Below, in pieces: positions 1 through 64,000 of a DNA stretch of 64,000 nucleotides. The notes beneath the pieces are model-generated. The model saw nothing but the letters and a program-made list of their open reading frames with translations, made no database searches and was not told the DNA's origin. The stretch is from Lachnospiraceae bacterium. GTDB taxonomy: Bacteria; Bacillota; Clostridia; Lachnospirales; Lachnospiraceae. Position 1 is the first letter of the stretch. Each line of letters begins with the position of its first letter. Where the stretch lies: contig AP025576.1 of assembly GCA_022845955.1 (NCBI GenBank), positions 6,138,001 to 6,202,000 of the forward strand, given 5' to 3'. Made by a program: the position numbers and the translations under genes.

Positions 1-919
1 CCGCTTTGCCCGCATCGGAATAACAGGTGGCAATATCCCCGGGGCGGCGGTCTCTGATAACATAAGGAATCGTAACGCCCGTTGCTTCTTCAAAATTCTT
101 TACGATATCCAGAACGCTGTAGCCTTTGCCTGTTCCCAGATTATAAATGTTCAGGCCGGACTTGTCTTCTATTTTCTTCAGCGCCTTGACATGGCCTCTC
201 GCCAAATCCACCACGTGGATGTAATCCCTCACGCCGGTACCGTCGTGGGTGTCGTAATCATTGCCGAATACATTCAGCTCCTTCAGCTTTCCTACCGCAA
301 CCTGTGTAATATAAGGCATCAGGTTGTTGGGGATTCCGTTGGGGTTTTCCCCGATAGTTCCGCTCTTATGTGCGCCGATAGGGTTGAAATAACGAAGCAG
401 GACTACATTCCATTCCGGATCCGCTTTCTGGATATCGGAAAGAATCTGCTCCAGCATGGATTTCGTCCAGCCATAAGGGTTGGTGCACTGTCCCTTGGGA
501 CATTCCTCGGTAATGGGAATGAAGGCCGGATCCCCGTAAACGGTGGCGGAGGAAGAGAAAATAATGTTTTTCACGCCTGCTTTACGCATCACATCCACCA
601 AAGTCAATGTTCCCGCAATGTTGTTTTCGTAATACTCCCACGGCTTGGCAACCGATTCGCCTACTGCCTTCAGCCCTGCAAAATGGATGCAGGAATCAAT
701 TTTTTCTTTTTTTAATATTTCACTCAGGGCATCCCTGTCTAAAATATCCGCCTTATAAAAAGGTACCTGTTTTCCTGTAATTGCTTCCACACGCTGCAGA
801 GATTTCTCGCTGGAGTTGCTGAGATTATCTAAAACAACCACTTCATATCCTGCATTCTGCAGTTCCACTACCGTATGACTGCCAATATAGCCGGCACCGC
901 CTGTTACTAAAATTGCCAT
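1..919 (-). CDS. galE: UDP-glucose 4-epimerase, 3' end outside window
   Basis: Extended SDR-fold epimerase interconverting UDP-glucose and UDP-galactose (Leloir pathway, cytoplasm). The translation starts [20 protein letters not shown], which carries the GxxGxxG NAD-binding motif, followed by an [11 protein letters not shown] block, SSSATVYG and the NPYGWTKS segment holding the catalytic Tyr-xxx-Lys. It continues through RYFNPIGAH and [10 protein letters not shown], all GalE hallmarks, and leaves the window before its C-terminus. The ATG at 919 has a GGAG Shine-Dalgarno that follows the recurrent leader hairpin described separately. It lies downstream of a sugar nucleotidyltransferase on the same strand, so a nucleotide-sugar role for the pair is likely. 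Confidence 0.97.
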
Positions 920-951
920 GGTCGCTCCTATCTGCGCACAAAGACGCCTAT
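920..951 (-). promoter_or_regulatory. leader hairpin next to RBS (galE copy)
   Basis: On the minus strand a weak GCG/CGC hairpin (934-936 with 945-947) is followed by CAGATAGGAGC and the galE ATG, with 14 nt between hairpin base and ATG. This is the weakest stem of five similarly placed copies (others near 1948, 4543, 46775 and 53740). The shared GCAGA-NN-GGAG arrangement and spacing are seen directly; a regulatory role is inferred. Confidence 0.45.
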
Positions 952-968
952 ACTACTAATTAATTACC

Positions 969-1020
969 GTAACTGTTCCGTCCCTGCGCAATAAATGCGC
1001 AGACCTGGCCGAATAGTTAC
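969..1020. repeat. small nested inverted repeat between two genes
   Basis: Outer arms read GTAACTGTTC and GAATAGTTAC (one mismatch), enclosing an inner CTGCGCA/TGCGCAG hairpin with an AATAA loop. It lies between the nucleotidyltransferase stop and galE. The CTGYGC-R-ATAAAT-GCRCAG core resembles the hairpin inside the larger element at 6659-6792, so it may be a miniature relative. It has no U-tract, so a terminator role is doubtful. Confidence 0.5.
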
Positions 1021-1029
1021 CAATTACAT

Positions 1030-1947
1030 TTACCATAAAACATCCGGATAAACACCGTCCGCTTTCAGCCTGGCAATGGATTCCATAACAAAAGGCTTAT
1101 CTTCCTTGTAGGTTACCCCGAACCATTTATCCTTGGAAGAAAGCACTTCAACCGTTGCCTTTCCCTGCTGCAGAAGCTTATCCACCTCGATAGGCAGGAA
1201 GCATTCCGCTTTCATAGGATTTCCCGGCACTTCATTCGCAAAGAAGCTGTTGACGGCACTTTCCAGTTCATCCAGGATACTTGCGGAAAAGCCCCACATA
1301 TTCATGGAAACAGGGGTATCCAGGGGAAGGGGCACATAGGTGGCACCGTCGTCTTCCGTATATGCGGCACCCTCTGCCGTTTTCACGATTTTCGTCCGCT
1401 CCGCTATGGTCTTTAAGAATCCGTTTTCATCGGTTACACAGCAGCCTCTTGCTACGGATCCATTGTCGGTCAGCGTATTCCCCAGTTCATAACCAACCAT
1501 CGCGTAACGGAATTTCTCATCGTCCTCATGGGTGGTCAGAAATGTGTAAAGCGTCTGGAACGCACTTCTTCCATAATAATCATCCGCATTAATTACGGCA
1601 AAAGGCCCGTTTACCACTCCCTTGCAGCAGAGAATCGCATGTGCGGTCCCCCAGGGCTTCACCCTGCCGTCCGGAATCTGAAAACCTTCAGGAACCTTGG
1701 TAAGCTCCTGGAATACGTATTCCACTTCTATATGCTTGCTGACTCTGTCGCCCACGCATTCCCGAAAATCCTTTTCATTTTCCTTCTTAATAATGAAAAC
1801 GACCTTTTTGAATCCTGCCCTGACAGCATCAAACATGGAAAAATCTATAATCTTGTGCCCCTGCTCATCCACAGGGTCAATCTGTTTCAATCCGCCGTAA
1901 CGGCTTCCCATTCCTGCTGCCAGAATTACCAATACCGGTTTGTCCAT
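1030..1947 (-). CDS. NTP-transferase family sugar nucleotidyltransferase
   Basis: About 305 residues with the nucleotidyltransferase fold: an N-terminal LAAGMGSRYGGLKQ loop (the GxGxR...K phosphate-binding signature of glucose-1-phosphate nucleotidyltransferases), then INADDYYG carrying the metal-binding Asp pair, and WGTAHAIL. It probably activates a sugar-1-phosphate with UTP or another NTP; the substrate cannot be read from sequence. The longer upstream ORF is ignored because the ATG at 1947 has a strong GGGGAGC ribosome site after a leader hairpin. galE follows 110 bp downstream on the same strand, supporting nucleotide-sugar metabolism. Confidence 0.9.
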   Translation of the reverse strand: MDKPVLVILAAGMGSRYGGLKQIDPVDEQGHKIIDFSMFDAVRAGFKKVVFIIKKENEKDFRECVGDRVSKHIEVEYVFQELTKVPEGFQIPDGRVKPWGTAHAILCCKGVVNGPFAVINADDYYGRSAFQTLYTFLTTHEDDEKFRYAMVGYELGNTLTDNGSVARGCCVTDENGFLKTIAERTKIVKTAEGAAYTEDDGATYVPLPLDTPVSMNMWGFSASILDELESAVNSFFANEVPGNPMKAECFLPIEVDKLLQQGKATVEVLSSKDKWFGVTYKEDKPFVMESIARLKADGVYPDVLW

Positions 1948-1985
1948 ATCCTGCTCCCCTTCTGCGTGCTTTAACACGCTGCAAA
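1948..1985 (-). promoter_or_regulatory. leader hairpin next to RBS (nucleotidyltransferase copy)
   Basis: Minus-strand stem GCGTG/CACGC (1975-1979 with 1964-1968) with a six-base loop, followed by AGAAGGGGAGC and the ATG 16 nt from the stem base. Same architecture as the copies in front of galE, the rubredoxin-flavin reductase, the uroporphyrinogen-decarboxylase-like gene and a solute-binding protein. Confidence 0.55.
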
Positions 1986-2217
1986 AGGGCTGTGAAGCTT
2001 GCATCCATCCTGTGAAGTTGTTGGATCGTTTTGTAAAGTCTGCAGGCCTGCTTCACTTTACCCTTTTATTTTAACCGGGAACCTGTATATTCTGCAACTC
2101 TTATTTGTTAGGAAGAGCTGTCAAAATGTTAACTCGGTTCCTCCACTCTTTGTTACCCTGCCGGCAGACCGTAAACGGATTATAGCATTTCCCGCATCGC
2201 CGCCCGGCGCTATGGTT

Positions 2218-2246
2218 ATTATAACATAAGCACAAAAGGGAAGCAA
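2218..2246 (-). promoter_or_regulatory. sigma-A-type promoter for the nucleotidyltransferase
   Basis: On the minus strand TTGCTT, 17 bases, then TATAAT. This predicts a transcript starting near 2211 and a leader of about 260 nt before the ATG at 1947. The 1948-2356 stretch holds only this promoter and the leader hairpin; I see no gene in it. Confidence 0.6.
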
Positions 2247-2356
2247 ATTCCCAAAAATGCCTTTTTTTGTCACGTTTATTCCCGCTGGGCTGTTAACTCC
2301 TGTTCCGTATAGGCAGCGCACGGCAGCTGCCGGGGCCGCAGCGGAATACCAGGCGG

Positions 2357-3430
2357 CTAACCGGTCACCAAATGCCGGATAACCGGTATCTTTTCCAGGA
2401 AGAAGGTGAGGATCAGCGCCGGCACAAGCAATGCGATTGTTTTCAGCACGTTTGTCCAGACCGAAAATCCGGAAAACAGCAACGCCATATTAGGGACCAG
2501 CATCCAGCCGAATATCCAGTGGAGATAATAGATCCCAAGCGTCCTTTTGGCAACAGCGGTAACAGCCGTTTCCGCAATCCGGTTCCGTATAGTCATATCC
2601 TTACAAAGAAGGAAAATCCCCACGGCTAAAAGAACCACGGGCAAATGACGGTACCCCTGCACCAGCAGGATCCCGTCCCAGGCCATATCCTGGCTGGTAT
2701 ACCACTTCACGCCCCACATACCCAGAAGTCCGATAACGGCTGAAAGCAGGCCCAGCAGCCTTTGCTTTGCCAGGCTGTTCCGGAAGGTTCCCGCCGTATG
2801 AAGCCAGGCACCGAACAGGAAAAATCCCAGCATATTGGCATAGGTCCCGAAGGGATTGAGTATTTCCAATCCCTCCAGGGAATATACGCCAATCAGCCCT
2901 CTGCTGCAAAGGGTATCCAGCACCATCTGCAGCCCGGTGAGGCCGTTGGTCATGAGAATACCTAAGCCAGCAAAAAACAGGAGGATTTTCCTCCCCAGGC
3001 AGTGATCATAACAGATGCGGAACAAAGGGAATACGAGGTAAACGGCCAGCAGCGCTTCAATAAACCACAGATGCCCGGTTCCTATCCCTTCCAGGCTGCC
3101 AAAGGCAAACAGATACAACAGGATCTGGTTTTTCCCGAAATTATCCAGAGGCACCTGGCACAGGGCACTGATGGAAAACAGGTAAATCAGTTTCCACAGT
3201 ACAAGCACCAGATATATAGACACTGTTTTGCGCACATGCCTGTCCAGCTTCAGGGGCCTGGTAAAAAGAAGGGCACCGTTAACCATAAAAAACATGGGAA
3301 CCCCCGCCCAGCAGGCTACCATGAGAATATTGGCGGGTACGGTTTCCGCAAGCAGTACGAAATGGCAGAAAACCACCAGAAAAATAGAAATCGCCTTTAT
3401 TATATCCAGATACTGGATTCTCTTTTGCAT
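2357..3430 (-). CDS. acyltransferase family 3 membrane protein
   Basis: About 357 residues, almost wholly hydrophobic, with roughly ten membrane segments. It opens with RIQYLDIIKAISIFLVVFCH, the usual start of OafA/WecH-type acyltransferases that O-acetylate surface glycans, with the early conserved His present, and continues with VPMFFMVNGALL and a later GHLWFIEALLAVY. The ATG at 3430 is preceded by GGGAGAAAAAGA. An upstream in-frame extension runs into a palindromic repeat and is rejected. The target glycan is unknown. Confidence 0.85.
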   Translation of the reverse strand: MQKRIQYLDIIKAISIFLVVFCHFVLLAETVPANILMVACWAGVPMFFMVNGALLFTRPLKLDRHVRKTVSIYLVLVLWKLIYLFSISALCQVPLDNFGKNQILLYLFAFGSLEGIGTGHLWFIEALLAVYLVFPLFRICYDHCLGRKILLFFAGLGILMTNGLTGLQMVLDTLCSRGLIGVYSLEGLEILNPFGTYANMLGFFLFGAWLHTAGTFRNSLAKQRLLGLLSAVIGLLGMWGVKWYTSQDMAWDGILLVQGYRHLPVVLLAVGIFLLCKDMTIRNRIAETAVTAVAKRTLGIYYLHWIFGWMLVPNMALLFSGFSVWTNVLKTIALLVPALILTFFLEKIPVIRHLVTG

Positions 3431-3454
3431 TCTTTTTCTCCCGTTTTTGATTAT

Positions 3455-3708
3455 GCAAACTTCGCAGTCGCCAACTGGCCGTCCGCCCGCTGCCAAAGCG
3501 GCATCCCCGGGACTGAAAAGGATTTTCGCCAGTCCGTCAGACCGGACATTCCGATAAGCCCAAGGGCATCAAGTATGTCAGATGAGGCTGACGCACTTGA
3601 TTGGTCTTATCTCCGTGGTCTGAAAGGTACCGGTGAAAATTCCTTTTCAGTCCCGGGGATGCCGCTTTGGCAGCGGGCGGACGGCCAGTTGGCGACTGCG
3701 AAGTTTGC
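3455..3708. repeat. 254-bp foldback element, family 1 copy A
   Basis: The two ends are perfect inverted copies of 68 bp, starting GCAAACTTCGCAG at the left and ending CTGCGAAGTTTGC at the right, then imperfectly paired arms and a small central palindrome (TCAAGTATGTCAG / CTGACGCACTTGA). Copy B at 34178-34435 is the same element in the opposite orientation, including the central part. It contains no coding signal, so it behaves like a non-autonomous mobile or REP/MITE-type element. It fills most of the 3431-3873 gap. Confidence 0.85.
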
Positions 3709-3764
3709 GTTCATTCTATAAAAGTCCTGAGCCGCGCTTATCAGGCGTAATTCAGGCACAGGTA

Positions 3765-3804
3765 AAGGATAGTATCCGGACTGCCTTGTCCGGATGCTAT
3801 CCTT
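3765..3804 (-). terminator. strong hairpin after the rubredoxin fusion gene
   Basis: Arms AAGGATAGYATCCGGAC pair over 17 bp with one mismatch around a six-base loop, about 70 bp past the stop of the gene at 3874. The T-tract is short, so it may act as a terminator or as a 3' stabilising structure. Confidence 0.5.
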
Positions 3805-3873
3805 AGAATATGTGATTCCTTATATGATGTCAACCTTGCCGGTTGAAAAAGACATTTTGTGCAAGCCTGTATA

Positions 3874-4542
3874 CTATTCCACTTTCTTAAATTTATCCGC
3901 TCCCTGGCCGCAGACAGGGCATTTGAAATCAGCAGGCAGTTCATCGCCCTCATATACATAACCGCACACCTGGCATACCCATTTTCCCGTCTTTTTTCCC
4001 TGGAGTGCTTCGCTTTCATCCGTAACAGGCGCTCCGTCCACCTCGGGAAGATAGGTGGGGGCATTCTTAGGGGCTTTTCCTTTTACCACTTTATGATAAT
4101 AGGCATAGGTCATGGCATTATCCGGTTTCCCGTAGCTTTCGGCTTCTATGACTTCTCCCAGGAAAACCGTATGCGTCTCGGTTTCCATGGTATCTATCAC
4201 GCGGCATACCACGAAGCCGCAGGAATCCTTAATCACGGGAAGCCCCGCCGCCAGTTCATAATCCACCCCTTCAAACTTGTCATTTTCTTTGCTTGACTGG
4301 AAACCAAAGGTTCCTATCAGGGAAGGATCGGAATTCTCAGACAAGATGGAAAAGGCAAATTTCCCGGACTTATCAATACAGGAATTCGTATAGTTATTGT
4401 GGTTTACGCTCACAGCAATAGTGGCGGGATCCGATGTAATCTGCATTATACTGTTGGTAATGCATCCCACAGGGCGGTTTCCGTCCAGTGAGGTAGTGAC
4501 ATATACACCATAGGACATGTCTCTGAAAATCATAGTGTTCAT
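3874..4542 (-). CDS. hrb: flavin reductase-rubredoxin fusion (high-molecular-weight rubredoxin)
   Basis: About 222 residues. The first 160 form an FMN-binding flavin reductase-like domain (MSYGVYVTTS..., GCITNSIMQIT). The last 45 are a rubredoxin with two Cys-x-x-Cys knuckles, CQVCGYVY and CPVCGQG, which bind one iron. In Moorella and other clostridia this fusion (Hrb/NROR type) passes electrons from NAD(P)H to flavodiiron proteins or peroxide reductases for O2 and NO defence. The ATG at 4542 has a GGAG site next to a 6-bp leader hairpin; the longer ORF start lies inside that hairpin. No flavodiiron partner is present in the window. Confidence 0.93.
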   Translation of the reverse strand: MNTMIFRDMSYGVYVTTSLDGNRPVGCITNSIMQITSDPATIAVSVNHNNYTNSCIDKSGKFAFSILSENSDPSLIGTFGFQSSKENDKFEGVDYELAAGLPVIKDSCGFVVCRVIDTMETETHTVFLGEVIEAESYGKPDNAMTYAYYHKVVKGKAPKNAPTYLPEVDGAPVTDESEALQGKKTGKWVCQVCGYVYEGDELPADFKCPVCGQGADKFKKVE

Positions 4543-4578
4543 CTTTGCTCCTATCTGCGTGCTTCTGCACACGTATCA
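4543..4578 (-). promoter_or_regulatory. leader hairpin next to RBS (hrb copy, best example)
   Basis: Minus-strand stem GTGTGC/GCACGC (six pairs, one G-U) with an AGAA loop at 4557-4572, then AGATAGGAGC and the ATG, 14 nt from the stem base. The sequence CAGATAGGAGC is identical to the galE copy although the genes are unrelated. Confidence 0.6.
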
Positions 4579-4616
4579 ATATCAGTCAATGAGGTTTGTA
4601 TCGTTTTCCCGTCACA

Positions 4617-5360
4617 TCAGGTCATGGCAGCGCCGTCTACCGAAAGCACGGCTCCTGTAATATAAGAAGCCATATCGCTTGCCAGAAACAGAAAAGCATT
4701 GGCAATATCTTCCGGCTCTCCCATTCTGCCCAGCGGAATGCCCTTAATAATAGGTTCAATCATTTCACTGGGTATAGCCTCCACCATATCCGTATGGATT
4801 ACACCGGGGGCAACTGCATTTACCCGGATATGATCCTTTCCCAATTCCCTCGCCATGGATTTTGTAAGCCCGTTTAAAGCAAACTTGGATGCCGGATAAC
4901 CTACGCCGGCCGGCTGGCCGTACAGACTTACCATGGAACTCGTATTCAGTATAACACCGCCCCCCTGTTCCTTCATTAACACTGCTGCCGCCTTGGAGCA
5001 GCGGAAAACAGAATTCACGTTCAGGTCCATGATTCTGTCAAAATCTTCTGTTTTATAATCATATAACGTATCCCTTGCGGATATACCTGCATTGTTTACC
5101 ATGATATCCAGTTTTCCAAAGGTATTCTTTACTTCGGTCAGCGCTTTCTCTATTTCTTCATACTTGCCCAGATCCGGTGCCATCCCGATTACCGGCCAGT
5201 CAGGATTTTCCTGACGCAGGCTTTCCAGCGCCTTATCCACCGTTTCCTGTCTGGAACCCCACAGAGCTACGCTGGCCCCGTTCTCCAGAAAACTTTTTAC
5301 GATAGCATATCCGATTCCCCTTGTACCCCCTGTCACTACTGCTGCTTTTCCTTGTAGCAT
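4617..5360 (-). CDS. SDR-family oxidoreductase (FabG-like)
   Basis: About 247 residues, a classical short-chain dehydrogenase length. Seen: TGGTRGIG cofactor loop (residues ~10-17), NNAG (~90), catalytic Ser and YPASK (Tyr-xxx-Lys, ~155), and the C-terminal SVDGAAMT typical of FabG-like enzymes. It could be a 3-oxoacyl-ACP reductase paralogue, a sugar or polyol dehydrogenase, or a hydroxysteroid dehydrogenase; no fatty-acid genes are nearby, so a dedicated fatty acid role is unlikely. The ATG at 5360 is placed by an AGGAGG site eight bases upstream. It sits between the rubredoxin fusion and an MBL hydrolase, all on the minus strand. Confidence 0.85.
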   Translation of the reverse strand: MLQGKAAVVTGGTRGIGYAIVKSFLENGASVALWGSRQETVDKALESLRQENPDWPVIGMAPDLGKYEEIEKALTEVKNTFGKLDIMVNNAGISARDTLYDYKTEDFDRIMDLNVNSVFRCSKAAAVLMKEQGGGVILNTSSMVSLYGQPAGVGYPASKFALNGLTKSMARELGKDHIRVNAVAPGVIHTDMVEAIPSEMIEPIIKGIPLGRMGEPEDIANAFLFLASDMASYITGAVLSVDGAAMT

Positions 5361-5565
5361 TTTGAAACCCTCCTTTTGCATTATGTATTTATATTAAAAA
5401 TAGTAATCGTTACTGATTTTATGATAACATATAGATAATTTTTGTCAAGCGAAATACGGATTAATTTGTAACAGGGCGGCGGCACAAGGGACCGTAAGGA
5501 GTAACAACACAGGGGATGCCGCAGGGCACAAAGGGCCGTCTGAACCGTTACTGCTTTCTTAAATA

Positions 5566-5702
5566 GATAAAATACCTGATTAAAGCTTTCCCTTTCTTCG
5601 GGATCCCATACATTTATCGGTTCTTTCTCGCGTTTGGGTATCCTGTACCATGCCTTGTGCAGGATACCCAAACGCAAGAAAGAACCCTTTTATCAGGTAT
5701 GC
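5566..5702. repeat. nested inverted-repeat element
   Basis: Inner arms of about 27 bp (from GGTTCTTTCTCGCG to CGCAAGAAAGAACC, one mismatch) surround a 14-base loop. Outside them a second pair reads ATACCTGATTAAAG and CTTTTATCAGGTAT. Non-coding; it separates the SDR and MBL genes. The rest of the 5361-5736 gap shows only a degenerate copy of GTCTGAACTGTTAC at 5538-5551. Confidence 0.7.
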
Positions 5703-5736
5703 ACTTTTTATTTTCTTTGTACTACGGAGCTGTTGC

Positions 5737-6510
5737 CTATATCTCCACCGGCTTTCCGAATTTTGGCTTAACCACCTTGATTTCAGGGTATATCTGATCC
5801 ATGGCTTTCTTAAACAATCGGGTATCCACTTCCTCGGAAACCGGAGGGAAGGCATTATCGAAATGATCCAGAAGGATACGACGGGGCTTTAGCTTGTTCA
5901 CAATCTCCAATGCGGCGGCCGTCATATCTTCTCTTCCCTGGAAAGGGAGGATTAGAAGATCCGCGCCAGCCGGATAAACCGTATCCTTATCCAAAGCCAT
6001 GCTTCCCAATAAAAGTATGCTCTTACCTTCCGCCTCAATTTGATAGGCCGCTGTCTCTCCCTTTTCCGGGAACTTCGGATGTGCCCAGGCCAGGAAAAGA
6101 GCATTCCGGAAATAACGCAGCAATCCGGGCTGAAATAACTTCCGCAATACTGTGTGGAGGGAAAATTCCGTATGCTTCCCTTTCAGCATAGTTATCCTCA
6201 TATTCCCTATGTACCAGCTGATGCCCGGTTCCGCCTGCACCAGACTGCTCCCATCCTCCACCCAGCCCTCCAGCGTATCCATAACCGCTTTGGTTCCGTA
6301 AACGGTGATGTCCCGTTTTTCCAAAAGCTCCGGAACGAAAAAAAGGTGATCCACATGTCCGTGGGTAATACATATATCTGCGTCCGAGGGGAAATCCTCC
6401 AGGGTATTGGGATTGCTTCCTCCCGCCAGTTGTACAAAGGGATCAAATAACAGCTTTTCCCCTTCTGCCTCCAATAAAACAGAGGCTGTTCCATACCAGG
6501 TAATCTTCAT
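5737..6510 (-). CDS. MBL-fold metal-dependent hydrolase (UlaG-like)
   Basis: 257 residues. The metallo-beta-lactamase motif H-x-H-x-D-H is seen as HGHVDH at residues 50-55, after an opening MKITWYGTASVLLEAEG typical of the UlaG/YtkL-like branch, and DHFDNAFPP near residue 220 supplies a further metal-site region. Members hydrolyse lactone or phosphoester bonds; the substrate here is unknown. An AGGAGA site sits upstream of the ATG at 6510. No signal peptide, so cytoplasmic. Confidence 0.85.
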   Translation of the reverse strand: MKITWYGTASVLLEAEGEKLLFDPFVQLAGGSNPNTLEDFPSDADICITHGHVDHLFFVPELLEKRDITVYGTKAVMDTLEGWVEDGSSLVQAEPGISWYIGNMRITMLKGKHTEFSLHTVLRKLFQPGLLRYFRNALFLAWAHPKFPEKGETAAYQIEAEGKSILLLGSMALDKDTVYPAGADLLILPFQGREDMTAAALEIVNKLKPRRILLDHFDNAFPPVSEEVDTRLFKKAMDQIYPEIKVVKPKFGKPVEI

Positions 6511-6658
6511 CTTCCGATCTCCTTTTTCCGTCCTTATAAATGCTGCCGTTAAAACAGCTTTCCCATTTCTATCTGATATAAACTGGTTTTATTATAACTG
6601 AAAAGCAGAGAAAACACCACCCGTTCTACCTCTGAAAAATGTCTGTGGCAATTGTTTT

Positions 6659-6792
6659 GTTACTGTTTACTCCGTGACCAGTAACATGCATAAATCCATT
6701 TAAAATCGCCTGCGGCGTTTGTGTTTATGCACTCTTGAATCACTTTCTCACGTACTGTGCAGTAAATGCACAGTACTGAGTGAACAGTAACA
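6659..6792. repeat. 134-bp nested palindromic element
   Basis: Terminal arms TGTTACTGTTTACTC and GAGTGAACAGTAACA match with one mismatch. Inside are two more palindromes: TGCATAAA/TTTATGCA, and GTACTGTGCA-GTAAA-TGCACAGTAC (10-bp perfect arms). Non-coding, in the 6511-7041 gap downstream of the glycan operon. Confidence 0.65.
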
Positions 6793-6860
6793 TTGTTTTT
6801 TCATAGTATTTTAATTCAGAAAAACGCAGCAGCCGTTCCCCGATTTCCAAGGTAGACAGG

Positions 6861-6900
6861 AAAAGCCGCTGCCTGGTTGATTACTTCACCATACAGCGGC
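6861..6900 (-). terminator. terminator of the GH/ABC operon
   Basis: Minus-strand stem GCCGCTG/CAGCGGC followed by TTTTCC, about 140 bp beyond the stop of the last glycoside hydrolase gene (7042). Confidence 0.5.
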
Positions 6901-6963
6901 CATTTCCATGGAAAACTTTGCTTCCATAGAATGCTTTGCTTCCATAGAATGCTTTGCTTCCAT
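6886..6963 (-). CDS. possible 25-residue MEAKHS-repeat peptide
   Basis: The ORF reads MEAKHS twice, then MEAKFS and MEMAAVW, from the ATG at 6963, with AAGGA close upstream. It is built from three tandem 18-bp units (6910-6963). It follows the last glycoside hydrolase gene and its stop lies inside the terminator hairpin. It may be a translated peptide or only a repeat with coding appearance; the same hexapeptide occurs in frame inside the gene at 13187-15070. Confidence 0.3.
   Translation of the reverse strand: MEAKHSMEAKHSMEAKFSMEMAAVW
6910..6963 (-). repeat. three tandem 18-bp MEAKHS units
   Basis: Units of consensus GGAATGCTTTGCTTCCAT (plus strand) at 6910-6927, 6928-6945 and 6946-6963. 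Related arrays lie at 9369-9422 and inside the GH39-like gene at 13415-13460, all in the same orientation; a degenerate unit is at 39321-39338. Confidence 0.8.
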
Positions 6964-7041
6964 ATTCCTTACCCATATTTTATCATTTCTGCAAGTTTGG
7001 CAACAGGACAGATGCTTGTGAACCGCTGCCAGTCTTTCCTT

Positions 7042-8148
7042 TTATTTACCCGGTAACGTTTTGTCTTTATTACATTCCCTTATTACCTCAATTTCCTCTT
7101 TGTCGTAAGGCCGGAAATCCTCATGGAAAATATCATGCATCCAAAGCGAGGTATCGATATCCGGCAGATTCTTAATGAATTCCCAGACAAAATTAAACTG
7201 ACTCTTCCCATTAACAAAACCGAAAAAGTAACTTCCTACTCCTTCTTTCTTCCATAACGGCAGATGCGTCTGGATCAGACTGCGGAATGGTCTGTGCAGC
7301 CATTCCGTATTGATCAGCGGACGGCCGAACTGGCGCAGGAATGCAATATACTGCCTGGAATGAGTATAATCACCATAATAATGGAAGGTGATAATGTCGG
7401 AAAGAGCGATGGAATGCTCTTCTATTTCCGCATAGATTCCGGGTTTTTTCAGCCAGCCGTAAGGATTGTCCGCCCCGGCCCCCCACACATCCGCAGTCAG
7501 TGGCTGCATCACATCCAGTTCCCTCAGCCAGGAAAATACGGCCTCCATGACGGGCAGGGATCGGGACAGCCTTCCGGAATTCCCGGCCTCATTCCAGACA
7601 TTCCAAATGAGTATCCGGGGATCCTGCCCATACCGGGACGCCAGCTCTTTCACGTATGCTTCTATGAGGGGGCGGTTTTCCGGATCATCCGTAATACTAT
7701 AACCGATGCATTCCCCGGATTGTGTGCTGTCGTCAAAGGGTGTTACCGGGCTTCCTCCGAAATAGCCGGGTACCGGCTCCGGCTGCGGTCCCAAATGGGG
7801 AGCTTTGTACTTTTCCCTGGGCACACAGCAATCCCCGAAAAGCACAGGCATCAGGGTGATGTCATATTCCCCGAGCAGATCAAGGAATTCATCCATATGC
7901 CGGAAAAAAGCCTCTCTTTCCTGCCGGTATACCTCAAACGGCAGAACCATACGGATGCTGTTAAAGCCCAATCCTGCCGCGAGGGCGATCTCTTTTGCGG
8001 CATCCCGGAAGGCTTCCTTATGTCCATATTCCTGGAACAGCCAGAGACTCCCCGTCATGGAGCCGCTGGGAATAAAATTAAAGCCGGATATCCAGGGCCG
8101 TGCGGTATACCAGTCCCATGCTTCTTCTTCCGTCCATCTTCTTTTCAT
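7042..8148 (-). CDS. glycoside hydrolase, clan A (GH5-like)
   Basis: 368 residues with a TIM-barrel glycosidase pattern: WNVWNEAG gives the Asn-Glu acid/base (Glu ~187) and PLINTEW the nucleophile (Glu ~282), as in GH5/GH2-type retaining enzymes. ITFHYYGD before the nucleophile is also typical. No signal peptide, so it should act in the cytoplasm on imported oligosaccharides. It is the last gene of an operon with a second GH5-like enzyme, an Lpl-type importer and a GH39-like enzyme. The substrate cannot be fixed; a plant or host beta-glycan is plausible. Confidence 0.8.
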   Translation of the reverse strand: MKRRWTEEEAWDWYTARPWISGFNFIPSGSMTGSLWLFQEYGHKEAFRDAAKEIALAAGLGFNSIRMVLPFEVYRQEREAFFRHMDEFLDLLGEYDITLMPVLFGDCCVPREKYKAPHLGPQPEPVPGYFGGSPVTPFDDSTQSGECIGYSITDDPENRPLIEAYVKELASRYGQDPRILIWNVWNEAGNSGRLSRSLPVMEAVFSWLRELDVMQPLTADVWGAGADNPYGWLKKPGIYAEIEEHSIALSDIITFHYYGDYTHSRQYIAFLRQFGRPLINTEWLHRPFRSLIQTHLPLWKKEGVGSYFFGFVNGKSQFNFVWEFIKNLPDIDTSLWMHDIFHEDFRPYDKEEIEVIRECNKDKTLPGK

Positions 8149-8182
8149 TTATCATTCCCCCTTGTTTTTCCGATCCTGCCCG

Positions 8183-9334
8183 TTAAAGAAGCAGGCATTT
8201 TTCCTGCAGCAGCAGAGCCAGTTCATAAGCCAGCTTCCTGGCCTCCCTTTCATCCCCGGCCTTACGGATCCGCGCAATACGTGCCGTTGGCGGATCGTAC
8301 ATAGGCACCAGTTCACAGGCCTCCAGCAGGTTCGCGCAGAACTCCGCCGCCTCCAGCACCTCGTCAATGGACTTTCTGCCGGCACGGAATACTTTTGTTT
8401 TTTCCTCCAGGGCCTCTTTTACCATGGAAATACCCCGCTGGGCATAGCCCTCCTTATTCGCGTTGGGATACACCATCCCTTCGTCCCTTTTACGCCGGAA
8501 ACCCAATACCGCCGCGGGAATGGATGGATCCCGGACCGTACCGTCCGGATAGAAAATCCCATGCACGTCCGACCAGTAGCCGTCTATCATTAATTCAAAC
8601 AAATACCAGCCCGTATGATGCTCCCTGCAGATATCCAACGCCAAATCGTAGGGATTGGCGCGGCACAGGCAGCACAGCTCGCTGTTCAGGAAGGGCTTTC
8701 CCACCCTGGCCGACAGCTCTTCTGCCGCAAGATAGCTTTCCTCTATCTGCCGGCGCACCGGCAGATAATCATGGAAGCTGAATACATCCACTTCTTCCAC
8801 GGTATCCGCCACATCATCCATATAGGTATGGCCGATGGTAACCGCATTCACGCTGTCTAGCTTCCTGACCTTATCACAGCTGCGGCGCAGGAATTCATTC
8901 ACCTTTTCCCAGCGCGCTTTTCTTTCCTCCCCTTTCGCTTCTATGATATAGTCGTTGCAGGAGGGTTCATTCATCACATCCCACATAAGCAGCCCCGGCT
9001 CCCCCCGCAGAGCCTGCACCACATCCTTTATGTAGTTTTCCGCATATTCCTCATATCCCTGTTCCAAATCTCCCGGATGCAAGCCGTTTCCATTAAAGAG
9101 GATAGGCATGGTACTGATGCCGGCTTCCCATGCCGTCTCCACAAAGGCGGTAAGCTTACTTAAAAAGGCTGCCGGATCTTTTCGGTAATCTCTTTCTGAC
9201 AGCCAGATTCTGGTGCTGTTAAGCCGCAGGCTCCCTGCATACCCAAGTTCCCTTTTCAGCTGTTCCCCGGATACCCTGCAGCCTCCTGAATAACAAAAAC
9301 CCCTGATAGAACTGTAATCTTCCAATGGTTTCAT
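8183..9334 (-). CDS. cellulase-family glycoside hydrolase (GH5-like)
   Basis: 383 residues. MWDVMNEPSCND carries the acid/base Glu (~123) and FLNSEL the nucleophile (Glu ~219); FSFHDYLP lies between them, the standard order of clan A enzymes. Beyond the barrel there is a helical C-terminal tail (~310-383) rich in Ala, Glu and Leu. No signal peptide. It lies 34 bp upstream of the other GH5-like gene, so the two are co-transcribed. The MEAKHS repeat array lies just upstream of its start. Confidence 0.8.
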   Translation of the reverse strand: MKPLEDYSSIRGFCYSGGCRVSGEQLKRELGYAGSLRLNSTRIWLSERDYRKDPAAFLSKLTAFVETAWEAGISTMPILFNGNGLHPGDLEQGYEEYAENYIKDVVQALRGEPGLLMWDVMNEPSCNDYIIEAKGEERKARWEKVNEFLRRSCDKVRKLDSVNAVTIGHTYMDDVADTVEEVDVFSFHDYLPVRRQIEESYLAAEELSARVGKPFLNSELCCLCRANPYDLALDICREHHTGWYLFELMIDGYWSDVHGIFYPDGTVRDPSIPAAVLGFRRKRDEGMVYPNANKEGYAQRGISMVKEALEEKTKVFRAGRKSIDEVLEAAEFCANLLEACELVPMYDPPTARIARIRKAGDEREARKLAYELALLLQEKCLLL

Positions 9335-9368
9335 TCTGATTCCCCCTTTTCTTTCCGGAAAGCTCTGC

Positions 9369-9422
9369 GGAATGCTTTGCTTCTATGGAATGCTTTGCTT
9401 CCATGGAACGCTTTGCTTCCAT
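9369..9422 (-). repeat. three tandem 18-bp MEAKHS units, array 2
   Basis: Units at 9369-9386, 9387-9404 and 9405-9422. On the minus strand they read MEAKRS, MEAKHS, IEAKHS from an ATG at 9422 with GAAGG five bases upstream; that frame then runs out of phase into the glycoside hydrolase gene. It sits in the 114-bp gap between the permease at 9449 and the hydrolase at 9334. Confidence 0.8.
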
Positions 9423-9448
9423 TTATACCTTCGGTGTCTCTTTTCATA

Positions 9449-10327
9449 TTACCCCTTTACGCTTCCCATTACCAATCCCTTTGTAAAATACTTCTGCATG
9501 AACGGATAGATACACAGCATGGGCAGCGCCGCTATGAAAAGCTGGGCTGCCTGATAGGTATCCGATCCGATAGACGCCATTTTCTGCTGCTCCTCCGCAG
9601 AAAGACTCTCCATGTCCACGTTCAGTACGGTTGCCTGCAGATAACTCATCAGCGGATACTGGGACGGCGTTTTCATGTAGATAATACCGTTAAACCATTC
9701 GTTCCACTGCGCCAGGCTGCAGTAGACGGCAATCGTTGCCAGGGCAGGCGTTGCCAGCGGCAGGAACACGCGGAAAAGTATCGTCCACTGCCCCGCCCCA
9801 TCCAGCAGGGCCGCCTCTTCCAGCTCCTCCGGCAGCCCCCTGAAAAAGTTCAGCAGCAGCATCACATAAAATACCGTAACCGCAGACGGCAGTATCAATG
9901 ACCAAAGGCTGCCTATCAGCCCCAGCCTGCTGACGATCATATACGTTGGGATTAATCCTCCATTGATCAGCATGGGAATAAAGAAGTACCAGGCAAATAT
10001 ACTTCTTCCGTAGAACTTCTTCGGGCTTTTAGACAATGGATAGGCGGACAGCACGGTCAGGGTCAGGGTAAATACAAGCGACAGGGCCGTCCGTACCACC
10101 GAGATCCCCATGGACTTCCAGAAGGCCTGATACCCCAGAAGGTATTCATAGGTGGCCGTAGTAAACTTTTTCGGCCAGAAGGTCACATTTCCCGCCACCA
10201 CCTGGGCGTTGTCGCTTAAGGATACCGCCAGCATATATACCATGGGAGCCAGACAGAAAAGGGCAACCGCCACTAGAAAAATACTGTTTATAACATTAAA
10301 AATTTTCTCCCCTTTTGAAACAGGCAT
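9449..10327 (-). CDS. carbohydrate ABC transporter permease (LplC/MalG type)
   Basis: 292 residues with six predicted membrane segments. The EAA loop that contacts the ATPase is seen as EEAALLDGAGQWTILFRVFL near residue 185. The C-terminus KGLVMGSVKG is typical of the LplC/YtcP branch of CUT1 importers. AAGGAGGG precedes the ATG at 10327. It pairs with the permease at 10340 and the binding protein at 11378. No ATPase gene is in the cluster, as usual for this class, which shares an MsmX-type ATPase. Confidence 0.93.
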   Translation of the reverse strand: MPVSKGEKIFNVINSIFLVAVALFCLAPMVYMLAVSLSDNAQVVAGNVTFWPKKFTTATYEYLLGYQAFWKSMGISVVRTALSLVFTLTLTVLSAYPLSKSPKKFYGRSIFAWYFFIPMLINGGLIPTYMIVSRLGLIGSLWSLILPSAVTVFYVMLLLNFFRGLPEELEEAALLDGAGQWTILFRVFLPLATPALATIAVYCSLAQWNEWFNGIIYMKTPSQYPLMSYLQATVLNVDMESLSAEEQQKMASIGSDTYQAAQLFIAALPMLCIYPFMQKYFTKGLVMGSVKG

Positions 10328-10339
10328 ATCCGTCCCTCC

Positions 10340-11275
10340 TTAAAAAATCCGGTAACCGGCAAATTTGTAAGCACTCAGGTAAGAGGTTCCCACCAGCACC
10401 ATGGATACCAGGGATTTGAAAATACCTATCGCCGTGGACAGTGAGTAATTGGCATTGACCAGACCGATCCGGTATACAAGCGTATCCAGCACATCCCCCG
10501 TCTTATACACCGTGGGGCTGTAAAGATTGAAAATCTGGTCAAAATTGGCATTCATGACAGAGCCGATGTTCAAAAGCAGCATCAGCATGATTATCGGCAG
10601 CATTCCCGGCAGGGTGATATGTATAATCTGCTGGAGCCGGTTCGCCCCGTCCATCACAGCCGATTCATAAAGGCTGGGGTCAATGGATGTAATGGCCGCC
10701 AGATAAACAATGGTATTAAACCCGAATTCCTTCCAGATATCCGTAACCACCATGGTTCCCTGGAAGAACCGGTTGTCCCCCAGGAAGAACACCGACTGCC
10801 CTCCCATCGCCATGATCAGCTTGTTTACAATGCCTGTGGAAGGGGAAAGGATATCAATCAGCACCCCGGACAGGATAATCCAGGATAAGAAATGCGGCAG
10901 ATACACTATCGTCTGTACCGTTCTTTTCAGCTTCGAATTTCTGATTTCATTGATTAAGATGGAAAAAATAATGGCAATAACAAGTCCCAGCGCCAGTTTT
11001 TCAAAACTGATTAGCAGTGTATTCCGGAGTGCCCTGAGGAAATCCGGATAGTTGGCTATGTACTTGAACCAATAGGTCCCCACCCATTTCTGCTCCCCGA
11101 ATAAACCCTTCGCCGGTATGAATTTCTGAAAGGCAATCTTCCATCCATACAGGGGAAGGTAATTGAAAAGAAACAGAAGCACCATTCCTGGCAGCAGCAT
11201 CAGGTAAAAGGGAACGCTCTGCTTCAGCCGCTGCGCCGGCCGCCGTTTTGTCTCCATAAATTTCTGTTTCTGCAT
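10340..11275 (-). CDS. carbohydrate ABC transporter permease (LplB type)
   Basis: 311 residues, six membrane segments; FNYLPLYGWKIAFQKFIPAK and the EAA loop YESAVMDGANRLQQIIHITL mark the LplB/YteP subfamily, partner of LplC-type permeases. An AGGAGG site lies eight bases upstream of the ATG. It sits between the binding-protein gene upstream and the second permease 13 bp downstream, so the three are one transport operon. Confidence 0.93.
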   Translation of the reverse strand: MQKQKFMETKRRPAQRLKQSVPFYLMLLPGMVLLFLFNYLPLYGWKIAFQKFIPAKGLFGEQKWVGTYWFKYIANYPDFLRALRNTLLISFEKLALGLVIAIIFSILINEIRNSKLKRTVQTIVYLPHFLSWIILSGVLIDILSPSTGIVNKLIMAMGGQSVFFLGDNRFFQGTMVVTDIWKEFGFNTIVYLAAITSIDPSLYESAVMDGANRLQQIIHITLPGMLPIIMLMLLLNIGSVMNANFDQIFNLYSPTVYKTGDVLDTLVYRIGLVNANYSLSTAIGIFKSLVSMVLVGTSYLSAYKFAGYRIF

Positions 11276-11377
11276 ATCAGGCCTCCTGTGTCCGGGCTGC
11301 GGTTCTTTCCGCAGCCCGTTTTGTCAGCATTTCATCCGTCAGCTGGTTACCGTCCAGCCTTCGGCCGAACAGTAACG

Positions 11378-13159
11378 TCAGCGGTTCATTTCTTGATACC
11401 ATTCATTGATTTCCCCGGTAATTTCCTCGCCGCCCAGGGCTTTCCACTGCTCCACAAAAGAATCGAATTCGTCGACGGGTGCCTGTCCGGTGATGATATT
11501 GGTAAAAGTCTGGATTTCCAGATCCTCCAGCACCGCCTGGTTCTCTATCATGGATTCCGATACGAAGGAACCGCGCACATCATTGGTCAGGTTATTCTTT
11601 TCCCGCTGCTCCAGCGCATACATAAACGTCTGGCCGCAAAGACGGTAGGTGAACTGCCAGGAGGCTGCGCTGATGGAAGGCTCCCCGAAGTTATCCGTCA
11701 TTTTGGAGCCGTCCTGCGCATACCGCTGCATAGCATAGAACTGATCCTTCGCCAGATAGTTATTGTCTATCCATGTGGTATCCCCATCCTCCATAGCCTG
11801 GAACCAGTGCTCCCACCGGGCGATATTGCCGTGCTCCGTTTCCGGGCTGTACAGACGGTAGGAATCATTATTCCACATATCCTCCCATTCTTCATAGGAA
11901 ACTGCCAGTTCAGGATGCCCCTCCGGCCCGGTTTCCTGCGGCCCAAGCCCCATGTAATGCATGTAATTGCATACCTTTACCACGGCTTCCGGATTGGCAA
12001 AGTCTTTCTTCACCACCAGCCACTGGCTGCTGTAATCATATACAATGGGTGAGGTTTCTTTTCCGTCCACGGAGGGTATGGGATAGACCTTCCACTCCAG
12101 GGAATCCGGGTCCTCCGAATTCTCATACAGGGACTGCAGGCAGCTTCCCATCAGGCCGGTCCACTGGATACCGAACATGGCCCCCAGCTGTTCCTTTGTC
12201 ACCAGCTCCGCTTCGGTATCATAATCCTTTACAATGAACTCCGGATCGATCAGGCCGTCCTGATAGTATTGGGCCAGCTTTTCCAGCACCGGCTTCATTT
12301 CCGGCTGGATGCTTCCGTATACCACGTTTCCGTCCGCCCCCTGTATCCACGCGTTGGGGTAGGCCCCGAAGGCATTGGCAATGCTGGTCGCTTCAAAGCC
12401 GGTATCCCATAGTTTCTTGGTCAGGCCGATTCCGAATTCATCCTTCTGCCCGTTGCCGTTGGGATCGTCATTGGCAAAGGCGTAAATCATCTTTTCGAAA
12501 TTCTCCCAGGTATCGGGTTCCGGCAGGTTATTGTCCTTCCTCCATTTCTCGTTGACAAAAAGGGCATGGCAGGTTTCGATCCTGGGCTGCACCCAGGGGA
12601 TGCCGTACAGCTCCCCGTCCACCGTAGCCGCGTCAAAGGGGAACGTCCCATCCTGCGTCATGGCCTCCTTTGCCTGGTCGGTTACATAACCGTCAAACAC
12701 CTCTGTCAGGGGCTGCAGCAGCCCGGCTTCGATCATCTGGTGCATCTGCGTCAGGGAAACGTTCATCACATCCGGAAGATCACCGCTGGCAAGCATCAGG
12801 TTCACCCTCTCGTCATACTGTTCTTTGGCCGCCAGGAATACATATTCAATGTCAATGTTGAACAGCTCACGCATTTTGGCGCTCCAGAGGCTGTTCTCAT
12901 AATCCGTGGCCGACGCGGTGGTGGCAATGCTGGTCATGGCCGTCACCTTTACCGGCTCCTCATATTTTCCGAAGGGATCCCCTTTTTCTGCCGGGGCCTT
13001 AGCATCCTGCGCCGTCTCCGCCTGTACCGTCTCTGTCTGTGCGGTATCAGGAGCCGTATTATCTCCGGCGGTTCCTCCGCTTGCGCAGCCCGCCTGGGAT
13101 AATACCAGAAGCGCCGACATAGCCAGTGCCAGTACCGATTTCATTTTTCTGTTTTTCAT
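11378..13159 (-). CDS. ABC transporter substrate-binding lipoprotein (LplA-like)
   Basis: 593 residues, the length of large LplA/YtcQ-type solute-binding proteins. The N-terminus has a lipoprotein signal ending in the lipobox SQAGC near residue 26, followed by a low-complexity Thr/Ala/Glu linker. Later blocks such as YGIPWVQPR and NDDPNGNGQKDEFGIG are typical of this family. It should capture an oligosaccharide outside the membrane and deliver it to the two permeases. AAGGAGAG precedes the ATG. Confidence 0.93.
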   Translation of the reverse strand: MKNRKMKSVLALAMSALLVLSQAGCASGGTAGDNTAPDTAQTETVQAETAQDAKAPAEKGDPFGKYEEPVKVTAMTSIATTASATDYENSLWSAKMRELFNIDIEYVFLAAKEQYDERVNLMLASGDLPDVMNVSLTQMHQMIEAGLLQPLTEVFDGYVTDQAKEAMTQDGTFPFDAATVDGELYGIPWVQPRIETCHALFVNEKWRKDNNLPEPDTWENFEKMIYAFANDDPNGNGQKDEFGIGLTKKLWDTGFEATSIANAFGAYPNAWIQGADGNVVYGSIQPEMKPVLEKLAQYYQDGLIDPEFIVKDYDTEAELVTKEQLGAMFGIQWTGLMGSCLQSLYENSEDPDSLEWKVYPIPSVDGKETSPIVYDYSSQWLVVKKDFANPEAVVKVCNYMHYMGLGPQETGPEGHPELAVSYEEWEDMWNNDSYRLYSPETEHGNIARWEHWFQAMEDGDTTWIDNNYLAKDQFYAMQRYAQDGSKMTDNFGEPSISAASWQFTYRLCGQTFMYALEQREKNNLTNDVRGSFVSESMIENQAVLEDLEIQTFTNIITGQAPVDEFDSFVEQWKALGGEEITGEINEWYQEMNR

Positions 13160-13186
13160 AAAACCCTCTCCTTTTCTTACCTTTAT

Positions 13187-15070
13187 TTAATCCAGCAGGC
13201 TACTGAAGGCCCTGGACACAGGCGCAGCCAGCTGAACGGTCTCTCTGTAATTATCCGTGGCATCTGCGGCCAGGAAGGACAACAGGCCTTCTCCTTTCCA
13301 ATCCGCCGGTGCATATCTGCCCAAATCCAGGATCCCCTCCACCTCTTCCGCCAGATAATCGGCGGGCCGTTTTGTCCCCCTGCTGAAATTCGCATTGAAA
13401 TATCCTGCGTCTCCGGAATACTCCGCTTCCGCGGAATGCTTTGCTTCCATGGAATGCTTTTCCTGTACACCCCCGCCAAACTGGACGGCTTTTACGTATT
13501 CCGAGGTATAATAATCCATACGTACAGCCAGGTTCGCTTCCCCTGACAGCCTCGTTCTTTTCACGGTAAGTTTGCCGCCCGCTCCCTGTATTTTCAGGGA
13601 TACGATTGTGAGCCTGCCTCCGCAGCCGTTGGCTCCCAGATACACGCGCCCGCTGTCGGAATCGTATTCCGCATAGCACCGTTTCCACCTGTCCGGATAA
13701 TAATGCAGTGTCTGGCGGATCCGGAGGCCCGGATTTATGACCATTTTCCCCGGGCCGGCCGTATTCCCTTCCACATACAGCACATCGGAGATACCGAGCT
13801 GAATACCGGCAAGACTGGCTTTCCCTCCTCTTACAGGAAGGCACATATTCTTCTGAAGCCTGAGACCGGGATCCTGCGTCAGCCCGTCCAGGAACCGTGC
13901 ATCCACAATGCATACGTCCGCCTGGTCAAACACAGCAGGAATTCCACAGATATCTTCCGTCAGTTCCATCACTTCCTCCGACTTATTCCAAACTACTGCG
14001 GCAAAACGCTGTTCATCCACAGAAGCCATGCAGCCCAGCCTGTCATCACAGCAGCATGCCGCCCGGCCTGCGGGCATTCTTGCATAAAGCTCAAAAGCGA
14101 AATAGCCCGGCCGCAGCCTTCCAAGATGATCCGTCAGTCCCAGGGCATCCACGCCGGAATCCAGCATCTGCGCCCAATGTACCAGCTCTACATCCGTTTC
14201 CTCCAGAAAGTCCTCCATCATCGTAAAAATCTGAGGCAGCAGGGCCTGCTGTTCCAGAATGGTTTTCCGATAAGGCCATGGAGGCGGTACGGTATTCATT
14301 TCATTTACATGGATACCCGCATGGTTAAAGTATTCTCTCCCCGCCAATACTCCCCGCATGAGACGGAGACGGTCCAGGTATATCTTTTCCCGGAATCCAT
14401 AGGTGTGGAATGAAAAAAAGTCCAGCGGCAGCTCCTTTTTCTGTATGTAATCCAAAAAGCGGGACGCATTGACCCTGCATTCATACGGAGGAAGGACAAA
14501 CGCCTCCGCCGGTCCGCCCACCAGGGCATCCGGATCCCCCTCCCGGATCCCCAAAGCCCCATACTCATACAACAAATGGTAATCCTCGGGCCCTCCGTCA
14601 AAAAAAGCGCCCGGGTTTACCGGCTCATTATAGATTTCCTGGTAGCCTAACGGGCAGCCCATCTGTCTGTAATGGCCTGAAAAATTTCTCATTATTTCCC
14701 GGTACTTCTCCCAGTCTGCCGGAATACTGCGGAAATTTCCTCCCTCCGGCTGCACCGGCCGGGGGACGTAGCACCAGGAGTAATAAGGTGATACCCCATT
14801 ATCCCTAAGCGCTTTCACAAGACGGTCCGATTTCTCCCAGTTGTAACGGAGTCCTTCCGGCGTTTCCTCTGCTATATCGCCAAGATCCGCAGCAGGCTCC
14901 CCGATAAATAAATCCATACGCAGCGATGGTATACGGCAGCGTCTGAACAATGCCGCATCCCTGCAGGTGCGCTCTACCGGAACCAATCCCGAATCAAACA
15001 TGGCAAATTTCTTGAAAAGAGGCACACCTCCTTCTATTGCCAGGTTCACCCATACCTTTCCTTTCCCCAT
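13187..15070 (-). CDS. GH39-like glycoside hydrolase with MEAKHS insertion
   Basis: 627 residues. The barrel carries YQEIYNEPVNPG with the acid/base Glu (~149) and HVNEMN with the nucleophile (Glu ~257), the arrangement of GH39 (beta-xylosidase/iduronidase type) enzymes, followed by C-terminal beta domains. No signal peptide. Residues ~537-552 read QEKHS-MEAKHS-AEAEYS, an in-frame copy of the 18-bp repeat found between genes of the same operon; it is probably a surface loop insertion. A site resembling the upstream regulator's operator lies directly before its ribosome site. The enzyme's sugar is not determinable; GH39 is the best family guess. Confidence 0.78.
   Translation of the reverse strand: MGKGKVWVNLAIEGGVPLFKKFAMFDSGLVPVERTCRDAALFRRCRIPSLRMDLFIGEPAADLGDIAEETPEGLRYNWEKSDRLVKALRDNGVSPYYSWCYVPRPVQPEGGNFRSIPADWEKYREIMRNFSGHYRQMGCPLGYQEIYNEPVNPGAFFDGGPEDYHLLYEYGALGIREGDPDALVGGPAEAFVLPPYECRVNASRFLDYIQKKELPLDFFSFHTYGFREKIYLDRLRLMRGVLAGREYFNHAGIHVNEMNTVPPPWPYRKTILEQQALLPQIFTMMEDFLEETDVELVHWAQMLDSGVDALGLTDHLGRLRPGYFAFELYARMPAGRAACCCDDRLGCMASVDEQRFAAVVWNKSEEVMELTEDICGIPAVFDQADVCIVDARFLDGLTQDPGLRLQKNMCLPVRGGKASLAGIQLGISDVLYVEGNTAGPGKMVINPGLRIRQTLHYYPDRWKRCYAEYDSDSGRVYLGANGCGGRLTIVSLKIQGAGGKLTVKRTRLSGEANLAVRMDYYTSEYVKAVQFGGGVQEKHSMEAKHSAEAEYSGDAGYFNANFSRGTKRPADYLAEEVEGILDLGRYAPADWKGEGLLSFLAADATDNYRETVQLAAPVSRAFSSLLD
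13415..13460 (-). repeat. 18-bp MEAKHS units inside a coding sequence
   Basis: One exact unit (13433-13450), one diverged unit (13415-13432) and a partial unit (13451 on) within the GH39-like gene. The reading frame is the same as the one that gives MEAKHS in the intergenic arrays. Confidence 0.75.
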
Positions 15071-15084
15071 AACCCCTCCCCTTT

Positions 15085-15100
15085 CTTACCTATTACGTAA
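15085..15100 (-). promoter_or_regulatory. putative operator, site 1
   Basis: Minus strand TTACGTAATAGGTAAG, overlapping the last codons of the small XRE gene and lying just upstream of the ribosome site of the GH39-like gene. It matches site 2 at 15 of 16 positions. Confidence 0.55.
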
Positions 15101-15325
15101 GTTGTTATCAAAAAAAATAGCACCTGCCAGTTCCGGAGAAAGCTCCAGAGCCGTTGCCAGCCCCACCATGATATCATAAGAGGGCAGGCTGCGCCCTTCC
15201 AGTATGGGTAAAAGTACCTCTTTGTTAATCCCGCTTTTCTCCGAAAGTTCCTCCGCGGAATGGATTCCTTTCCGTTCTGCCTGGTCGCGCAAGGCCTGAA
15301 TATCCACTGTATACGTTTTGCTCAT
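15086..15325 (-). CDS. small Cro/XRE-type DNA-binding regulator
   Basis: 79 residues, about one helix-turn-helix domain: SAEELSEKSGINKEVLLPIL (residues ~22-41) is the recognition region. It is the first gene of the glycan operon. Its promoter (TTGACA, 18 bp, TACTAT) has a TTACGTAA palindrome at the predicted transcription start, and a second near-identical site lies at its own 3' end. Autorepression and control of the operon are therefore likely. GGAGG lies upstream of the ATG at 15325. The inducer is unknown and no ligand domain is present. Confidence 0.8.
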   Translation of the reverse strand: MSKTYTVDIQALRDQAERKGIHSAEELSEKSGINKEVLLPILEGRSLPSYDIMVGLATALELSPELAGAIFFDNNLRNR

Positions 15326-15340
15326 GTCCTTCCTCCAAAA

Positions 15341-15389
15341 CTTACTTATTACGTAATTTATAGTATCATAGTATCTATTCTGATGTCAA
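15341..15389 (-). promoter_or_regulatory. promoter with operator site 2 at the start point
   Basis: Minus strand: -35 TTGACA at 15384-15389, an 18-bp spacer, -10 TACTAT at 15360-15365, then TTACGTAATAAGTAAG (15341-15356) covering the predicted start point. A third TTACGTAA is at 15476-15483, near the promoter of the divergent XRE gene. Confidence 0.65.
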
Positions 15390-15475
15390 TTAATTCTTTC
15401 GATATCGTTCCGATTTCTTTTGAAATACATTTTCATTTTGTATTTATTTATTTCTTTTCATGCGTTTATTGCTTT

Positions 15476-15483
15476 TTACGTAA
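15476..15483. promoter_or_regulatory. third TTACGTAA palindrome
   Basis: It lies about 80 bp upstream of the plus-strand regulator at 15564, overlapping a likely -35 region ahead of TATAGTAAT. Only the 8-bp core plus flanking CTTACG is shared with sites 1 and 2, so the assignment is weaker. Confidence 0.4.
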
Positions 15484-15563
15484 GTTTATGGTATAGTAAT
15501 TATGTATTTTGGGCTTCAGCCTGATACATCGGCGCAAACGATTAACAGTAAAATGGTGATATT

Positions 15564-15956
15564 ATGAATTCTTCTTCCAGCAGTACAAATCCCGGAAATG
15601 TTTCCTCCAACGATATAAATACGTTACTCTGTACCCGCATGAAAGAACGCAGAACCATGCTGGACCTGACTTTAAAACAAATAGCGGAGTCACTGAAAAT
15701 CAGCGAAGCTACCGCACAGAGATATGAATGTGGGGAGATTAAAAATATCCCCTATGAAAAGCTCGTAATGCTGGCGGAGGTTCTCCACTGTACTCCTTCC
15801 TACCTTTTGGGCTGGGAATGCCTGAAGGATCTCCCTCCCGAAGCAGAACGGGTTCTTGATTATTATTACAGGCTGAATCCCGAAGGGAAAAGAGAAGCCG
15901 AAAAACAGCTGGATAACCTGACGCTCATTCCCAAATATACGAGAACAGATACCTGA
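15564..15956 (+). CDS. XRE-family transcriptional regulator
   Basis: 130 residues. After a Ser/Asn-rich N-terminal tail comes a helix-turn-helix, LTLKQIAESLKISEATAQRYECG (split across residues ~36-58), then a short C-terminal region (NPEGKREAEKQLDNL) like those of phage-type or peptidase-linked XRE repressors. It is divergent from the smaller regulator at 15086. The ribosome site (GGTGAT) is weak, so the start could be an internal Met. A clear terminator follows. Confidence 0.82.
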   Translation: MNSSSSSTNPGNVSSNDINTLLCTRMKERRTMLDLTLKQIAESLKISEATAQRYECGEIKNIPYEKLVMLAEVLHCTPSYLLGWECLKDLPPEAERVLDYYYRLNPEGKREAEKQLDNLTLIPKYTRTDT

Positions 15957-15960
15957 CCCA

Positions 15961-15999
15961 AAAGAGACAGAAACGGCAAACCGTTTTCTGTCTCTTTTT
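15961..15999. terminator. bidirectional rho-independent terminator
   Basis: AAAGAGACAGAAACGG pairs with CCGTTTTCTGTCTCTTT around a CAAA loop, with a T run on the plus side and an A run on the other. It serves the regulator at 15564 and the opposing HD-domain gene at 16097. Confidence 0.85.
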
Positions 16000-16096
16000 G
16001 ATCCTATAATTATATTATCCCTCACACCCTCCGCGGGCAGAAGGGCCTGCCTCCTGCAGTCCGGCTTATTTTTCATCTTTGGAACGGAAGCGTATC

Positions 16097-16663
16097 CTAT
16101 CCATTTTCCTCCATACGCCTTCTGGTATCCGCATCGATTCTTTCTCTCAGATGGAGAAGTTTTTCATCTCCTACAAAGTACGTTTTCCCATATTCCAGAT
16201 TAAAACCATAGTCAAAATCCGGCGGATTCTTTCCCTGGTTATGCTGAAGGATGGTCTCCGCCTTGTCCAGGGCTTTTATCAGTCTGGCTTCCGGGGTCGT
16301 TTCGTCATTGTATTCCTTCCAAAGCTTCAGGAAATGACTTTTCTGCGGTTCCGGAAGACAGGAAAAAGCCCTGTTGACTCCTTCCTCCTCCATCCGGTAT
16401 TTCTCTCCGGGATCGGGAAGCAGCGCTGCCGAGATATCGCCTTCGTACAACTCTCCCATATCATGAAGGAGAGCTGTCTCCAGCAGCTTAAGCCGATCCA
16501 GCCGCGGGTATTCCCATGCCACTGTCATAGCTGCCAGGGCCAGACGCCAGGTATGCTCCGCCGTACTTTCCTGCCTTCCCCGGCTGCTCCAGGCCGTACG
16601 GAGCACATTTTTCAGCCCCTCTGCCTCCCTGATAAAATCCAGACAATTATCCATTCTTTCCAT
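16097..16663 (-). CDS. HD-domain hydrolase (YfbR/HDDC2-like)
   Basis: About 188 residues. ESTAEHTWRLAL, then LLHDMGELYEGDIS (the HD doublet), and later KALDKAETILQH place it with HD-domain 5'-deoxynucleotidase or phosphohydrolase proteins of the YfbR/HDDC2 type, usually about 190 residues. Such enzymes dephosphorylate dNMPs with a divalent metal. The start at 16663 is chosen for its AGGAGAG site; an upstream in-frame Met lacks one. It lies 111 bp downstream of the aspartyl-tRNA synthetase on the same strand. Confidence 0.85.
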   Translation of the reverse strand: MERMDNCLDFIREAEGLKNVLRTAWSSRGRQESTAEHTWRLALAAMTVAWEYPRLDRLKLLETALLHDMGELYEGDISAALLPDPGEKYRMEEEGVNRAFSCLPEPQKSHFLKLWKEYNDETTPEARLIKALDKAETILQHNQGKNPPDFDYGFNLEYGKTYFVGDEKLLHLRERIDADTRRRMEENG

Positions 16664-16774
16664 TTTCTCTCCTGTCTGTGCGGACACCGCACCTTTTGCC
16701 GGAACCGTTTTTTCCGGTCTGCATTTTCAAAGACCCCCTAGGTTCCATCCGGCCAGTAATTGGAGTAACACGCT

Positions 16775-18124
16775 CTAGGGCATCACCCTGTGAATGTCTC
16801 TGGGAAACATAGCCGCCTGCCGGACATTATCCATCTCCAGAAGCCGGGCGGTAAAACGTTCCAGCCCGAGTCCCAGGCCGCCGTGAGGAGGCATTCCCGC
16901 CTTATGGATCCACAAATAGCTTTTAAAAAGGGAGGGATCCATACCCATCCGTTCCATTTTGGCAAGCTGCATCCCGTAGTCATGGATCCGCTGTCCGCCT
17001 GTGGTGACCTCCAGGCCGCGGAAAAGAAGGTCAAAGCTCAGGGTCACTTCCGGATGCTCCGTATCCTCCATGGCATAAAAGGGCCTTTTGGCCGTTGGAT
17101 AGTGGGTAACAAATACAAAATCACTTCCTGTTTCTTTCTTAACAATTTCACTGAGCAGTTTTTCTTCTTCCGGCTCAAAGTCATTTTTTTCACATAAAGG
17201 CCGCTTATACCGGCCGGCAACAAGTTCCTTCGCCTCATGAAAACGGATGGAGGGAATGCTGTCCGCTTCCGGAAGCCGGACCTTAAGCAGGGAAAGCTCC
17301 GCCCCATAATGGACCTGCAGATAATCCAGGCTGTTTTTAATCATGGCGGCTTCCATTTGACAGATATCCTGAAAGCCGTTAATATATCCCATTTCAAAAT
17401 CCACACTGGTATATTCGTTCAGATGCCTTGCCGTATCATGTTTTTCCGCCCGGAATACCGGTCCGATTTCAAAAACCCGTTCATAGACTCCCACCATCAT
17501 CTGTTTGTAAAACTGAGGGCTTTGGGCGAGATAGGCGTCCTTGCCGAAATAATCCAGACGGAAAATATTGGCACCGCCTTCCGCTCCCTGGTATACGATT
17601 TTAGGTGTGCGGATCTCCGTAAATTCTTCCTTTTCCAGAAAAGCACGAAAGCCCCGGCAAAGCCCTTCCTGTATTTTAAAAACAGCGCGCTGTTTTTCAT
17701 TCCGCAGGGTCAGGGGCCGGTAATCCAGCAGCGTTTCCAGGGATGCGTCAATCCCTTTGCCGTTAATCACAACAGGCATTTCCTCTGCAGGTTCCGAAAG
17801 TACGGTAATCCGTTTCAAATGAAGTTCCCAACCGGTTTTGGAGCGGGGTTCCTCCACCACAAGGGCATTCGCCCGGATACAGGCTTCTTCTTTTAAAAAG
17901 CCTTCCACCTGACATTTGTCACTGTCCAGCACACACTGCACCAGCCTCTTAGGCGTACGCAGGATAAGAAAAGAAAAGCCGCTCATCTTACGGATTTTAT
18001 GAACGCTTCCGTGGATTGTTATTTCCCGGTTTTCCCTGTTCTCCGGCCGCTCGGCGGAAAAAAGGGAGCCTTCCGGATAAGAAGGTACGGAAATTGCCTG
18101 TATGGTTTCAAACTTTGTCATCAT
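16775..18124 (-). CDS. aspS: aspartyl-tRNA synthetase, archaeal/non-discriminating type
   Basis: About 449 residues, the short archaeal-type class II architecture rather than the ~590-residue bacterial AspRS. An N-terminal OB-fold (ITIHGSVHKIRKMSGFSFLIL) binds the anticodon. Motif 2 is seen as FEIGPVFRAEKHDTARHLNEY and motif 3 as GGLGLGLERFTARLL. In Firmicutes such enzymes often charge both tRNA-Asp and tRNA-Asn, with GatCAB completing Asn-tRNA; this is family knowledge and not shown here. The ATG at 18124 follows AGGAGA by seven bases. I searched upstream by eye for a T-box and found none. Confidence 0.9.
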   Translation of the reverse strand: MMTKFETIQAISVPSYPEGSLFSAERPENRENREITIHGSVHKIRKMSGFSFLILRTPKRLVQCVLDSDKCQVEGFLKEEACIRANALVVEEPRSKTGWELHLKRITVLSEPAEEMPVVINGKGIDASLETLLDYRPLTLRNEKQRAVFKIQEGLCRGFRAFLEKEEFTEIRTPKIVYQGAEGGANIFRLDYFGKDAYLAQSPQFYKQMMVGVYERVFEIGPVFRAEKHDTARHLNEYTSVDFEMGYINGFQDICQMEAAMIKNSLDYLQVHYGAELSLLKVRLPEADSIPSIRFHEAKELVAGRYKRPLCEKNDFEPEEEKLLSEIVKKETGSDFVFVTHYPTAKRPFYAMEDTEHPEVTLSFDLLFRGLEVTTGGQRIHDYGMQLAKMERMGMDPSLFKSYLWIHKAGMPPHGGLGLGLERFTARLLEMDNVRQAAMFPRDIHRVMP

Positions 18125-18360
18125 GAATTCGTCTCCTTGTTTTGCCCGGCTTCCGGTATCTATAAGCCTTCCGGGCATTGGAATCATCGGTTTTTGTTTG
18201 CAATTCTGTAAAAAAACCGTAAATCCATCAAGACATCGTCTTTATGTCTCATTTTACCACATCCTTTCCCTTAGGGATATCAACCGGTAAGTTCATTACA
18301 GAAACAACTCCCGTTTTTTGTAACAGTTCAGACGGCCCGCCAGTGTCCCTTCTTTTGATC

Positions 18361-18406
18361 AACAAAAAGAGCCCGCAATGGTAATCTAACCTACCAGTGT
18401 GGACTC
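18361..18406 (-). terminator. rho-independent terminator of the small transcription unit
   Basis: Minus strand GAGTCC pairs with GGGCTC (one G-U), with an inner TGGTA/TACCA stem, followed by TTTTTGTT. It closes the unit that starts at the promoter at 18614-18642. Confidence 0.8.
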
Positions 18407-18473
18407 TTATCCCTGATAATTTATGCCACACAGGTACAACACGGAAAGCGTTTGTACCTGCGATGCTAAAAAA

Positions 18474-18560
18474 CTAACTGAATAGTTTCTTTTCCATCTG
18501 CTGATACAAACGCCGCCTATCGTCGTCCCTGTAACATTTACTGTTCGTAACTTCAAGCAT
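18474..18560 (-). CDS. 28-residue charged small ORF
   Basis: Reads MLEVTNSKCY then RDDDRRRLYQQMEKKLFS. A GGAAAGG site lies seven to eight bases before the ATG, and the ORF sits wholly inside the promoter-terminator unit, both of which favour translation. The peptide is very polar, with an Arg/Asp cluster, and has no membrane segment. An overlapping 51-codon frame from the ATG at 18565 is a less likely alternative because its ribosome-site spacing is too short. Function unknown. Confidence 0.4.
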   Translation of the reverse strand: MLEVTNSKCYRDDDRRRLYQQMEKKLFS

Positions 18561-18613
18561 GGCATTTGCCTTTCCGGTATGGAACGGATCCATACCTGTG
18601 AATGATTTTGTTT

Positions 18614-18642
18614 ATAGTAGCACTGTAGTCTGGCTATGTCAA
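18614..18642 (-). promoter_or_regulatory. near-consensus sigma-A promoter
   Basis: Minus strand TTGACA (18637-18642), 17 bp, TACTAT (18614-18619). It drives the small unit ending at the terminator at 18361. Confidence 0.75.
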
Positions 18643-18677
18643 CCTATTTTTATTTTCGTATTTTTATTTTCGCGGAT

Positions 18678-18695
18678 GCAGATAAAAAAGTTTGG
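18678..18695. repeat. 18-bp remnant of foldback family 2
   Basis: GCAGATAAAAAAGTTTGG is identical to the left end of the element at 50318-50548. Confidence 0.5.
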
Positions 18696-18758
18696 CTGAT
18701 ACTTAACTTCCATCTCAGGCAGCATTTCGGCCTACTTTTGTTATCTAACGTGTGTGAT

Positions 18759-19340
18759 TCAGGGAACGTCCTTTAATGCCTCAAGATCTATATTTTCATA
18801 ACAATTATGGCCCTGCCGCGCTTTCTTATAGTTCCAGCAGCAAATTGCCTGCTGTAGATTTTTACCCGGATTTGCTTCGAAAAAATCTCTGATATAGGTA
18901 TTATACTCAAATTGTCTGTCGATAACCGTTTTCCCCTTTTTCTTTTCCTCAAGAATCCGATAATAGGCTTCAATAGCCTCTGCATAGCTTTTTCCGGTAT
19001 TAGTTTTCAGCCATTTTTGAAATGCCACGGGAAAAGAAAAGCTGTTCCCGATTTTATCCCGGAAAAAAGCACGATGCTTTTCAGAGCAGACAAAATTGGG
19101 TTCAATAACCGTATTTTCCGTTATGATTCCAACGTCGTTCCTGTGTCTGGATGGCTTTTTTACATAATTTACCTTTCCTGTGTCAAGGTAAATAGCAATC
19201 CTTTCCGTTAACTCCTCTTTACTGCCGGAAGTGGGCAGACCATTGTCCCTGCAAAAGGATACCAATTCTTCTTTTAAGTAGTAATAGCTGCGAAACGTGG
19301 AGCCATCCAGCTTTTGATTCAGGAGCGGGCGTTCAGACAT
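18759..19340 (-). CDS. SAP-domain protein (DUF6434-like)
   Basis: 193 residues. The first ~50 form a SAP-like helix-extended-loop-helix (YYYLKEELVSFCRDNGLPTS, then GSKEELTERIAIYLDTG), a nucleic-acid-binding motif. Residues ~85-190 match my memory of the DUF6434 region (FRDKIGNSFSFPVAFQKWL, NPGKNLQQAICCWNYKK). Its function is unknown; the SAP module suggests DNA or RNA binding. It borders the trailer end of the CRISPR array, but this gene is also common away from CRISPR, so a functional link is unproven. Confidence 0.8.
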   Translation of the reverse strand: MSERPLLNQKLDGSTFRSYYYLKEELVSFCRDNGLPTSGSKEELTERIAIYLDTGKVNYVKKPSRHRNDVGIITENTVIEPNFVCSEKHRAFFRDKIGNSFSFPVAFQKWLKTNTGKSYAEAIEAYYRILEEKKKGKTVIDRQFEYNTYIRDFFEANPGKNLQQAICCWNYKKARQGHNCYENIDLEALKDVP

Positions 19341-19376
19341 TTTGGGTCTCCTTTTGCTTTTATGTATGCATTATTT

Positions 19377-20513
19377 ATTTTGGTACACACGGGCGGCGAG
19401 CCGTGACAACTAACCGATGGCGATGGCGGCACATGGGTAGTGATTTCACTCCACACGGCACGAAAGCCGTGACGTGGAACTTGGGTCCTTTATGCAGAGT
19501 ATCAGGATTTCAATCCACACGGCCCGCAAGCCGTGACATTTCCCCGTATACCTTCGCTCTGTTGTAATGCAATTTCAATCCACACGGCCCGCAAGCCGTG
19601 ACCGGAGCGCAGCCAAAGAGGCAGGGCTGCCGTGGCATTTCAATCCACACGGCCCGCAAGCCGTGACGTATGCATCGTATTTATGGTACATTCCTTGCAA
19701 AATTTCAATCCACACGGCCCGCAAGCCGTGACCTGTTAAGGCGGACGCACCGCTCACAATCACCGGATTTCAATCCACACGGCCCGCAAGCCGTGACTCT
19801 GGCGGTCGCCGATCCATTCCCTCATATGCGATTTCAATCCACACGGCCCGCAAGCCGTGACACAAAACGCCAACCAATCCTTACAGCCAAGAATATTTCA
19901 ATCCACACGGCCCGCAAGCCGTGACAGAAAGAACAAGAGATATTCATCGTAGTATCATCACATTTCAATCCACACGGCCCGCAAGCCGTGACTATGTTGA
20001 CCATTTCGACAGCACATATTAAGCCAATTTCAATCCACACGGCCCGCAAGCCGTGACTAATTTAGTTTCTATATTAACTATAAGTTATTCAATTTCAATC
20101 CACACGGCCCGCAAGCCGTGACTTGCCCAGCACATTAAGAAATACCAGCGTAAAGGATTTCAATCCACACGGCCCGCAAGCCGTGACAGATGACAATTTC
20201 GGGCACGGAGAATGTAAAGACATTTCAATCCACACGGCCCGCAAGCCGTGACAGCCAGATTCCGCAAATTTGATTCCTTGGAATCCATTTCAATCCACAC
20301 GGCCCGCAAGCCGTGACAATTCCACGGGTGCCTTGTCATGGCAACCTGCGATTTCAATCCACACGGCCCGCAAGCCGTGACCTTTTGACGAGGTGGCAAC
20401 CCCGGAACTGAAAGAGATTTCAATCCACACGGCCCGCAAGCCGTGACCTGCCGGTCAGGACAAGCATGGACTTTTCAAAGTTATTTCAATCCACACGGCC
20501 CGCAAGCCGTGAC
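19377..20513 (-). CRISPR. type I-C-like CRISPR array, 18 repeats, no cas genes
   Basis: Repeats of 31 bp start at 19377, 19443, 19507, 19572, 19637, 19702, 19767, 19831, 19895, 19962, 20027, 20092, 20157, 20222, 20287, 20351, 20417 and 20483, separated by 17 spacers of 33-36 bp. Read on the minus strand the repeat ends GTGGATTGAAAT, the type I-C signature, so the array is transcribed leftward from a leader at 20514-20736. The two leftmost repeats are degenerate (7 mismatches at 19377, 3 at 19443), which fits the old, trailer end. The other 16 are identical. No cas gene is in the window. Confidence 0.97.
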
Positions 20514-20736
20514 AGCAAAACATCACAACTATCGTTTATTATATCATTCTTCTATTCATTAATCTACACAAATTCCACTTCAGCACTTCCCTTTCTTAAC
20601 ACCATTATAACCGCATACAAACTATATTTCAAACTTTCAAGGTGCGAATCTCCCAGTAAATTCCTGTGCACTTCGGATTCGCACCTGTATAAATCCCCCT
20701 TCATGCCATTCAACCCAACACCGGATCCACCTCCTT
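20514..20736 (-). promoter_or_regulatory. CRISPR leader with 11-bp hairpin
   Basis: An AT-rich leader beside the newest repeat. At 20640-20687 it holds perfect 11-bp inverted arms AGGTGCGAATC / GATTCGCACCT. From memory, hairpins with TGCGAA...TTCGCA arms are typical of type I-C leaders, normally lying between cas2 and the array. Here the sulfatase gene begins about 50 bp beyond it instead. Confidence 0.65.
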
Positions 20737-22077
20737 TTATGGAAATCCTATATCTCCCCTCCGCCGTACAAAATACGCCATTATCTCTTCATATTCCGTT
20801 TCCCTGCTGAAATCTTTGTTCTCCTCCGGATCCTTTTTCAAATCAAACAGCAGCTCCGAACCGTCCTGCCCGTAATAATGATATTTCAAATCCCCTTTTT
20901 TTATCATCAGGTTGCGTCCGCCCCATTGGGATATGGTTTCGTCCGTCCAGCCGTCTTCATGGCCTTCCAGAAGGGGAACAAGGCTCCGGCTTTCCAGTCC
21001 GTCCGGTACGGGATTGCCGCTCAATTCACATAGAGTGGCATAAATATCGATCAGATTCACATTTTTACGGCACCGGTGAGGGGTAAACCGGCCCGGATAC
21101 CGGATAAATAAGGGGATACGCGCGCTCCCTTCATAAAAACGCTGTTTTTCCCAGATCGAATGTTCCCCAAGCATTTCTCCATGGTCGGAGGTATACAGAA
21201 TAATCCAGTCATCGGGATTTTCCCCTGCTTCTTCCAGAAAATGAAGTATCTGTCCAAACTGGAAATCCACGGTTTCCACATTGGCATAATAGGCCGCCAT
21301 GGCACGTTTCACATCCCGTTCGGTTATCTCTTCCCCGATTACCAGCGGGGGACAATTGGAGCAGCGGCCCAAAAAGGGGTGCAAAGAAGGAGTCCTGTTC
21401 GCATAGGGTTCCACACGGTTTAGATAATAATCGAACAATTCCTGCCGGGCAATATAGGGATAATGGGGATTCCGGAGGCCCACATATAAAAGCAGCGGTT
21501 CCTCCCTTTTGGGCCTGTCATAGAAACTGTCCACAAAATACGAATGGATAAAATTCCGGCAGCCTTCCACTGTCAGGCGGTCTTCTTTAGCATGAACCGG
21601 ATTACCGGGGCCAGCACGAAGGATTTCCTTTTTATCATCCCATTTCTGCGAAGAGTCAAACTGATAGGCCGCTCTGCTGTCTCCTGCCTGTTTCCGGTAA
21701 TAACTGACCGCCACTTCCGTATCTCCGGCAATCCGGTACCGCCAGCCCTGCATTTGATCCAGGCCGAGGTGGTGAAGCTTTCCGCAAGCCGCTGTCTGGT
21801 AACCATTCTCGCTGAATATCCTTGCAAAGGTACGGTAATTAGGTTCTAAATCATCTCCAAAACGTTCCGCTTTACAGGTGCGGGGATATTGTCCCGCCGC
21901 CATACACTGCCGGGCCGGTATGCATACCGGCGACGGGGTATAGGCGTTATCAAAAACCACCGCTTCCTTTGCCAGCCGATCCAGATTCGGGGTGCGCACC
22001 ACCGGATTCCGGGCAAAACCGCACACATCGTACCGGTGTTCATCACTCATGAGTATCAGGATATTCGGTTTTTTCAC
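20737..22077 (-). CDS. type I sulfatase (Cys-type)
   Basis: About 446 residues, alkaline-phosphatase superfamily. VKKPNILILMSDEHRYDVCG gives the N-terminal metal-binding Asp. The active-site signature is C-I-P-A-R at residues ~52-56, the Cys form that an anaerobic sulfatase-maturating radical SAM enzyme converts to formylglycine; no such enzyme is visible here. YTSDHGEMLGEH supplies further metal ligands. No signal peptide, so probably intracellular. The GTG start at 22077 matches the family N-terminus; ATGs at 22122/22119 behind GGAGAG are alternatives. It is the last gene after a heparinase-like lyase and importer, suggesting desulfation of glycosaminoglycan fragments. Confidence 0.88.
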   Translation of the reverse strand: MKKPNILILMSDEHRYDVCGFARNPVVRTPNLDRLAKEAVVFDNAYTPSPVCIPARQCMAAGQYPRTCKAERFGDDLEPNYRTFARIFSENGYQTAACGKLHHLGLDQMQGWRYRIAGDTEVAVSYYRKQAGDSRAAYQFDSSQKWDDKKEILRAGPGNPVHAKEDRLTVEGCRNFIHSYFVDSFYDRPKREEPLLLYVGLRNPHYPYIARQELFDYYLNRVEPYANRTPSLHPFLGRCSNCPPLVIGEEITERDVKRAMAAYYANVETVDFQFGQILHFLEEAGENPDDWIILYTSDHGEMLGEHSIWEKQRFYEGSARIPLFIRYPGRFTPHRCRKNVNLIDIYATLCELSGNPVPDGLESRSLVPLLEGHEDGWTDETISQWGGRNLMIKKGDLKYHYYGQDGSELLFDLKKDPEENKDFSRETEYEEIMAYFVRRRGDIGFP

Positions 22078-22171
22078 TTTTTTCCTGCCTTTCCTTTCTA
22101 AGAAATGTGTCCGGGACATCATCACTCTCCAGCACCGCATTGCATTACCGTAATATAAATGCAACGCTGTA

Positions 22172-24238
22172 CTAGTATTGAAGAACTTCCCCTTCCCTGC
22201 TTTCCGGGGTAAACACCATCAGCTTTCCATAGGATTCGTATCCGCCTGCGGTAAAAATATCCACCTCGCTGATCAATTCCTGGTGGCAGGTGATCACCAC
22301 ATATTCCGATCCGTTTCTCACAATCCGGACAGCTTCCGCTTCCCGGGAAGAAAGCGTACGTCCGCTTCTTACCATAGACACCGGCAGCAGCCGGGCGGAA
22401 AGCTCCAGGTATTCCCCCGCCCCCGCAGCCGCCACAACGGTAAACTGGGAAGAAAAGCCGGAAGCTTCCCAGGTATTTTCCACACAGCTGCATTCCTCCA
22501 GCCGGTTATATTCTGTGGATATCTCCGCCTGAGTCACGCTGCACTCCCCTTTCAGGCAGAGCAGCTTTGCACAGACACCGGGGGAACGGTACCAGACGGT
22601 ACCGTCTTTCAGCTCTGCCTTTCCCTGCTTTGCAAAATGGAAGCGGGACTGGTAACGGTGGACACCGGCGTTTCCCCGGTTTTCAGCGTCACCGGTAAAA
22701 CGGCCGTTCAGGCAGGCCCCTTCATCCTGCGGCCCGCAGACATAGAAGGTATCGCACAACAGTACCAGCCCTTTTGCCAGTAAAACAGCCTTACGCACAG
22801 GAAGCACTCCCTTATCCAGATAACCCAGATGGGCACCGGACACCATTCCCATTCCGGGAAGAAAGTTGTGCTCTCCTTTCCAGGGCAGGGCCATACGGCT
22901 GTAGCCCCAGCTATCCACACACGTACAGAAATTTTCGCCGTCTATACACACCGTATTATGGGAGGAAGGGGCCTTCAGCCGTCTGCGGATCTCATTGTCC
23001 ACATAGGTATACCGTCCGGCATCCACAAGGATATCCTCACCATGGGAATAGTAATCCACATGAAGCTGATCCCCGTGTCCGTGCCCGCTTCCCATACATC
23101 CGCAGTGGAATCTCAGATAATCGGATGTCCGGTCAAAACCATTTTTCAAAAAATAATTTCCGCTGTCCGTGAGCGCTGCGGACGCCCGATCCGGCTTCCG
23201 GGGAGCCAGCCCGTCATAAAAGGTTTTTTCTTCCCAGCTGAGATTCCACAGATTATCTTCCAGCAGCACCCCCTGAGCCAGATATTTCAGCCTGGCATCC
23301 TGAAAGAGCACAGCGCCCTGTGCAATCAAATCCCGGGCGTCTATATCATCACTGTCCCCATGGCAGGGCATATGCCCGTCAGGCTTGCACCAGGCTGCCA
23401 GACAGTAAACCATTTTATGTACCTTTTCCCAAAGCCGGCAAGGTACGGATATAGCAAAACGCTTCATGTGCAGAAGGCTGTCCAGGAGGCAGTACAACAC
23501 CTCCCCATGGTACATGGGACTCTGTTCCCACTGGGTCCCGTCCCGGAAAACCTGGAGATGGCTTTCCTCATCCAGACGCCTTACCGCCTCCTGCGTCCAC
23601 CTTTTTTCCCCGAAATAAAGCCCAAGAAGCAACAGTCCGTGGTTCTGGAGGATCCCCCAGTTGCTCAGACGGTGAAAAGGAAGATCCACCTCCAGCAGAT
23701 ATTTTGCATGCAGGCGCAGAGAGGCTTCCGCCTTCTCTCTGACTTCTTCCGTAAAAAGAGGACAGTTTTCAAAAAAAGCCATGCTTTTCAGCCAGAATTC
23801 AACCCGGATCCCCGCTTCCAGGCTGCGCCATGTTCCGTTCCTGCTTTCCGGGGTAAGCGGGGCCTTCTCCAGCCAGTCCTCCAGAAGGGATACATATTTG
23901 GCTCCGTATTGCAGTGCTTTGTCCCATCCCGGGCCTTCTCCTTCCCCGCAGGTATACCGCCAGGCCTTTCCCAGAATCAGGAAACAGGTATGCCGGTTCA
24001 GGGCATACAGCCATTCCGGATCCCCGAAGGGAATGGCGTCCCACTTGATTCCCTCCTCGAAAACAACCGGCTCATGGGTCCGTTCCATTTCCCAGTGTTC
24101 CCGGAACACAAAGGTATTGTCCAGGATTCGGTCCGCCTGTTCCAGGCAGGCTGCTTTTTCTCCGGGAAAATGGATCCCGCAGTATTCAACCGTTTCTTCC
24201 AGATGATCCATGCACCAAAACTTATCCAGCTTTGTCAT
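22172..24238 (-). CDS. heparinase II/III-family polysaccharide lyase
   Basis: 688 residues: an N-terminal alpha-toroid (RSLEAGIRVEFWLKSMAFF, SNWGILQNHGLLLLG) and, from about residue 380, the heparinase II/III-like beta domain with GSGHGHGDQLHVDYYSHGED and LVDAGRYTY. The Asn/His/Tyr residues in these blocks match the catalytic region of PL12/PL15/PL21-type enzymes, which eliminate uronic-acid-linked bonds in heparan sulfate, heparin or similar polymers. No signal peptide, so it probably cleaves imported oligosaccharides. Followed by the sulfatase, preceded by the ABC importer. Exact substrate unresolved. Confidence 0.88.
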   Translation of the reverse strand: MTKLDKFWCMDHLEETVEYCGIHFPGEKAACLEQADRILDNTFVFREHWEMERTHEPVVFEEGIKWDAIPFGDPEWLYALNRHTCFLILGKAWRYTCGEGEGPGWDKALQYGAKYVSLLEDWLEKAPLTPESRNGTWRSLEAGIRVEFWLKSMAFFENCPLFTEEVREKAEASLRLHAKYLLEVDLPFHRLSNWGILQNHGLLLLGLYFGEKRWTQEAVRRLDEESHLQVFRDGTQWEQSPMYHGEVLYCLLDSLLHMKRFAISVPCRLWEKVHKMVYCLAAWCKPDGHMPCHGDSDDIDARDLIAQGAVLFQDARLKYLAQGVLLEDNLWNLSWEEKTFYDGLAPRKPDRASAALTDSGNYFLKNGFDRTSDYLRFHCGCMGSGHGHGDQLHVDYYSHGEDILVDAGRYTYVDNEIRRRLKAPSSHNTVCIDGENFCTCVDSWGYSRMALPWKGEHNFLPGMGMVSGAHLGYLDKGVLPVRKAVLLAKGLVLLCDTFYVCGPQDEGACLNGRFTGDAENRGNAGVHRYQSRFHFAKQGKAELKDGTVWYRSPGVCAKLLCLKGECSVTQAEISTEYNRLEECSCVENTWEASGFSSQFTVVAAAGAGEYLELSARLLPVSMVRSGRTLSSREAEAVRIVRNGSEYVVITCHQELISEVDIFTAGGYESYGKLMVFTPESREGEVLQY

Positions 24239-24348
24239 GATTTTCTCCTCCCTCCGCTTTTAATTCCCTCGCCTGCCATAAAAGGCGCGTTGGAATCCCG
24301 GGACCGATACGGTTCCTTCTCAAACACGCCTTTCATATCAGTTATATT

Positions 24349-25182
24349 TTACCCCTTGATCCCGCTGGACGCAATTCCCTGGACAAAGAATTTCTGTCCG
24401 GCCAGGAAAATAAGCAGAACCGGAATCAGGGACAGCACGCTGGCTGCCATAACCAGTCCGTATTCGGTGGAATACTGGCCGATAAACATCTTAATTCCCA
24501 GCTGGATTGTCTTTTTGGCGGTACTGTTAAAATAAATCAGCGGCCCCATATAATCGTTCCAGATAGCCACGAAGCTGAAGATAGTCATTGTGGCAATGCT
24601 GGGTTTGGAAAGCGGCAGGGCGATGCGGAAATAGTTCCCGTATTCGCTCAGTCCGTCTATCCTTCCCGCCTCCAGCAGTTCATTGGGAAGGGACATGAAA
24701 AACTGTCTCATCAGGAATACCCCGAAAGCTGTAAAGCTCTGCATCAGCACATAGCCTGTGTGGGTGTCCACCAGATGGAATTTATTCATCATGCTGTACT
24801 GGGGAAGCATATAGACCTGCCAGGGAATGGCAATGGTAGCCACATAGCACAGGAACAGGATATCGCGCCCCCTGAATTTACATTTGGAAAACCCGTAAGC
24901 CGCAAAGCTGGAAGTGATAACCTGGATAACCGTTATCAGCACCGTGAGCTTGACGGTATTTAACGTAAAGGTGGCGAGGGGTATTTTACTCCATATTTTC
25001 AGGTAATTGTTCCATTGGAACACCCCTGGTATCCACCGGAAATTGGCGCTGAACACCTCCGTATTCGTCTTAAGCGAAGCGCTCAGCATCCACAGAAGGG
25101 GCATCAGTGTGGCTGCTGTCAGAAGGATTAATAAGATATAACTGATGGTTTTCACCAGCACCTGTTTATTCGCTCTTGTCAT
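24349..25182 (-). CDS. carbohydrate ABC transporter permease (MalG type)
   Basis: 277 residues, six membrane segments. EAA loop LLEAGRIDGLSEYGNYFRIA near residue 175, and the typical C-terminus FFVQGIASSGIKG. It is the inner-membrane partner of the permease at 25264, in the operon binding protein, permease, permease, lyase, sulfatase. No dedicated ATPase nearby. Confidence 0.93.
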   Translation of the reverse strand: MTRANKQVLVKTISYILLILLTAATLMPLLWMLSASLKTNTEVFSANFRWIPGVFQWNNYLKIWSKIPLATFTLNTVKLTVLITVIQVITSSFAAYGFSKCKFRGRDILFLCYVATIAIPWQVYMLPQYSMMNKFHLVDTHTGYVLMQSFTAFGVFLMRQFFMSLPNELLEAGRIDGLSEYGNYFRIALPLSKPSIATMTIFSFVAIWNDYMGPLIYFNSTAKKTIQLGIKMFIGQYSTEYGLVMAASVLSLIPVLLIFLAGQKFFVQGIASSGIKG

Positions 25183-25263
25183 TTTCTTCCCTCACATTTC
25201 CACCGCACACAATACGGCGCTGTTCTTTTTTTATTCTACCGGCTATAGGCAACTCTAAAGGGT

Positions 25264-26175
25264 CTACATATAACTCACCCATTTTTTCTCCATCCTAAAC
25301 TGCAGTACCGTCAGCAGCCCTAAGATGAGGAACAGAATCATGGCGGCCGCGCTGCTTTCCCCATAATTCCAGGCGATAAACGCTCTGTTGTATATGTATT
25401 GGCTCATCATGGTGGAGGCATTGCCCGGCCCGCCTTCCGTCATCAGATAGACCAGATCAAATACCTTGAAGGAATTGATTGTCAGCATCATAACTACGAA
25501 AAAAGTGCTGGGTGTCAGCATAGGAAGAGTGATGCTCCGGAAACACTGCCCGGAGCTTGCCCCGTCGATACGGGCCGCCTCATACAGAGATTCCGGGATG
25601 TCCTGAAGCGCTGCCAGGTATACAATCATAAAGTAGCCCATGTTTTTCCAGATATTGACGATGATGAGCGCGGGGATAACCCAGGCGGTGCTTGCCGTCC
25701 AGCCGGGGGGATCCGTCACTCCCAATGTCCGCAGAATGGAATTAATCGGGCCGATGTCACGGAACAGGAAATTCCATACCGCGGCCACCGCAACGGTGGA
25801 TGCCACATAAGGAAAAAAAATGGCGCAGCGGAAAATGCCCTTTCCCTTCAGCTTCTGGTTCAGCAGAATTGCCAGCCCCAGGGATGCGCACATGGAAAAA
25901 AATACGGTAAACACACTGAAATAAAGAGTTTTCCAGATAGAACCCCGGAATACCCGGTCTTTGAAGATAGCGATGAAATTATCAAGTCCCGCAAACTTCA
26001 TAGGGTTGAAACCGTCCCAGTCTGCAAAACTGAGCATCAGCGAAAAGACCACCGGTATCATGACAAAAATAAAAAAACCTATGAAATTCGGCAGTATGAA
26101 GGACAGTCCCACCAGGGTATTCCTCCGGTTCAGGGACATTTTCTTTTTACTTTTACCCGATGCTGCCATACTCAC
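25264..26175 (-). CDS. carbohydrate ABC transporter permease (MalF type)
   Basis: 303 residues, six membrane segments. The EAA loop LYEAARIDGASSGQCFRSIT lies near residue 200, and YLMTEGGPGNASTMMSQYIY is the usual MalF-branch segment. It forms a heterodimer with the downstream permease and receives substrate from the lipoprotein encoded at 26282. Confidence 0.93.
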   Translation of the reverse strand: MSMAASGKSKKKMSLNRRNTLVGLSFILPNFIGFFIFVMIPVVFSLMLSFADWDGFNPMKFAGLDNFIAIFKDRVFRGSIWKTLYFSVFTVFFSMCASLGLAILLNQKLKGKGIFRCAIFFPYVASTVAVAAVWNFLFRDIGPINSILRTLGVTDPPGWTASTAWVIPALIIVNIWKNMGYFMIVYLAALQDIPESLYEAARIDGASSGQCFRSITLPMLTPSTFFVVMMLTINSFKVFDLVYLMTEGGPGNASTMMSQYIYNRAFIAWNYGESSAAAMILFLILGLLTVLQFRMEKKWVSYM

Positions 26176-26281
26176 ACCTCATTTTCTTTTTTGAAAGGGA
26201 GACGGCCCCGTTTCCCTGCCGCCTCCCTGCATTGATTTCTTTTAACCGTTCCGTATCTTCCCCGTTACGATTCTTTCCTAT

Positions 26282-27655
26282 TTATTTCCCCTGGATTTCC
26301 TTGCTTCTCTCTCCCATTTCCGCCAGGCCGTCATCAATGGACAGTTCCTTAATCATAATCAGGCTGTGTTCCTCGCCCAGCATCTGGTTTACTTCTGCGG
26401 AATGTACCTCCAGCGGACGATCCATGGCAACATGTTTGGTCTGGAGAGCTTCTTCCAGGCCCTCCGGCATACCGTCCAGAGCCGCCAGGGCTTTGATGGT
26501 ATCCGCATTCATTCTTGCAGGAATCATGCCGCAGTCCGCATAGATTTTTGCACCCTCTTCGCCGCTGCAGAATTTTACGAATTCCCAGGCAGCTTCTTTA
26601 TTTTTGGCATTGGCACTCACACCCATCGGAGTGGTGGATCCAACCGTCCATCCGGCTTCCACGCCTTCTGGATGAGGCAGGGTGGCTACGCCCCAATTCA
26701 CACTGGTTTCCCCTGCTTTCGTTTTCTCTATCATGGTGCTCATGAACCAGCTTCCCATAGGCATCATAGCGCACTGGCCTTCCATGAAAACGCTGGAATA
26801 ATGGATGTTTCCGGTTTTCAGTGTGGAATAATCCATAATGGTCCCTTCTTCCTGCATACGCAGAACCATTTCATAAGAAGGCTTCATGAAGCTGTAATCC
26901 GTATCCAGAATGGTATGCTTGCCGTCCTGTACCGCCCAGTTCTGTACACAAGCCTGCCAGGTATGGAAGAGAGCGCCGTATTTCTTGTCATTGCCTTCCC
27001 CGCTGGTCACTTTCTTTGCCAGCTCCTCAAATTCGGCCCAGGTCATATCATTTCCCGGATATTCCACTCCTGCCGCATCAAAAATATCTTTATTATAGTA
27101 AAGTACATAGAATCCGGTGCTCACCGGGAGGGCTACCTGTTTACCGTCCAGGTTCAGGGCATCCGCGCCGTTCATCGAAGCCGGATCCACACCGTCTTTT
27201 TCCATATAAGGAGTCAGATCCTCCAGCTGTCCTCTTTCCGCGATAGAAGGCGTATTGTCAGGATCTTTTACCCATACCACGTCCAAATCGTTTCCGCCGT
27301 TGAGCATAACGGTAAGCTTATTGGAGTATTCTCCGGATGCGATATCAATCAGTTCTACTTTGATATTGGGATTTGCCGCCTCAAATCCATCCACCAGCAT
27401 CTGTGTGGACGGCTCCGTATAGGAATCCCAGTGTGCAACCTTGATGGTTACCTGTTCCCCGTCCGCAGCAGGTGTTTCCGCAGCAGGTGTTTCTTCAGCG
27501 GGCGTACTCTCCTGTTGCGCAGCCGGGGTTTCCGGCGCCGGTGTCGTATCCGCGGGCGCATTTGCCGCGCTGTTTCCGCAGCCAGCCAGCAATCCGCCGA
27601 GCATTGCAGCGGTGAGTGCCGTTACTATCCATTTGCCAGTTTGTTTCTTTTTCAT
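26282..27655 (-). CDS. ABC transporter sugar-binding lipoprotein
   Basis: About 457 residues. Lipoprotein signal with lipobox LLAGC near residue 21, followed by a long Ala/Pro/Glu/Thr-rich linker (~25-65) of the kind that spans the cell wall, then a family 1 solute-binding domain (VKVAHWDSYTEP..., GSWFMSTMIEKT). The start at 27655 fits the signal peptide; AAAGGAG lies 11 bases upstream. It is the first gene of the lyase/sulfatase operon and divergent from the YesM/YesN pair, so it is probably induced by a uronic-acid-containing oligosaccharide. Confidence 0.93.
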   Translation of the reverse strand: MKKKQTGKWIVTALTAAMLGGLLAGCGNSAANAPADTTPAPETPAAQQESTPAEETPAAETPAADGEQVTIKVAHWDSYTEPSTQMLVDGFEAANPNIKVELIDIASGEYSNKLTVMLNGGNDLDVVWVKDPDNTPSIAERGQLEDLTPYMEKDGVDPASMNGADALNLDGKQVALPVSTGFYVLYYNKDIFDAAGVEYPGNDMTWAEFEELAKKVTSGEGNDKKYGALFHTWQACVQNWAVQDGKHTILDTDYSFMKPSYEMVLRMQEEGTIMDYSTLKTGNIHYSSVFMEGQCAMMPMGSWFMSTMIEKTKAGETSVNWGVATLPHPEGVEAGWTVGSTTPMGVSANAKNKEAAWEFVKFCSGEEGAKIYADCGMIPARMNADTIKALAALDGMPEGLEEALQTKHVAMDRPLEVHSAEVNQMLGEEHSLIMIKELSIDDGLAEMGERSKEIQGK

Positions 27656-27870
27656 AATTTGTAATACTCCTTTCCCCTTTTCATAGCAGCAGCTATTTGT
27701 TACTGTCATTATAACTTTCTTTGCCTTCTGCAGGAACTTACATTCTCACTAATAAATAATAAATTTTTAAAAAATTACTTTTTCAGGGCATAATGCACGA
27801 ATACTTTTTTTGAATATAATATTATTTTCGAAAATTACACAACTTTGCATCTCTGCTTTTAGATATATGC

Positions 27871-27876
27871 TATAAT
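27871..27876 (+). promoter_or_regulatory. -10 element for the YesM/YesN operon
   Basis: TATAAT lies 52 bp before the kinase ATG in the AT-rich divergent region 27656-27927; no good -35 box is visible, which fits an activator-dependent promoter. Confidence 0.45.
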
Positions 27877-27927
27877 TATTGAAAACCATTGTTTTTGTCT
27901 CATCTTTGTAACCACAGGAGTCACAGC

Positions 27928-29697
27928 ATGAAGAATAAGCGGATGGACAGCATCACCATAAAGATACTTTTTGCCATGTGTATTTGTATTGTTTCCTTTA
28001 CACTGGTAAGCAGCCTGGTTATTTCGGCTCTGCTGGGGAGCAGGCTGTCAGAACGGGCAAGGCAGACAAATGAACAGTATCTCATCACCATCCGTAACCA
28101 GCTGAATGGATATATCGGCGAACTGAATACTCTGGGAGCGCTTTGCGCAAGCAACCAGAATATCACCCAGGCGCTGGGCTACCACACCCTGGATAACATT
28201 TCCGCCAAACGGATGTGCCTGAAGGCCCAGGATGCGCTGGACGGCTACCTGTCCTCCAGCTCACTCACCCTGTATACCACACGCCTTGCCGTCTTTAATT
28301 CGGACAGTATCTGTATCACCGCTTCCGCCTCCAGAGGCCACAACCTGTCCGAAACCGGGCAGCTTCGGGAATATGCCGCCTCCTGCTTCCGGGCAGATTT
28401 GCAAACGCCCGTTTATTCCTGGCATTCCGCCATTCCCAATGTCTCGGCTTCCGCGCTCACATCCGCAGCGGATAAAGACTCTGTGATCCTGGCCTGCCTG
28501 TACCCGCTTTCCGTTTCCGACGGCTTTTATCTTTATATAGAAATCAAACCGGAGCTTCTGAAGAGCCCGTTGGCCCCTTACCAGAATCTCCAGCAGATTT
28601 TCATAACCAATAAGGATCACAGCATTTTCTATTCCTCGTTTACACCTTCGTCAGATTTCTACGGGGAACTTTCCGATCTGACAGACGGAATCACCCTGCA
28701 GACCGGAGGGCAGAAATACGAACTTTCCTCCTGCTTTATTCCGGAATTCAGGATTTTCCTGTGTACCCTCAGCGATAAAACCCTGTTTGCCGGGGATAAC
28801 CTGTATATCCTGTATCTGCTCGGCATTATCCTGCTCACCACCATAAGCGCCGGACTCATCATTACCCGGATTGTGAGCACCAAAATTACAAAGCCTATCC
28901 ATATCCTGACTACCCACATCCGTAAAATTTCCGAGACCGACGATTTTTCCTATAATCCCGCCATCGTGACGTCCTCCGATGAAATCGGTGAAATCGGCCG
29001 TGCGGTTAACCACATGGCGCTGCATATCCAGGAGCTTCTTACGGAAATGGAAAAAATGTACGAACAGCGTAAAAACATTGAAATATCGCTGCTGCAAAGC
29101 CAGATCAATCCCCATTTCCTTTATAATACCCTGGATTCCATCCGCTGGATGGCCGTCATACAGAAAAGTAAAAATATTGAAAAGACCACCAAAGCCCTGG
29201 AAAACCTGCTGCGCAACGTGGCGAAGGGGGTCGGTGACAAAATAACGCTGCAGGAGGAGCTTTCCCTGGTACAGGATTATGTCCATATCCAGAAGGTGCG
29301 GTACGTGGAGGTCTTTGATATCCATTATGAAATACCGGAGGAATTCCTTTCCTGCAAAATCATCAAATTCACCCTGCAGCCGATTGTGGAAAATGCCATT
29401 TTCCATGGCATTGAACCCACCGGTGAATTCGGGGAAATCACCCTCCGTGCACAGTCGGACGGATCCAGCCTGTATCTGACCATAGAGGACAATGGTGCCG
29501 GCATGACAGCCGAGGAACTGCAGTCACTGAAAGAAAGCCTGAAAACAAGCAACAAGGATTCCCTCAGCGGAATAGGGGTCGCCAACGTCGATGCCCGTCT
29601 GAAGCTTAATTATGGTTCCGGGTACGGGCTGCTGTATGACAGCGAACCCGGAAAATTCACCCGGGTTACCATACATATCCCGTTGGAGAAGGACTGA
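27928..29697 (+). CDS. YesM-type sensor histidine kinase
   Basis: About 589 residues. One membrane segment near residues 15-35, a ~250-residue extracytoplasmic sensor region, a second membrane segment (ILYLLGIILLTTISAGLIIT), a HAMP domain, then the His_kinase module of the YesM family: QSQINPHFLYNTLDSIRW with the phosphorylated His, and an HATPase_c domain (EDNGAGMTAEE, GIGVANVDARL). The ATG at 27928 follows AGGAG. It should sense a carbohydrate outside the cell and phosphorylate the adjacent YesN-type regulator. Confidence 0.95.
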   Translation: MKNKRMDSITIKILFAMCICIVSFTLVSSLVISALLGSRLSERARQTNEQYLITIRNQLNGYIGELNTLGALCASNQNITQALGYHTLDNISAKRMCLKAQDALDGYLSSSSLTLYTTRLAVFNSDSICITASASRGHNLSETGQLREYAASCFRADLQTPVYSWHSAIPNVSASALTSAADKDSVILACLYPLSVSDGFYLYIEIKPELLKSPLAPYQNLQQIFITNKDHSIFYSSFTPSSDFYGELSDLTDGITLQTGGQKYELSSCFIPEFRIFLCTLSDKTLFAGDNLYILYLLGIILLTTISAGLIITRIVSTKITKPIHILTTHIRKISETDDFSYNPAIVTSSDEIGEIGRAVNHMALHIQELLTEMEKMYEQRKNIEISLLQSQINPHFLYNTLDSIRWMAVIQKSKNIEKTTKALENLLRNVAKGVGDKITLQEELSLVQDYVHIQKVRYVEVFDIHYEIPEEFLSCKIIKFTLQPIVENAIFHGIEPTGEFGEITLRAQSDGSSLYLTIEDNGAGMTAEELQSLKESLKTSNKDSLSGIGVANVDARLKLNYGSGYGLLYDSEPGKFTRVTIHIPLEKD

Positions 29698-29758
29698 CAG
29701 GCGGCAAAAAAGGGGGCAGCAATGCAAAGCCCGTATCATACGTGCAAAAGGAGTAATT

Positions 29759-31450
29759 ATGTACAATTGTTTAATCGTGGATGATGAAACCATAATATTA
29801 TCGGGAATCAAATTTTTGATTGACTGGGAGAAAAATGACTGTACCATTATGGATACGGCAAGAAACGGAAGGGACGCCCTGGAAAAAATACGTTCCTGTC
29901 CTCCGGACATCGTATTATGTGATATTAACATGCCTGTCCTGAACGGCATGGAGCTTCTAAAGATCTGCAACGAAGAATTCCCCTCCATCGTCTTTGTGAT
30001 GCTTACCAATCTTCAGGAATTTGATCTGGCCCGGGATGCCATCCGCTACCGCGCGGCCGATTATCTGCTGAAGGTGCAGCTGGAGGCTCCGGCTCTGGAG
30101 GAAAGTCTGCAGAAGGCAAAAAACGAATACGAACGGCGCAGCAAGCTGGCTGAAGCCGACCGCATGCATTTTTATGAGGAAAAAAAGACCCGGGAGCTTA
30201 TACACAACGCCTGTCTGGAGATCCTTTTTTCCCCGGAGGAAGAGGCCCTGAAGCGCGCCGGCGAGGTGCTCGATAAAAACCATATGCTGGAGAGCTACGG
30301 ATTGGTCTATATTCCCTTTGATTACAGCCAGGTACCAGGCGCCGGGAGGCTGGATGCAGACGCCCGGAGGGATCTTACCGCCTGGGAAAAGGAACTGGCC
30401 CAGCGTCTGTGCGAAACGGTTTTCGCATCCTCCTGCCTGTTTGTGTCCACCGGGCAGACGGACTGCCTGACCATGTTTGTCTGGCATCAGGGAAAGGAAT
30501 GGGAATCCCGTATGTCCCTGTTTTCCGCCAAGTTCTCCACCGCTTCCCGTAATATCACCCAGGCCGTCCCTTCCGTTCTGGTTACCGGCTGTTTTTATGG
30601 AAAGGAACAGCTGTCCTCCTGCCGGAATGATTATTTCAGCCTGATACAATATTTTTACCTGGATGAGATCACATCCTCCCGGAATCTGTCCGGAGAGCGG
30701 GCGGGATTTGAACCGCTGGGACTCTCCGGCATCGGATCCCAGCTGGAAAATGAGCTGAATGCCAAAAACCTCACCGGCTGCACTCTGCTTCTGGATCGGG
30801 CTATACGGCGCGTCCGGGAAACCTCCCATCAGAAAAGCCAGGCCATATGGCTGTGCAACGAACTGTACCGCTGTGCCGCAAAAGCCCTCCGGGACAGCAG
30901 CCTGTACGATACCACCGGCTATGCGGAAATTGAAAATCTCATGACACGCCGGCAGGTCATCGCCTGGATTGAGAAGCTGAAAAACTCCCTGACAGAACTT
31001 ATCTGGCAGGAAGCGAATCTGAAATCGGAGCCTGTGGAAAAAGCAAGGCAGTATGTGCTCAGCCACGTAGAAGACCGCCTCAGCCTTCAGGATGTGGCCG
31101 ACGAAGTATGTATCTCTCCGGGTTATCTGTCCACCCTGTTCAAAAAACAATACAGCCAGAGCTTTGTCAGCTTCATAAACCAGGCCAAGGTGGAGCATGC
31201 CTGCCGGCTTCTTCAGGAAAGGAAATACCTGATCAGCGAAATATCCTGCCGGCTGAGCTTTGAAAATGCCTACTATTTTGCCAAGGTTTTCAAACGCTAT
31301 ATGGGCATGACCCCCAGTGAATACGAGAAGTCCCTGGAAAGCGGAAAAACCCCTCAGGCTTCCCGCGGCGACAGTCTTCCGCCCAGCAGCTCCAACAGCC
31401 TTGCTGCCAGCAAGGAAGCGATTACCTCGTTGCCTTTGTCGGAGGGATGA
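29759..31450 (+). CDS. YesN-type response regulator with AraC DNA-binding domain
   Basis: 563 residues. Receiver domain at 1-120 with the acidic pocket CLIVDDE and phospho-Asp in VLCDINMP, an unstructured-looking middle region, and two AraC helix-turn-helices at ~430-530 (LSLQDVADEVCISPGYLSTLF; AYYFAKVFKRYMGMTPSEYE). AAAGGAG precedes the ATG. The natural end of the AraC domain is followed by an extra ~33 Ser/Pro-rich residues that overlap, antisense, the last 97 bases of the SGNH hydrolase gene. It probably activates the divergent importer/lyase operon. Confidence 0.95.
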   Translation: MYNCLIVDDETIILSGIKFLIDWEKNDCTIMDTARNGRDALEKIRSCPPDIVLCDINMPVLNGMELLKICNEEFPSIVFVMLTNLQEFDLARDAIRYRAADYLLKVQLEAPALEESLQKAKNEYERRSKLAEADRMHFYEEKKTRELIHNACLEILFSPEEEALKRAGEVLDKNHMLESYGLVYIPFDYSQVPGAGRLDADARRDLTAWEKELAQRLCETVFASSCLFVSTGQTDCLTMFVWHQGKEWESRMSLFSAKFSTASRNITQAVPSVLVTGCFYGKEQLSSCRNDYFSLIQYFYLDEITSSRNLSGERAGFEPLGLSGIGSQLENELNAKNLTGCTLLLDRAIRRVRETSHQKSQAIWLCNELYRCAAKALRDSSLYDTTGYAEIENLMTRRQVIAWIEKLKNSLTELIWQEANLKSEPVEKARQYVLSHVEDRLSLQDVADEVCISPGYLSTLFKKQYSQSFVSFINQAKVEHACRLLQERKYLISEISCRLSFENAYYFAKVFKRYMGMTPSEYEKSLESGKTPQASRGDSLPPSSSNSLAASKEAITSLPLSEG

Positions 31451-32145
31451 AGGCCGTCATAGGTAAAATCAGCGGCTTCCGGCGGATAGGGATACGCATC
31501 CTCTCCGAACCGGACCGGGATCCGGGTGTAATCCGGATATGGAAGCTGCCGGTAGCCCTCCGGAGTATTCACCCATTTAAAACGCACCACATTTTCCGGG
31601 GTAAAGCCTGACAGGTCATGAAGGTTCAGGGTAGGGATCCCTTCCGCACAGCAGGTCTCACAGATCCCCTGCGCAATATCGGAAAGCCACTGCCCCTGAT
31701 CCGGCATATAGCTGCCATGGGCGTTATTGAACGGATCCAGAATATAGACAAAATCTCCCCGTTCCACCGGATTCATCACCAGAAGAGCCGCCTCCGGCGC
31801 CGTCTCCCGGATATGGGAAACCAGAACGCCCAGATTGCCCAGAATCGTACCTTCCCTTTTCTTTGTAAAATCCTCCCGGCTGCCAAGAGGCACACCGCCG
31901 TGCCAGTCATTGGTCCCCAGAAGCACCGTATACAGATCGGCCCCGGGCAGCCGCACATGGACCCAGTCCGGCGTAGCTGAGCCGTTCATGCCCATATTGA
32001 TAACGGACAGATTGGTAAAAAAGCCGCAGGTACGGGTGAGATACCCTTTCTTCACCCGGTATGCCGTTTCGTCAAGGTGATCGTTCAGATAGGTAAAGGA
32101 GTCTCCAATGGCACACCATTTTATCGTTTCAGCCGTCTCATTCAT
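31354..32145 (-). CDS. SGNH/GDSL-family hydrolase
   Basis: 263 residues. Block I AIGDSFTYL (nucleophile Ser), block III LLGTNDW and block V DGLHPSDKG (Asp and His) are all present, so the catalytic set is intact. These enzymes often deacylate carbohydrates. No signal peptide. It converges with the YesN gene and the two 3' ends overlap by 97 bp. Its start overlaps the stop of the DUF6773-like gene by eight bases, indicating translational coupling with that upstream gene. Confidence 0.88.
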   Translation of the reverse strand: MNETAETIKWCAIGDSFTYLNDHLDETAYRVKKGYLTRTCGFFTNLSVINMGMNGSATPDWVHVRLPGADLYTVLLGTNDWHGGVPLGSREDFTKKREGTILGNLGVLVSHIRETAPEAALLVMNPVERGDFVYILDPFNNAHGSYMPDQGQWLSDIAQGICETCCAEGIPTLNLHDLSGFTPENVVRFKWVNTPEGYRQLPYPDYTRIPVRFGEDAYPYPPEAADFTYDGLHPSDKGNEVIASLLAARLLELLGGRLSPREA

Positions 32146-32623
32146 CCTCTTCTTCCTCCAGTTCCTCTTCCAGCTCTTTCATTATTTTTCTTTCCCGGTG
32201 CTTCACATACTCACCGGATATTGCCATCGCGGCAAAAATAAACACAAACAGGACTCCTCCAAAAATAAGCACAATAGGAAGGAAAAGGCCGGGGATATCG
32301 GCTCTGACCGTCTCATAATTTCTGTATTTTCCGATAGCGAATACTGCCGTAAAAAGGATCGTACCCACCAGACTGCAAAGAAAATAATTTTTTTTATTAG
32401 GCTTGATACGGGTATCCCAAATCCCTTTTCTGGTGCTTGCGCAGATGTACACGATACAGCCTGCCAGAAAGGCCGCCAGTTCCCAGCCATACTCCCTGAT
32501 ATTGCGTTCCAGTATGTAGGCCTGGATTATAACGGAAGCCGCCAAGATCAGCCACATCACGTAAAAAGCCGCCCGTTCCGCCTTCAGAATATCCAAACGC
32601 TGTCTTTCATCCATTTTTTTCAT
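32138..32623 (-). CDS. DUF6773-like membrane protein
   Basis: About 161 residues with four hydrophobic stretches in two pairs (AAFYVMWLILAASVIIQAYI; WELAAFLAGCIVYICA; FLCSLVGTILFTAVFAIG; LFLPIVLIFGGVLFVFIFAA) and an acidic C-terminal tail of Glu repeats. I recognise it as the conserved Firmicute protein usually encoded with a small HTH regulator, as here; the family number is from memory. The start at 32623 is judged from GGGAGG 12 bases upstream and overlaps the regulator's 3' end. Function unknown. Confidence 0.75.
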   Translation of the reverse strand: MKKMDERQRLDILKAERAAFYVMWLILAASVIIQAYILERNIREYGWELAAFLAGCIVYICASTRKGIWDTRIKPNKKNYFLCSLVGTILFTAVFAIGKYRNYETVRADIPGLFLPIVLIFGGVLFVFIFAAMAISGEYVKHRERKIMKELEEELEEEEDE

Positions 32624-32825
32624 CGTCGAATCCATCCTCCCAAAAAAGCTCATCCAAAGTCTTTCCCAGCGCTCTGCAGATGCTGAGACACAGCTGAAGG
32701 GAGGGGTTGAATTTTCCGGTTTCAATCATCCCAATGGTCTGCCGGGTCACCCCCACAGCCTCCGCCAGCTGTTCCTGTGAAAAATCCTTTTCAATTCGGG
32801 CGATTTTCATCCGTTTGTTCTTCAC
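32607..32825 (-). CDS. small XRE-type transcriptional regulator
   Basis: 72 residues, a single helix-turn-helix: FSQEQLAEAVGVTRQTIGMIETG followed by NPSLQLCLSICRALGKTLDELF (motifs split across ~15-60). This is the YozG/YgzD-like class that controls the membrane protein encoded next to it. GGAGG precedes the ATG at 32825; the 3' end overlaps the next gene, so the two are co-translated. Confidence 0.9.
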   Translation of the reverse strand: MKNKRMKIARIEKDFSQEQLAEAVGVTRQTIGMIETGKFNPSLQLCLSICRALGKTLDELFWEDGFDDEKNG

Positions 32826-32861
32826 CCGTTCTCCTCCTTTATCCTGAACCGATCCCCATAA

Positions 32862-33890
32862 CTACTGATTGGCATACTCTTCTGCCGCCTGCGGCACCTC
32901 TTTCCGGTATACTTTGGAGAAAAGAAAGGGGGCAAATAAAACGCCGTTCAATACCAGAAGGATAAGTACATCCATCCAGGCTATAACCTGACCGCTGATC
33001 ACATCAGCGCTTCCTGCCAGCACGGCAATCAGATTGTTATTCAGGTAATGCATGATTACAGGTACCCAGATATTGCGGGTTTTCATCTGTGCATATCCGA
33101 AGAAAATAGCAAGTCCGGTACAGGTCAGAATTTGGCTGATAACGCTCTGCAGCCAGGTTTCCGGGCTGTAAAAAAACAGATTAATGGGCAGATGCCATAT
33201 TCCCCACAGGACACCGAGCAGAAGAACGCCTGCCCGTTTTCCGAATCTTTTCTGCAGCATAGGCTGGAAAAATCCGCGCCATCCGTATTCTTCACCAAAA
33301 AATGCGGTAAAAACAAGAAAGAAATTAATCGGCAGAGTTATCAGGCTGAGCAGAAGATACGGATTTCCCATCAGTGTCAGGAACGCTCCCGTCTCTCCGG
33401 CAATTACATAGCTGAAAAAGATACGCAGCATATATAAAACCAGAAAAAGCAGGACATAAAGCCAGGGCTTTCTCTTTTGTCCGTCACCCATGGCAAGGCC
33501 GTATTTTCTCCGTACCTCCTGTTTATTCAGCAATAAGAAAACCCACAAAATAAGGCTTCCTATAATAATAACATACTGGCTCAGGAGAGCAAACGGCACC
33601 TGCGGGAGAAACAGGCTGAGTGCAGAGGCGGCGGCCATTGCCCCTGTCAGAATTAAAAAGCCCGCATAAAACTTCACGGGGAGCTTCTCCCCCTTCTCCC
33701 GTGTCAGCAGGTAAGCAAGCATCACTCCGGCTGCCGGATAGAACATCTGTGCATTGGGGAATACGCTCACATCGTTTCCCCGGTAATAACTGATTCCCAT
33801 CAGAATACCCATTAACAGGGTCATACCGAAAGCGACTGCAACAAAAATCCAAAGCTGTTTCTTTTCTGTAACAGTTAATTTGTCCTGCAT
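32862..33890 (-). CDS. CPBP-family intramembrane metalloprotease
   Basis: 342 residues, about eight to ten membrane segments. The CPBP/Abi motifs are visible: FFGEEYGWRGFFQPML (EExxxR, motif 1) and GVLWGIWHLPINLFF (FxxxH-like, motif 2), then HYLNNNL. Related proteins process prenylated or peptide substrates, or give self-immunity to bacteriocins. It lies 37 bp upstream of the small XRE regulator on the same strand, possibly one operon. Confidence 0.9.
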   Translation of the reverse strand: MQDKLTVTEKKQLWIFVAVAFGMTLLMGILMGISYYRGNDVSVFPNAQMFYPAAGVMLAYLLTREKGEKLPVKFYAGFLILTGAMAAASALSLFLPQVPFALLSQYVIIIGSLILWVFLLLNKQEVRRKYGLAMGDGQKRKPWLYVLLFLVLYMLRIFFSYVIAGETGAFLTLMGNPYLLLSLITLPINFFLVFTAFFGEEYGWRGFFQPMLQKRFGKRAGVLLLGVLWGIWHLPINLFFYSPETWLQSVISQILTCTGLAIFFGYAQMKTRNIWVPVIMHYLNNNLIAVLAGSADVISGQVIAWMDVLILLVLNGVLFAPFLFSKVYRKEVPQAAEEYANQ

Positions 33891-34177
33891 ATGTAAATCC
33901 TCCTACTTGTTTTGCGGAGCAAAATGCAATTTCTTTAGAAATTTGCCCTCTGGCGAGCAGAGGATTTTCCTCCTTTTTCTTACATGGCCTGCCTGCGGCC
34001 GTGATGGTTTTCATTCCGGATCCTCAGACCGTACAGGTTGAACTTGCTCATGTTTTTACTTTCCATAAAATATCATATATTATATTTTGCTTAATGTCAA
34101 ATATATTTTACTTTTTGCAAGGTGGATTACTTGTATAATGTTATATAAAGTCTCATGCAAACGGGTAATATTGAGTA

Positions 34178-34435
34178 ACTCAAACTTTGCAGGGGCAAAA
34201 TGGCCTTCCGCCTGCTGGCAGAGCGGTGTCCCCGGGACGGAAAAGGAATGTTCACCAGCTCCTTTCAGGCCATGGAGATGAGACCGGTCAAGTGTGTCAG
34301 CCTCATCTGACACACTTGACGCCTTCGGGCTCATCGGAATGTCCGGCCTGATGGACTGGCGAATATCCTTTTCCGTCCCGGGGACACCGCCCTGCCAGCA
34401 GGCGGAAGGCCATTTTGCCCCTGCGAAGTTTGAGT
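34178..34435. repeat. 258-bp foldback element, family 1 copy B
   Basis: Arms start ACTCAAACTTTGCAGGGGC and end CCCCTGCGAAGTTTGAGT, near-perfectly complementary for about 70 bp, with a central palindrome TCAAGTGTGTCAG / CTGACACACTTGA. Reversed, it aligns with copy A (3455-3708) along most of its length, including loop sequences. The rest of 33891-34480 is AT-rich with no gene. Confidence 0.85.
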
Positions 34436-34480
34436 GAGTAACAGGTAATATGGAAGTGGTTATATTGATTTATGGCTGGT

Positions 34481-35284
34481 TTATGAACTCACACTATTAT
34501 ATCTTTTCAGCCCCGTTTTCCACAAAAAAGCAGTCAGCAGCCCAAATACTCCTACTACGGCGACACCATATATCCACATTTTTACAGAGCCGCTCCCGCT
34601 AATATACATGGCAGGAAAGGTGGCGATAATGCCATAAGGAAGGATTACATAAAACAGAAGCTTATAAAAACCTTTGAAAACCACACCTGGTATTTTCATA
34701 CACAAATCAATTCCCGCCTCCTCCAGACGGGTAATATTATTGGTGGAAACCACAAAGAAGGTAAGAGAACGGATGATAACCTCCATTTCATACCACAGGA
34801 TTATCATCAGAAAAACCCAGACTCCGTATCCCGCCGCTAACCCTGGTGTTACCTTTACCCCGGACAAACGTACGCCGTACCAAAGAATGCATATACTCAG
34901 GAATACCAGCGGCAGGGAGCCCGGATTAACCTGCTCAAAGGACAGCCGCAGCAGAGGGCTGATCGGCTTGGTCAGATATAAATCAATTTCCCCGTTCCGG
35001 ATCTTGCCGGAGATATTATTCACTCCAAAAAAGTAAACGACCATATTTACGGCATTCACCAGGGAAAAGGTCCCTATAAAGATAACCATTTCCCCCTTCC
35101 CCCATGGCCCAATGGAATCCACATTGGCATAAATCGCCTGGAATACAAGCAATTCCACCAGAAATAAACTGCCGTCTACAAAAAAAGGCCCCCAGAAACC
35201 CAGCCGGAACATCATCAGATGCTGGAAACGCAGCCGTATCAGCTCCTGTACAAATTTCAGGTTGTTTTGTATTTTTTCCATCAT
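34481..35284 (-). CDS. ABC-2 family permease (DUF990/COG3694 type)
   Basis: 267 residues, six membrane segments. It is the third gene of an exporter set whose components correspond to the COG4586 ATPase and the COG4587 and COG3694 permeases, found together in many Firmicutes and actinobacteria. Its ATG overlaps the preceding permease stop (ATGA at 35281-35284). Substrate unknown. Confidence 0.85.
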   Translation of the reverse strand: MMEKIQNNLKFVQELIRLRFQHLMMFRLGFWGPFFVDGSLFLVELLVFQAIYANVDSIGPWGKGEMVIFIGTFSLVNAVNMVVYFFGVNNISGKIRNGEIDLYLTKPISPLLRLSFEQVNPGSLPLVFLSICILWYGVRLSGVKVTPGLAAGYGVWVFLMIILWYEMEVIIRSLTFFVVSTNNITRLEEAGIDLCMKIPGVVFKGFYKLLFYVILPYGIIATFPAMYISGSGSVKMWIYGVAVVGVFGLLTAFLWKTGLKRYNSVSS

Positions 35285-36075
35285 ATTCCCACCCCGTCAT
35301 ATTTCAGTCTATATTTTTGATAGGTTCTGCGGTTCAGAAGTTCCATAAAAATGCACCATCCCGCCAGTATGAGCACCCCCCGCAGGGCTTCCTCCCCGCA
35401 GCGGCCGGTGAACAGCATGGACGGCAGGTAAGTCACATAGTAAAACGGCAGCAGACGCATCCAGGCTATCATCCCATCAGGCAGCAGGGTAAGCGGTACA
35501 ATGGTTCCGGTTATCAGGGAAATCAGATTATCCTTTATCATCAGGAACGTACTGATTTCTTCATACCGCAGGGTCAGAAGCCCCAGGTAGTAATTCAGCT
35601 GTACCATAAACAGCAGCCCCAGAAACACCATAAGCACAGCACAGGTGATTACAAAAACATCGGAAGTAAAGGTGAAGCGTATCCGGAAAATAAATATCCA
35701 TATGCCGGCCGCCAGGAAATCAAAAAGGAGATAAAAAGCAACCACTCCCGCCTCCATGGCAAGAAAATATTTTTCGATGTTCATCGGAATCACCATATAT
35801 TTGGAAAAGGTACCGTTCCGGATCCGGGAGCTGATTTCCCCGCTGATTCCTCCTGACATTTCTATCTGGGATAAAAAGGAACTGATTATATAGTAGGAAA
35901 GCATACTGTGGAAAGTGAAGCCTGCAATGCTTTCCTTGCCTTCAAAAACTGCACCCCAGAGCACATAAGCAAAAATAATTTTGGTTATGGTGAAGAGCAT
36001 ATTAAATACCGCGTCCGCCCGCCAGATAAGCTGGGCCTTAAAATAGATTACTGCCGTTTCCCCATATTTACGCAT
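35281..36075 (-). CDS. ABC-2 family permease (COG4587 type)
   Basis: About 264 residues with six membrane segments and a YFKAQLIWRADAVFNMLFTI opening typical of this permease. Start at 36075 chosen for GGAGGGGAAGG directly upstream; the longer ORF runs back into the ATPase gene. It overlaps the ATPase 3' end by eight bases and the next permease by four. Confidence 0.87.
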   Translation of the reverse strand: MRKYGETAVIYFKAQLIWRADAVFNMLFTITKIIFAYVLWGAVFEGKESIAGFTFHSMLSYYIISSFLSQIEMSGGISGEISSRIRNGTFSKYMVIPMNIEKYFLAMEAGVVAFYLLFDFLAAGIWIFIFRIRFTFTSDVFVITCAVLMVFLGLLFMVQLNYYLGLLTLRYEEISTFLMIKDNLISLITGTIVPLTLLPDGMIAWMRLLPFYYVTYLPSMLFTGRCGEEALRGVLILAGWCIFMELLNRRTYQKYRLKYDGVGI

Positions 36076-37054
36076 TTCCTTCCCCTCCTTCCCGGTAAAT
36101 ACGCTCCACAATTTTACCGATTTCCTCTTCTTCAATGGTCACATCGACAGGAGACAGATTCAGGAGCGCTCCCAGGCATTCCCCTGCTTTTTCTCTGGGA
36201 ACCTCAAACACTTTTTTATAAGGGGAATTCTCCAATATCCGCCAGCCGTTTTCCATATGGGGGAATTGTACGGGATGATCAAAGCTCAGGGTAATTTTTT
36301 TATTTTTCTGGTATTGTTCAAAAAGCCGGTCCGTCGATCCGTCATAAATTTTACTTCCATGGTTCACTACCACACATCTGCTGCACAAAGATTTGATATC
36401 CTCCATATAATGGGACGTCAGAAGGATCGTGGTTCCTCTTTCGGAGTTCACCTCCTTCAGAAATTTCCGCACCTGTTTGCCGGCTACCGCATCCAGCCCT
36501 ATGGTAGGTTCATCCAGGAAAAGAATCCTGGGATTATGCAGCAAAGCCACTATAAGCTCCATTTTCATCCGCTCTCCCAAAGAAAGGGTGCGTACCTGCA
36601 CATCCATAAGCTCTTTTACCCCGAACAGCTCAACAAAATACTCCTTATTTTCCCGGTACTCCCGATCGGAAAGACCATAAATCTGCTTAAACAGATGCAG
36701 GGTATCCTCCGCTGTCAGTTCAAAGAATAACTGGCTCTTCTGTCCCATTACCACGGCATATTGCCTTTTGAACGCATTTTCCAGCTTATTGGGATAATAC
36801 CCCATCACTTGGATCTCTCCTGACGTGGGAGCAATGATGCCGGTAAGCATTTTGACAAGGGTTGTTTTGCCGGCTCCGTTCGGTCCGATCAGGCCCACAA
36901 ACCCGCCTTCTTCCACTGTAAAATCCATGTGCTTAACGGCCTCTTTTTCCTCGTATTCTCTGTGAAACAAACCTTTTACACTTCCCAGGAGACCCTCCTG
37001 TTTTTTGTAACGTTTAAAGGTTTTGGTTAATTGGGTGGTTTCGATGATGTTCAT
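36068..37054 (-). CDS. ABC transporter ATP-binding protein (COG4586 type)
   Basis: 328 residues. Walker A GPNGAGKT at 57-64, Q-loop YAVVMGQKSQLFF (the Gly-Gln-Lys-Ser-Gln form typical of COG4586), signature TLSLGERMKMEL, Walker B RILFLDEPTIGLD and H-loop TSHYMED. It powers export together with the two overlapping permeases downstream. Single-domain, cytoplasmic. Confidence 0.93.
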   Translation of the reverse strand: MNIIETTQLTKTFKRYKKQEGLLGSVKGLFHREYEEKEAVKHMDFTVEEGGFVGLIGPNGAGKTTLVKMLTGIIAPTSGEIQVMGYYPNKLENAFKRQYAVVMGQKSQLFFELTAEDTLHLFKQIYGLSDREYRENKEYFVELFGVKELMDVQVRTLSLGERMKMELIVALLHNPRILFLDEPTIGLDAVAGKQVRKFLKEVNSERGTTILLTSHYMEDIKSLCSRCVVVNHGSKIYDGSTDRLFEQYQKNKKITLSFDHPVQFPHMENGWRILENSPYKKVFEVPREKAGECLGALLNLSPVDVTIEEEEIGKIVERIYREGGEGNA

Positions 37055-37734
37055 TGACTGCTCCTTTTCCTTTTTACTTCCCGTGTTATTTAGCAGCGAT
37101 ATGCAAAAAAATAAGCCCGCAAAAGTATCTGCCCTGAAATAGACATACCCTTCTGCGGACCATGATTTACAGACTTCTTACCCCGGAATAAAAGATAATT
37201 CAAACAGCCGGGGCCATTTTCCGGGAAAATAAAAAAGCAGGCCTTTATCACGCCAGCTTTCATTCCGTCCGTATTTCCTGATCAGACATATATAATGAAG
37301 TATAGGATGTATTAGTGTAAGGCAGATATCCGGCAACAGCCGGCAAAAGGGCATACTGATAGCCGAAATGGGCTTCAGGCTGTCCTTCCTCAACTATTTA
37401 GTTGCAATCTCCTTACCGAACACACGCATGCACTTACCTCACTTTTTATCCGGCCGATAATCAATGGCCTGCTGCCTTTTGCCAAACAGCAACTTTATTA
37501 TAGGGAGGAATCACTGCGATGTCAATACCAAAAATTGTTATATGGGATAACACAGAATAGCTGGTGTAACTCAAACTTCGCAGGTGCCAAATGGAGCCCC
37601 GCCGGCTGTCTGTGCGGCGGAGGGCCATTTGGCACCTGCGAAGTTTGAGTATGTAACATGAATATTTGTTACAAATGCATAAATATTTCCCCTATTTGGG
37701 ACACTAACAGAAAATACCATAATGGAGGATTCAT
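37055..37734. other. 680-bp intergenic region
   Basis: The divergent upstream region of the ABC exporter (minus) and superoxide reductase (plus). I see no convincing gene; an ORF at 37178-37393 has no ribosome site and no recognisable features. It holds the short foldback copy at 37569-37650. Confidence 0.6.
37569..37650. repeat. 82-bp foldback, family 1 copy C (internally deleted)
   Basis: Perfect 26-bp arms from ACTCAAACTTCGCAGG to CCTGCGAAGTTTGAGT share the ends of copies A and B, but the centre is reduced to about 30 bp. GTAAC flanks it on both sides as an extra inverted pair. Confidence 0.8.
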
Positions 37735-38127
37735 ATGAACAAAGAACCTGTTTTTTTAACGGACAAAAATCATACCGTAGTGCTGGAGGCCCTTACCGGC
37801 GTGCCCAATGCTGCCGTTCCCGACAGCTGCAAGCCCTTTGAAATCCTGACCGCCAATACTTCGGAAGGGGCTGCGGAAAAGCACCTGCCGGTTGTGGAAA
37901 TCAACGGGAAGCATGTAACTGTCAAAGTGGGCAGCATCTTCCATCCCATGACCGAGGAGCACAGCATCGGCTGGGTCTGCCTGGTGACCAGGGCCGGCTG
38001 TACCATGCGTGTCTGCCTGGATGCAAACTGTGAACCCGTGGCGCATTTCACGCTGGAGGACGGGGATTCGGTGAAGGCGGCCTATGCTTACTGCAATCTG
38101 CATGGATTTTGGAAAACGGAAATTTAA
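37735..38127 (+). CDS. superoxide reductase with degenerate desulforedoxin domain
   Basis: 130 residues, desulfoferrodoxin length. The catalytic iron site is intact: EKH (His50), FHPMTEEH (His70, His76) and YCNLH (Cys120, His123), the four-His one-Cys set that reduces superoxide to peroxide without forming O2. The N-terminal ~37 residues align with a desulforedoxin domain, but its Cys ligands are replaced (FLTDKN where CxxC is expected; only Cys32 remains), so the second iron centre is lost. GGAGG lies six bases before the ATG. Monocistronic, with hairpins downstream. Confidence 0.92.
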   Translation: MNKEPVFLTDKNHTVVLEALTGVPNAAVPDSCKPFEILTANTSEGAAEKHLPVVEINGKHVTVKVGSIFHPMTEEHSIGWVCLVTRAGCTMRVCLDANCEPVAHFTLEDGDSVKAAYAYCNLHGFWKTEI

Positions 38128-38153
38128 GCAAAGTAACATGAGAGTAAAAGGAG

Positions 38154-38226
38154 GTAACAGTTCAGACAAGTCTGAACTGTTACAAAAGGAGATACATCTA
38201 CCGGTTTATGTAAATGTATCTCCTTT
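38154..38226 (+). terminator. tandem hairpins after superoxide reductase
   Basis: First hairpin: perfect 14-bp arms GTAACAGTTCAGAC / GTCTGAACTGTTAC (38154-38167, 38170-38183). Second: AAAGGAGATACAT / ATGTATCTCCTTT (38185-38226), followed by CATT. Probably the end of the transcript; the first arm recurs exactly at 18320-18333. Nothing else is seen in 38227-38357. Confidence 0.5.
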
Positions 38227-38357
38227 CATTACGGGATTATGTACAGGCGGCATCTGTTATGTTCCGAACGGAGCGGAAGGTACCCCAACAAACATAAACA
38301 TTATTTCATTTTTTCATAGTGTTTCAAACTTAATCCGTTTTTTTATGGCACGACAAT

Positions 38358-39287
38358 TTACTCTCTGCACAATATACCTGTTTGATTGATAAATTGACTG
38401 ACAGATTCGGCTTTGGCCGCCTCCCTGACCCATTTCCTTAAAATCGGAAGCTCAGACTCCAAAAGGATTCTTTCACGTAATTCACCGGGTATTTCTCCTA
38501 ATTCGGCCAACAGTTCAAGGACATCCTCTGCTTTACCTTCTGCTTTTCCTTCTTTTTTTCCGGCTTCTCTACCAACACTGAACTCATCGGCACGTATTTT
38601 TTTCATTTCCTCTTCTTCGTTATACTCAAATATCGACATCGCAATCACCTCCGCCCACTGTGCGGACAAAAAGTCTGCCAGTATATCATTCCGGATACAT
38701 TCTGTCACCGCCCGGTCCACGGCTTCCGCAATTTCCATCTCCGCTGCATATTTCCGGACACATTCCACAAACAGGCAGTATTCCCTCAGGGTCCTGCATT
38801 TCTGCATCAGATCCCGGTTATTCCCGATGTTGATGTTAAGCATTGTCACCTTTACTTCCAATTCGGGGGAGAGAACCTTCTTTTCAAACGCATCAGACAG
38901 CTTTAACAGTCTGCGTTCCGGCTGCTCCTGCGTCCCATTGTAAAATACAACGAAGCGGGGAACGGGAATTTTAATCTGTTTACTGGAGTACAGTGTTCTT
39001 CCCGCCACATACTTCTCCAGCTGTCTGGCCATGTACAAAAGATCCCGCAGAGGCATATTGGGATTGAATGTGGACTGATGCTCATATAGATTCATTTCCG
39101 AATCAAACAGGAACGAAACATCCTTTTTAACTCCCATATAAATTGCGTTTTCCAGTGTACAGATTTCCATAGCACCGGTATCTTCATAAGCGGTTCCGTT
39201 CAGTGCGTTGTATAATTCCAGCAATTTTCCCCTGTCTTTATACAGCAAACGGAACACCGTATCCTTGTGGTTTCTCACCACATACAA
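38358..39287 (-). CDS. Rpn-family PD-(D/E)XK nuclease / transposase-like protein
   Basis: 309 residues. The opening HKDTVFRLLYKDRGKLLELY, then KKDVSFLFDSEMNLYEHQST (nuclease core with the Asp...Glu-x-Gln pattern) and MPLRDLLYMARQLEKYV are characteristic of the Rpn/PDDEXK_2 family, once called putative transposases and now linked to RecA-independent recombination and phage defence. A Lys/Glu/Gly-rich segment (GREAGKKEGKAEGKAED) precedes the C-terminal helices. The ribosome site is weak. No transposon ends are seen around it. Confidence 0.88.
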   Translation of the reverse strand: MYVVRNHKDTVFRLLYKDRGKLLELYNALNGTAYEDTGAMEICTLENAIYMGVKKDVSFLFDSEMNLYEHQSTFNPNMPLRDLLYMARQLEKYVAGRTLYSSKQIKIPVPRFVVFYNGTQEQPERRLLKLSDAFEKKVLSPELEVKVTMLNINIGNNRDLMQKCRTLREYCLFVECVRKYAAEMEIAEAVDRAVTECIRNDILADFLSAQWAEVIAMSIFEYNEEEEMKKIRADEFSVGREAGKKEGKAEGKAEDVLELLAELGEIPGELRERILLESELPILRKWVREAAKAESVSQFINQTGILCRE

Positions 39288-39362
39288 TTCTTGTTCTTCC
39301 CCGGAAATATTTCTTTCCGTGGAGTGCTTTTCTTCATTTATTTATCTGTATTACGTGAAAAT

Positions 39363-39378
39363 ATCCCTGCGAAGTTTG
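39363..39378. repeat. remnant of foldback family 1
   Basis: CCCTGCGAAGTTTGAG repeats the right end of copies B and C; no partner arm is present. Confidence 0.45.
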
Positions 39379-39412
39379 AGATGATTCCTTAAAATTGTCT
39401 GCATTCATTACT

Positions 39413-40111
39413 TTACTTCCAGAAAATAGTCTCCACATGTCTCTTTCCCCTGGGTTTCACCATGAAGGCTTCGATTTTCTGTCTTTTTTCATCCGGTAAG
39501 GCAACCACCCAATCATCAAAGTAGCTGAATATCAATTTATTTTCGTAAATAATTTCCATAGGCCAGGGACTCTCTTCTATCTCCTCCAACAGTCTTTTTG
39601 TGTCACATCCTCCTTCCCTTAGCCGTTTTCCAAACTTTGTATTTTCCTCCCCATATTGTCCTAAAAGATAACGGGTAAGCTGTTTTTCGGTTTCATTAAT
39701 AAAAGCAAACTCCATTCCCCTGCTATCCAGGTTAGCTTCTACCACCTTCAGCGGTATCTTAATCCGGAACGGCCCGGGGACTATATAGTGCCACTGTTTA
39801 TCAAGATCATAAAAATATCCGTAATCAACAAACGCAATCCTGCTGAAAATTTCCCTCTCCGTTTTGCCCAGGTTATGCGGCCTGCCTGTAGCCCGGTGGG
39901 AGTAAAGGCTGCGCGGATAGTGCCCTTCGCTTCCGGGCATCCCTAACAAACTCAGCTCACCCAGGCCAAACAGATACTCCACCCGTTCCGGTGATTGGTA
40001 CCATGCAAGCAGACGCGTGCCTACCATTGCAAAATATCCCCCATTTCCGCTCCACCCATATTGGACATGGCCATCCTCCAGCCTGCGCGCAATTATACTG
40101 ATATCTCCCAT
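39413..40111 (-). CDS. conserved hypothetical protein
   Basis: 232 residues, soluble, rich in aromatics (WSGNGGYFAMVGTRLLAWYQ, FVDYGYFYDLDKQWHYIVPG), with no motif I recognise. An excellent AAGGAGG lies eight bases before the ATG at 40111, and codon use resembles its neighbours, so it is a real gene. It is divergent from the XRE regulator at 40337; the two share a region occupied by a palindromic element. Function not assigned. Confidence 0.75.
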   Translation of the reverse strand: MGDISIIARRLEDGHVQYGWSGNGGYFAMVGTRLLAWYQSPERVEYLFGLGELSLLGMPGSEGHYPRSLYSHRATGRPHNLGKTEREIFSRIAFVDYGYFYDLDKQWHYIVPGPFRIKIPLKVVEANLDSRGMEFAFINETEKQLTRYLLGQYGEENTKFGKRLREGGCDTKRLLEEIEESPWPMEIIYENKLIFSYFDDWVVALPDEKRQKIEAFMVKPRGKRHVETIFWK

Positions 40112-40216
40112 TTGTCCCGCCTCCTTATATATTTATTAGTATATATAAGTATATCACCAAAATATATTGATTGCAATCCATTAATATAGTAAACTATACT
40201 ATATAATATATAAAGG

Positions 40217-40316
40217 TACTGTCCACAGCCCATTCGTCCGCCGCCCAGTGGTTTTGCCTGCCTGATTTGCCCTCCCGGCTTTTCCCTGGGGGCGGACGAA
40301 TGGGCTGTGGACAGTA
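40217..40316. repeat. 100-bp foldback element, family 3
   Basis: Perfect arms of 26 bp (TACTGTCCACAGCCCATTCG... and its complement) extend imperfectly to 30 bp around a ~40-bp centre. It fills the space between two divergent genes and lies directly upstream of the XRE ribosome site. Confidence 0.75.
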
Positions 40317-40336
40317 ACATATAAGGAGTATAAACT

Positions 40337-40681
40337 ATGGAAACCATTGATTTTTCTAAGGTCGGTCTTAAAATGAAAGAATTACGGATGGAGCAGGGCG
40401 CCACTCAGGAAAAGATTGCCGATGCCCTGGAATGCACGGTTGCATTTATCAGTAATATTGAAAACAACCGGGCCAAACTGAATTTAAGGGTTTTACTCTA
40501 CTATGCTAATCTTTGTAATGTTTCCGTGGATACTTTTTTAGATGCGGGCCGCCCCGGGGCTTCTGTGGAAAAAGAGGCGGCACAGGAGGCGGAACTTTTG
40601 CGGGTTTTCCAAACGTTTACCCTTGAAGAACGGGATAAAATAATTAAAATAATGAAACTATGGAAAAAAAAGGAAGCATAA
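40337..40681 (+). CDS. XRE-family transcriptional regulator
   Basis: 114 residues. Helix-turn-helix at ~12-60: GATQEKIADALECTVAFISN, then ENNRAKLNLRVLLYYANLCN and VSVDTFLD. The C-terminal half (LRVFQTFTLEERDKIIKIMK) is a short helical region. AAGGAG lies upstream. Followed after 67 bp by the response regulator gene on the same strand; an operon link is possible, since only a weak GC-rich hairpin separates them. Confidence 0.87.
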   Translation: METIDFSKVGLKMKELRMEQGATQEKIADALECTVAFISNIENNRAKLNLRVLLYYANLCNVSVDTFLDAGRPGASVEKEAAQEAELLRVFQTFTLEERDKIIKIMKLWKKKEA

Positions 40682-40748
40682 CAACAGGGCGTGAGGCACC
40701 GGCACGCCCGTTTTTACGCCGGAGCGCCGGATAAAGGAGGATTTGAAG

Positions 40749-41429
40749 ATGATCGCTATCTATTACATTGAAGACGATGAATCTATAGCAGGTATGGTTA
40801 AGGAGTACCTGGAACAGAGAGGCTGTAAGGTTTCTGTTTTCCGGACGATAGCCGATGCCAGGGAAGCGTTTCTGGGCCGCGTGCCGGATGCCGCACTGGT
40901 GGACTGGAATATGCCGGACGGGCGGGGCGATGCGCTGTGCCGGTGGATCCGATCCAAATGGAAAGAGCTGCCCGTTATTTTTCTTACCGCCCGGAGCGAT
41001 ACCCGGGATGTCGTATCCGGTTTTCAAAACGGCGCGGACGATTATGTGGTAAAACCGTTTGAACTGGAGGTTTTGGATTCCCGTATCCGTGCCCTGCTGC
41101 GCCGGGCAGGGAATGTATCCGGGCAGTGCCTGACCTGTGGTTCCATCATGCTTGACCAAAACCGTATGATGGTTTTCATCGGAGAGGAAGAAATTGTGGT
41201 AAGCCAGTCCGAATATCAGCTCCTGTTACTTTTAATCCGGAACAAAGGAAAGACGGTTACCCGGGAACGGATATTGAGCGATCTGTGGGACAAAAGCGGC
41301 AGCTATGTGAATGATAATACGCTTACCGTGACTATGAAACGGCTGCGTGAAAAACTGCATAACCCGTCCTGTATAAAAACAGTCAGAAGCTTTGGATACC
41401 GTATGGAGGATAACCGCTCCGATACTTGA
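40749..41429 (+). CDS. OmpR-family response regulator
   Basis: 226 residues. Receiver 1-115 (YYIEDDES acidic pair, phospho-Asp in ALVDWNMPDG, Lys in DDYVVKPFE) and winged-helix DNA-binding domain 130-222 (SQSEYQLLLLLIRNKGKTVT; KTVRSFGYRM). The ATG at 40749 follows AGGAGG by eight bases. Directly followed by its histidine kinase and by an ABC/FtsX transporter, the gene order of peptide-antibiotic sensing modules (BceRS-AB type). Confidence 0.93.
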   Translation: MIAIYYIEDDESIAGMVKEYLEQRGCKVSVFRTIADAREAFLGRVPDAALVDWNMPDGRGDALCRWIRSKWKELPVIFLTARSDTRDVVSGFQNGADDYVVKPFELEVLDSRIRALLRRAGNVSGQCLTCGSIMLDQNRMMVFIGEEEIVVSQSEYQLLLLLIRNKGKTVTRERILSDLWDKSGSYVNDNTLTVTMKRLREKLHNPSCIKTVRSFGYRMEDNRSDT

Positions 41430-41452
41430 ATTATCACTATGGAGGATACCTT

Positions 41453-42637
41453 ATGAACAGTCAGAAAAGAACAGGGCTTTTCCTTGTTTTTGTATTATCC
41501 GTCAGCCTGATTTCTGTCTCCGTTACCGCTTTTTTTATGGCCGACCTTTATAACCGTATGCAGTTCCGGCTTCTAAACAATATCTGCGAAAGTATTATCC
41601 GGGAATTGCCGGAAGCGGAAAAAACCATTCCCTCCGTATTAAAAAAATTCAAAAACGGGCAGGCCGCGGATACCCGGGGCACCATACTCACCGACTATGG
41701 ATACCGGCAGTCGGACTTTGCCGGGTACACCCGGAATTACGGCCTGTTATCCGCCGCCGGCGGTTTCCTGCTTGGCGGCATCCTTTTTCTGTCTGCGTTC
41801 TGGTACCGGCATAAAACGGAAATGCTTCGGATTAGAGCCCTGACCGATTATCTGGAACATGTAAATACCGGAGGTACGGTCCTTCACCTGCAGGAAGAGG
41901 AGGACGATTTTTCCAAGCTGCAGGATGAAATCTATAAAACAGTAACCTTTGCTTACCAGACAAGGGATGCGGCCCTTGAAGCCAAACAGAATTTCGCAGA
42001 AAACCTTTCCAATATTGCCCATCAGCTTAAAACTCCCATTACAGCCATCCATCTGACCACACAAATGCCGGAGCTGACGGCAAAGCCGGAAACCGCCGGG
42101 CAGATACGAAAACAGCTGGAACGCCTGACGCATCTGGAGGAAGCTCTGCTGCTTCTGTCCCGTCTTGATGCCGGAACGCTTCCTCTGGAACAAAAAGAAA
42201 TCGATGTGTTCACGGTACTGACGCTTGCGGCTGACAATCTACAGGAGGTATTTTCCGACGCAGGCGTCTTTATCGATATCCCCGAAAGAAAAGCCGCCCG
42301 GCTGACCGGGGATTTGGACTGGACCATGGAAGCGATCATGAATCTTCTGAAAAACAGTATGGAGCACACGCCTGCCGGGGGTATTGTCCATTGCTTCTAT
42401 GAACAGAATCCGGTTTACACACAGATTGTAATCCGGGATGAGGGGGAGGGTTTTGCAAAGGAGGATATCCCCCATCTTTTTGAACGATTCTTCCGCGGTC
42501 GGAATGCAAAGGAAGGAGGAATCGGAATCGGCCTGGCCCTGGCAAAGGAAATCATTGAAAACCAGAACGGGACGATTTGTGCCAGGAATAATCCGGAGGG
42601 CGGCGCCTGTTTTGATATCCGTTTTTACAGTCACTGA
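41453..42637 (+). CDS. sensor histidine kinase of a Bce-like module
   Basis: 394 residues. Two membrane segments (~10-30 and ~92-115) enclose a short external loop of about 60 residues, then a linker and the kinase core: H-box LSNIAHQLKTPITAIHLTTQ, N-box MNLLKNSMEHTPAGG, G-boxes DEGEGFAKEDIP and GGIGIGLALAKEII. GGAGG precedes the ATG at 41453. The small loop suggests sensing through the neighbouring permease, as known for Bce-type systems; this is an inference. Confidence 0.92.
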   Translation: MNSQKRTGLFLVFVLSVSLISVSVTAFFMADLYNRMQFRLLNNICESIIRELPEAEKTIPSVLKKFKNGQAADTRGTILTDYGYRQSDFAGYTRNYGLLSAAGGFLLGGILFLSAFWYRHKTEMLRIRALTDYLEHVNTGGTVLHLQEEEDDFSKLQDEIYKTVTFAYQTRDAALEAKQNFAENLSNIAHQLKTPITAIHLTTQMPELTAKPETAGQIRKQLERLTHLEEALLLLSRLDAGTLPLEQKEIDVFTVLTLAADNLQEVFSDAGVFIDIPERKAARLTGDLDWTMEAIMNLLKNSMEHTPAGGIVHCFYEQNPVYTQIVIRDEGEGFAKEDIPHLFERFFRGRNAKEGGIGIGLALAKEIIENQNGTICARNNPEGGACFDIRFYSH

Positions 42638-42661
42638 GATGTCACTTTCTTTTGTTATACT
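42631..42661 (+). promoter_or_regulatory. possible response-regulator site and -10 before ABC genes
   Basis: TCACT occurs at 42631 and 42642, an 11-bp phase typical of OmpR-type sites, followed by TATACT at 42656-42661. Two short repeats are weak evidence. The 42638-42773 gap also has a GCAGGCCTGC palindrome. Confidence 0.35.
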
Positions 42662-42773
42662 ACATTATAGCTTGAACAGTACAGGCAGGCCTGCATGAAC
42701 TGTCAGCATAGCTTTTATCCGATGCCGGCACGGGTAAACTGTAACAATAACATAACAGGAAGGAGAACTATCG

Positions 42774-43454
42774 GTGGAACTATTAAAATGCGAGGGAGTC
42801 AGTAAAATATACGGTAACGGCAATAATCAGGTAACGGCTTTGGACGGAATAGATCTGTCTGTGGAGAAAGGGGAATTTGTTGCTGTCATAGGGGCCTCCG
42901 GCTCGGGAAAGTCTACGCTCCTGCATATTCTCGGCAGCGTGGATCAGCCCACGGCAGGAAAGGTTATCGTTGACGGAGTGGATATCTCCGCAATGAACCG
43001 GACACAGGCGGCTATTTTCAGGCGGAGGAAGGTGGGTCTTGTTTATCAGTTTTACAATCTGATCCCCACCCTGACCGTGCGTAAAAATATTCTGATGCCG
43101 CTGTTGCTGGACAAAAGAAAACCAAACCAGGAATATTTTGATCAGGTGGTAAAGACATTGGGTATCACGGATAAGCTGGAAGCGCTTCCCAGCCAGCTTT
43201 CCGGCGGTCAGCAGCAGCGTGCCGCCATTGCCCGGTCACTGGTTTACCGACCTGCCCTCCTGCTTGCGGATGAGCCTACGGGCAATCTGGATCAGAAAAA
43301 TTCCAGGGAAATCATTGACATGCTGAAATTATCCAACCGTAATCTGAAACAGACCATTCTTTTGATAACCCACGATGAAAAAATCGCTTTGGAGGCGGAC
43401 CGTATTATAACCATCGAGGACGGCCGCATTCTCAGCGATGAGAAACGGGGGTGA
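42774..43454 (+). CDS. ABC transporter ATP-binding protein (BceA/MacB type)
   Basis: 226 residues, the usual size. Walker A GASGSGKST, Q-loop VYQFYNLIPTLTV (the LolD/MacB/BceA form), signature LSGGQQQR, Walker B LLADEPTGNLD. The start is GTG, set by AAGGAG nine to ten bases upstream. It ends in a GTGA overlap with the permease gene. Confidence 0.95.
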   Translation: MELLKCEGVSKIYGNGNNQVTALDGIDLSVEKGEFVAVIGASGSGKSTLLHILGSVDQPTAGKVIVDGVDISAMNRTQAAIFRRRKVGLVYQFYNLIPTLTVRKNILMPLLLDKRKPNQEYFDQVVKTLGITDKLEALPSQLSGGQQQRAAIARSLVYRPALLLADEPTGNLDQKNSREIIDMLKLSNRNLKQTILLITHDEKIALEADRIITIEDGRILSDEKRG

Positions 43455-45661
43455 ATCACATGTGGAAGGATTATTCCAGAAGCTTTATAAAAAACAGCAG
43501 GGCCTCCAGTATATCCATTATGGCTGCCGCCCTGATTTCCAGTCTGTTATTATCATTTTTATGCAGTTTTTTTTATAATTTGTGGCTTTATGATGTAGAA
43601 AGGGTCCTTATTGAAGAAGGGGACTGGCAGGGGCGAATTACCGGTAATATAAGCGCAGAGGATCTGCTTGCCATACAGAATTATGCCAATGTGGAACGTG
43701 TTGTTATCAATGAGGAATTAACGACGCAGGAGGCGGTCGTGGCAGATGTGTATTTCCGGAATGCCCGGACTGTGTTTCAGGATATGCCCCGGATTATCCG
43801 GGGAATGGGGCTTGAGGAGGATGCGGCTTCCTATAATGTGCTGCTTTTATCCAAATACCTGATCCATGATCCGGAGGATGAGGTGCCTCCGCTTTTATTG
43901 ACCTTTTATCTTCTTATAATAGCGTTGGTTTCTATTTCCCTGATTCTGGTCATTCATAATTCCTTTGCGGTTACCATGAATGCCAGGGTGCGCCAGTTCG
44001 GGATTTTTTCCAGTATCGGCGCTACGCCGGGCCAGATACGGACCTGCCTTCTGCAGGAGGCCTCTGTGCTGTGTGCCCTTCCTATCCTTGCCGGTATCGT
44101 ACTCGGAATCGCTTTCAGCTTCGGAGCGAAGCAGGGAATGGAAATGATAGCCAGGGATATGCCGGGGCGGTATATCATTCCTTTTCAATACCATCCCGCG
44201 ATCTTTGTAGTCACCCTGTTTATCTGCTATGCAACCGTCCTGTTTTCCGCCTGGCTTCCCGCCGCAAAGTTAAGCAGGCTCACCCCGCTGGAGGCCATCC
44301 GGGAGACGGGCGGGCTGCAGCTAAAGAGGAGAAAACACTCCCCTGTGCTCACTCTGCTGTTCGGGACGGAAGGAGAACTGGCAGGAAATGCCCTGAAAGC
44401 CCAGAAGAAAAACCTGCGTACCTCCACCCTGTCTCTGACATTGTCGTTCCTCGGTTTTTCCATGATGTTTTGCTTTTTTGCCCTGACCGATCTCAGCCTC
44501 CAATATACGTATATTGAAAAATATCAGGACGCATGGGATATCATGATTACCGTCAAAGATACGGAAATCGTGAATTACGGGACTACAGAAGAGCTGGGGA
44601 AGCTGGACGGAGTCCGGGATTTAACCATCTACCAGAAAACAGAGGCTATTGTCCCGATCCCGGAAGCGGGCATCAGTCCCAAACTGGCCGCTCTCGGAGG
44701 CCCGGCAGCCGTAGCGGGATCCTCTGTATCCCATACGGACGGCTTCTGGCTGGTAAAAGCGCCGGTCGTCATTCTGGATGATGCCTCATTCCTCCGGTAT
44801 TGTGAACAGATCGGTATAACGCCGGGTCTGGACGGAACAATTATCCTGAACCGTATTTGGGACAGTCTGCACAGTGTCTTTCGTTACCGGGAATATGTCC
44901 CCTTTATTACCGAGGATTTCCCTTCGATTGTCCTGCAGAATGCAGAGGGCGGAGAACAGACCGGAGAGCTCCCCATACTTGGCTATACCGGAGAACTCCC
45001 TGTCCTGAAAGAAGAATACGACGACTATACACTGGTGCAGTTTCTCCCCTTGTCCTTATGGGAGAAAATAGCAGATAATGTGGGATATACGGAAAAGGAT
45101 ACCTTAATCCGGATACTGGCAGGGGAAGGCGTTACTCTTGATGAGCTTACTGCACTGGAAATGCAGGCCGGTAAGCTGGTCAGCGCTTCTTATGATTGTG
45201 AAAGTGAAAACCGGCTCGAAGATAACATTACCAATGATAACATAATAAGAGCCTATAAGCTGGTGCTGGGTTCCTTCTGCGTCCTGCTTGCAATCATCGG
45301 GCTTGCCAACGTCTTTTCCTATACCCTTGGCTTCCTGCGCCAAAGGAAGCAGGAGCTGGCCCGGTATATGTCCGTTGGGCTGACGCCTGCCGGCATCCGG
45401 AAGATGTTTATTGTGGAAGCCCTGGTTATTGCCGGACGTCCGGTGCTCATTACGCTGCCCCTTACTTTTTTCTTCGTCGTATTTACCGCAAAGGCCAGTT
45501 ATCTGAAGCTGATGGAAGCCTTTCGTGAAATCCCGGTTGCGGCAATTGCCTTGTTCAGCCTTGCCATTTTCGCTTTTGTGGCCCTGGCTTATTATATCGG
45601 AGGAAAACGGATTTTAAAATACAGCCTGGCGGATGCTTTACGTGATGATACACTGGCATAA
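43451..45661 (+). CDS. FtsX-like ABC permease (BceB-like)
   Basis: 736 residues. One N-terminal membrane segment, three around residues 155-290 with an FtsX domain (IFSSIGATPGQIRTCLLQEA), one near 330, a large external region (~350-600) and three C-terminal segments with a second FtsX domain (RYMSVGLTPAGIRKMFIVEA). This layout fits transporters for antimicrobial peptides or lipids. GTG at 43451 overlaps the ATPase stop; an ATG at 43460 behind GGGGGTG is an alternative start. Confidence 0.92.
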   Translation: MNHMWKDYSRSFIKNSRASSISIMAAALISSLLLSFLCSFFYNLWLYDVERVLIEEGDWQGRITGNISAEDLLAIQNYANVERVVINEELTTQEAVVADVYFRNARTVFQDMPRIIRGMGLEEDAASYNVLLLSKYLIHDPEDEVPPLLLTFYLLIIALVSISLILVIHNSFAVTMNARVRQFGIFSSIGATPGQIRTCLLQEASVLCALPILAGIVLGIAFSFGAKQGMEMIARDMPGRYIIPFQYHPAIFVVTLFICYATVLFSAWLPAAKLSRLTPLEAIRETGGLQLKRRKHSPVLTLLFGTEGELAGNALKAQKKNLRTSTLSLTLSFLGFSMMFCFFALTDLSLQYTYIEKYQDAWDIMITVKDTEIVNYGTTEELGKLDGVRDLTIYQKTEAIVPIPEAGISPKLAALGGPAAVAGSSVSHTDGFWLVKAPVVILDDASFLRYCEQIGITPGLDGTIILNRIWDSLHSVFRYREYVPFITEDFPSIVLQNAEGGEQTGELPILGYTGELPVLKEEYDDYTLVQFLPLSLWEKIADNVGYTEKDTLIRILAGEGVTLDELTALEMQAGKLVSASYDCESENRLEDNITNDNIIRAYKLVLGSFCVLLAIIGLANVFSYTLGFLRQRKQELARYMSVGLTPAGIRKMFIVEALVIAGRPVLITLPLTFFFVVFTAKASYLKLMEAFREIPVAAIALFSLAIFAFVALAYYIGGKRILKYSLADALRDDTLA

Positions 45662-45718
45662 TACCCGGCGTCCCACAAAGCAGGCAGGCCCCCGTATGCG
45701 CCGCCTGCCTGCTTTGTT

Positions 45719-46774
45719 CTACTTTTCTATCCTTTTTACCAATGCCTTTCCTTCCTCTTCCGTACTGGCGCTAATCGAAAACATCACGCCTTCCGGTTTC
45801 AGATTTTCAAGCATACGATCCAGTTCCCCGGGTGCCACCTCAATCTGTATCCTTTTACCGGCATCCTGGATTTTCTTGAGCACAGGCAGCCAGTGGGAAG
45901 CCGTGGGCTGTCCCGCGCCGTAGACCCACTGAATGCCTTTCAGCTTATCAATAGCAAGCAGCCTGTCCAGGTGCTTCAGGGCATCCGGACCGTCCAGATG
46001 GTATATGCTGGCATCCAGGAAATCCAGCTCTTCCAGAAGCTCTCCCACTACCAGCTCTTCATACATCTGCGTGGATATCATACAGGAAAAATCACAGCAG
46101 GTAGGATACCATCTTCCCGGATGCCAGATACCCATCCAGCAGGTGCTGCCTTCCTGGTATTTGGTGGTCATGGTATACAGTTCTTCATAAATTTCCCGGA
46201 AAGCGGGAAGGAGATCCATAGCTGCCTTCCGGATAAATGCAGGCTGATCCAGGGTATCCATGCACAGCTCCTGCGGGCCTCTCATGGATACCAGCCCGTC
46301 CAGCCCCGGGTGGATATCCGTAACGCCCACCAGGTATTTCCCCTTACCATCCTCTACCGCGGCTTGGGTGATTTCAAGCATTTTCCGGTAATATTCATTC
46401 TGTCTGCATAGCAGAAAGCCCTGGTATTCCTCCACGTCCTCATCCGTGAGGAAGGGAACGGACCAACTGGTATCCTCTCCGAATTCCAGCTTGGTTCCGA
46501 AACAGGCCGCAAAATAGTCCGGTCCCAGGTTGGGATTCAGCGCAGGGAACGCTTCCCCTCCGTAATAGGTATTGCGCATTTCCCAGTTGCTGCTTTTTAT
46601 AATGTATTCGGTGTCCATCCATCGTTCCTTGAGGGAAGTATGGCGGCTTTCCGGCTTTTTCTCCTGTTTCGCTCTGGGCGCCCGGATGCTTACAAGAGGA
46701 CGGTCATGGTTTTCCATCGCCCAGTATTCCAGGTATCTTTTTCTGATTTTGTCCCAATTTTCACAATATTCCAT
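45719..46774 (-). CDS. uroporphyrinogen-decarboxylase-like protein
   Basis: 351 residues with URO-D/CmuA-type TIM-barrel features: an N-terminal WAMENHDRPLVSI, central YLVGVTDIHPGLDGL and SMRGPQELCMDTLD, and HLDGPDALKHLDRLLAI. URO-D-fold proteins in glycan or methyl-transfer clusters are methyltransferase-like enzymes of unclear substrate; true heme synthesis is unlikely because no other heme genes occur here. It is the last gene after YesN and YesM and has the RBS leader hairpin. Function unresolved. Confidence 0.78.
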   Translation of the reverse strand: MEYCENWDKIRKRYLEYWAMENHDRPLVSIRAPRAKQEKKPESRHTSLKERWMDTEYIIKSSNWEMRNTYYGGEAFPALNPNLGPDYFAACFGTKLEFGEDTSWSVPFLTDEDVEEYQGFLLCRQNEYYRKMLEITQAAVEDGKGKYLVGVTDIHPGLDGLVSMRGPQELCMDTLDQPAFIRKAAMDLLPAFREIYEELYTMTTKYQEGSTCWMGIWHPGRWYPTCCDFSCMISTQMYEELVVGELLEELDFLDASIYHLDGPDALKHLDRLLAIDKLKGIQWVYGAGQPTASHWLPVLKKIQDAGKRIQIEVAPGELDRMLENLKPEGVMFSISASTEEEGKALVKRIEK

Positions 46775-46810
46775 ATCTGCTCCCGTCTGCGTGAGATAAA
46801 CGCGTGTCAG
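46775..46810 (-). promoter_or_regulatory. leader hairpin next to RBS (URO-D-like copy)
   Basis: Minus-strand stem GCGT/ACGC (46800-46803 with 46789-46792), seven-base loop, then CAGACGGGAGC and the ATG, 14 nt from the stem base. Confidence 0.5.
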
Positions 46811-46872
46811 TCATGCCGGCTGTCCTTGCGCTTTTTTGTGTGTCAACCGGTTTTCTATTCTTTTTTTCTATT

Positions 46873-48471
46873 CTATTTTTTTGACCCTGCCATCTGGTAT
46901 TCGGAGGGCGTACATCCACAGAACAGCTTGAACCGTTTGCTGAAATAATAAGGATCGGAAAAACCGGTAAGTTCAGCCGCTTCCGCACACCGGATGCCCT
47001 CTTCCCTTAGAAGCCCTCTGGCTTTTTCAATACGGATTTCTTCCAGCCGCTGCATGATGGTTTTCCCGGTCTGTGTCTTATAGACACGCCGGATGTAACT
47101 GTTCTCGAAAAATAAATGTTCCGCTATGGTGCTGACCGAAAGATTTCCCTCCGGGTAATGCTCCTGAAGATACTGTTCTATTTTATTGACCAATATCTCC
47201 TTTTTGCTGCCCACCGGGACGTAGGTACAGTCCGAAAGCATTTCATAGACATAGTTTTTTATGATTTCCTTTACCTGGGCTACCGTAAAGCAGTCCTTCA
47301 GATCGGTTATAATGCTGTCCTGCATCTGCAGATAGTCGGAAATCGGGTTTTCATTCGTCTGCCTGAAATAGGAATGGATGCCTATCATGAGGGAATAGTA
47401 TACATTTATTATGTATTGAAAGGAAAACATCTGGTTCTCGGACAGGCCGAACATTTTTTCCAGAATATCATCCACCTTGGAATAATCCCTCAGTTCAAAG
47501 CATTTGATGAGCAGGTTGATATCCTGGGTGCTGTAAAAGGCCACATCGGTATTGAGCGACTTTAAATCCTCATAGCAGGCAACCTTCCGGTGCACCTTGG
47601 TACTGTTTTCAAAAACAAGCCTGGCCTGTTTGTAGGCTTCCTGCAGACGGCCCAGTCCTTCTTCCGCACAGCTCAGGGCAGCCGAATCCGGCATCCCATC
47701 CGTCATGCCCTCTTTTCCGTCCTCCAGCAGTGCTTCATAGGCCTTTCGTATCCGCTCCATGGTTCCTTCTTTCCTGTCCGCAACATGGGCGATTGTAATA
47801 CAGCTGCCGTCGTTGCGCAAGCAATAGCTGCCGATTCCCGCCCCTCCCAAAGAGGCCTCCAGCCGCTCCCGGATCCTGGTACTATCGCAGTCGGCACAGC
47901 CTTTGCGCATCCGCAGGATCGCCACCACATAATGGCTTCCTTTGCGGGGAAGTCCTTCCAGAAAAGGCCTTTCTTCCAGGGAAGTATCTGCTTTCGGGGA
48001 GGAATCCGCTTTCTTCCACAGCAGAAGCTCCGGCTGGGCTTCCACCGCATCTCGTAAGAGCATTTCCTGCCTCAGGTGCTTGTTTTTCTTGGATTCATCA
48101 ATATCCTTGATGCATTTTCCCAAGGCTTCCTTCAGTTCTTCCTTATCAAAGGGTTTGAGCAGATAATCGAACACATTCAGCTTGATCGCCTGATGGGCAA
48201 AGGAAAATTCATCATAGGCCGTCATGATAATTACCCTTGTTTCGTTTTCCGTACCCTTAATGGCTTCGCAGGCCTCCAGCCCGTTCATTCTTGACATAGC
48301 AATGTCCATAAACACAATATCCGGATGCCATTCCCGTATCAGGGAAAGCGCCTCCTCCCCATCCTTGGCATAACCGCATATTTCACAATGCAGCTCCCCC
48401 CAGTCTATGATCCGGGACAGATACTGCAGATAGATAGTTTCATCATCCACAAGAAGAACCTTATACTTCAT
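46873..48471 (-). CDS. YesN-type response regulator with AraC domain
   Basis: 532 residues. Receiver at 1-120 (VLLVDDETIYLQYL, phospho-Asp in VFMDIAMSRMNGLE, Lys in YLLKPFDKEE), a middle region, and AraC helix-turn-helices at ~430-525 (LSVSTIAEHLFFENSYIRRV; PYYFSKRFKLFCGCTPSEYQ). AAGGAG lies within the end of the kinase gene, which it overlaps by 11 bp. It should control the importer encoded at 50553-53739. Confidence 0.95.
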   Translation of the reverse strand: MKYKVLLVDDETIYLQYLSRIIDWGELHCEICGYAKDGEEALSLIREWHPDIVFMDIAMSRMNGLEACEAIKGTENETRVIIMTAYDEFSFAHQAIKLNVFDYLLKPFDKEELKEALGKCIKDIDESKKNKHLRQEMLLRDAVEAQPELLLWKKADSSPKADTSLEERPFLEGLPRKGSHYVVAILRMRKGCADCDSTRIRERLEASLGGAGIGSYCLRNDGSCITIAHVADRKEGTMERIRKAYEALLEDGKEGMTDGMPDSAALSCAEEGLGRLQEAYKQARLVFENSTKVHRKVACYEDLKSLNTDVAFYSTQDINLLIKCFELRDYSKVDDILEKMFGLSENQMFSFQYIINVYYSLMIGIHSYFRQTNENPISDYLQMQDSIITDLKDCFTVAQVKEIIKNYVYEMLSDCTYVPVGSKKEILVNKIEQYLQEHYPEGNLSVSTIAEHLFFENSYIRRVYKTQTGKTIMQRLEEIRIEKARGLLREEGIRCAEAAELTGFSDPYYFSKRFKLFCGCTPSEYQMAGSKK

Positions 48472-50242
48472 GTCCGCCGCTCCTTTTCAGATTGATGCAT
48501 AAGGCAATACTGGTGCCGATAGGGGTATCATCCAGCTGGATGCAGGTACCCCTGCCATAAAAAATCTTCAGCCGTTCCGACACATTTTTCAGCCCGAAGC
48601 TTTCCGTATCCGTTTCCTTCTGCTCTCCCGATAAAATCCGTCCGAAGGTTTCCCGGCTCATGCCGATTCCGTCGTCGACCACATAAATATAAGCCCAGTC
48701 ATCCACAAGCTCTCCGGTAACCAGGATATGTCCCCTGCCGTTTTTTGGTTTAATGCCATGGTAAATGGCATTCTCTATCAGCGGCTGCAGCGTCAGCTTG
48801 GGAATCTTAAAAGCGCGCAGCTCCTCCGGCATTTCTATGGAATAGCTGAGGCTGTCGTTATAGCGTACCGACTGGATTTCCAGATATTTCTGCAGTGCCT
48901 CCAGTTCCTGATCCATCCAGACCCAGTCCAGCCCCTTGTTCAGCACCAGCCTGTAATAATCCGCGAGCAGTTTAATCATGCGGCTGGCATCCCCAAAACA
49001 TTCCATGCTGTTTAAGCAGAAAATGGTATCCAGGGTGTTATACAGGAAATGGGGTTTGATCTGGGCCTGGAGCAAAGCCAGCTCCAGCCGTCTTTTTTCT
49101 TTTTTTTCATTGGTTACCTTTTCGAACAGCTCCCGGTTCATACAGACCATCTGGTTAAAGCTGGATATCAGAATGCCTTCTTCATTTTCCGCATCCGTTT
49201 CCGGCAGATTCTCCGGAAGGGAATCGGTGAATTTACGCATATGCCCGGACAGCTGGGAAATGGGGCGGGCAATGCGGCGGGCGATAGCAATGCTCAGTAC
49301 ATTAAACACACACAGAAGAAGCAGGCTCACCCCGATAATGACCAGGGTCATGTTATTTACTGCCGACAAAGAGGCTTTAACGTCCAAAACCGTAGTCAGC
49401 CTCCAGGTATCGTTCACCTGGTAGCTGCCTATCCGGTATCCCGGCGCTGCCTTTTTATCTTCCACCCGGCTGGATATTTCCTCCGAACAGGCGGACTGGG
49501 CATTGTAATCAGACGCGGCGCGCAGCACCCTCATGGCCTCCCTGTCGTCGCTGGAAAGGAGCATACCGTTTTTATCCGTCAGATAAATATCCACTTCCGG
49601 GGCGCCGTCCTTATACTGATAGGTTTCATACAGCCTCTGTTCGTCCAGCTCCAGGATGATGTAGCCCACATCCGCATTGCTCTCCACATCTCTTAATACC
49701 TTTACATAATGCAGGTTAAAACCGGAAAATGCGGATTCTATCCTGAGGGAATAATACCACTGGCCGGTGGTGGTGATCCCCATATCCCCAAACTGCCGTA
49801 CCAGCTCCAGGTTTCCGTCCGAGCTTCGGTAGGAGCGGTTCCGCTCCTTCTCATACATATCCCCGTTATTATAAAGGACAGCAATATGGCCCACATCCGG
49901 GTAAAGAAGAAAGCTGTTTTCAATAATATTCAGGATTTTCTTTTTCGTGGACGTATTATACAGGTTGGGGTAAAAAAGGGATGAACCGTTCAGTTCCAGG
50001 GTATTATTCAGATTTACGATAATACTGTTGCAGCAGCTGGCGGTATTGGATGCCAGCCCTGCCATCTGCTGCACAATCAGATTATCCTCATAATTCCTAC
50101 CCTGTATGAGTTTTTCGTACATCTGGCTGCTGTAAATCCCCCGCAGGACAAAAATGATGCAGATGACCAGCACCGTAAAAAAAAAAATAAAGGAATAGCT
50201 GATCCGCTGCTGGATCGACAGGTTTTTCAGTCTCTTTTTCAT
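48461..50242 (-). CDS. YesM-type sensor histidine kinase
   Basis: 593 residues. Membrane segment at ~17-40, an extracytoplasmic Cache-like sensor of ~250 residues, a second segment (MTLVIIGVSLLLLCVFNVLS), HAMP, and the kinase core with QAQIKPHFLYNTLDTIFCLN and an HATPase domain (VVDDGIGMSRETF, SFGLKNVSERL). Start at 50242 chosen at the second in-frame Met, after GGTGGGGG. It lies downstream of a foldback element that separates it from the ABC permease genes. Confidence 0.94.
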   Translation of the reverse strand: MKKRLKNLSIQQRISYSFIFFFTVLVICIIFVLRGIYSSQMYEKLIQGRNYEDNLIVQQMAGLASNTASCCNSIIVNLNNTLELNGSSLFYPNLYNTSTKKKILNIIENSFLLYPDVGHIAVLYNNGDMYEKERNRSYRSSDGNLELVRQFGDMGITTTGQWYYSLRIESAFSGFNLHYVKVLRDVESNADVGYIILELDEQRLYETYQYKDGAPEVDIYLTDKNGMLLSSDDREAMRVLRAASDYNAQSACSEEISSRVEDKKAAPGYRIGSYQVNDTWRLTTVLDVKASLSAVNNMTLVIIGVSLLLLCVFNVLSIAIARRIARPISQLSGHMRKFTDSLPENLPETDAENEEGILISSFNQMVCMNRELFEKVTNEKKEKRRLELALLQAQIKPHFLYNTLDTIFCLNSMECFGDASRMIKLLADYYRLVLNKGLDWVWMDQELEALQKYLEIQSVRYNDSLSYSIEMPEELRAFKIPKLTLQPLIENAIYHGIKPKNGRGHILVTGELVDDWAYIYVVDDGIGMSRETFGRILSGEQKETDTESFGLKNVSERLKIFYGRGTCIQLDDTPIGTSIALCINLKRSGGHEV

Positions 50243-50317
50243 GTATGCCCCCACCATTGTTTCTTCTTATTATAGAGTAACCCGGCGGCGGTTACAATCT
50301 GTCTGTCAATTCTGGGT

Positions 50318-50548
50318 GCAGATAAAAAAGTTTGGTGTCCCCCGCCCCTGCTTCCCTGTGCGGCCTGCTGCCCTGCAAGGATTCCTGGAAGGGGCGTTAT
50401 AAGCACGCCGGTCCTTAGGCGGCGTCCTTTGCCGCCTTAGTACCGCTGCGTGATTATCCGAGCGAAAGCGTCCCCTGGAAGGAACCTTGCAGGGCAGCAG
50501 GCCGCACAGGGAAGCAGGGGCGGGGGACACCAAACTTTTTTTATCTGC
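50318..50548. repeat. 231-bp foldback element, family 2
   Basis: Ends GCAGATAAAAAAGTTTGG... and ...CCAAACTTTTTTTATCTGC, then about 60 bp of GC-rich complementary arm (GCTTCCCTGTGCGGCCTGCTG...), and a 70-bp centre with small palindromes. A right-hand half copy is at 54101-54155 and an 18-bp end remnant at 18678. It lies between the permease stop and the kinase. Confidence 0.82.
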
Positions 50549-50552
50549 CCCG

Positions 50553-51395
50553 TCAATTCTTCATGCCGGAATATACAAACGCATCGCTTACCTTGTTGCT
50601 GAAGAAGATATACAAAAGGATGACCGGAAAGCTGGCAATGACAAGGGACGCCCCCACTGGCCCCCAATCGGTGGAAAACTGTCCGTAAAATCCGGCAAGC
50701 CCCAGCGGCAGCGTTTTCAGTTCATTTTTGGTAATCAGAATCAGCGCAAGGCTGAATTCATTCCAATGGGACATAAACTGATAAATCACCAGCACCGAAA
50801 TAGCCGACTTCATCAGCGGAAGGATAATGCTGAAATACGTTCTCATAAAACCTGCCCCCTCCAAATATGCGGATTCTTCCAGTTCCAGGGGAAGGGTGAG
50901 GTAAAATCCATACAGTACCATCACACCGAACGGAAAACTCAGGGCCGTATACGGAATGATCAGCGACCACAGAGTATTGGTCAGATGAAGGTTCTTCACC
51001 ATGACCACCAGAGGCGTCATAACGGCCTGTATGGGTATAAACATACCTGCCATAACCAGGGAATGCAGAGCTTTTGTCGTGCGCACCCGCACCCTGGCTA
51101 CCACATAAGTAAAGGTAAGGCAGAAAAGAATCCCCAGAAACATAGCGGTGAGGGATACCACAATACTGTTCCTGAAATAAAGGGGGATATCAAACTGGGT
51201 CACCGCCTTCACATAATTGCTCCACTGGGGTACGATAGGCGGCCCGAAAGGGTTGGTGACAAAAATTTCTTCGTTATTTTTCAGGGAATAAAACCCCATC
51301 CAGATGACCGGATAGAGACAGACTACCGCATAGAGGATCATTAGAAAATAGACCGGGATCCACGCGGGCCTGAACCTTCTTCTTTTATGTTCCAT
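50553..51395 (-). CDS. carbohydrate ABC transporter permease (MalG type)
   Basis: 280 residues, six membrane segments. EAA loop LEESAYLEGAGFMRTYFSII near residue 180; C-terminal KVSDAFVYSGMKN. The ATG at 51395 follows GGGAGG; the first in-frame Met upstream lacks a site. The stop is five bases from the foldback element of family 2. Partner of the permease at 51431. Confidence 0.92.
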   Translation of the reverse strand: MEHKRRRFRPAWIPVYFLMILYAVVCLYPVIWMGFYSLKNNEEIFVTNPFGPPIVPQWSNYVKAVTQFDIPLYFRNSIVVSLTAMFLGILFCLTFTYVVARVRVRTTKALHSLVMAGMFIPIQAVMTPLVVMVKNLHLTNTLWSLIIPYTALSFPFGVMVLYGFYLTLPLELEESAYLEGAGFMRTYFSIILPLMKSAISVLVIYQFMSHWNEFSLALILITKNELKTLPLGLAGFYGQFSTDWGPVGASLVIASFPVILLYIFFSNKVSDAFVYSGMKN

Positions 51396-51430
51396 TCTTA
51401 CTTTCCTCCCTGCCATACGCAGCCATCGAT

Positions 51431-52315
51431 TCAGTATTGTCCGTCAAACCGTTCCGTAAGCTTATTGATCACCAGCATCATTCCCACGCAGATTATCACG
51501 ATGACCACTGCGATTGCGCTGCCGTAGCCATATTTCTGCAGGCCGAAAAGGGCTTTATACATCATGATAGGCATAGTATAGCTGGAATTTCCGGGACCTC
51601 CGCCCGTCATCAGGAAAATCATTTCAAAAGCCCGGAAACCGTAGGTGATGCACATAACCACACATACCTTTATTGTAGGAATGGTAAGCGGGAGCGTAAT
51701 ATGAAAAAACTGCTGCCGTTTATCCGCCCCGTCAATATAGGAGGCTTCATAATAGACATCGGGCACGTTTTTCATAGCCGCATAAATAATGAGCATATGA
51801 TACCCCATGCCTTTCCAGGACTCCGCCAGGACAATAGCTATCACTCCTTTTACCGGTTCATAAAGCCAGTTCTGTTCCCAGGACAGCCCCAGATGCCTTG
51901 CCAGCTGGTTGATAAGCCCGAAATCCCCGTGATACACGGAAATCCACAATTGTGCCACCACCGACACGGACAGCAGCACCGGGAAGAAATAAACATCTTT
52001 AAAAAAACGTCTGCCCTTTATATTAAAATTCGCCAGAAAATAAGCGAATAAGGTTCCCAGCCCTATCTGGTATACGGTGAGCACCCCGGAATACAGCAGA
52101 CTGTTACGGATGGAAACCTTCAGATCTCTCGATGTAAAAAGCCGTTTGAAATTATCCAGTCCCGTAAATACGGCCTCATTCACCCCATCCCATTCCGTAA
52201 AGCTCATTGCCGCCGATTCCGCCAGCGGTATAACGATGATCAGACAAAACAGGATAATTACCGGAGCCGTGAACAGGCACATCGCCGCTTTCTTTTTTCG
52301 AAATAACGGATTCAT
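51431..52315 (-). CDS. carbohydrate ABC transporter permease (MalF type)
   Basis: 294 residues, six membrane segments; EAA loop YYEASYIDGADKRQQFFHIT and FLMTGGGPGNSSYTMPIMMY mark the MalF branch. GGGGGA lies close before the ATG. Second gene of the binding protein, permease, permease operon. Confidence 0.93.
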   Translation of the reverse strand: MNPLFRKKKAAMCLFTAPVIILFCLIIVIPLAESAAMSFTEWDGVNEAVFTGLDNFKRLFTSRDLKVSIRNSLLYSGVLTVYQIGLGTLFAYFLANFNIKGRRFFKDVYFFPVLLSVSVVAQLWISVYHGDFGLINQLARHLGLSWEQNWLYEPVKGVIAIVLAESWKGMGYHMLIIYAAMKNVPDVYYEASYIDGADKRQQFFHITLPLTIPTIKVCVVMCITYGFRAFEMIFLMTGGGPGNSSYTMPIMMYKALFGLQKYGYGSAIAVVIVIICVGMMLVINKLTERFDGQY

Positions 52316-52338
52316 CTTTTCCCCCTTTCTTCCTTCTT

Positions 52339-53739
52339 TTATTGGCCTAACGCTTCCGCTATCTGTTCCTCCAGATCCGCTATAAAATCCTCAGGGGTAA
52401 TCAGTCCTGTTAAAAGGAGTTCGCAGGTATCCTCCAGTGCCACAATCAGCTCCTGATTGTTCAGAGACCACTCAAATTTTGTGGTTGACTGGATTTTATC
52501 CAGGTTATCCGCATAGTGCTGGTAGCTTTCCGCCCGTGCTTCCACGGGATCCACCTTTTCCTTCAGCACGCTTAAGGATCCGAGTTCCGCATTGGCAATG
52601 TCTCTCGCTTCCAGAAAGCTTAAAAGAACCTTTTTGGAGTATTCCGCATATTTTCCTTTGGCGCTTACCGCGTAGCCGCCCATGGAACCGGTGCCGCCGG
52701 ATTCCGTCCAGTGTGTATCCTCCTCTTTGCCGGCCACGGTAAACGGATTATATTCAAAGTATCCGATATTGTCGCCGTAACCGCCTACAGCCGCGTCGTT
52801 AAAAAACCAGCTTCCGTTTATCAGCATGCCCGCCTGTCCGGTTTCCACCAGTTCAAAAGCCTGGCTGGCATTGGTATTCAGGGCGCCTTTGCCGATTAGG
52901 CCCATGGAAGTCAGTTCACTCAGCTTTTTGGCTGCTTCCAGATATTCCGGATCCGTAATTTTGGTGCTTCCGTCCTCCAGCCCTGTAAGCCCCAGAGGCT
53001 GTCCTTCCCCTACCACAGCCATATCGAACATCTGCAGCCCCGGCCATTTCTGTTGGGCAAACAACGCCAGCGGGATAATACCGTCCGCATTCAACGCTTC
53101 CACCACAGCCTTGAATTCTTCATAATTTTGAGGTGCCGACAAGCCAAGCCTTTCAAACACTTCCTTATTGTAAAATACTTCACAGCACTCCGGTACCGTG
53201 GAGCTGATAGCATAGAAATGGCCGTCCGCCGATTTTTTTACATCAAAGTTCCCTTCCAGATATTTGTCAAAAAACCCCGTTTCTTCAATTACAGAATCCA
53301 GTTCCGCCAGATCCCCCGATTTAATCAGGATATCGGTCAGCTGTCCGGTACATTCAAAGATATCCGGCAGTTCCCCCACTGCCGCCCTTGTCTTAAGAAC
53401 GCTGCCGTCGGAATCGGTCCTGTGTTCGATGTTGATCTTCAGATCCGGATATGTCTCCTTCATAATTTCCAGTGCCCTGTCCACCTGTGCAATGGCGCTG
53501 TCCGCATAATAAGTATAGATGGTCAGTTCCCCGGGAACCTCTCCCGTATCCGCCTGGGCTGTTGTCTTTGCCGGCCCGGATTCTGCACTATCGGTTTCCC
53601 CGCCCTGTGCTTCCGCTCCCGCCTCCTGGGACTGGGCCGCTTTGGATTCTCCGCCGTCCGCCGCCCCGCCGCAGCCTGCCAGTATTGTTGAAACAGCCAA
53701 TGCTGCCGCCAGAATAGATGCTGTCAGTTTTCTTTTCAT
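52339..53739 (-). CDS. ABC transporter sugar-binding lipoprotein
   Basis: 466 residues. Signal peptide with lipobox ILAGC near residue 22, an Ala/Glu/Ser-rich linker to ~65, then a family 1 solute-binding domain (LTIYTYYADSAIAQVDRALE; GMLINGSWFFND; GGYAVSAKGKY). Start at 53739 fits the signal peptide and follows the RBS leader hairpin. First gene of the importer operon linked to YesM/YesN and the URO-D-like enzyme. Confidence 0.93.
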   Translation of the reverse strand: MKRKLTASILAAALAVSTILAGCGGAADGGESKAAQSQEAGAEAQGGETDSAESGPAKTTAQADTGEVPGELTIYTYYADSAIAQVDRALEIMKETYPDLKINIEHRTDSDGSVLKTRAAVGELPDIFECTGQLTDILIKSGDLAELDSVIEETGFFDKYLEGNFDVKKSADGHFYAISSTVPECCEVFYNKEVFERLGLSAPQNYEEFKAVVEALNADGIIPLALFAQQKWPGLQMFDMAVVGEGQPLGLTGLEDGSTKITDPEYLEAAKKLSELTSMGLIGKGALNTNASQAFELVETGQAGMLINGSWFFNDAAVGGYGDNIGYFEYNPFTVAGKEEDTHWTESGGTGSMGGYAVSAKGKYAEYSKKVLLSFLEARDIANAELGSLSVLKEKVDPVEARAESYQHYADNLDKIQSTTKFEWSLNNQELIVALEDTCELLLTGLITPEDFIADLEEQIAEALGQ

Positions 53740-53775
53740 ACCTTCTCCCTTCTGCACGCATGTACCGTGCCTGCC
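53740..53775 (-). promoter_or_regulatory. leader hairpin next to RBS (binding-protein copy)
   Basis: Minus-strand stem GCACG/CGTGC (53766-53770 with 53754-53758), seven-base loop, then AGAAGGGAGAAGGT and the ATG, 14 nt from the stem base. Confidence 0.5.
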
Positions 53776-53910
53776 GGAGTGTAAAGCTGCTCCGGCGCGC
53801 TGTTCTGTATGGCTTTATTTTAGCAAAATACATAGATACAGGACATGGATTCAACGTGTCTGGAATGGAATATTTGCGCTTTTCCATTTCCTCTGATATT
53901 GACACAAAGA

Positions 53911-53953
53911 AGCCGGCCATATCCCTTTTCAGGCAAATGGCCGGCTTCTTTTC
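53911..53953. terminator. bidirectional rho-independent terminator
   Basis: AAGCCGGCCAT / ATGGCCGGCTT with an A/T tract on both sides. It lies 220 bp past the amidohydrolase stop on the minus strand and is its likely terminator. The 53740-54173 gap otherwise holds only the leader hairpin and the half foldback. Confidence 0.7.
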
Positions 53954-54100
53954 CAGACAGTATTAATTTGCTGCTTCCCCCAATTTTAATACAACACATT
54001 CTTTATTACAAAATGCAATCCCATAACAAATGACAGTTCGGTAACCTTTCACAAACTCTGCGGCATATCTTCTGTCATCAATCTGCTTTACCGCATCCCG

Positions 54101-54155
54101 GCAGCAGGCCGCACAGGGAAGCAGGGGCAGGTGATGCCGAACTTTTTTATCTACA
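54101..54155. repeat. half copy of foldback family 2
   Basis: GCAGCAGGCCGCACAGGGAA and GCAGGGGC... through AACTTTTTTATCT match the right arm of the element at 50318-50548; the left arm is missing. Confidence 0.7.
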
Positions 54156-54173
54156 CCCCGATTACCCGGGGTG

Positions 54174-55811
54174 CTATATCTTCTTCTTTCTTCGCAGCAG
54201 CAGCTTAAGAAGTTCCCGCACCGTCCCCTTCATCGGCTCATATTTTCTGCCGTCCTTCACCATATATTCCGCATGGAGTTCCCCGAATTCTTCCGGCCCG
54301 GCCTTGAAAAAATTCTGTTTCAGCACGAAGAAATCCGCCTTTTTCCCAACCGTCAGCATTCCGCTGTCTCCTTCCTCCCCAAGCATCCTGGCCGGCTCCC
54401 TGGTATAGGTACACAGCGCCTGATAATTGGTGAGGGATTGCTGCGGCAGATAAAATTCCACCATGCCAAGCATTTGTTCAAAAGGGTTCATGGACTGCAC
54501 AGGCGAATCACTGGATCCGCAGAGACATACCCCGGCTTCCAGCAGCTCCTTCAGGGGGATTTGCTGCTCTGCCTTTTCCTCCGGCAGGAACTGCTCATAG
54601 CTTTTCAGGTACCTTTTATCCAGCCAGGAAAAACCAGGCTGCACGGTCAGCGCCAAAGGCAGCTTCTTGATTTTCTCCACCGCCTGACGGGAGGGGAATT
54701 CAAAATGATCAATGCGGGAGAGGGGGCTTTCTTTTTCTGCTATTCTTCCCTTTTCTTTTTGGACCGTCTCATAACAATCCAAAATCTGGTCGATAGCCGC
54801 TTCTCCGATAGCATGGCAGGAAAGCTGGATTCCTTTCTGTGCTGCTTCCCGGACTTTGCTTAGAATCAAGTCATTCTCATAATAGCAATGGCCCTTTTCT
54901 CCGGTATCGCGGAAAGGGGGATAGAAAGCGGCGCTGTGGGAGCCTACCGAACCGTCAAGCTCCCAGCTTCCGCAGCCGCCTGCCCGTGGATGCCTCTGCA
55001 GCCTGCGATAGGGCCTGGTGCGCTCCAAATCCATATATTGGGGGAACAGGCGGACATCGATCTCCATACGGGAAGCCAGAAATGCCAACAGCCGGGTGAG
55101 GAGATCCGTTTTTACATCTTCGTTTCCGTCCATGGCACACACACGGCTTATGCCGTAACGGGCGCATAAATTGGAGAAATTGGCAATTCCCCTGGCGAGA
55201 ACCGCAGGGGTAACGTTTGCCGCAATGAGATTGGTAACCTTTCCCTGCATAAATTCATGCTCTTCCCCGGAAAAACGGCCGTCATGTCCTTCACAGGGCA
55301 GTCCCAGCTTTTTCATCAGAGCCGTGGAAATAACGCTGCTGTGTCCGTCTATATTATAGATTATCATGCTTTTACCGCCGGTCCATTCATCCAGCTCATG
55401 GCGGTCGGGCAGCCGTTTCTCCTTCATAGCGGACAGAATATACTGGTTTGCCACGATAATTTTCTGCCCCGGATGGGAACGGCAGTAATCCCTGATTTTG
55501 CCTTCCACCCCCGCCATACAGTCCGGCGCGATCCCTCCGGCGGTCACCTCACACAGAGTAAAGCTGGAGGCCGCCAGGATCATGGTATAAAGCAGATGTA
55601 CATGGGAATCGGTCAGCGCAGGATAAACATGCATGCCCTCCAGGCAGATGTAACGGTCATAACCCGGCAGGGTTTCCCGGTTCCCGCTGCCCACGAATAC
55701 GATCCGGCCGCCTTCTGTTCCCAGTGCCGTAAAGGTTTCCTGCTCCCCGTTTTCCTGTTCCGTTCTTTTCTCCATGGTATGGATTGTTCCGCCATAATAT
55801 AATGTTTTCAT
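54174..55811 (-). CDS. amidohydrolase (YtcJ-like metal-dependent hydrolase)
   Basis: 545 residues, the size of YtcJ/amidohydrolase-3 proteins. Seen: N-terminal beta-sandwich strand LYYGGTIHTM, metal-binding ALTDSHVHLL (HxH), LSCHAIGEAAID and the SSDSPVQSMNPF metal Asp, and a C-terminal LTVGKKADFFVL returning to the sandwich. It probably hydrolyses an N-acyl or amide bond of an imported compound. Directly downstream (2-bp gap) of an amino-acid-type transporter, so the pair likely imports and cleaves an amide or amino acid derivative. Confidence 0.88.
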   Translation of the reverse strand: MKTLYYGGTIHTMEKRTEQENGEQETFTALGTEGGRIVFVGSGNRETLPGYDRYICLEGMHVYPALTDSHVHLLYTMILAASSFTLCEVTAGGIAPDCMAGVEGKIRDYCRSHPGQKIIVANQYILSAMKEKRLPDRHELDEWTGGKSMIIYNIDGHSSVISTALMKKLGLPCEGHDGRFSGEEHEFMQGKVTNLIAANVTPAVLARGIANFSNLCARYGISRVCAMDGNEDVKTDLLTRLLAFLASRMEIDVRLFPQYMDLERTRPYRRLQRHPRAGGCGSWELDGSVGSHSAAFYPPFRDTGEKGHCYYENDLILSKVREAAQKGIQLSCHAIGEAAIDQILDCYETVQKEKGRIAEKESPLSRIDHFEFPSRQAVEKIKKLPLALTVQPGFSWLDKRYLKSYEQFLPEEKAEQQIPLKELLEAGVCLCGSSDSPVQSMNPFEQMLGMVEFYLPQQSLTNYQALCTYTREPARMLGEEGDSGMLTVGKKADFFVLKQNFFKAGPEEFGELHAEYMVKDGRKYEPMKGTVRELLKLLLRRKKKI

Positions 55812-55812
55812 C

Positions 55813-56952
55813 TTATATTGTCACCACATTTCCCACCGCCATAAGAAGATAGGCGATAATAATCAGAACCTGCATCCAGCCGCCGCCCCATCTTCCCAGC
55901 AAAGAACCGCCCGGTTCCCGGGAAGCCTTGCCAAAGGCAGGCACCACCATAAGGGCGATGAGGATGGCAATAAGCCCTCCGGCCAGACGCATAAATTCCA
56001 TAAAGCCTCCCAGTCCCGCAAAGGTAAGCGCCAGGGACGGCAGCGTGGCTATTACCCAGCATAGCCTTTTGGAAAGCTTCAGCTGTTCCTCCACGATGTC
56101 CGCAAGCGCCAGGGAAATGGACCAGTAAGTGGTCAGCATGGCAAGAATGGTAAATAAGGATCCCACGATTTCCGCCCAGCTGCCGATCCCCCTGCTCCAG
56201 CCGATCATGGCAACCTCCGTCACCTGGGCAGAGGAAAGCAGGGCGCAGACCGTAATTACGGTAATCAGGATAACATTATTCAGAAGCCCCAGGAATACGG
56301 CCTTTCGTACTTTTTTTCCATCCCCGCCCAGGCCTGCCGCCGCCTGCGGCACAGAAAAAAACGCAGAAAAAGCAAACATCGCCATTCCGAAATAGGCCAG
56401 CCCTTCCGTCAGACTCCCTGCCTTTACAGGAAGCGGATTCCGGATATGCAGCAGGGAAAAACAGGCCAGCAGGCCGACCAGAAGGAAAATAATCCCCACA
56501 GCCAGTTTTTCGCTCACCCCCACAGCCTTCAGTCCAAAAAGGACTACACTAGCTGCCGCCACGTAAAACAACAGCCGGGAAAGCCACAGGGAAATGCCCA
56601 GCAGTTCACTGATAATTTCCGCCGCGCCGGATATGTATGCGGCCAGATTGGTAAAGAGCACCAACGCCATAATCACAAAAAAAGCCAGGGTCAGCAGCTT
56701 TTTATACTTTCCCCGGAACAAATACCGGGAAAACACCTCAATAATCTGGGAACCTCCGCCGCTTTTTACCACCAGTTCCGCTATCATCACATGAAGGACG
56801 AAGCTTGCGAGAAAAGCCGCCGCCAGAATAAAAAGGCTCACAAGGACGCCGTTTCTTTGGGCCAGATAGGGCATGGCCATGACGCCTCCTCCGATTCCAT
56901 AGCCTGTAATGATACAGGCGCTTTCCGCAATTGTCAGTTGTTTATTTTTCAT
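55813..56952 (-). CDS. amino acid permease (HAAAP/AAP type)
   Basis: About 379 residues, eleven membrane segments. The opening LTIAESACIITGYGIGGGVM with its unwound GxG helix, followed by AMPYLAQRNG, resembles the hydroxy/aromatic amino acid permease group. Start at 56952 is placed by AAGGA; the stop of a small ORF lies eight bases upstream, suggesting coupled translation. It forms an operon with the amidohydrolase. Confidence 0.82.
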   Translation of the reverse strand: MKNKQLTIAESACIITGYGIGGGVMAMPYLAQRNGVLVSLFILAAAFLASFVLHVMIAELVVKSGGGSQIIEVFSRYLFRGKYKKLLTLAFFVIMALVLFTNLAAYISGAAEIISELLGISLWLSRLLFYVAAASVVLFGLKAVGVSEKLAVGIIFLLVGLLACFSLLHIRNPLPVKAGSLTEGLAYFGMAMFAFSAFFSVPQAAAGLGGDGKKVRKAVFLGLLNNVILITVITVCALLSSAQVTEVAMIGWSRGIGSWAEIVGSLFTILAMLTTYWSISLALADIVEEQLKLSKRLCWVIATLPSLALTFAGLGGFMEFMRLAGGLIAILIALMVVPAFGKASREPGGSLLGRWGGGWMQVLIIIAYLLMAVGNVVTI

Positions 56953-56959
56953 GATTATC

Positions 56960-57138
56960 TTATCCTTCTCCATTCTGTCCATATTGGGAAAAATCTTTGG
57001 GCCACAGCATAGGACTCAGCCCGATTTCATTCACTTTAATTCCCGCTTTTTTCAACTCATCAGGCGAGAGTAACGCCTTGTTTTTGTAAATGGGTTTTCA
57101 TGAAACGGCTGCCATGCGGAATCTTCTATATATATCAC
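56960..57138 (-). pseudogene. frameshifted small ORF ahead of the transporter
   Basis: A GTG at 57138 behind a strong AGGGGAGG starts VIYIEDSAWQPFHEN..., which ends at 57052. A second frame continues from the same spot as KPIYKNKALLSPDELKKAG, IKVNEIGLSPMLWPKDF... and stops at 56960. One extra A in the AAAA run near 57095-57100 would join them into one ~60-residue protein. Either a recent frameshift, a sequencing error or recoding. Not recognised. The rest of 57139-57328 shows nothing clear. Confidence 0.5.
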
Positions 57139-57328
57139 TCTGTTACCTCCCCTGTTCTCTTTTTTAACACGAATGCCTGCCGATGGAAAGCCGGGACATC
57201 ATGGGAAAAGCCCCATTGCTTTCTGTTATCAATGTATTATGTTATAAATTGTAACATTACGTGCATGGAAATAACAAGATCTATTATCCTGCGGATAACA
57301 AAGGATACAAGCGTATCGTAATTTACCG

Positions 57329-58399
57329 TCACTCATAAGGATCCCGCCCGGTTTGTACGCGGCCATGCCGCCTGCGGCCGGCCGCTCCTTTTCTCCTCTC
57401 CCTGTTCCCATCCGTCCGCAAATACAAAGCAAGCCAAACCCCGCAGCGGATCGCTAACAGCAGGATATATTCCCCCGGAAACACCCCGCCCTCAAGGAGT
57501 TCCATGATTCCCTGAAAAGCAGGAACCGAAGGGATAAGGCAGGTCAGCCCGATCCTTCCGCCTCCGGGAGCATCCAACAGCCAGAACAAAATGGGCGGAG
57601 CGATAAAACCGATCATCACCAGCTTTAAAAGACCGATTCCCGTCATCAGGCCCTCCGCGGCTCTCCCGATAAATGCGCCGGCAAGGGAGGCCAGAAACGC
57701 AGACAAAAAAATGACAGCGGCCAGCCCCGGCAACCGGCTTAAACGGACAGGCCAGATACAGATACCTGTGGTAAGCCCCGCAGACAGGACACCTCCCAGC
57801 AGGCCAACCCCTATTTTCTGAAACAGATAAGCCAGCCTGGAACAGGGCAGGATATCATTCACCAGCAGGATTCCATCCTCCTTTTCTCCCAGAATGTTCA
57901 TCGCACTGAAGGTTCCTCCCATAAACATGGCTGTAACTATACAGATGGAAAGTAACAGCTTTTTCATTCCTGTATCAGCCTCCCTTACATCCAGCGTTAC
58001 CTGTACCGTCTTTATTGCCGCCCGTTCTTCATAAAGCAGGGGAAGGCGATCGGCAAGCCTCCGGTACAACTCCTGCTCATCCCCCGCCCGTATGACGGAA
58101 ATCCCATCTTCCCGGGGAAGGATTCCCATTATATTGGTGGATGGTTCCAATACCGCCTCCTCCAGCGCCTCCTCCGACGGATACACCCGTACCGTGCCCA
58201 TTTCTTCCAGCCAGCTTTGGATATCCGCAGCAAACAGGCTTTCCTTCACCACTCCGAATTCCGGTTCCGCCAGCTCCAGTAAATCCACCTCACCCAGGAA
58301 ATGCAGGGCAATCCCGGCAGCCACCGGCAGCAAAAAAGACAGAACGCACATTTTATCCCGGAAACAGCTTTTCAGCTGATATAATAGTCCCTTTCCCAC
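57329..58399 (-). CDS. ABC-2 type permease with large external loop
   Basis: 356 residues. One membrane segment near the N-terminus (VLSFLLPVAAGIALHFLG), ~120 residues outside, then five segments; NILGEKEDGILLVNDILPCS is the usual ABC-2 ATPase-contact block. The C-terminus is Arg-rich (RRKGAAGRRRHGR). GTG start set by AGGAGG inside the end of the upstream permease gene. Second permease of the exporter. Confidence 0.82.
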   Translation of the reverse strand: MGKGLLYQLKSCFRDKMCVLSFLLPVAAGIALHFLGEVDLLELAEPEFGVVKESLFAADIQSWLEEMGTVRVYPSEEALEEAVLEPSTNIMGILPREDGISVIRAGDEQELYRRLADRLPLLYEERAAIKTVQVTLDVREADTGMKKLLLSICIVTAMFMGGTFSAMNILGEKEDGILLVNDILPCSRLAYLFQKIGVGLLGGVLSAGLTTGICIWPVRLSRLPGLAAVIFLSAFLASLAGAFIGRAAEGLMTGIGLLKLVMIGFIAPPILFWLLDAPGGGRIGLTCLIPSVPAFQGIMELLEGGVFPGEYILLLAIRCGVWLALYLRTDGNRERRKGAAGRRRHGRVQTGRDPYE

Positions 58400-58403
58400 C
58401 TCT

Positions 58404-59390
58404 TTACTCCTCCTTTTTCATTTCTGCATTCCAGGCATACAGGGCCAGGGCAAACAAACCTCCCACGGCAGACGCACTTCCCAAAAGAGAAAGCCGGCTG
58501 CCCGCCGTTCCCTCAAAATATGCCTGCTTCATCCCCATAAAAAGACGGTAAACCGGATTGTACGCCATCCATTTCCATTCCACTCCCGTCTGCCCCGCCA
58601 GGAATACCGGCGTACAGATAAAAACAGCCAGCACAAGGTAAAATAGGGAAAACTGTTTGAAATCCTTCAGCCACAGAGCACACAAAAATCCCACAAGGGC
58701 CATGATCCCCGAAAGGATTCCTGCCTGTACCAGCACAGCCGGAAGTACCTGCCGGGAGGTTTTTATACCCAGATTGATTAAGGTAAACAGTGCGGCAAAT
58801 AAAAGATCCGCCGCCAGACATACCGTAAGCTTTGACAGCAAAAAGGAAATACGATTCACCGGAAGAACCGCAAACAGCTTCATCACTCCCATCTTTTTTT
58901 CTTTAAAAAGCAGGGCCGCCACTCCCAGAAAACCAACGGCTGTTAATTCAAAATACAGAAATTCACAGGTAATTTCCCTTCTTTGTTTCATTTCCTTATT
59001 GTTTTTCCCTATCACCTGTGCAGGACGCGGGCATTTCCCTGCAAGCAGGGAGAGCGCATAAGCCTTCCGCACTTCATCCAGCTTCCGGCTTCCGCTGCTT
59101 TCCATATAGACTGCGGGGGTTCCTCCCCGCATATAGATTCCCACCCCATAAGCATCCCCGCATTTTTGCTTCAGTTCCTCCAAAGAAGCGGTTTCTTCTG
59201 TTCCCGCAGGAACGGCGGCAGCAGCCGGATTATAAAAATAAACGGGAAATACAGCCTGATCCGTTTTTACATACACCATATGGATATAACAGGTGTAAAA
59301 AAGCAGCGAGATAAGTGCCAGAAGGAAAAAATGACCGGAAGCCATAAGCCGGATATCCTTCCGAAGCAAAGCCCCATATTCTTTTTTCAT
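58404..59390 (-). CDS. ABC-2 type permease
   Basis: 328 residues with one N-terminal segment (GHFFLLALISLLFYTCYIHM), an external loop of ~110 residues and five further segments; FKEKKMGVMKLFAVLPVNRI is the cytoplasmic coupling block. The ATG overlaps the ATPase stop by four bases. Works with the permease at 57329. Confidence 0.85.
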   Translation of the reverse strand: MKKEYGALLRKDIRLMASGHFFLLALISLLFYTCYIHMVYVKTDQAVFPVYFYNPAAAAVPAGTEETASLEELKQKCGDAYGVGIYMRGGTPAVYMESSGSRKLDEVRKAYALSLLAGKCPRPAQVIGKNNKEMKQRREITCEFLYFELTAVGFLGVAALLFKEKKMGVMKLFAVLPVNRISFLLSKLTVCLAADLLFAALFTLINLGIKTSRQVLPAVLVQAGILSGIMALVGFLCALWLKDFKQFSLFYLVLAVFICTPVFLAGQTGVEWKWMAYNPVYRLFMGMKQAYFEGTAGSRLSLLGSASAVGGLFALALYAWNAEMKKEE

Positions 59391-60232
59391 CCGCCAAGCC
59401 CCCTTCCCGTTGTTTTCAGGAACACCTCCTCCAGGGTCGGCTCCTGTGAATGGATGCTCACCATGCAGTCCGCCGGAAACGGAAGTCCCAGCATATCCGG
59501 CATCAGTTCCTTTTCCGTGCGCTCCCCATCCTTCTGGTATATAACCTTCACCCGCTTTTTACTATACTTCACCTTTAGCCTTTCCGGGGTATCCAAAGCC
59601 GCAATCCGGCCCTCCGCCAGAAAAGCCACCCTGTCACAGAGCAGATCCGCATCCAGCATATTATGGGTGGTCAAAAAAATAGTTGTCCCTTTTATTCGCT
59701 CCTCTTCGATGATTTCCCGGAATAAAACGGCTCCGTTAGGATCCAGCCCGCTGGTGGGTTCATCCAGAAAAAGGATTCCCGGATTTCCCAGAAGTGCCCT
59801 TGCCATGCTCACCCGCTGACGCATCCCTTTGGAATAGGAAGCCACAGGTTTTTTCAGATAATCCATTTTGAATTCCAGCCGTTCCAGAAGCGGCAGGATC
59901 TCCCGCCTCCGGCCGGGAGAATAAAAGGAGGAAAAGAACTTCAGGTTATCCAGGGCGCTCAGATTGGAATACAGATAGGGAAATTCGAACAAAACACCGA
60001 TTTCCTGATAAAACACCTTCCGTTCCGCCTTATCCGGAATTTTTCCCATCAGGCGGACTTCCCCCTGATACCCGCCCAGAATCCCCGTCAATATCTTCTG
60101 GGTTGTGGATTTCCCCGAACCATTAGGGCCGAGAAAACCGAAAATTTCCCCTTTCCCCACCTGAAAATCCAGTCCCTGCAATGTCCTTTTCCCCTTTCCA
60201 TAAGAAAAAAACAGTTCCTTAACCTCGATCAT
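59387..60232 (-). CDS. ABC transporter ATP-binding protein
   Basis: 281 residues. Walker A LGPNGSGKST, signature YSKGMRQRVSMARAL, Walker B ILFLDEPTSGLD and H-loop TTHNM. Start at 60232 set by GGAGG; it overlaps the stop of the small membrane gene upstream (ATGA). Drug- or peptide-type exporter; substrate unknown. Confidence 0.94.
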   Translation of the reverse strand: MIEVKELFFSYGKGKRTLQGLDFQVGKGEIFGFLGPNGSGKSTTQKILTGILGGYQGEVRLMGKIPDKAERKVFYQEIGVLFEFPYLYSNLSALDNLKFFSSFYSPGRRREILPLLERLEFKMDYLKKPVASYSKGMRQRVSMARALLGNPGILFLDEPTSGLDPNGAVLFREIIEEERIKGTTIFLTTHNMLDADLLCDRVAFLAEGRIAALDTPERLKVKYSKKRVKVIYQKDGERTEKELMPDMLGLPFPADCMVSIHSQEPTLEEVFLKTTGRGLGG

Positions 60233-60378
60233 TTTTCCTCCCCCCATTCCTTTTCTTTTTTATCTGCCCTTTTTCTTTTATCCCACCACCGCATGAACCA
60301 TATTTTTCCTGCAACAATCGTAAGGACCGCCGCGGCCGTCCCTGCCCATTGGATCCATTCCCATCCCTTTCCTTCCAT
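60229..60378 (-). CDS. 49-residue single-pass membrane protein
   Basis: Short N-terminus MEGKGWEW, one hydrophobic helix (IQWAGTAAAVLTIVAGKIWF) and a strongly basic tail of Lys/Arg/Glu. AAGGTGG lies five bases before the ATG, and the stop overlaps the ATPase start, so it is translationally coupled to the exporter. Probably a small accessory subunit or regulator of the transporter. The longer ORF upstream overlaps the operator and is rejected. Confidence 0.7.
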   Translation of the reverse strand: MEGKGWEWIQWAGTAAAVLTIVAGKIWFMRWWDKRKRADKKEKEWGEEK

Positions 60379-60425
60379 AGCTTCCACCTTTCTGTACGAA
60401 AAACCCTTTGTAAGCTTCCGCTGAA

Positions 60426-60480
60426 AGTATACCTCCCGCCGCAGAAATCCCTGTGAGGGCGATGTGAAATCCGTGTGAAA
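60426..60480 (-). promoter_or_regulatory. exporter promoter with 11-bp-phased direct repeats
   Basis: On the minus strand TTTCACA (60474-60480), TTTCACA (60463-60469), CCTCACA (60452-60458) and TTTCTGC (60441-60447) recur every 11 bp, overlapping the -35 region of a promoter with -10 TATACT at 60426-60431. This is the form of an OmpR/PhoB-family operator, and such a regulator is encoded at 61741. Confidence 0.65.
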
Positions 60481-60498
60481 CCCGGAACAACACGGATC

Positions 60499-60534
60499 CA
60501 AAAAGGCTTACCCTGTTCTAAAACAAGGTAAGCC
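60499..60534 (-). terminator. terminator of the two-component operon
   Basis: Minus strand GGCTTACC...GGTAAGCC hairpin (12-13 bp with inner AACA pairing) followed by TTTTTGG. It separates the kinase from the exporter promoter. Confidence 0.8.
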
Positions 60535-60544
60535 AATCTCTAAT

Positions 60545-60670
60545 TTACGCAAACATTGCAGGAGCCAAATGGCCTCCCCCGCTGTCTGCGCCGCGCATCC
60601 GGGATGGAAAAGGATTTTCTTCAGACCATCAGACCGGACATTTCGACGAGCCGAGGGCATGATGCAAAGG
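60545..60670. repeat. half foldback, family 1 copy D, fused to a gene end
   Basis: GCAAACATTGCAGG..., GGAAAAGGATTTTCTTCAGA and CAGACCGGACATTTCGACGA follow the left half of copy A in order. The right half is missing; the element stops inside the histidine kinase gene, whose last ~13 codons and stop it supplies. Confidence 0.75.
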
Positions 60671-61744
60671 CGCATAAAAATAAAACTCCACACCCTCCTC
60701 CCTATTCCGTGCTCCATATTGCCAGCCATGCAGCTTGAGTATTCCGGCGGCGATAGCAAGGCCAAGCCCGGCCCCTTGTGTCCGCTTTCCTCCGATACGG
60801 TAAAACTTATCCCAGATCCTGGACAGCTCCTCTTCCCCGATGCTTTCTCCCTGGTTATACACCCCGAAACGCAGATATTCCTCTTCCTTATCCAGTGTCA
60901 CGCGGATGATTCCTCCCGGGCACACATGCTTTCCGGCATTTCCGATAAGATTGTCCAGAACCTGTTCCATTTTGCCTTTATCCGCCCATACCTGGTATTC
61001 TTCTGCGGGCAGACGGTATTCCAGCACAAATTCCTTTGAGGGAAGATCCATCAGGAGCCTTCCCGCCTCCGTTTCGGTGAACTCCACAAACCCAATCAGC
61101 CCGCATGTAAGCCGGGCCGCGCCGGCCTCCATGGCGGACAGCTCCAGAAGAGAGGTTATCATACGGTTCATCCGTTCCGTTTCCCCTATGATAACCTGTA
61201 TATACCGATTTCTTTTTTCCTCTTCCCCCGTATCCTGCAGCCCTTCCGCATACGCGCGGATGATGCCCAGGGGCGTTTTCATTTCATGGGAAAGATGATC
61301 CGCCAGATCCTTGTGCTCCGCCACTCTTCTTTTTTCCTGATCCACCTCCGCTTCCAGACGGCCGTTTGCCTCCTCCAGTTGGGAAAGCGCTTTCTGCAGA
61401 TTATCCGCCATCGTATTCAGGTTATGGGAAAGCATACCGAACTCATCGGTACCCTTCAGCCCGCAGGGCCTGGAAAAATCCAGCTCCGCCATATGGGCCG
61501 CCGCCTCATTAAGCTCGTCCACCGGCCTGGTAATAAAGCGTCCCAACAGATAATCCACCAGCAGAATCACTCCCAGCATCAGCAGGAACCAGATCAGAAA
61601 AGCGGCACCCTGCCCTACCGGCAGGCCCGAAGTCAACAAGTAAAAAAGGACAATAACGCCGCCGCACAGTTTGGAAAGGAAAAATATCCTCTTACGAATG
61701 GTCTGAAGGCCAAAATTCTTTCTGCACCACGTCCAAAGCTTCAT
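60629..61744 (-). CDS. sensor histidine kinase, C-terminus formed by a repeat
   Basis: 371 residues. Two membrane segments (~28-45, ~48-70) with almost no external loop, HAMP (~70-120), H-box LADHLSHEMKTPLGIIRAYA, N-box VLDNLIGNAGKHV, G-boxes. The ATPase domain ends in GLGLAIAAGILKLHGW and VEFYFYAPL; the final residues HHALGSSKCPV are encoded by a family 1 repeat, so the natural end was probably replaced without harming the core. Overlaps the response regulator by four bases. Likely controls the exporter at 57329-60378. Confidence 0.92.
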   Translation of the reverse strand: MKLWTWCRKNFGLQTIRKRIFFLSKLCGGVIVLFYLLTSGLPVGQGAAFLIWFLLMLGVILLVDYLLGRFITRPVDELNEAAAHMAELDFSRPCGLKGTDEFGMLSHNLNTMADNLQKALSQLEEANGRLEAEVDQEKRRVAEHKDLADHLSHEMKTPLGIIRAYAEGLQDTGEEEKRNRYIQVIIGETERMNRMITSLLELSAMEAGAARLTCGLIGFVEFTETEAGRLLMDLPSKEFVLEYRLPAEEYQVWADKGKMEQVLDNLIGNAGKHVCPGGIIRVTLDKEEEYLRFGVYNQGESIGEEELSRIWDKFYRIGGKRTQGAGLGLAIAAGILKLHGWQYGARNREEGVEFYFYAPLHHALGSSKCPV

Positions 61745-62415
61745 CTGCGTACCTCGAATTTATATCCCGAACGTATCAGCGTCACAATCCACCGGCCTTC
61801 ACTCCCCAGCTTCTGGCGGAGCGTTTTAATGTGGGTATCCACCGTACGGCTGTTCCCTGCAAAATCATATCCCCATATCCGATCCAAAAGCTGTTCTCTG
61901 GTAAAAACCAGTCCCGGATTGCTTAAAAAGAAGAAAAGGAGTTCATATTCCAGATGGGTCAGGACTGCCTCCTGCCCATCCACATAGACCTTGCGGGCGG
62001 CCGGCATCAGGGTGATTTTACCGGCACTCAAAGCCTCTGCCTCCAGTGCTGCGGCACTGGTCCGCCGGAGAAGGGCGTTCACCTTTGCCAAAAGCACCCT
62101 TGGACTGAACGGTTTTGTCATATAATCGTCCGCACCGTATTCATATCCTTTCAACTTATCCTCCTCCTCTGCTTTTGCCGTGAGCAGGATAATGGGGATA
62201 CCGCTTCGTTCCCTCACCAGCCTGCATACCGTAAACCCGTCCAGATGAGGCATCATCACATCCAGGATCAGCAGATCCGCATTTTCCTGCTTCAGCAGCG
62301 CCAGCGCTTCCACTCCGTCCTCCGCAGTCACGCAGCTGTGGCCGCCCCGGCGCATGTATTCCGCAAGGATATCCTGCATCTGCTTTTCATCTTCCACCAC
62401 CATAATCCTTGCCAT
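61741..62415 (-). CDS. OmpR-family response regulator
   Basis: 224 residues. Receiver (VVEDEKQMQDILAEYM, phospho-Asp in LLILDVMMPHLDG, DDYMTKPFSPR) and winged-helix domain (LTHLEYELLFFFLSNPGLVF; VDTHIKTLRQKLG; LIRSGYKFEV). First gene of the pair with the kinase. Its probable binding site is the 11-bp-phased repeat array at 60441-60480. Confidence 0.95.
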   Translation of the reverse strand: MARIMVVEDEKQMQDILAEYMRRGGHSCVTAEDGVEALALLKQENADLLILDVMMPHLDGFTVCRLVRERSGIPIILLTAKAEEEDKLKGYEYGADDYMTKPFSPRVLLAKVNALLRRTSAAALEAEALSAGKITLMPAARKVYVDGQEAVLTHLEYELLFFFLSNPGLVFTREQLLDRIWGYDFAGNSRTVDTHIKTLRQKLGSEGRWIVTLIRSGYKFEVRR

Positions 62416-62445
62416 ACTGCTGACTATCCTGTCCTTTCTCCCCGG

Positions 62446-63654
62446 TTATTTCCCGCCGCTTTCCTCCTGTCCATACCGGTAAATACAATTTCTTCCTGCC
62501 GATTTTGCATGGTATAACGCCTTATCCGCATACCGGATTGCGCTTTCTACGGAATCCAGCTCTTTCATAAGACCCTTCCAGATACCCATGCTTACCGTTA
62601 CTCGTTTCCAAACCGTGTCCTCTCTGGGAATATTAGCCTGTTTTATCTGTTCCATCAGTTCCTCTTCCGGCCGGTAAGACTCCTCACGCTGTCCGGTTAT
62701 CCGCACAACAAGAAATTCTTCCCCGCCATATCGGACAGCCGCAGTCCCATCTTTCCGGTCATATTCCTCCAGAATAGATGCGATCTTTTTCAGGCATACA
62801 TCCCCTTCCAGATGTCCGTAGGTATCATTGAACTGCTTGAAAAAATCGATATCCACCATTATCATTTCCAGAAAATAATCCTTGCTTCTGAATTCCTCAA
62901 ATTGCCCGAATACCTGTTCCATTAAATAGCGCCGGTTATGAAGCCCGGTCAGCTGATCCGTAAAGGCAAGCTCATGCAGCTGATCATTTGCCTTCCGTAT
63001 TTTCTCATACTGCATGGCAATGATTTCCCTGTCCCGGAATTCTGTTTCCACACTCCGGTTATAACGGATGGAAATAAAAACAGACAGGAAGGTTACAAAG
63101 GTGCCGTTGATCACATTGCTGAACAGATTTTCCGGATTCACACCCGTGACTACCAGAATAAGGACCAAAATCCCCCAATTGGTACAAAAAACCACAATGC
63201 TTTCCACTGGCTCAAGCAGCAGCAGCGCCGCAATGGTAGGTATCAGATAACAGTAAACCCCAATTGTATTACCGCCGATCTGATCCAGCACAGTAATCCC
63301 CATCCCCCAAATACACATAATACCGATATATATCCGCCTCAATATAACGATGGAATGATAATTTTCTTTTTTAAAACAGGTAAGATAGGCTGCCAGAAAG
63401 CAAACCGTTGCTGCCATCAGAAACCCGTAAAGGGAAAAATAACCGGTTCTTCTGGCTGAAAGAAAGGGGCCTCCATCACGGAAGATGAAAATCAGCATCA
63501 TACACGTCTGCATGATAATAATAGCCGCGGCCATGTTACGCTCTATCCGGAACGCCTTTTTGGTGTAATACTCCTCAAACCGGGACTTCTGTTCCGGTAG
63601 CAGTATAGGCTCCATGGCCTGTTTTACTCTTTCTCTGTATTTCCCTATATTCAT
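62446..63654 (-). CDS. membrane-anchored diguanylate cyclase
   Basis: 402 residues. Six membrane segments in the first ~200, a short coiled linker (IAMQYEKIRKANDQLHELAF), then a GGDEF domain with DQLTGLHNRRYL and active-site YGGEEF, plus VTVSMGIW and the AIRYADKALYHAKSAGRN tail. The GGEEF variant is active in known cyclases. It should make cyclic di-GMP. Located 30 bp upstream of the response regulator gene on the same strand. Confidence 0.93.
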   Translation of the reverse strand: MNIGKYRERVKQAMEPILLPEQKSRFEEYYTKKAFRIERNMAAAIIIMQTCMMLIFIFRDGGPFLSARRTGYFSLYGFLMAATVCFLAAYLTCFKKENYHSIVILRRIYIGIMCIWGMGITVLDQIGGNTIGVYCYLIPTIAALLLLEPVESIVVFCTNWGILVLILVVTGVNPENLFSNVINGTFVTFLSVFISIRYNRSVETEFRDREIIAMQYEKIRKANDQLHELAFTDQLTGLHNRRYLMEQVFGQFEEFRSKDYFLEMIMVDIDFFKQFNDTYGHLEGDVCLKKIASILEEYDRKDGTAAVRYGGEEFLVVRITGQREESYRPEEELMEQIKQANIPREDTVWKRVTVSMGIWKGLMKELDSVESAIRYADKALYHAKSAGRNCIYRYGQEESGGK

Positions 63655-63841
63655 GCACTATTCCTCATTCCGCTGTTTCCGCCTGTCTCTGATTCCTTAA
63701 CGCACTGTTAACTACATAATTATTGTTTTATCTGCAATTTAACAGATAAATATACTGCAGCATGGTCTTCCCACTTGAAAATTGCCGTATTACGATGTAT
63801 AATTTTACAAATGCATACTTCTGTTATTCCTAAAATTAAGA

Positions 63842-63880
63842 AATGAAGTATGTATTGCCATTCCATTTACATACTTCATT
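63842..63880 (-). terminator. terminator of the partial gene at the window edge
   Basis: AATGAAGTATGTA / TACATACTTCATT, 13-bp perfect arms, followed on the minus strand by TTTCTTAATTTT. Nothing else is seen in 63655-63841. Confidence 0.7.
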
Positions 63881-63885
63881 CTCCG

Positions 63886-64000
63886 TTACTCATTTTCCGC
63901 ATCACCTGCGGTATCCTGTCTGTCTTCCTTTAGCACCGTTATCTCGGAAAGCCCTACGCTTTTTATGCCTTCCCGCACATGAATGACGATCTCCATTTCT
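63886..64000 (-). CDS. C-terminal fragment of an unidentified protein
   Basis: The last 37 codons of a minus-strand gene entering from the right edge, reading EMEIVIHVREGIKSVGLSEI, then TVLKEDRQDT, then AGDAENE and stop. A terminator hairpin follows. Too short to identify. Confidence 0.6.
   Translation of the reverse strand, partial: EMEIVIHVREGIKSVGLSEITVLKEDRQDTAGDAENE

Follow-up and report, generated by a model that had tools for sequence, protein, structure and literature searches.

Small repeats in bacterial genomes are usually tolerated between genes. REP/REPIN and IS200/IS605-derived repeats are short palindromic units with many copies, hairpins near their ends and a tetranucleotide (for example GGAG or GTAG) at the foot. 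ERIC repeats are longer, and we know of no ERIC or Correia repeat placed at a Shine-Dalgarno (SD) sequence. Intercistronic hairpins that stabilise a 5′ end, such as the one before gapA of B. subtilis, lie upstream of the SD. The BOX elements of Streptococcus pneumoniae are described as small modular repeats with predicted stem-loops and variable numbers of tandem internal modules; their size differs between genomes, they can affect downstream genes, and the table of the paper counts 16 between convergently oriented genes and 70 with a gene downstream (PMC3049150), hence BOX is not locked to an SD. The same paper presents ERIC and Correia as hairpin repeats that, once transcribed, can introduce sites for RNase cleavage (PMC3049150).

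The window analysed here is a stretch of 64,000 nucleotides from the 7,291,680-base genome of a Lachnospiraceae bacterium. A sequence-only reading had pointed to a small GC hairpin before five unrelated genes; all five are present, on the minus strand (Table 1), and a sixth, with a GTGCGG/CCGCAC stem before an HD-domain gene, had been missed. The spacing given in that reading is correct, with 14 nt from stem base to ATG for hrb, galE, the URO-D-like gene and the lipoprotein gene and 16 nt for the nucleotidyltransferase gene. It had given the tail as GCAGA-NN-GGAG; GGAG is indeed common to the copies, but the form actually present is (A/G)GA-N2-GGAG, with N3 in the nucleotidyltransferase copy. 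Pairing had been judged kept in four copies and weak in galE. In single-sequence folding the hrb, nucleotidyltransferase and HD-domain copies form the proposed hairpin, the lipoprotein copy folds into a variant of it and the galE hairpin is not the minimum-energy fold, but the URO-D-like copy is weak as well (z +1.45, with 194 of 200 shuffles folding as well). URO-D-like is the earlier reader's label for the gene at 46772, which has no Pfam match at 1e-5. One scan rule applied to the whole window gave seven matches, five of them clear members (the galE stem is too weak for the rule), and none in the reversed window.

Table 1. Hairpin copies before start codons and the family D copy in the window
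Feature	Positions	Strand	Elements
hrb copy	4540..4572	-	hairpin 4557-4572 (GTGTGC agaa GCACGC); AGATAGGAG 4548-4556; ATG 4540-4542
galE copy	917..947	-	weak hairpin 934-947 (GCGT ctttgt GCGC, one G-U); AGATAGGAG; ATG 917-919
nucleotidyltransferase copy	1945..1979	-	hairpin 1964-1979 (GCGTGT taaa GCACGC); AGAAGGGGAG; ATG 1945-1947, 16 nt from stem base
HD-domain gene copy	16661..16692	-	hairpin 16678-16692 (GTGCGG tgt CCGCAC); AGACAGGAG; ATG 16661-16663
URO-D-like gene copy	46772..46803	-	hairpin 46789-46803 (GCGT ttatctc ACGC); AGACGGGAG; ATG 46772-46774
sugar-binding lipoprotein copy	53737..53770	-	hairpin 53754-53770 (GCACG gtacatg CGTGC); AGAAGGGAG; ATG 53737-53739
family D copy	33898..33974	-	AGGAGGA 33968-33974, hairpins, GCATTTTGCTCCGCAAAA 33910-33927, AGGAGGA 33898-33904, ATG (A at 33890)

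Elsewhere in the window, a 72-nt palindrome-like stretch at ~5617-5688 (L005, 2570-2641) scores 34.9 and 33.2 bits on its two strands with the mir-129 model, below the gathering score of 48.6, and is probably just a strong hairpin.

The hairpin belongs to a dispersed family with a fixed place and orientation. The pattern CACGCAGANNGGAG matches the genome nine times, compared with once for the reversed pattern; seven of the nine matches lie behind a hairpin and before an ATG and two do not. With RCACGCAGANNGGAG, one base longer, and up to two mismatches, there are 399 matches versus 121 for the reversed pattern. A covariance model was built from ten copies and ends at GGAG, which leaves the start codon outside the model. 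Run on the 7.29 Mb genome, with 150 of 4344 candidates scored, it produced at least 65 matches at E ≤10, and the further copies at start codons that the sequence-only reading had called for were found: in 29 of the 30 best matches a start codon that opens an ORF of 60 aa or more follows 11-21 nt from the stem base (14 nt in 19 of the 30). The ten training copies, all picked at starts, lie among these 30; without them, 19 of the remaining 20 matches have a start codon and ORF at the expected place, and the lone miss is the window's nucleotidyltransferase copy, whose match was cut short. As a baseline, any RGANNGGRG is followed by a start and ORF in 147 of 578 cases (864 kb). Hairpins abutting (A/G)GA-N2-GG(A/G) stand at 11 of 739 called starts in the window's genome, and at 28 of 382 and 22 of 375 in two sister genomes, G012 and G002. 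All such matches, on or off starts, number 51, 72 and 77, respectively (13, 14 and 17 reversed), where the densities in G012 and G002 may be high as part of the stretches came from contigs known to have matches. The reversed-pattern counts, the window scan and the share of model matches at start codons reject a chance origin of the hairpins.

Hairpins of a GCCGC...GCGGC type, followed by AGGATGGAGG, GGCAGAATG(A/G)GAGG or similar, occur just before starts in L231, L145 and L236 (G012), L260 (G002) and L065:5040 (window's genome); they possibly form another related family.

Among 299 genomes drawn from the family Lachnospiraceae, 25 have model matches at E ≤0.001, and in a phylum sample of 299 the window's own genome is the only one at that threshold (25 candidates scored per genome in both cases). 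A strict pattern extended to the ATG matches 68 stretches across 84,980 named species. Sixty-four of them are in Lachnospiraceae or in genera that we take to be placed there, with carriers including Eisenbergiella tayi, E. porci, Ca. E. merdavium, Anaerocolumna, Lachnoclostridium phytofermentans, Clostridium sp. KNHs205, an Acetatifactor, a Roseburia and further MAGs; the other four come from Collinsella phocaeensis (one), a MAG named only Bacillota (two) and a MAG named only Clostridia (one). Viral contigs have one match for each of the two patterns searched. The hairpin, which the sequence-only reading had not recognised as a named RNA family, has no match in Rfam 15: at the gathering score only one tRNA is recovered (L221), and none of the 11 sub-threshold matches at a lax threshold is at the hairpin. 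No description of this repeat was found in listings of the open-access literature. In a genome of another genus (G299; L314, L315) there are 16 model matches, many equal in score, with GCCCGC/GCGGGC stems; these copies carry GTGAAATT/AATTTCAC hairpins and are perhaps a recent burst of the repeat.

The hairpin before the start codons (hairpin A) is the start-proximal half of a dispersed repeat of ~66 nt, family A, that has its own SD. The sequence-only reading was right about a real hairpin in a fixed place and missed that it is half of a larger dispersed repeat with its own SD, gained and lost between close species. The full unit is intact in the sister species, where a presumed old SD is followed, after ~5 nt, by a second hairpin (hairpin B); across genera the unit runs hairpin B (core TGAAA...TTTCA), (CUCCC)UGAUUUGUAU, hairpin A, AGAUGGGAG, ~5 bases and the start codon. 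The repeat is common in G002 and G012, which gave the most model matches, and occurs there in tandem arrays; one array has five 66-bp copies at 96%. A hairpin B could be identified in 87 of the 140 flanked modules, and its letters differ between genera (CGTGAAATC/GATTTCACG, TATGAAAGA/TCTTTCATA), differences that are no covariation test because hairpin B was searched for by pairing.

Modules flanked by TGATTT number 62 in G012 and G002 together (892 kb; reversed control 5): 43 stand at a start with an ORF, seven are followed by another module and 12 by neither. Chance would account for about five of these 12 (reversed control 3 + 2), which leaves some genuine modules that are away from starts or precede a short ORF. 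Well-formed modules with neither a start plus ORF of at least 60 aa nor a next module were seen at L235:8420 and L239:13574 (G012) and at L150:14911 and L255:5020 (G002).

On the far side of the unit, an SD-like tetramer stands 3-16 nt ahead of the hairpin B TGA in 31 of the 53 outermost copies that have hairpin B, versus 4-9 of 53 in control windows ending at least 11 nt upstream; some of the 53 are perhaps tandem copies whose hairpin A has decayed, in which case the left-SD count would be inflated (35 more copies are tandem and 52 are without hairpin B). The repeat has SD-like sequence on both sides, for which an element's own copy and a target-site duplication look the same. Read by eye, the SDs at the ends form a direct repeat and not the terminal inverted repeats of a MITE.

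In the window's genome one place matches the frame TGATTTGTAY...AGANGGGA with up to three mismatches, and the 5′ flank is unconserved. These two results count against the reading proposed below, in which the copies in the window are presumed remnants of the unit.

The structure of hairpin A appears to be selected. To avoid circularity, the covariation set comprised 39 sites of the two sister genomes selected by their flanks alone, with loci that came from the hairpin pattern or the model (L158-L225, L300-L319) excluded. In these sites 91.5% of the cells are paired versus 80.1% after shuffling, and the covariation score is 0.360 versus 0.174, a value reached by none of 500 shuffles. Pairing falls to 15-50% when the arms are slid out of register. 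Compensatory changes in the stem, which the sequence-only reading had named as decisive, are present: five of the six stem pairs have changes on both sides, and the third pair is G-C in 19 sites and C-G in 12. Selection on hairpin A presumably acts at the RNA level.

Orthologous starts show retention as well as loss. The hairpin of the window's genome is retained at 4 of 6 starts in E. tayi, 1 of 3 in G003 and 2 of 3 in G011, or 7 of 12 in total (one E. tayi site resembling coding sequence, L285-18586, was left out); the other five comparisons, spread over the three species, have no hairpin. The nucleotidyltransferase hairpin is kept in E. tayi and G011. For the URO-D-like gene, E. tayi has a stronger stem, GCGTGC acg GCACGC, in the same place, and for the lipoprotein gene the same 3′ arm, by reading, pairs with a different 5′ arm in E. 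tayi. The E. tayi orthologue of the HD-domain gene has no abutting stem, and only one of nine genus-mate homologues of hrb (in G003) has a hairpin, with other letters. These comparisons indicate that the hairpin is kept with compensation, yet is often lost.

Turnover is also seen between G002 and G012. At eight orthologous starts (77-97.5% protein identity; one further pair resembling coding sequence, L246-14161, was excluded) the module is in both genomes at one, and at no fewer than two of the other seven the partner has a different hairpin before the SD. The leader of one gene contains ~215 bp of modules in G002 and is short in G012; this best case of an empty site for family A spans several modules, and no clean single-unit empty site was found for the family. 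The intergenic DNA of these species turns over fast anyway, which counts against reading the repeats as mobile cassettes.

Two side observations concern these leaders. In L148 (G002) the inserted modules follow directly on an ATG that resembles the start of the orthologous gene in G012; read by eye, they stay open in the frame of that ATG for ~40 codons, possibly a new small ORF. A third kind of start-proximal module, TTTATTG.TGGCAGTATC followed by a hairpin and (A/T)ATGCAGG(A/G)GG, is present in L147 and L148 (G002) and L229 (G012); at one orthologous start its place is taken in G002 by another hairpin before the SD.

A second repeat bounded by SDs, family D, is also represented in the window, and its letters look unrelated to those of family A. 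Thirteen exact copies of GCATTTTGCTCCGCAAAA occur in the window's genome, one of them in the window (reversed control 0); with up to one mismatch there are 23 matches in G003 and 12 in E. tayi, and the family is absent from 10 of 13 genomes of the genus. We examined 23 distinct copies from the three genomes (48 matches): the right GGAG is present in all 23 and an SD-like sequence on the left in 20; a further unit follows in six and a start codon in 16. In the window's genome an array of five 53-bp units (L322-L326) precedes a GTG start. Family D provides presence and absence with a readable empty site, a property looked for in MITEs. In all seven genes for which an orthologue was found, the orthologue has no copy and has GGAG before the ATG. 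The E. tayi orthologue of the gene behind the window's copy carries a plain GGAGGA instead; in the opposite direction, E. tayi has two units where the gene in the window's genome (98.6% protein identity, L342 versus L361) keeps a plain AAGGAGG. Family D has the same plan as family A, and this favours the view that more than one repeat family targets SDs. Both families seem to be small mobile repeats that land on SD sequences and bring a new SD.

We consider it fairly probable that the family A repeat is a self-contained ribosome-binding cassette whose insertion is tolerated since it restores the SD, and that selection on the RNA maintains hairpin A. The 12 of 62 modules off starts and the eight of nine hrb homologues lacking the hairpin speak against this, but are compatible with that degree of probability. 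The repeat would spread by insertion and tandem duplication at SD sequences, the SD being the likely insertion target. Its right end is itself an SD at the correct distance, so the gene would stay translatable, with the SD of the repeat probably used for translation. In the window's species most copies would be old, with hairpin A and the SD alone left, and these parts would be retained because a structured 5′ edge of the ribosome-binding site matters.

Folding narrows what such an edge might do. In the window's genome SDs behind the hairpin are 0.50 unpaired versus 0.46 in other genes (p 0.39), and in G012 they are 0.37 versus 0.47 (p 0.057), if anything less accessible; replacing the 5′ arm by A leaves the predicted accessibility of the SD unchanged. 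Insulation of the SD by the hairpin thus receives no support from folding. Neither does masking of the old SD, or a switch between SDs: left and right SDs are alike in predicted pairing (0.17 versus 0.20, left lower in 8 of 14, in one folding set; 0.28 versus 0.37, left lower in 18 of 36, p 0.29, in a second).

A wider proposal, to which we give somewhat less than even credence, is that there exists a class of mobile ‘ribosome-binding-site cassettes’, comprising at least two unrelated families, for which the SD is the landing site, with an SD at the right end and an anti-SD CUCC inside; the initiation of many genes would have been rewired and no gene killed. Within an array, pairing of the anti-SD with one or other of the flanking SDs could turn the number of units into a heritable dial of expression, although the folding done lends this pairing switch no support. 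What makes the proposal worth stating is that both families are bound to the part of a gene's control region under the tightest constraint and seem to substitute their own ribosome-binding site for that of the gene. If this is true, the initiation of translation is being rewritten wholesale, one gene after another, at the pace at which species diverge, and the copies are a natural experiment on how a hairpin beside the SD affects initiation. For annotators of these Lachnospiraceae, the hairpin repeat is a marker of start codons.

Among the other explanations, the one that fares best, while still unlikely, is a cassette for mRNA processing or stability, in which an RNase cuts in UGAUUUGUAU and hairpin A protects the new 5′ end, leaving the SD free. 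An AU-rich stretch directly 5′ of a stem is the usual setting of RNase Y or E sites, and a conserved one is present in the relatives; in the window's genome, however, this stretch is unconserved though the hairpin is often kept, and the copies are not enriched behind co-directional genes (27 of 33, baseline 522 of 663).

Rather less credible is a cis-regulatory hairpin through which a trans-acting factor, either an RNA-binding protein or a small RNA, would control the translation of many genes. The fixed distance to the start codon, the covariation and the conserved UGAUUUGUAU...AGAUGGGAG frame around hairpin A in relatives are what such a hairpin would have, but the frame is unconserved in the window's own genome, and gain and loss between close species are high. 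We scanned 40 downstream proteins, cut at 450 aa (those of 28 of the 32 site genes of the window's genome, together with nucleotidyltransferase and galE, and 10 of 36 from G012; none of the 28 G002 genes is included). They comprise solute-binding proteins, other transporters, glycosidases, glycosyltransferases, epimerases, tRNA synthetases, regulators and others. Solute-binding proteins recur among the genes of the window's genome and glycosyltransferases among the ten from G012; on reading, no coherent regulon was seen in the 40. The suggestion of the sequence-only reading that the hairpin is a control element or the target of an RNA-binding protein was not substantiated, given variable loops and stem letters, 40 proteins with no common function and an SD accessibility like that of other genes. 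CsrA, whose motif ANGGA lies in a hairpin loop or unpaired at the SD, was rejected by reading, as GGA does not fall within the loop; two positions ahead of GGA, A is present in 36% of 33 sites of the window's genome and 12% of 64 sister sites, and T, C or G in the others. A conserved leader peptide was rejected too: an NTG is in frame with the TGA of TGATTT in 40 of 73 copies, with tandem copies non-independent.

About as unlikely as the trans-acting reading is one in which the hairpins matter as single-stranded DNA: the repeats would be non-autonomous, related to IS200/IS605 or REP elements, mobilised by a Y1 transposase that cleaves at GGAG, and without a role in mRNA. The unit does contain a hairpin close to either end and, internally, a CUCC(C) complementary to the SD, and Y1 transposases (PF01797) are found in 7 of 12 genomes, among them the window's genome, E. 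tayi, G003, G011 and G036. Against this, none was found in G002 and G012, a weak argument as both are draft assemblies. Neither repeat stands at the ends of the 11 Y1 loci read by eye and with five short motifs of both families, which gave two isolated matches (L352, L353), none at an end. Moreover, the window's genome keeps hairpin A with changed or relocated stems while the rest of the unit is unrecognisable. A RAYT as the mover is likewise unsupported, the ends of the repeat being unlike those of the 11 Y1 loci.

Last, a palindromic DNA operator for a repressor, suggested by an inverted repeat of 14-17 bp close to starts, is highly improbable and largely refuted by covariation, in which the arms change together, and by the relocation of one arm; the distance to the SD is fixed besides.

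The cassette reading can be set against the systems described at the outset. Family A resembles REP/REPIN in its short palindromic multicopy units, hairpins near the ends and GGAG-like foot, and differs in that no linked Y1 transposase was found, that the repeat supplies an SD to the gene and is positioned at the start codon, and that it is abundant in two draft genomes in which no Y1_Tnp was found. With ERIC and Correia it shares the hairpin repeats; Correia elements are delimited by inverted repeats, unlike family A. A hairpin of the gapA type belongs to a single locus with no repeat or insertion, whereas here a dispersed family is seen. The closest likeness of plan is to BOX as described in PMC3049150: small modular stem-loop repeats with a variable number of tandem modules (66-bp units in up to five copies and 53-bp units in five). 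Unlike BOX, nearly all well-matching copies here are in one orientation and at one distance from the start, and this tie to the SD and the start codon is what sets the repeat apart from modular repeats of the BOX type.
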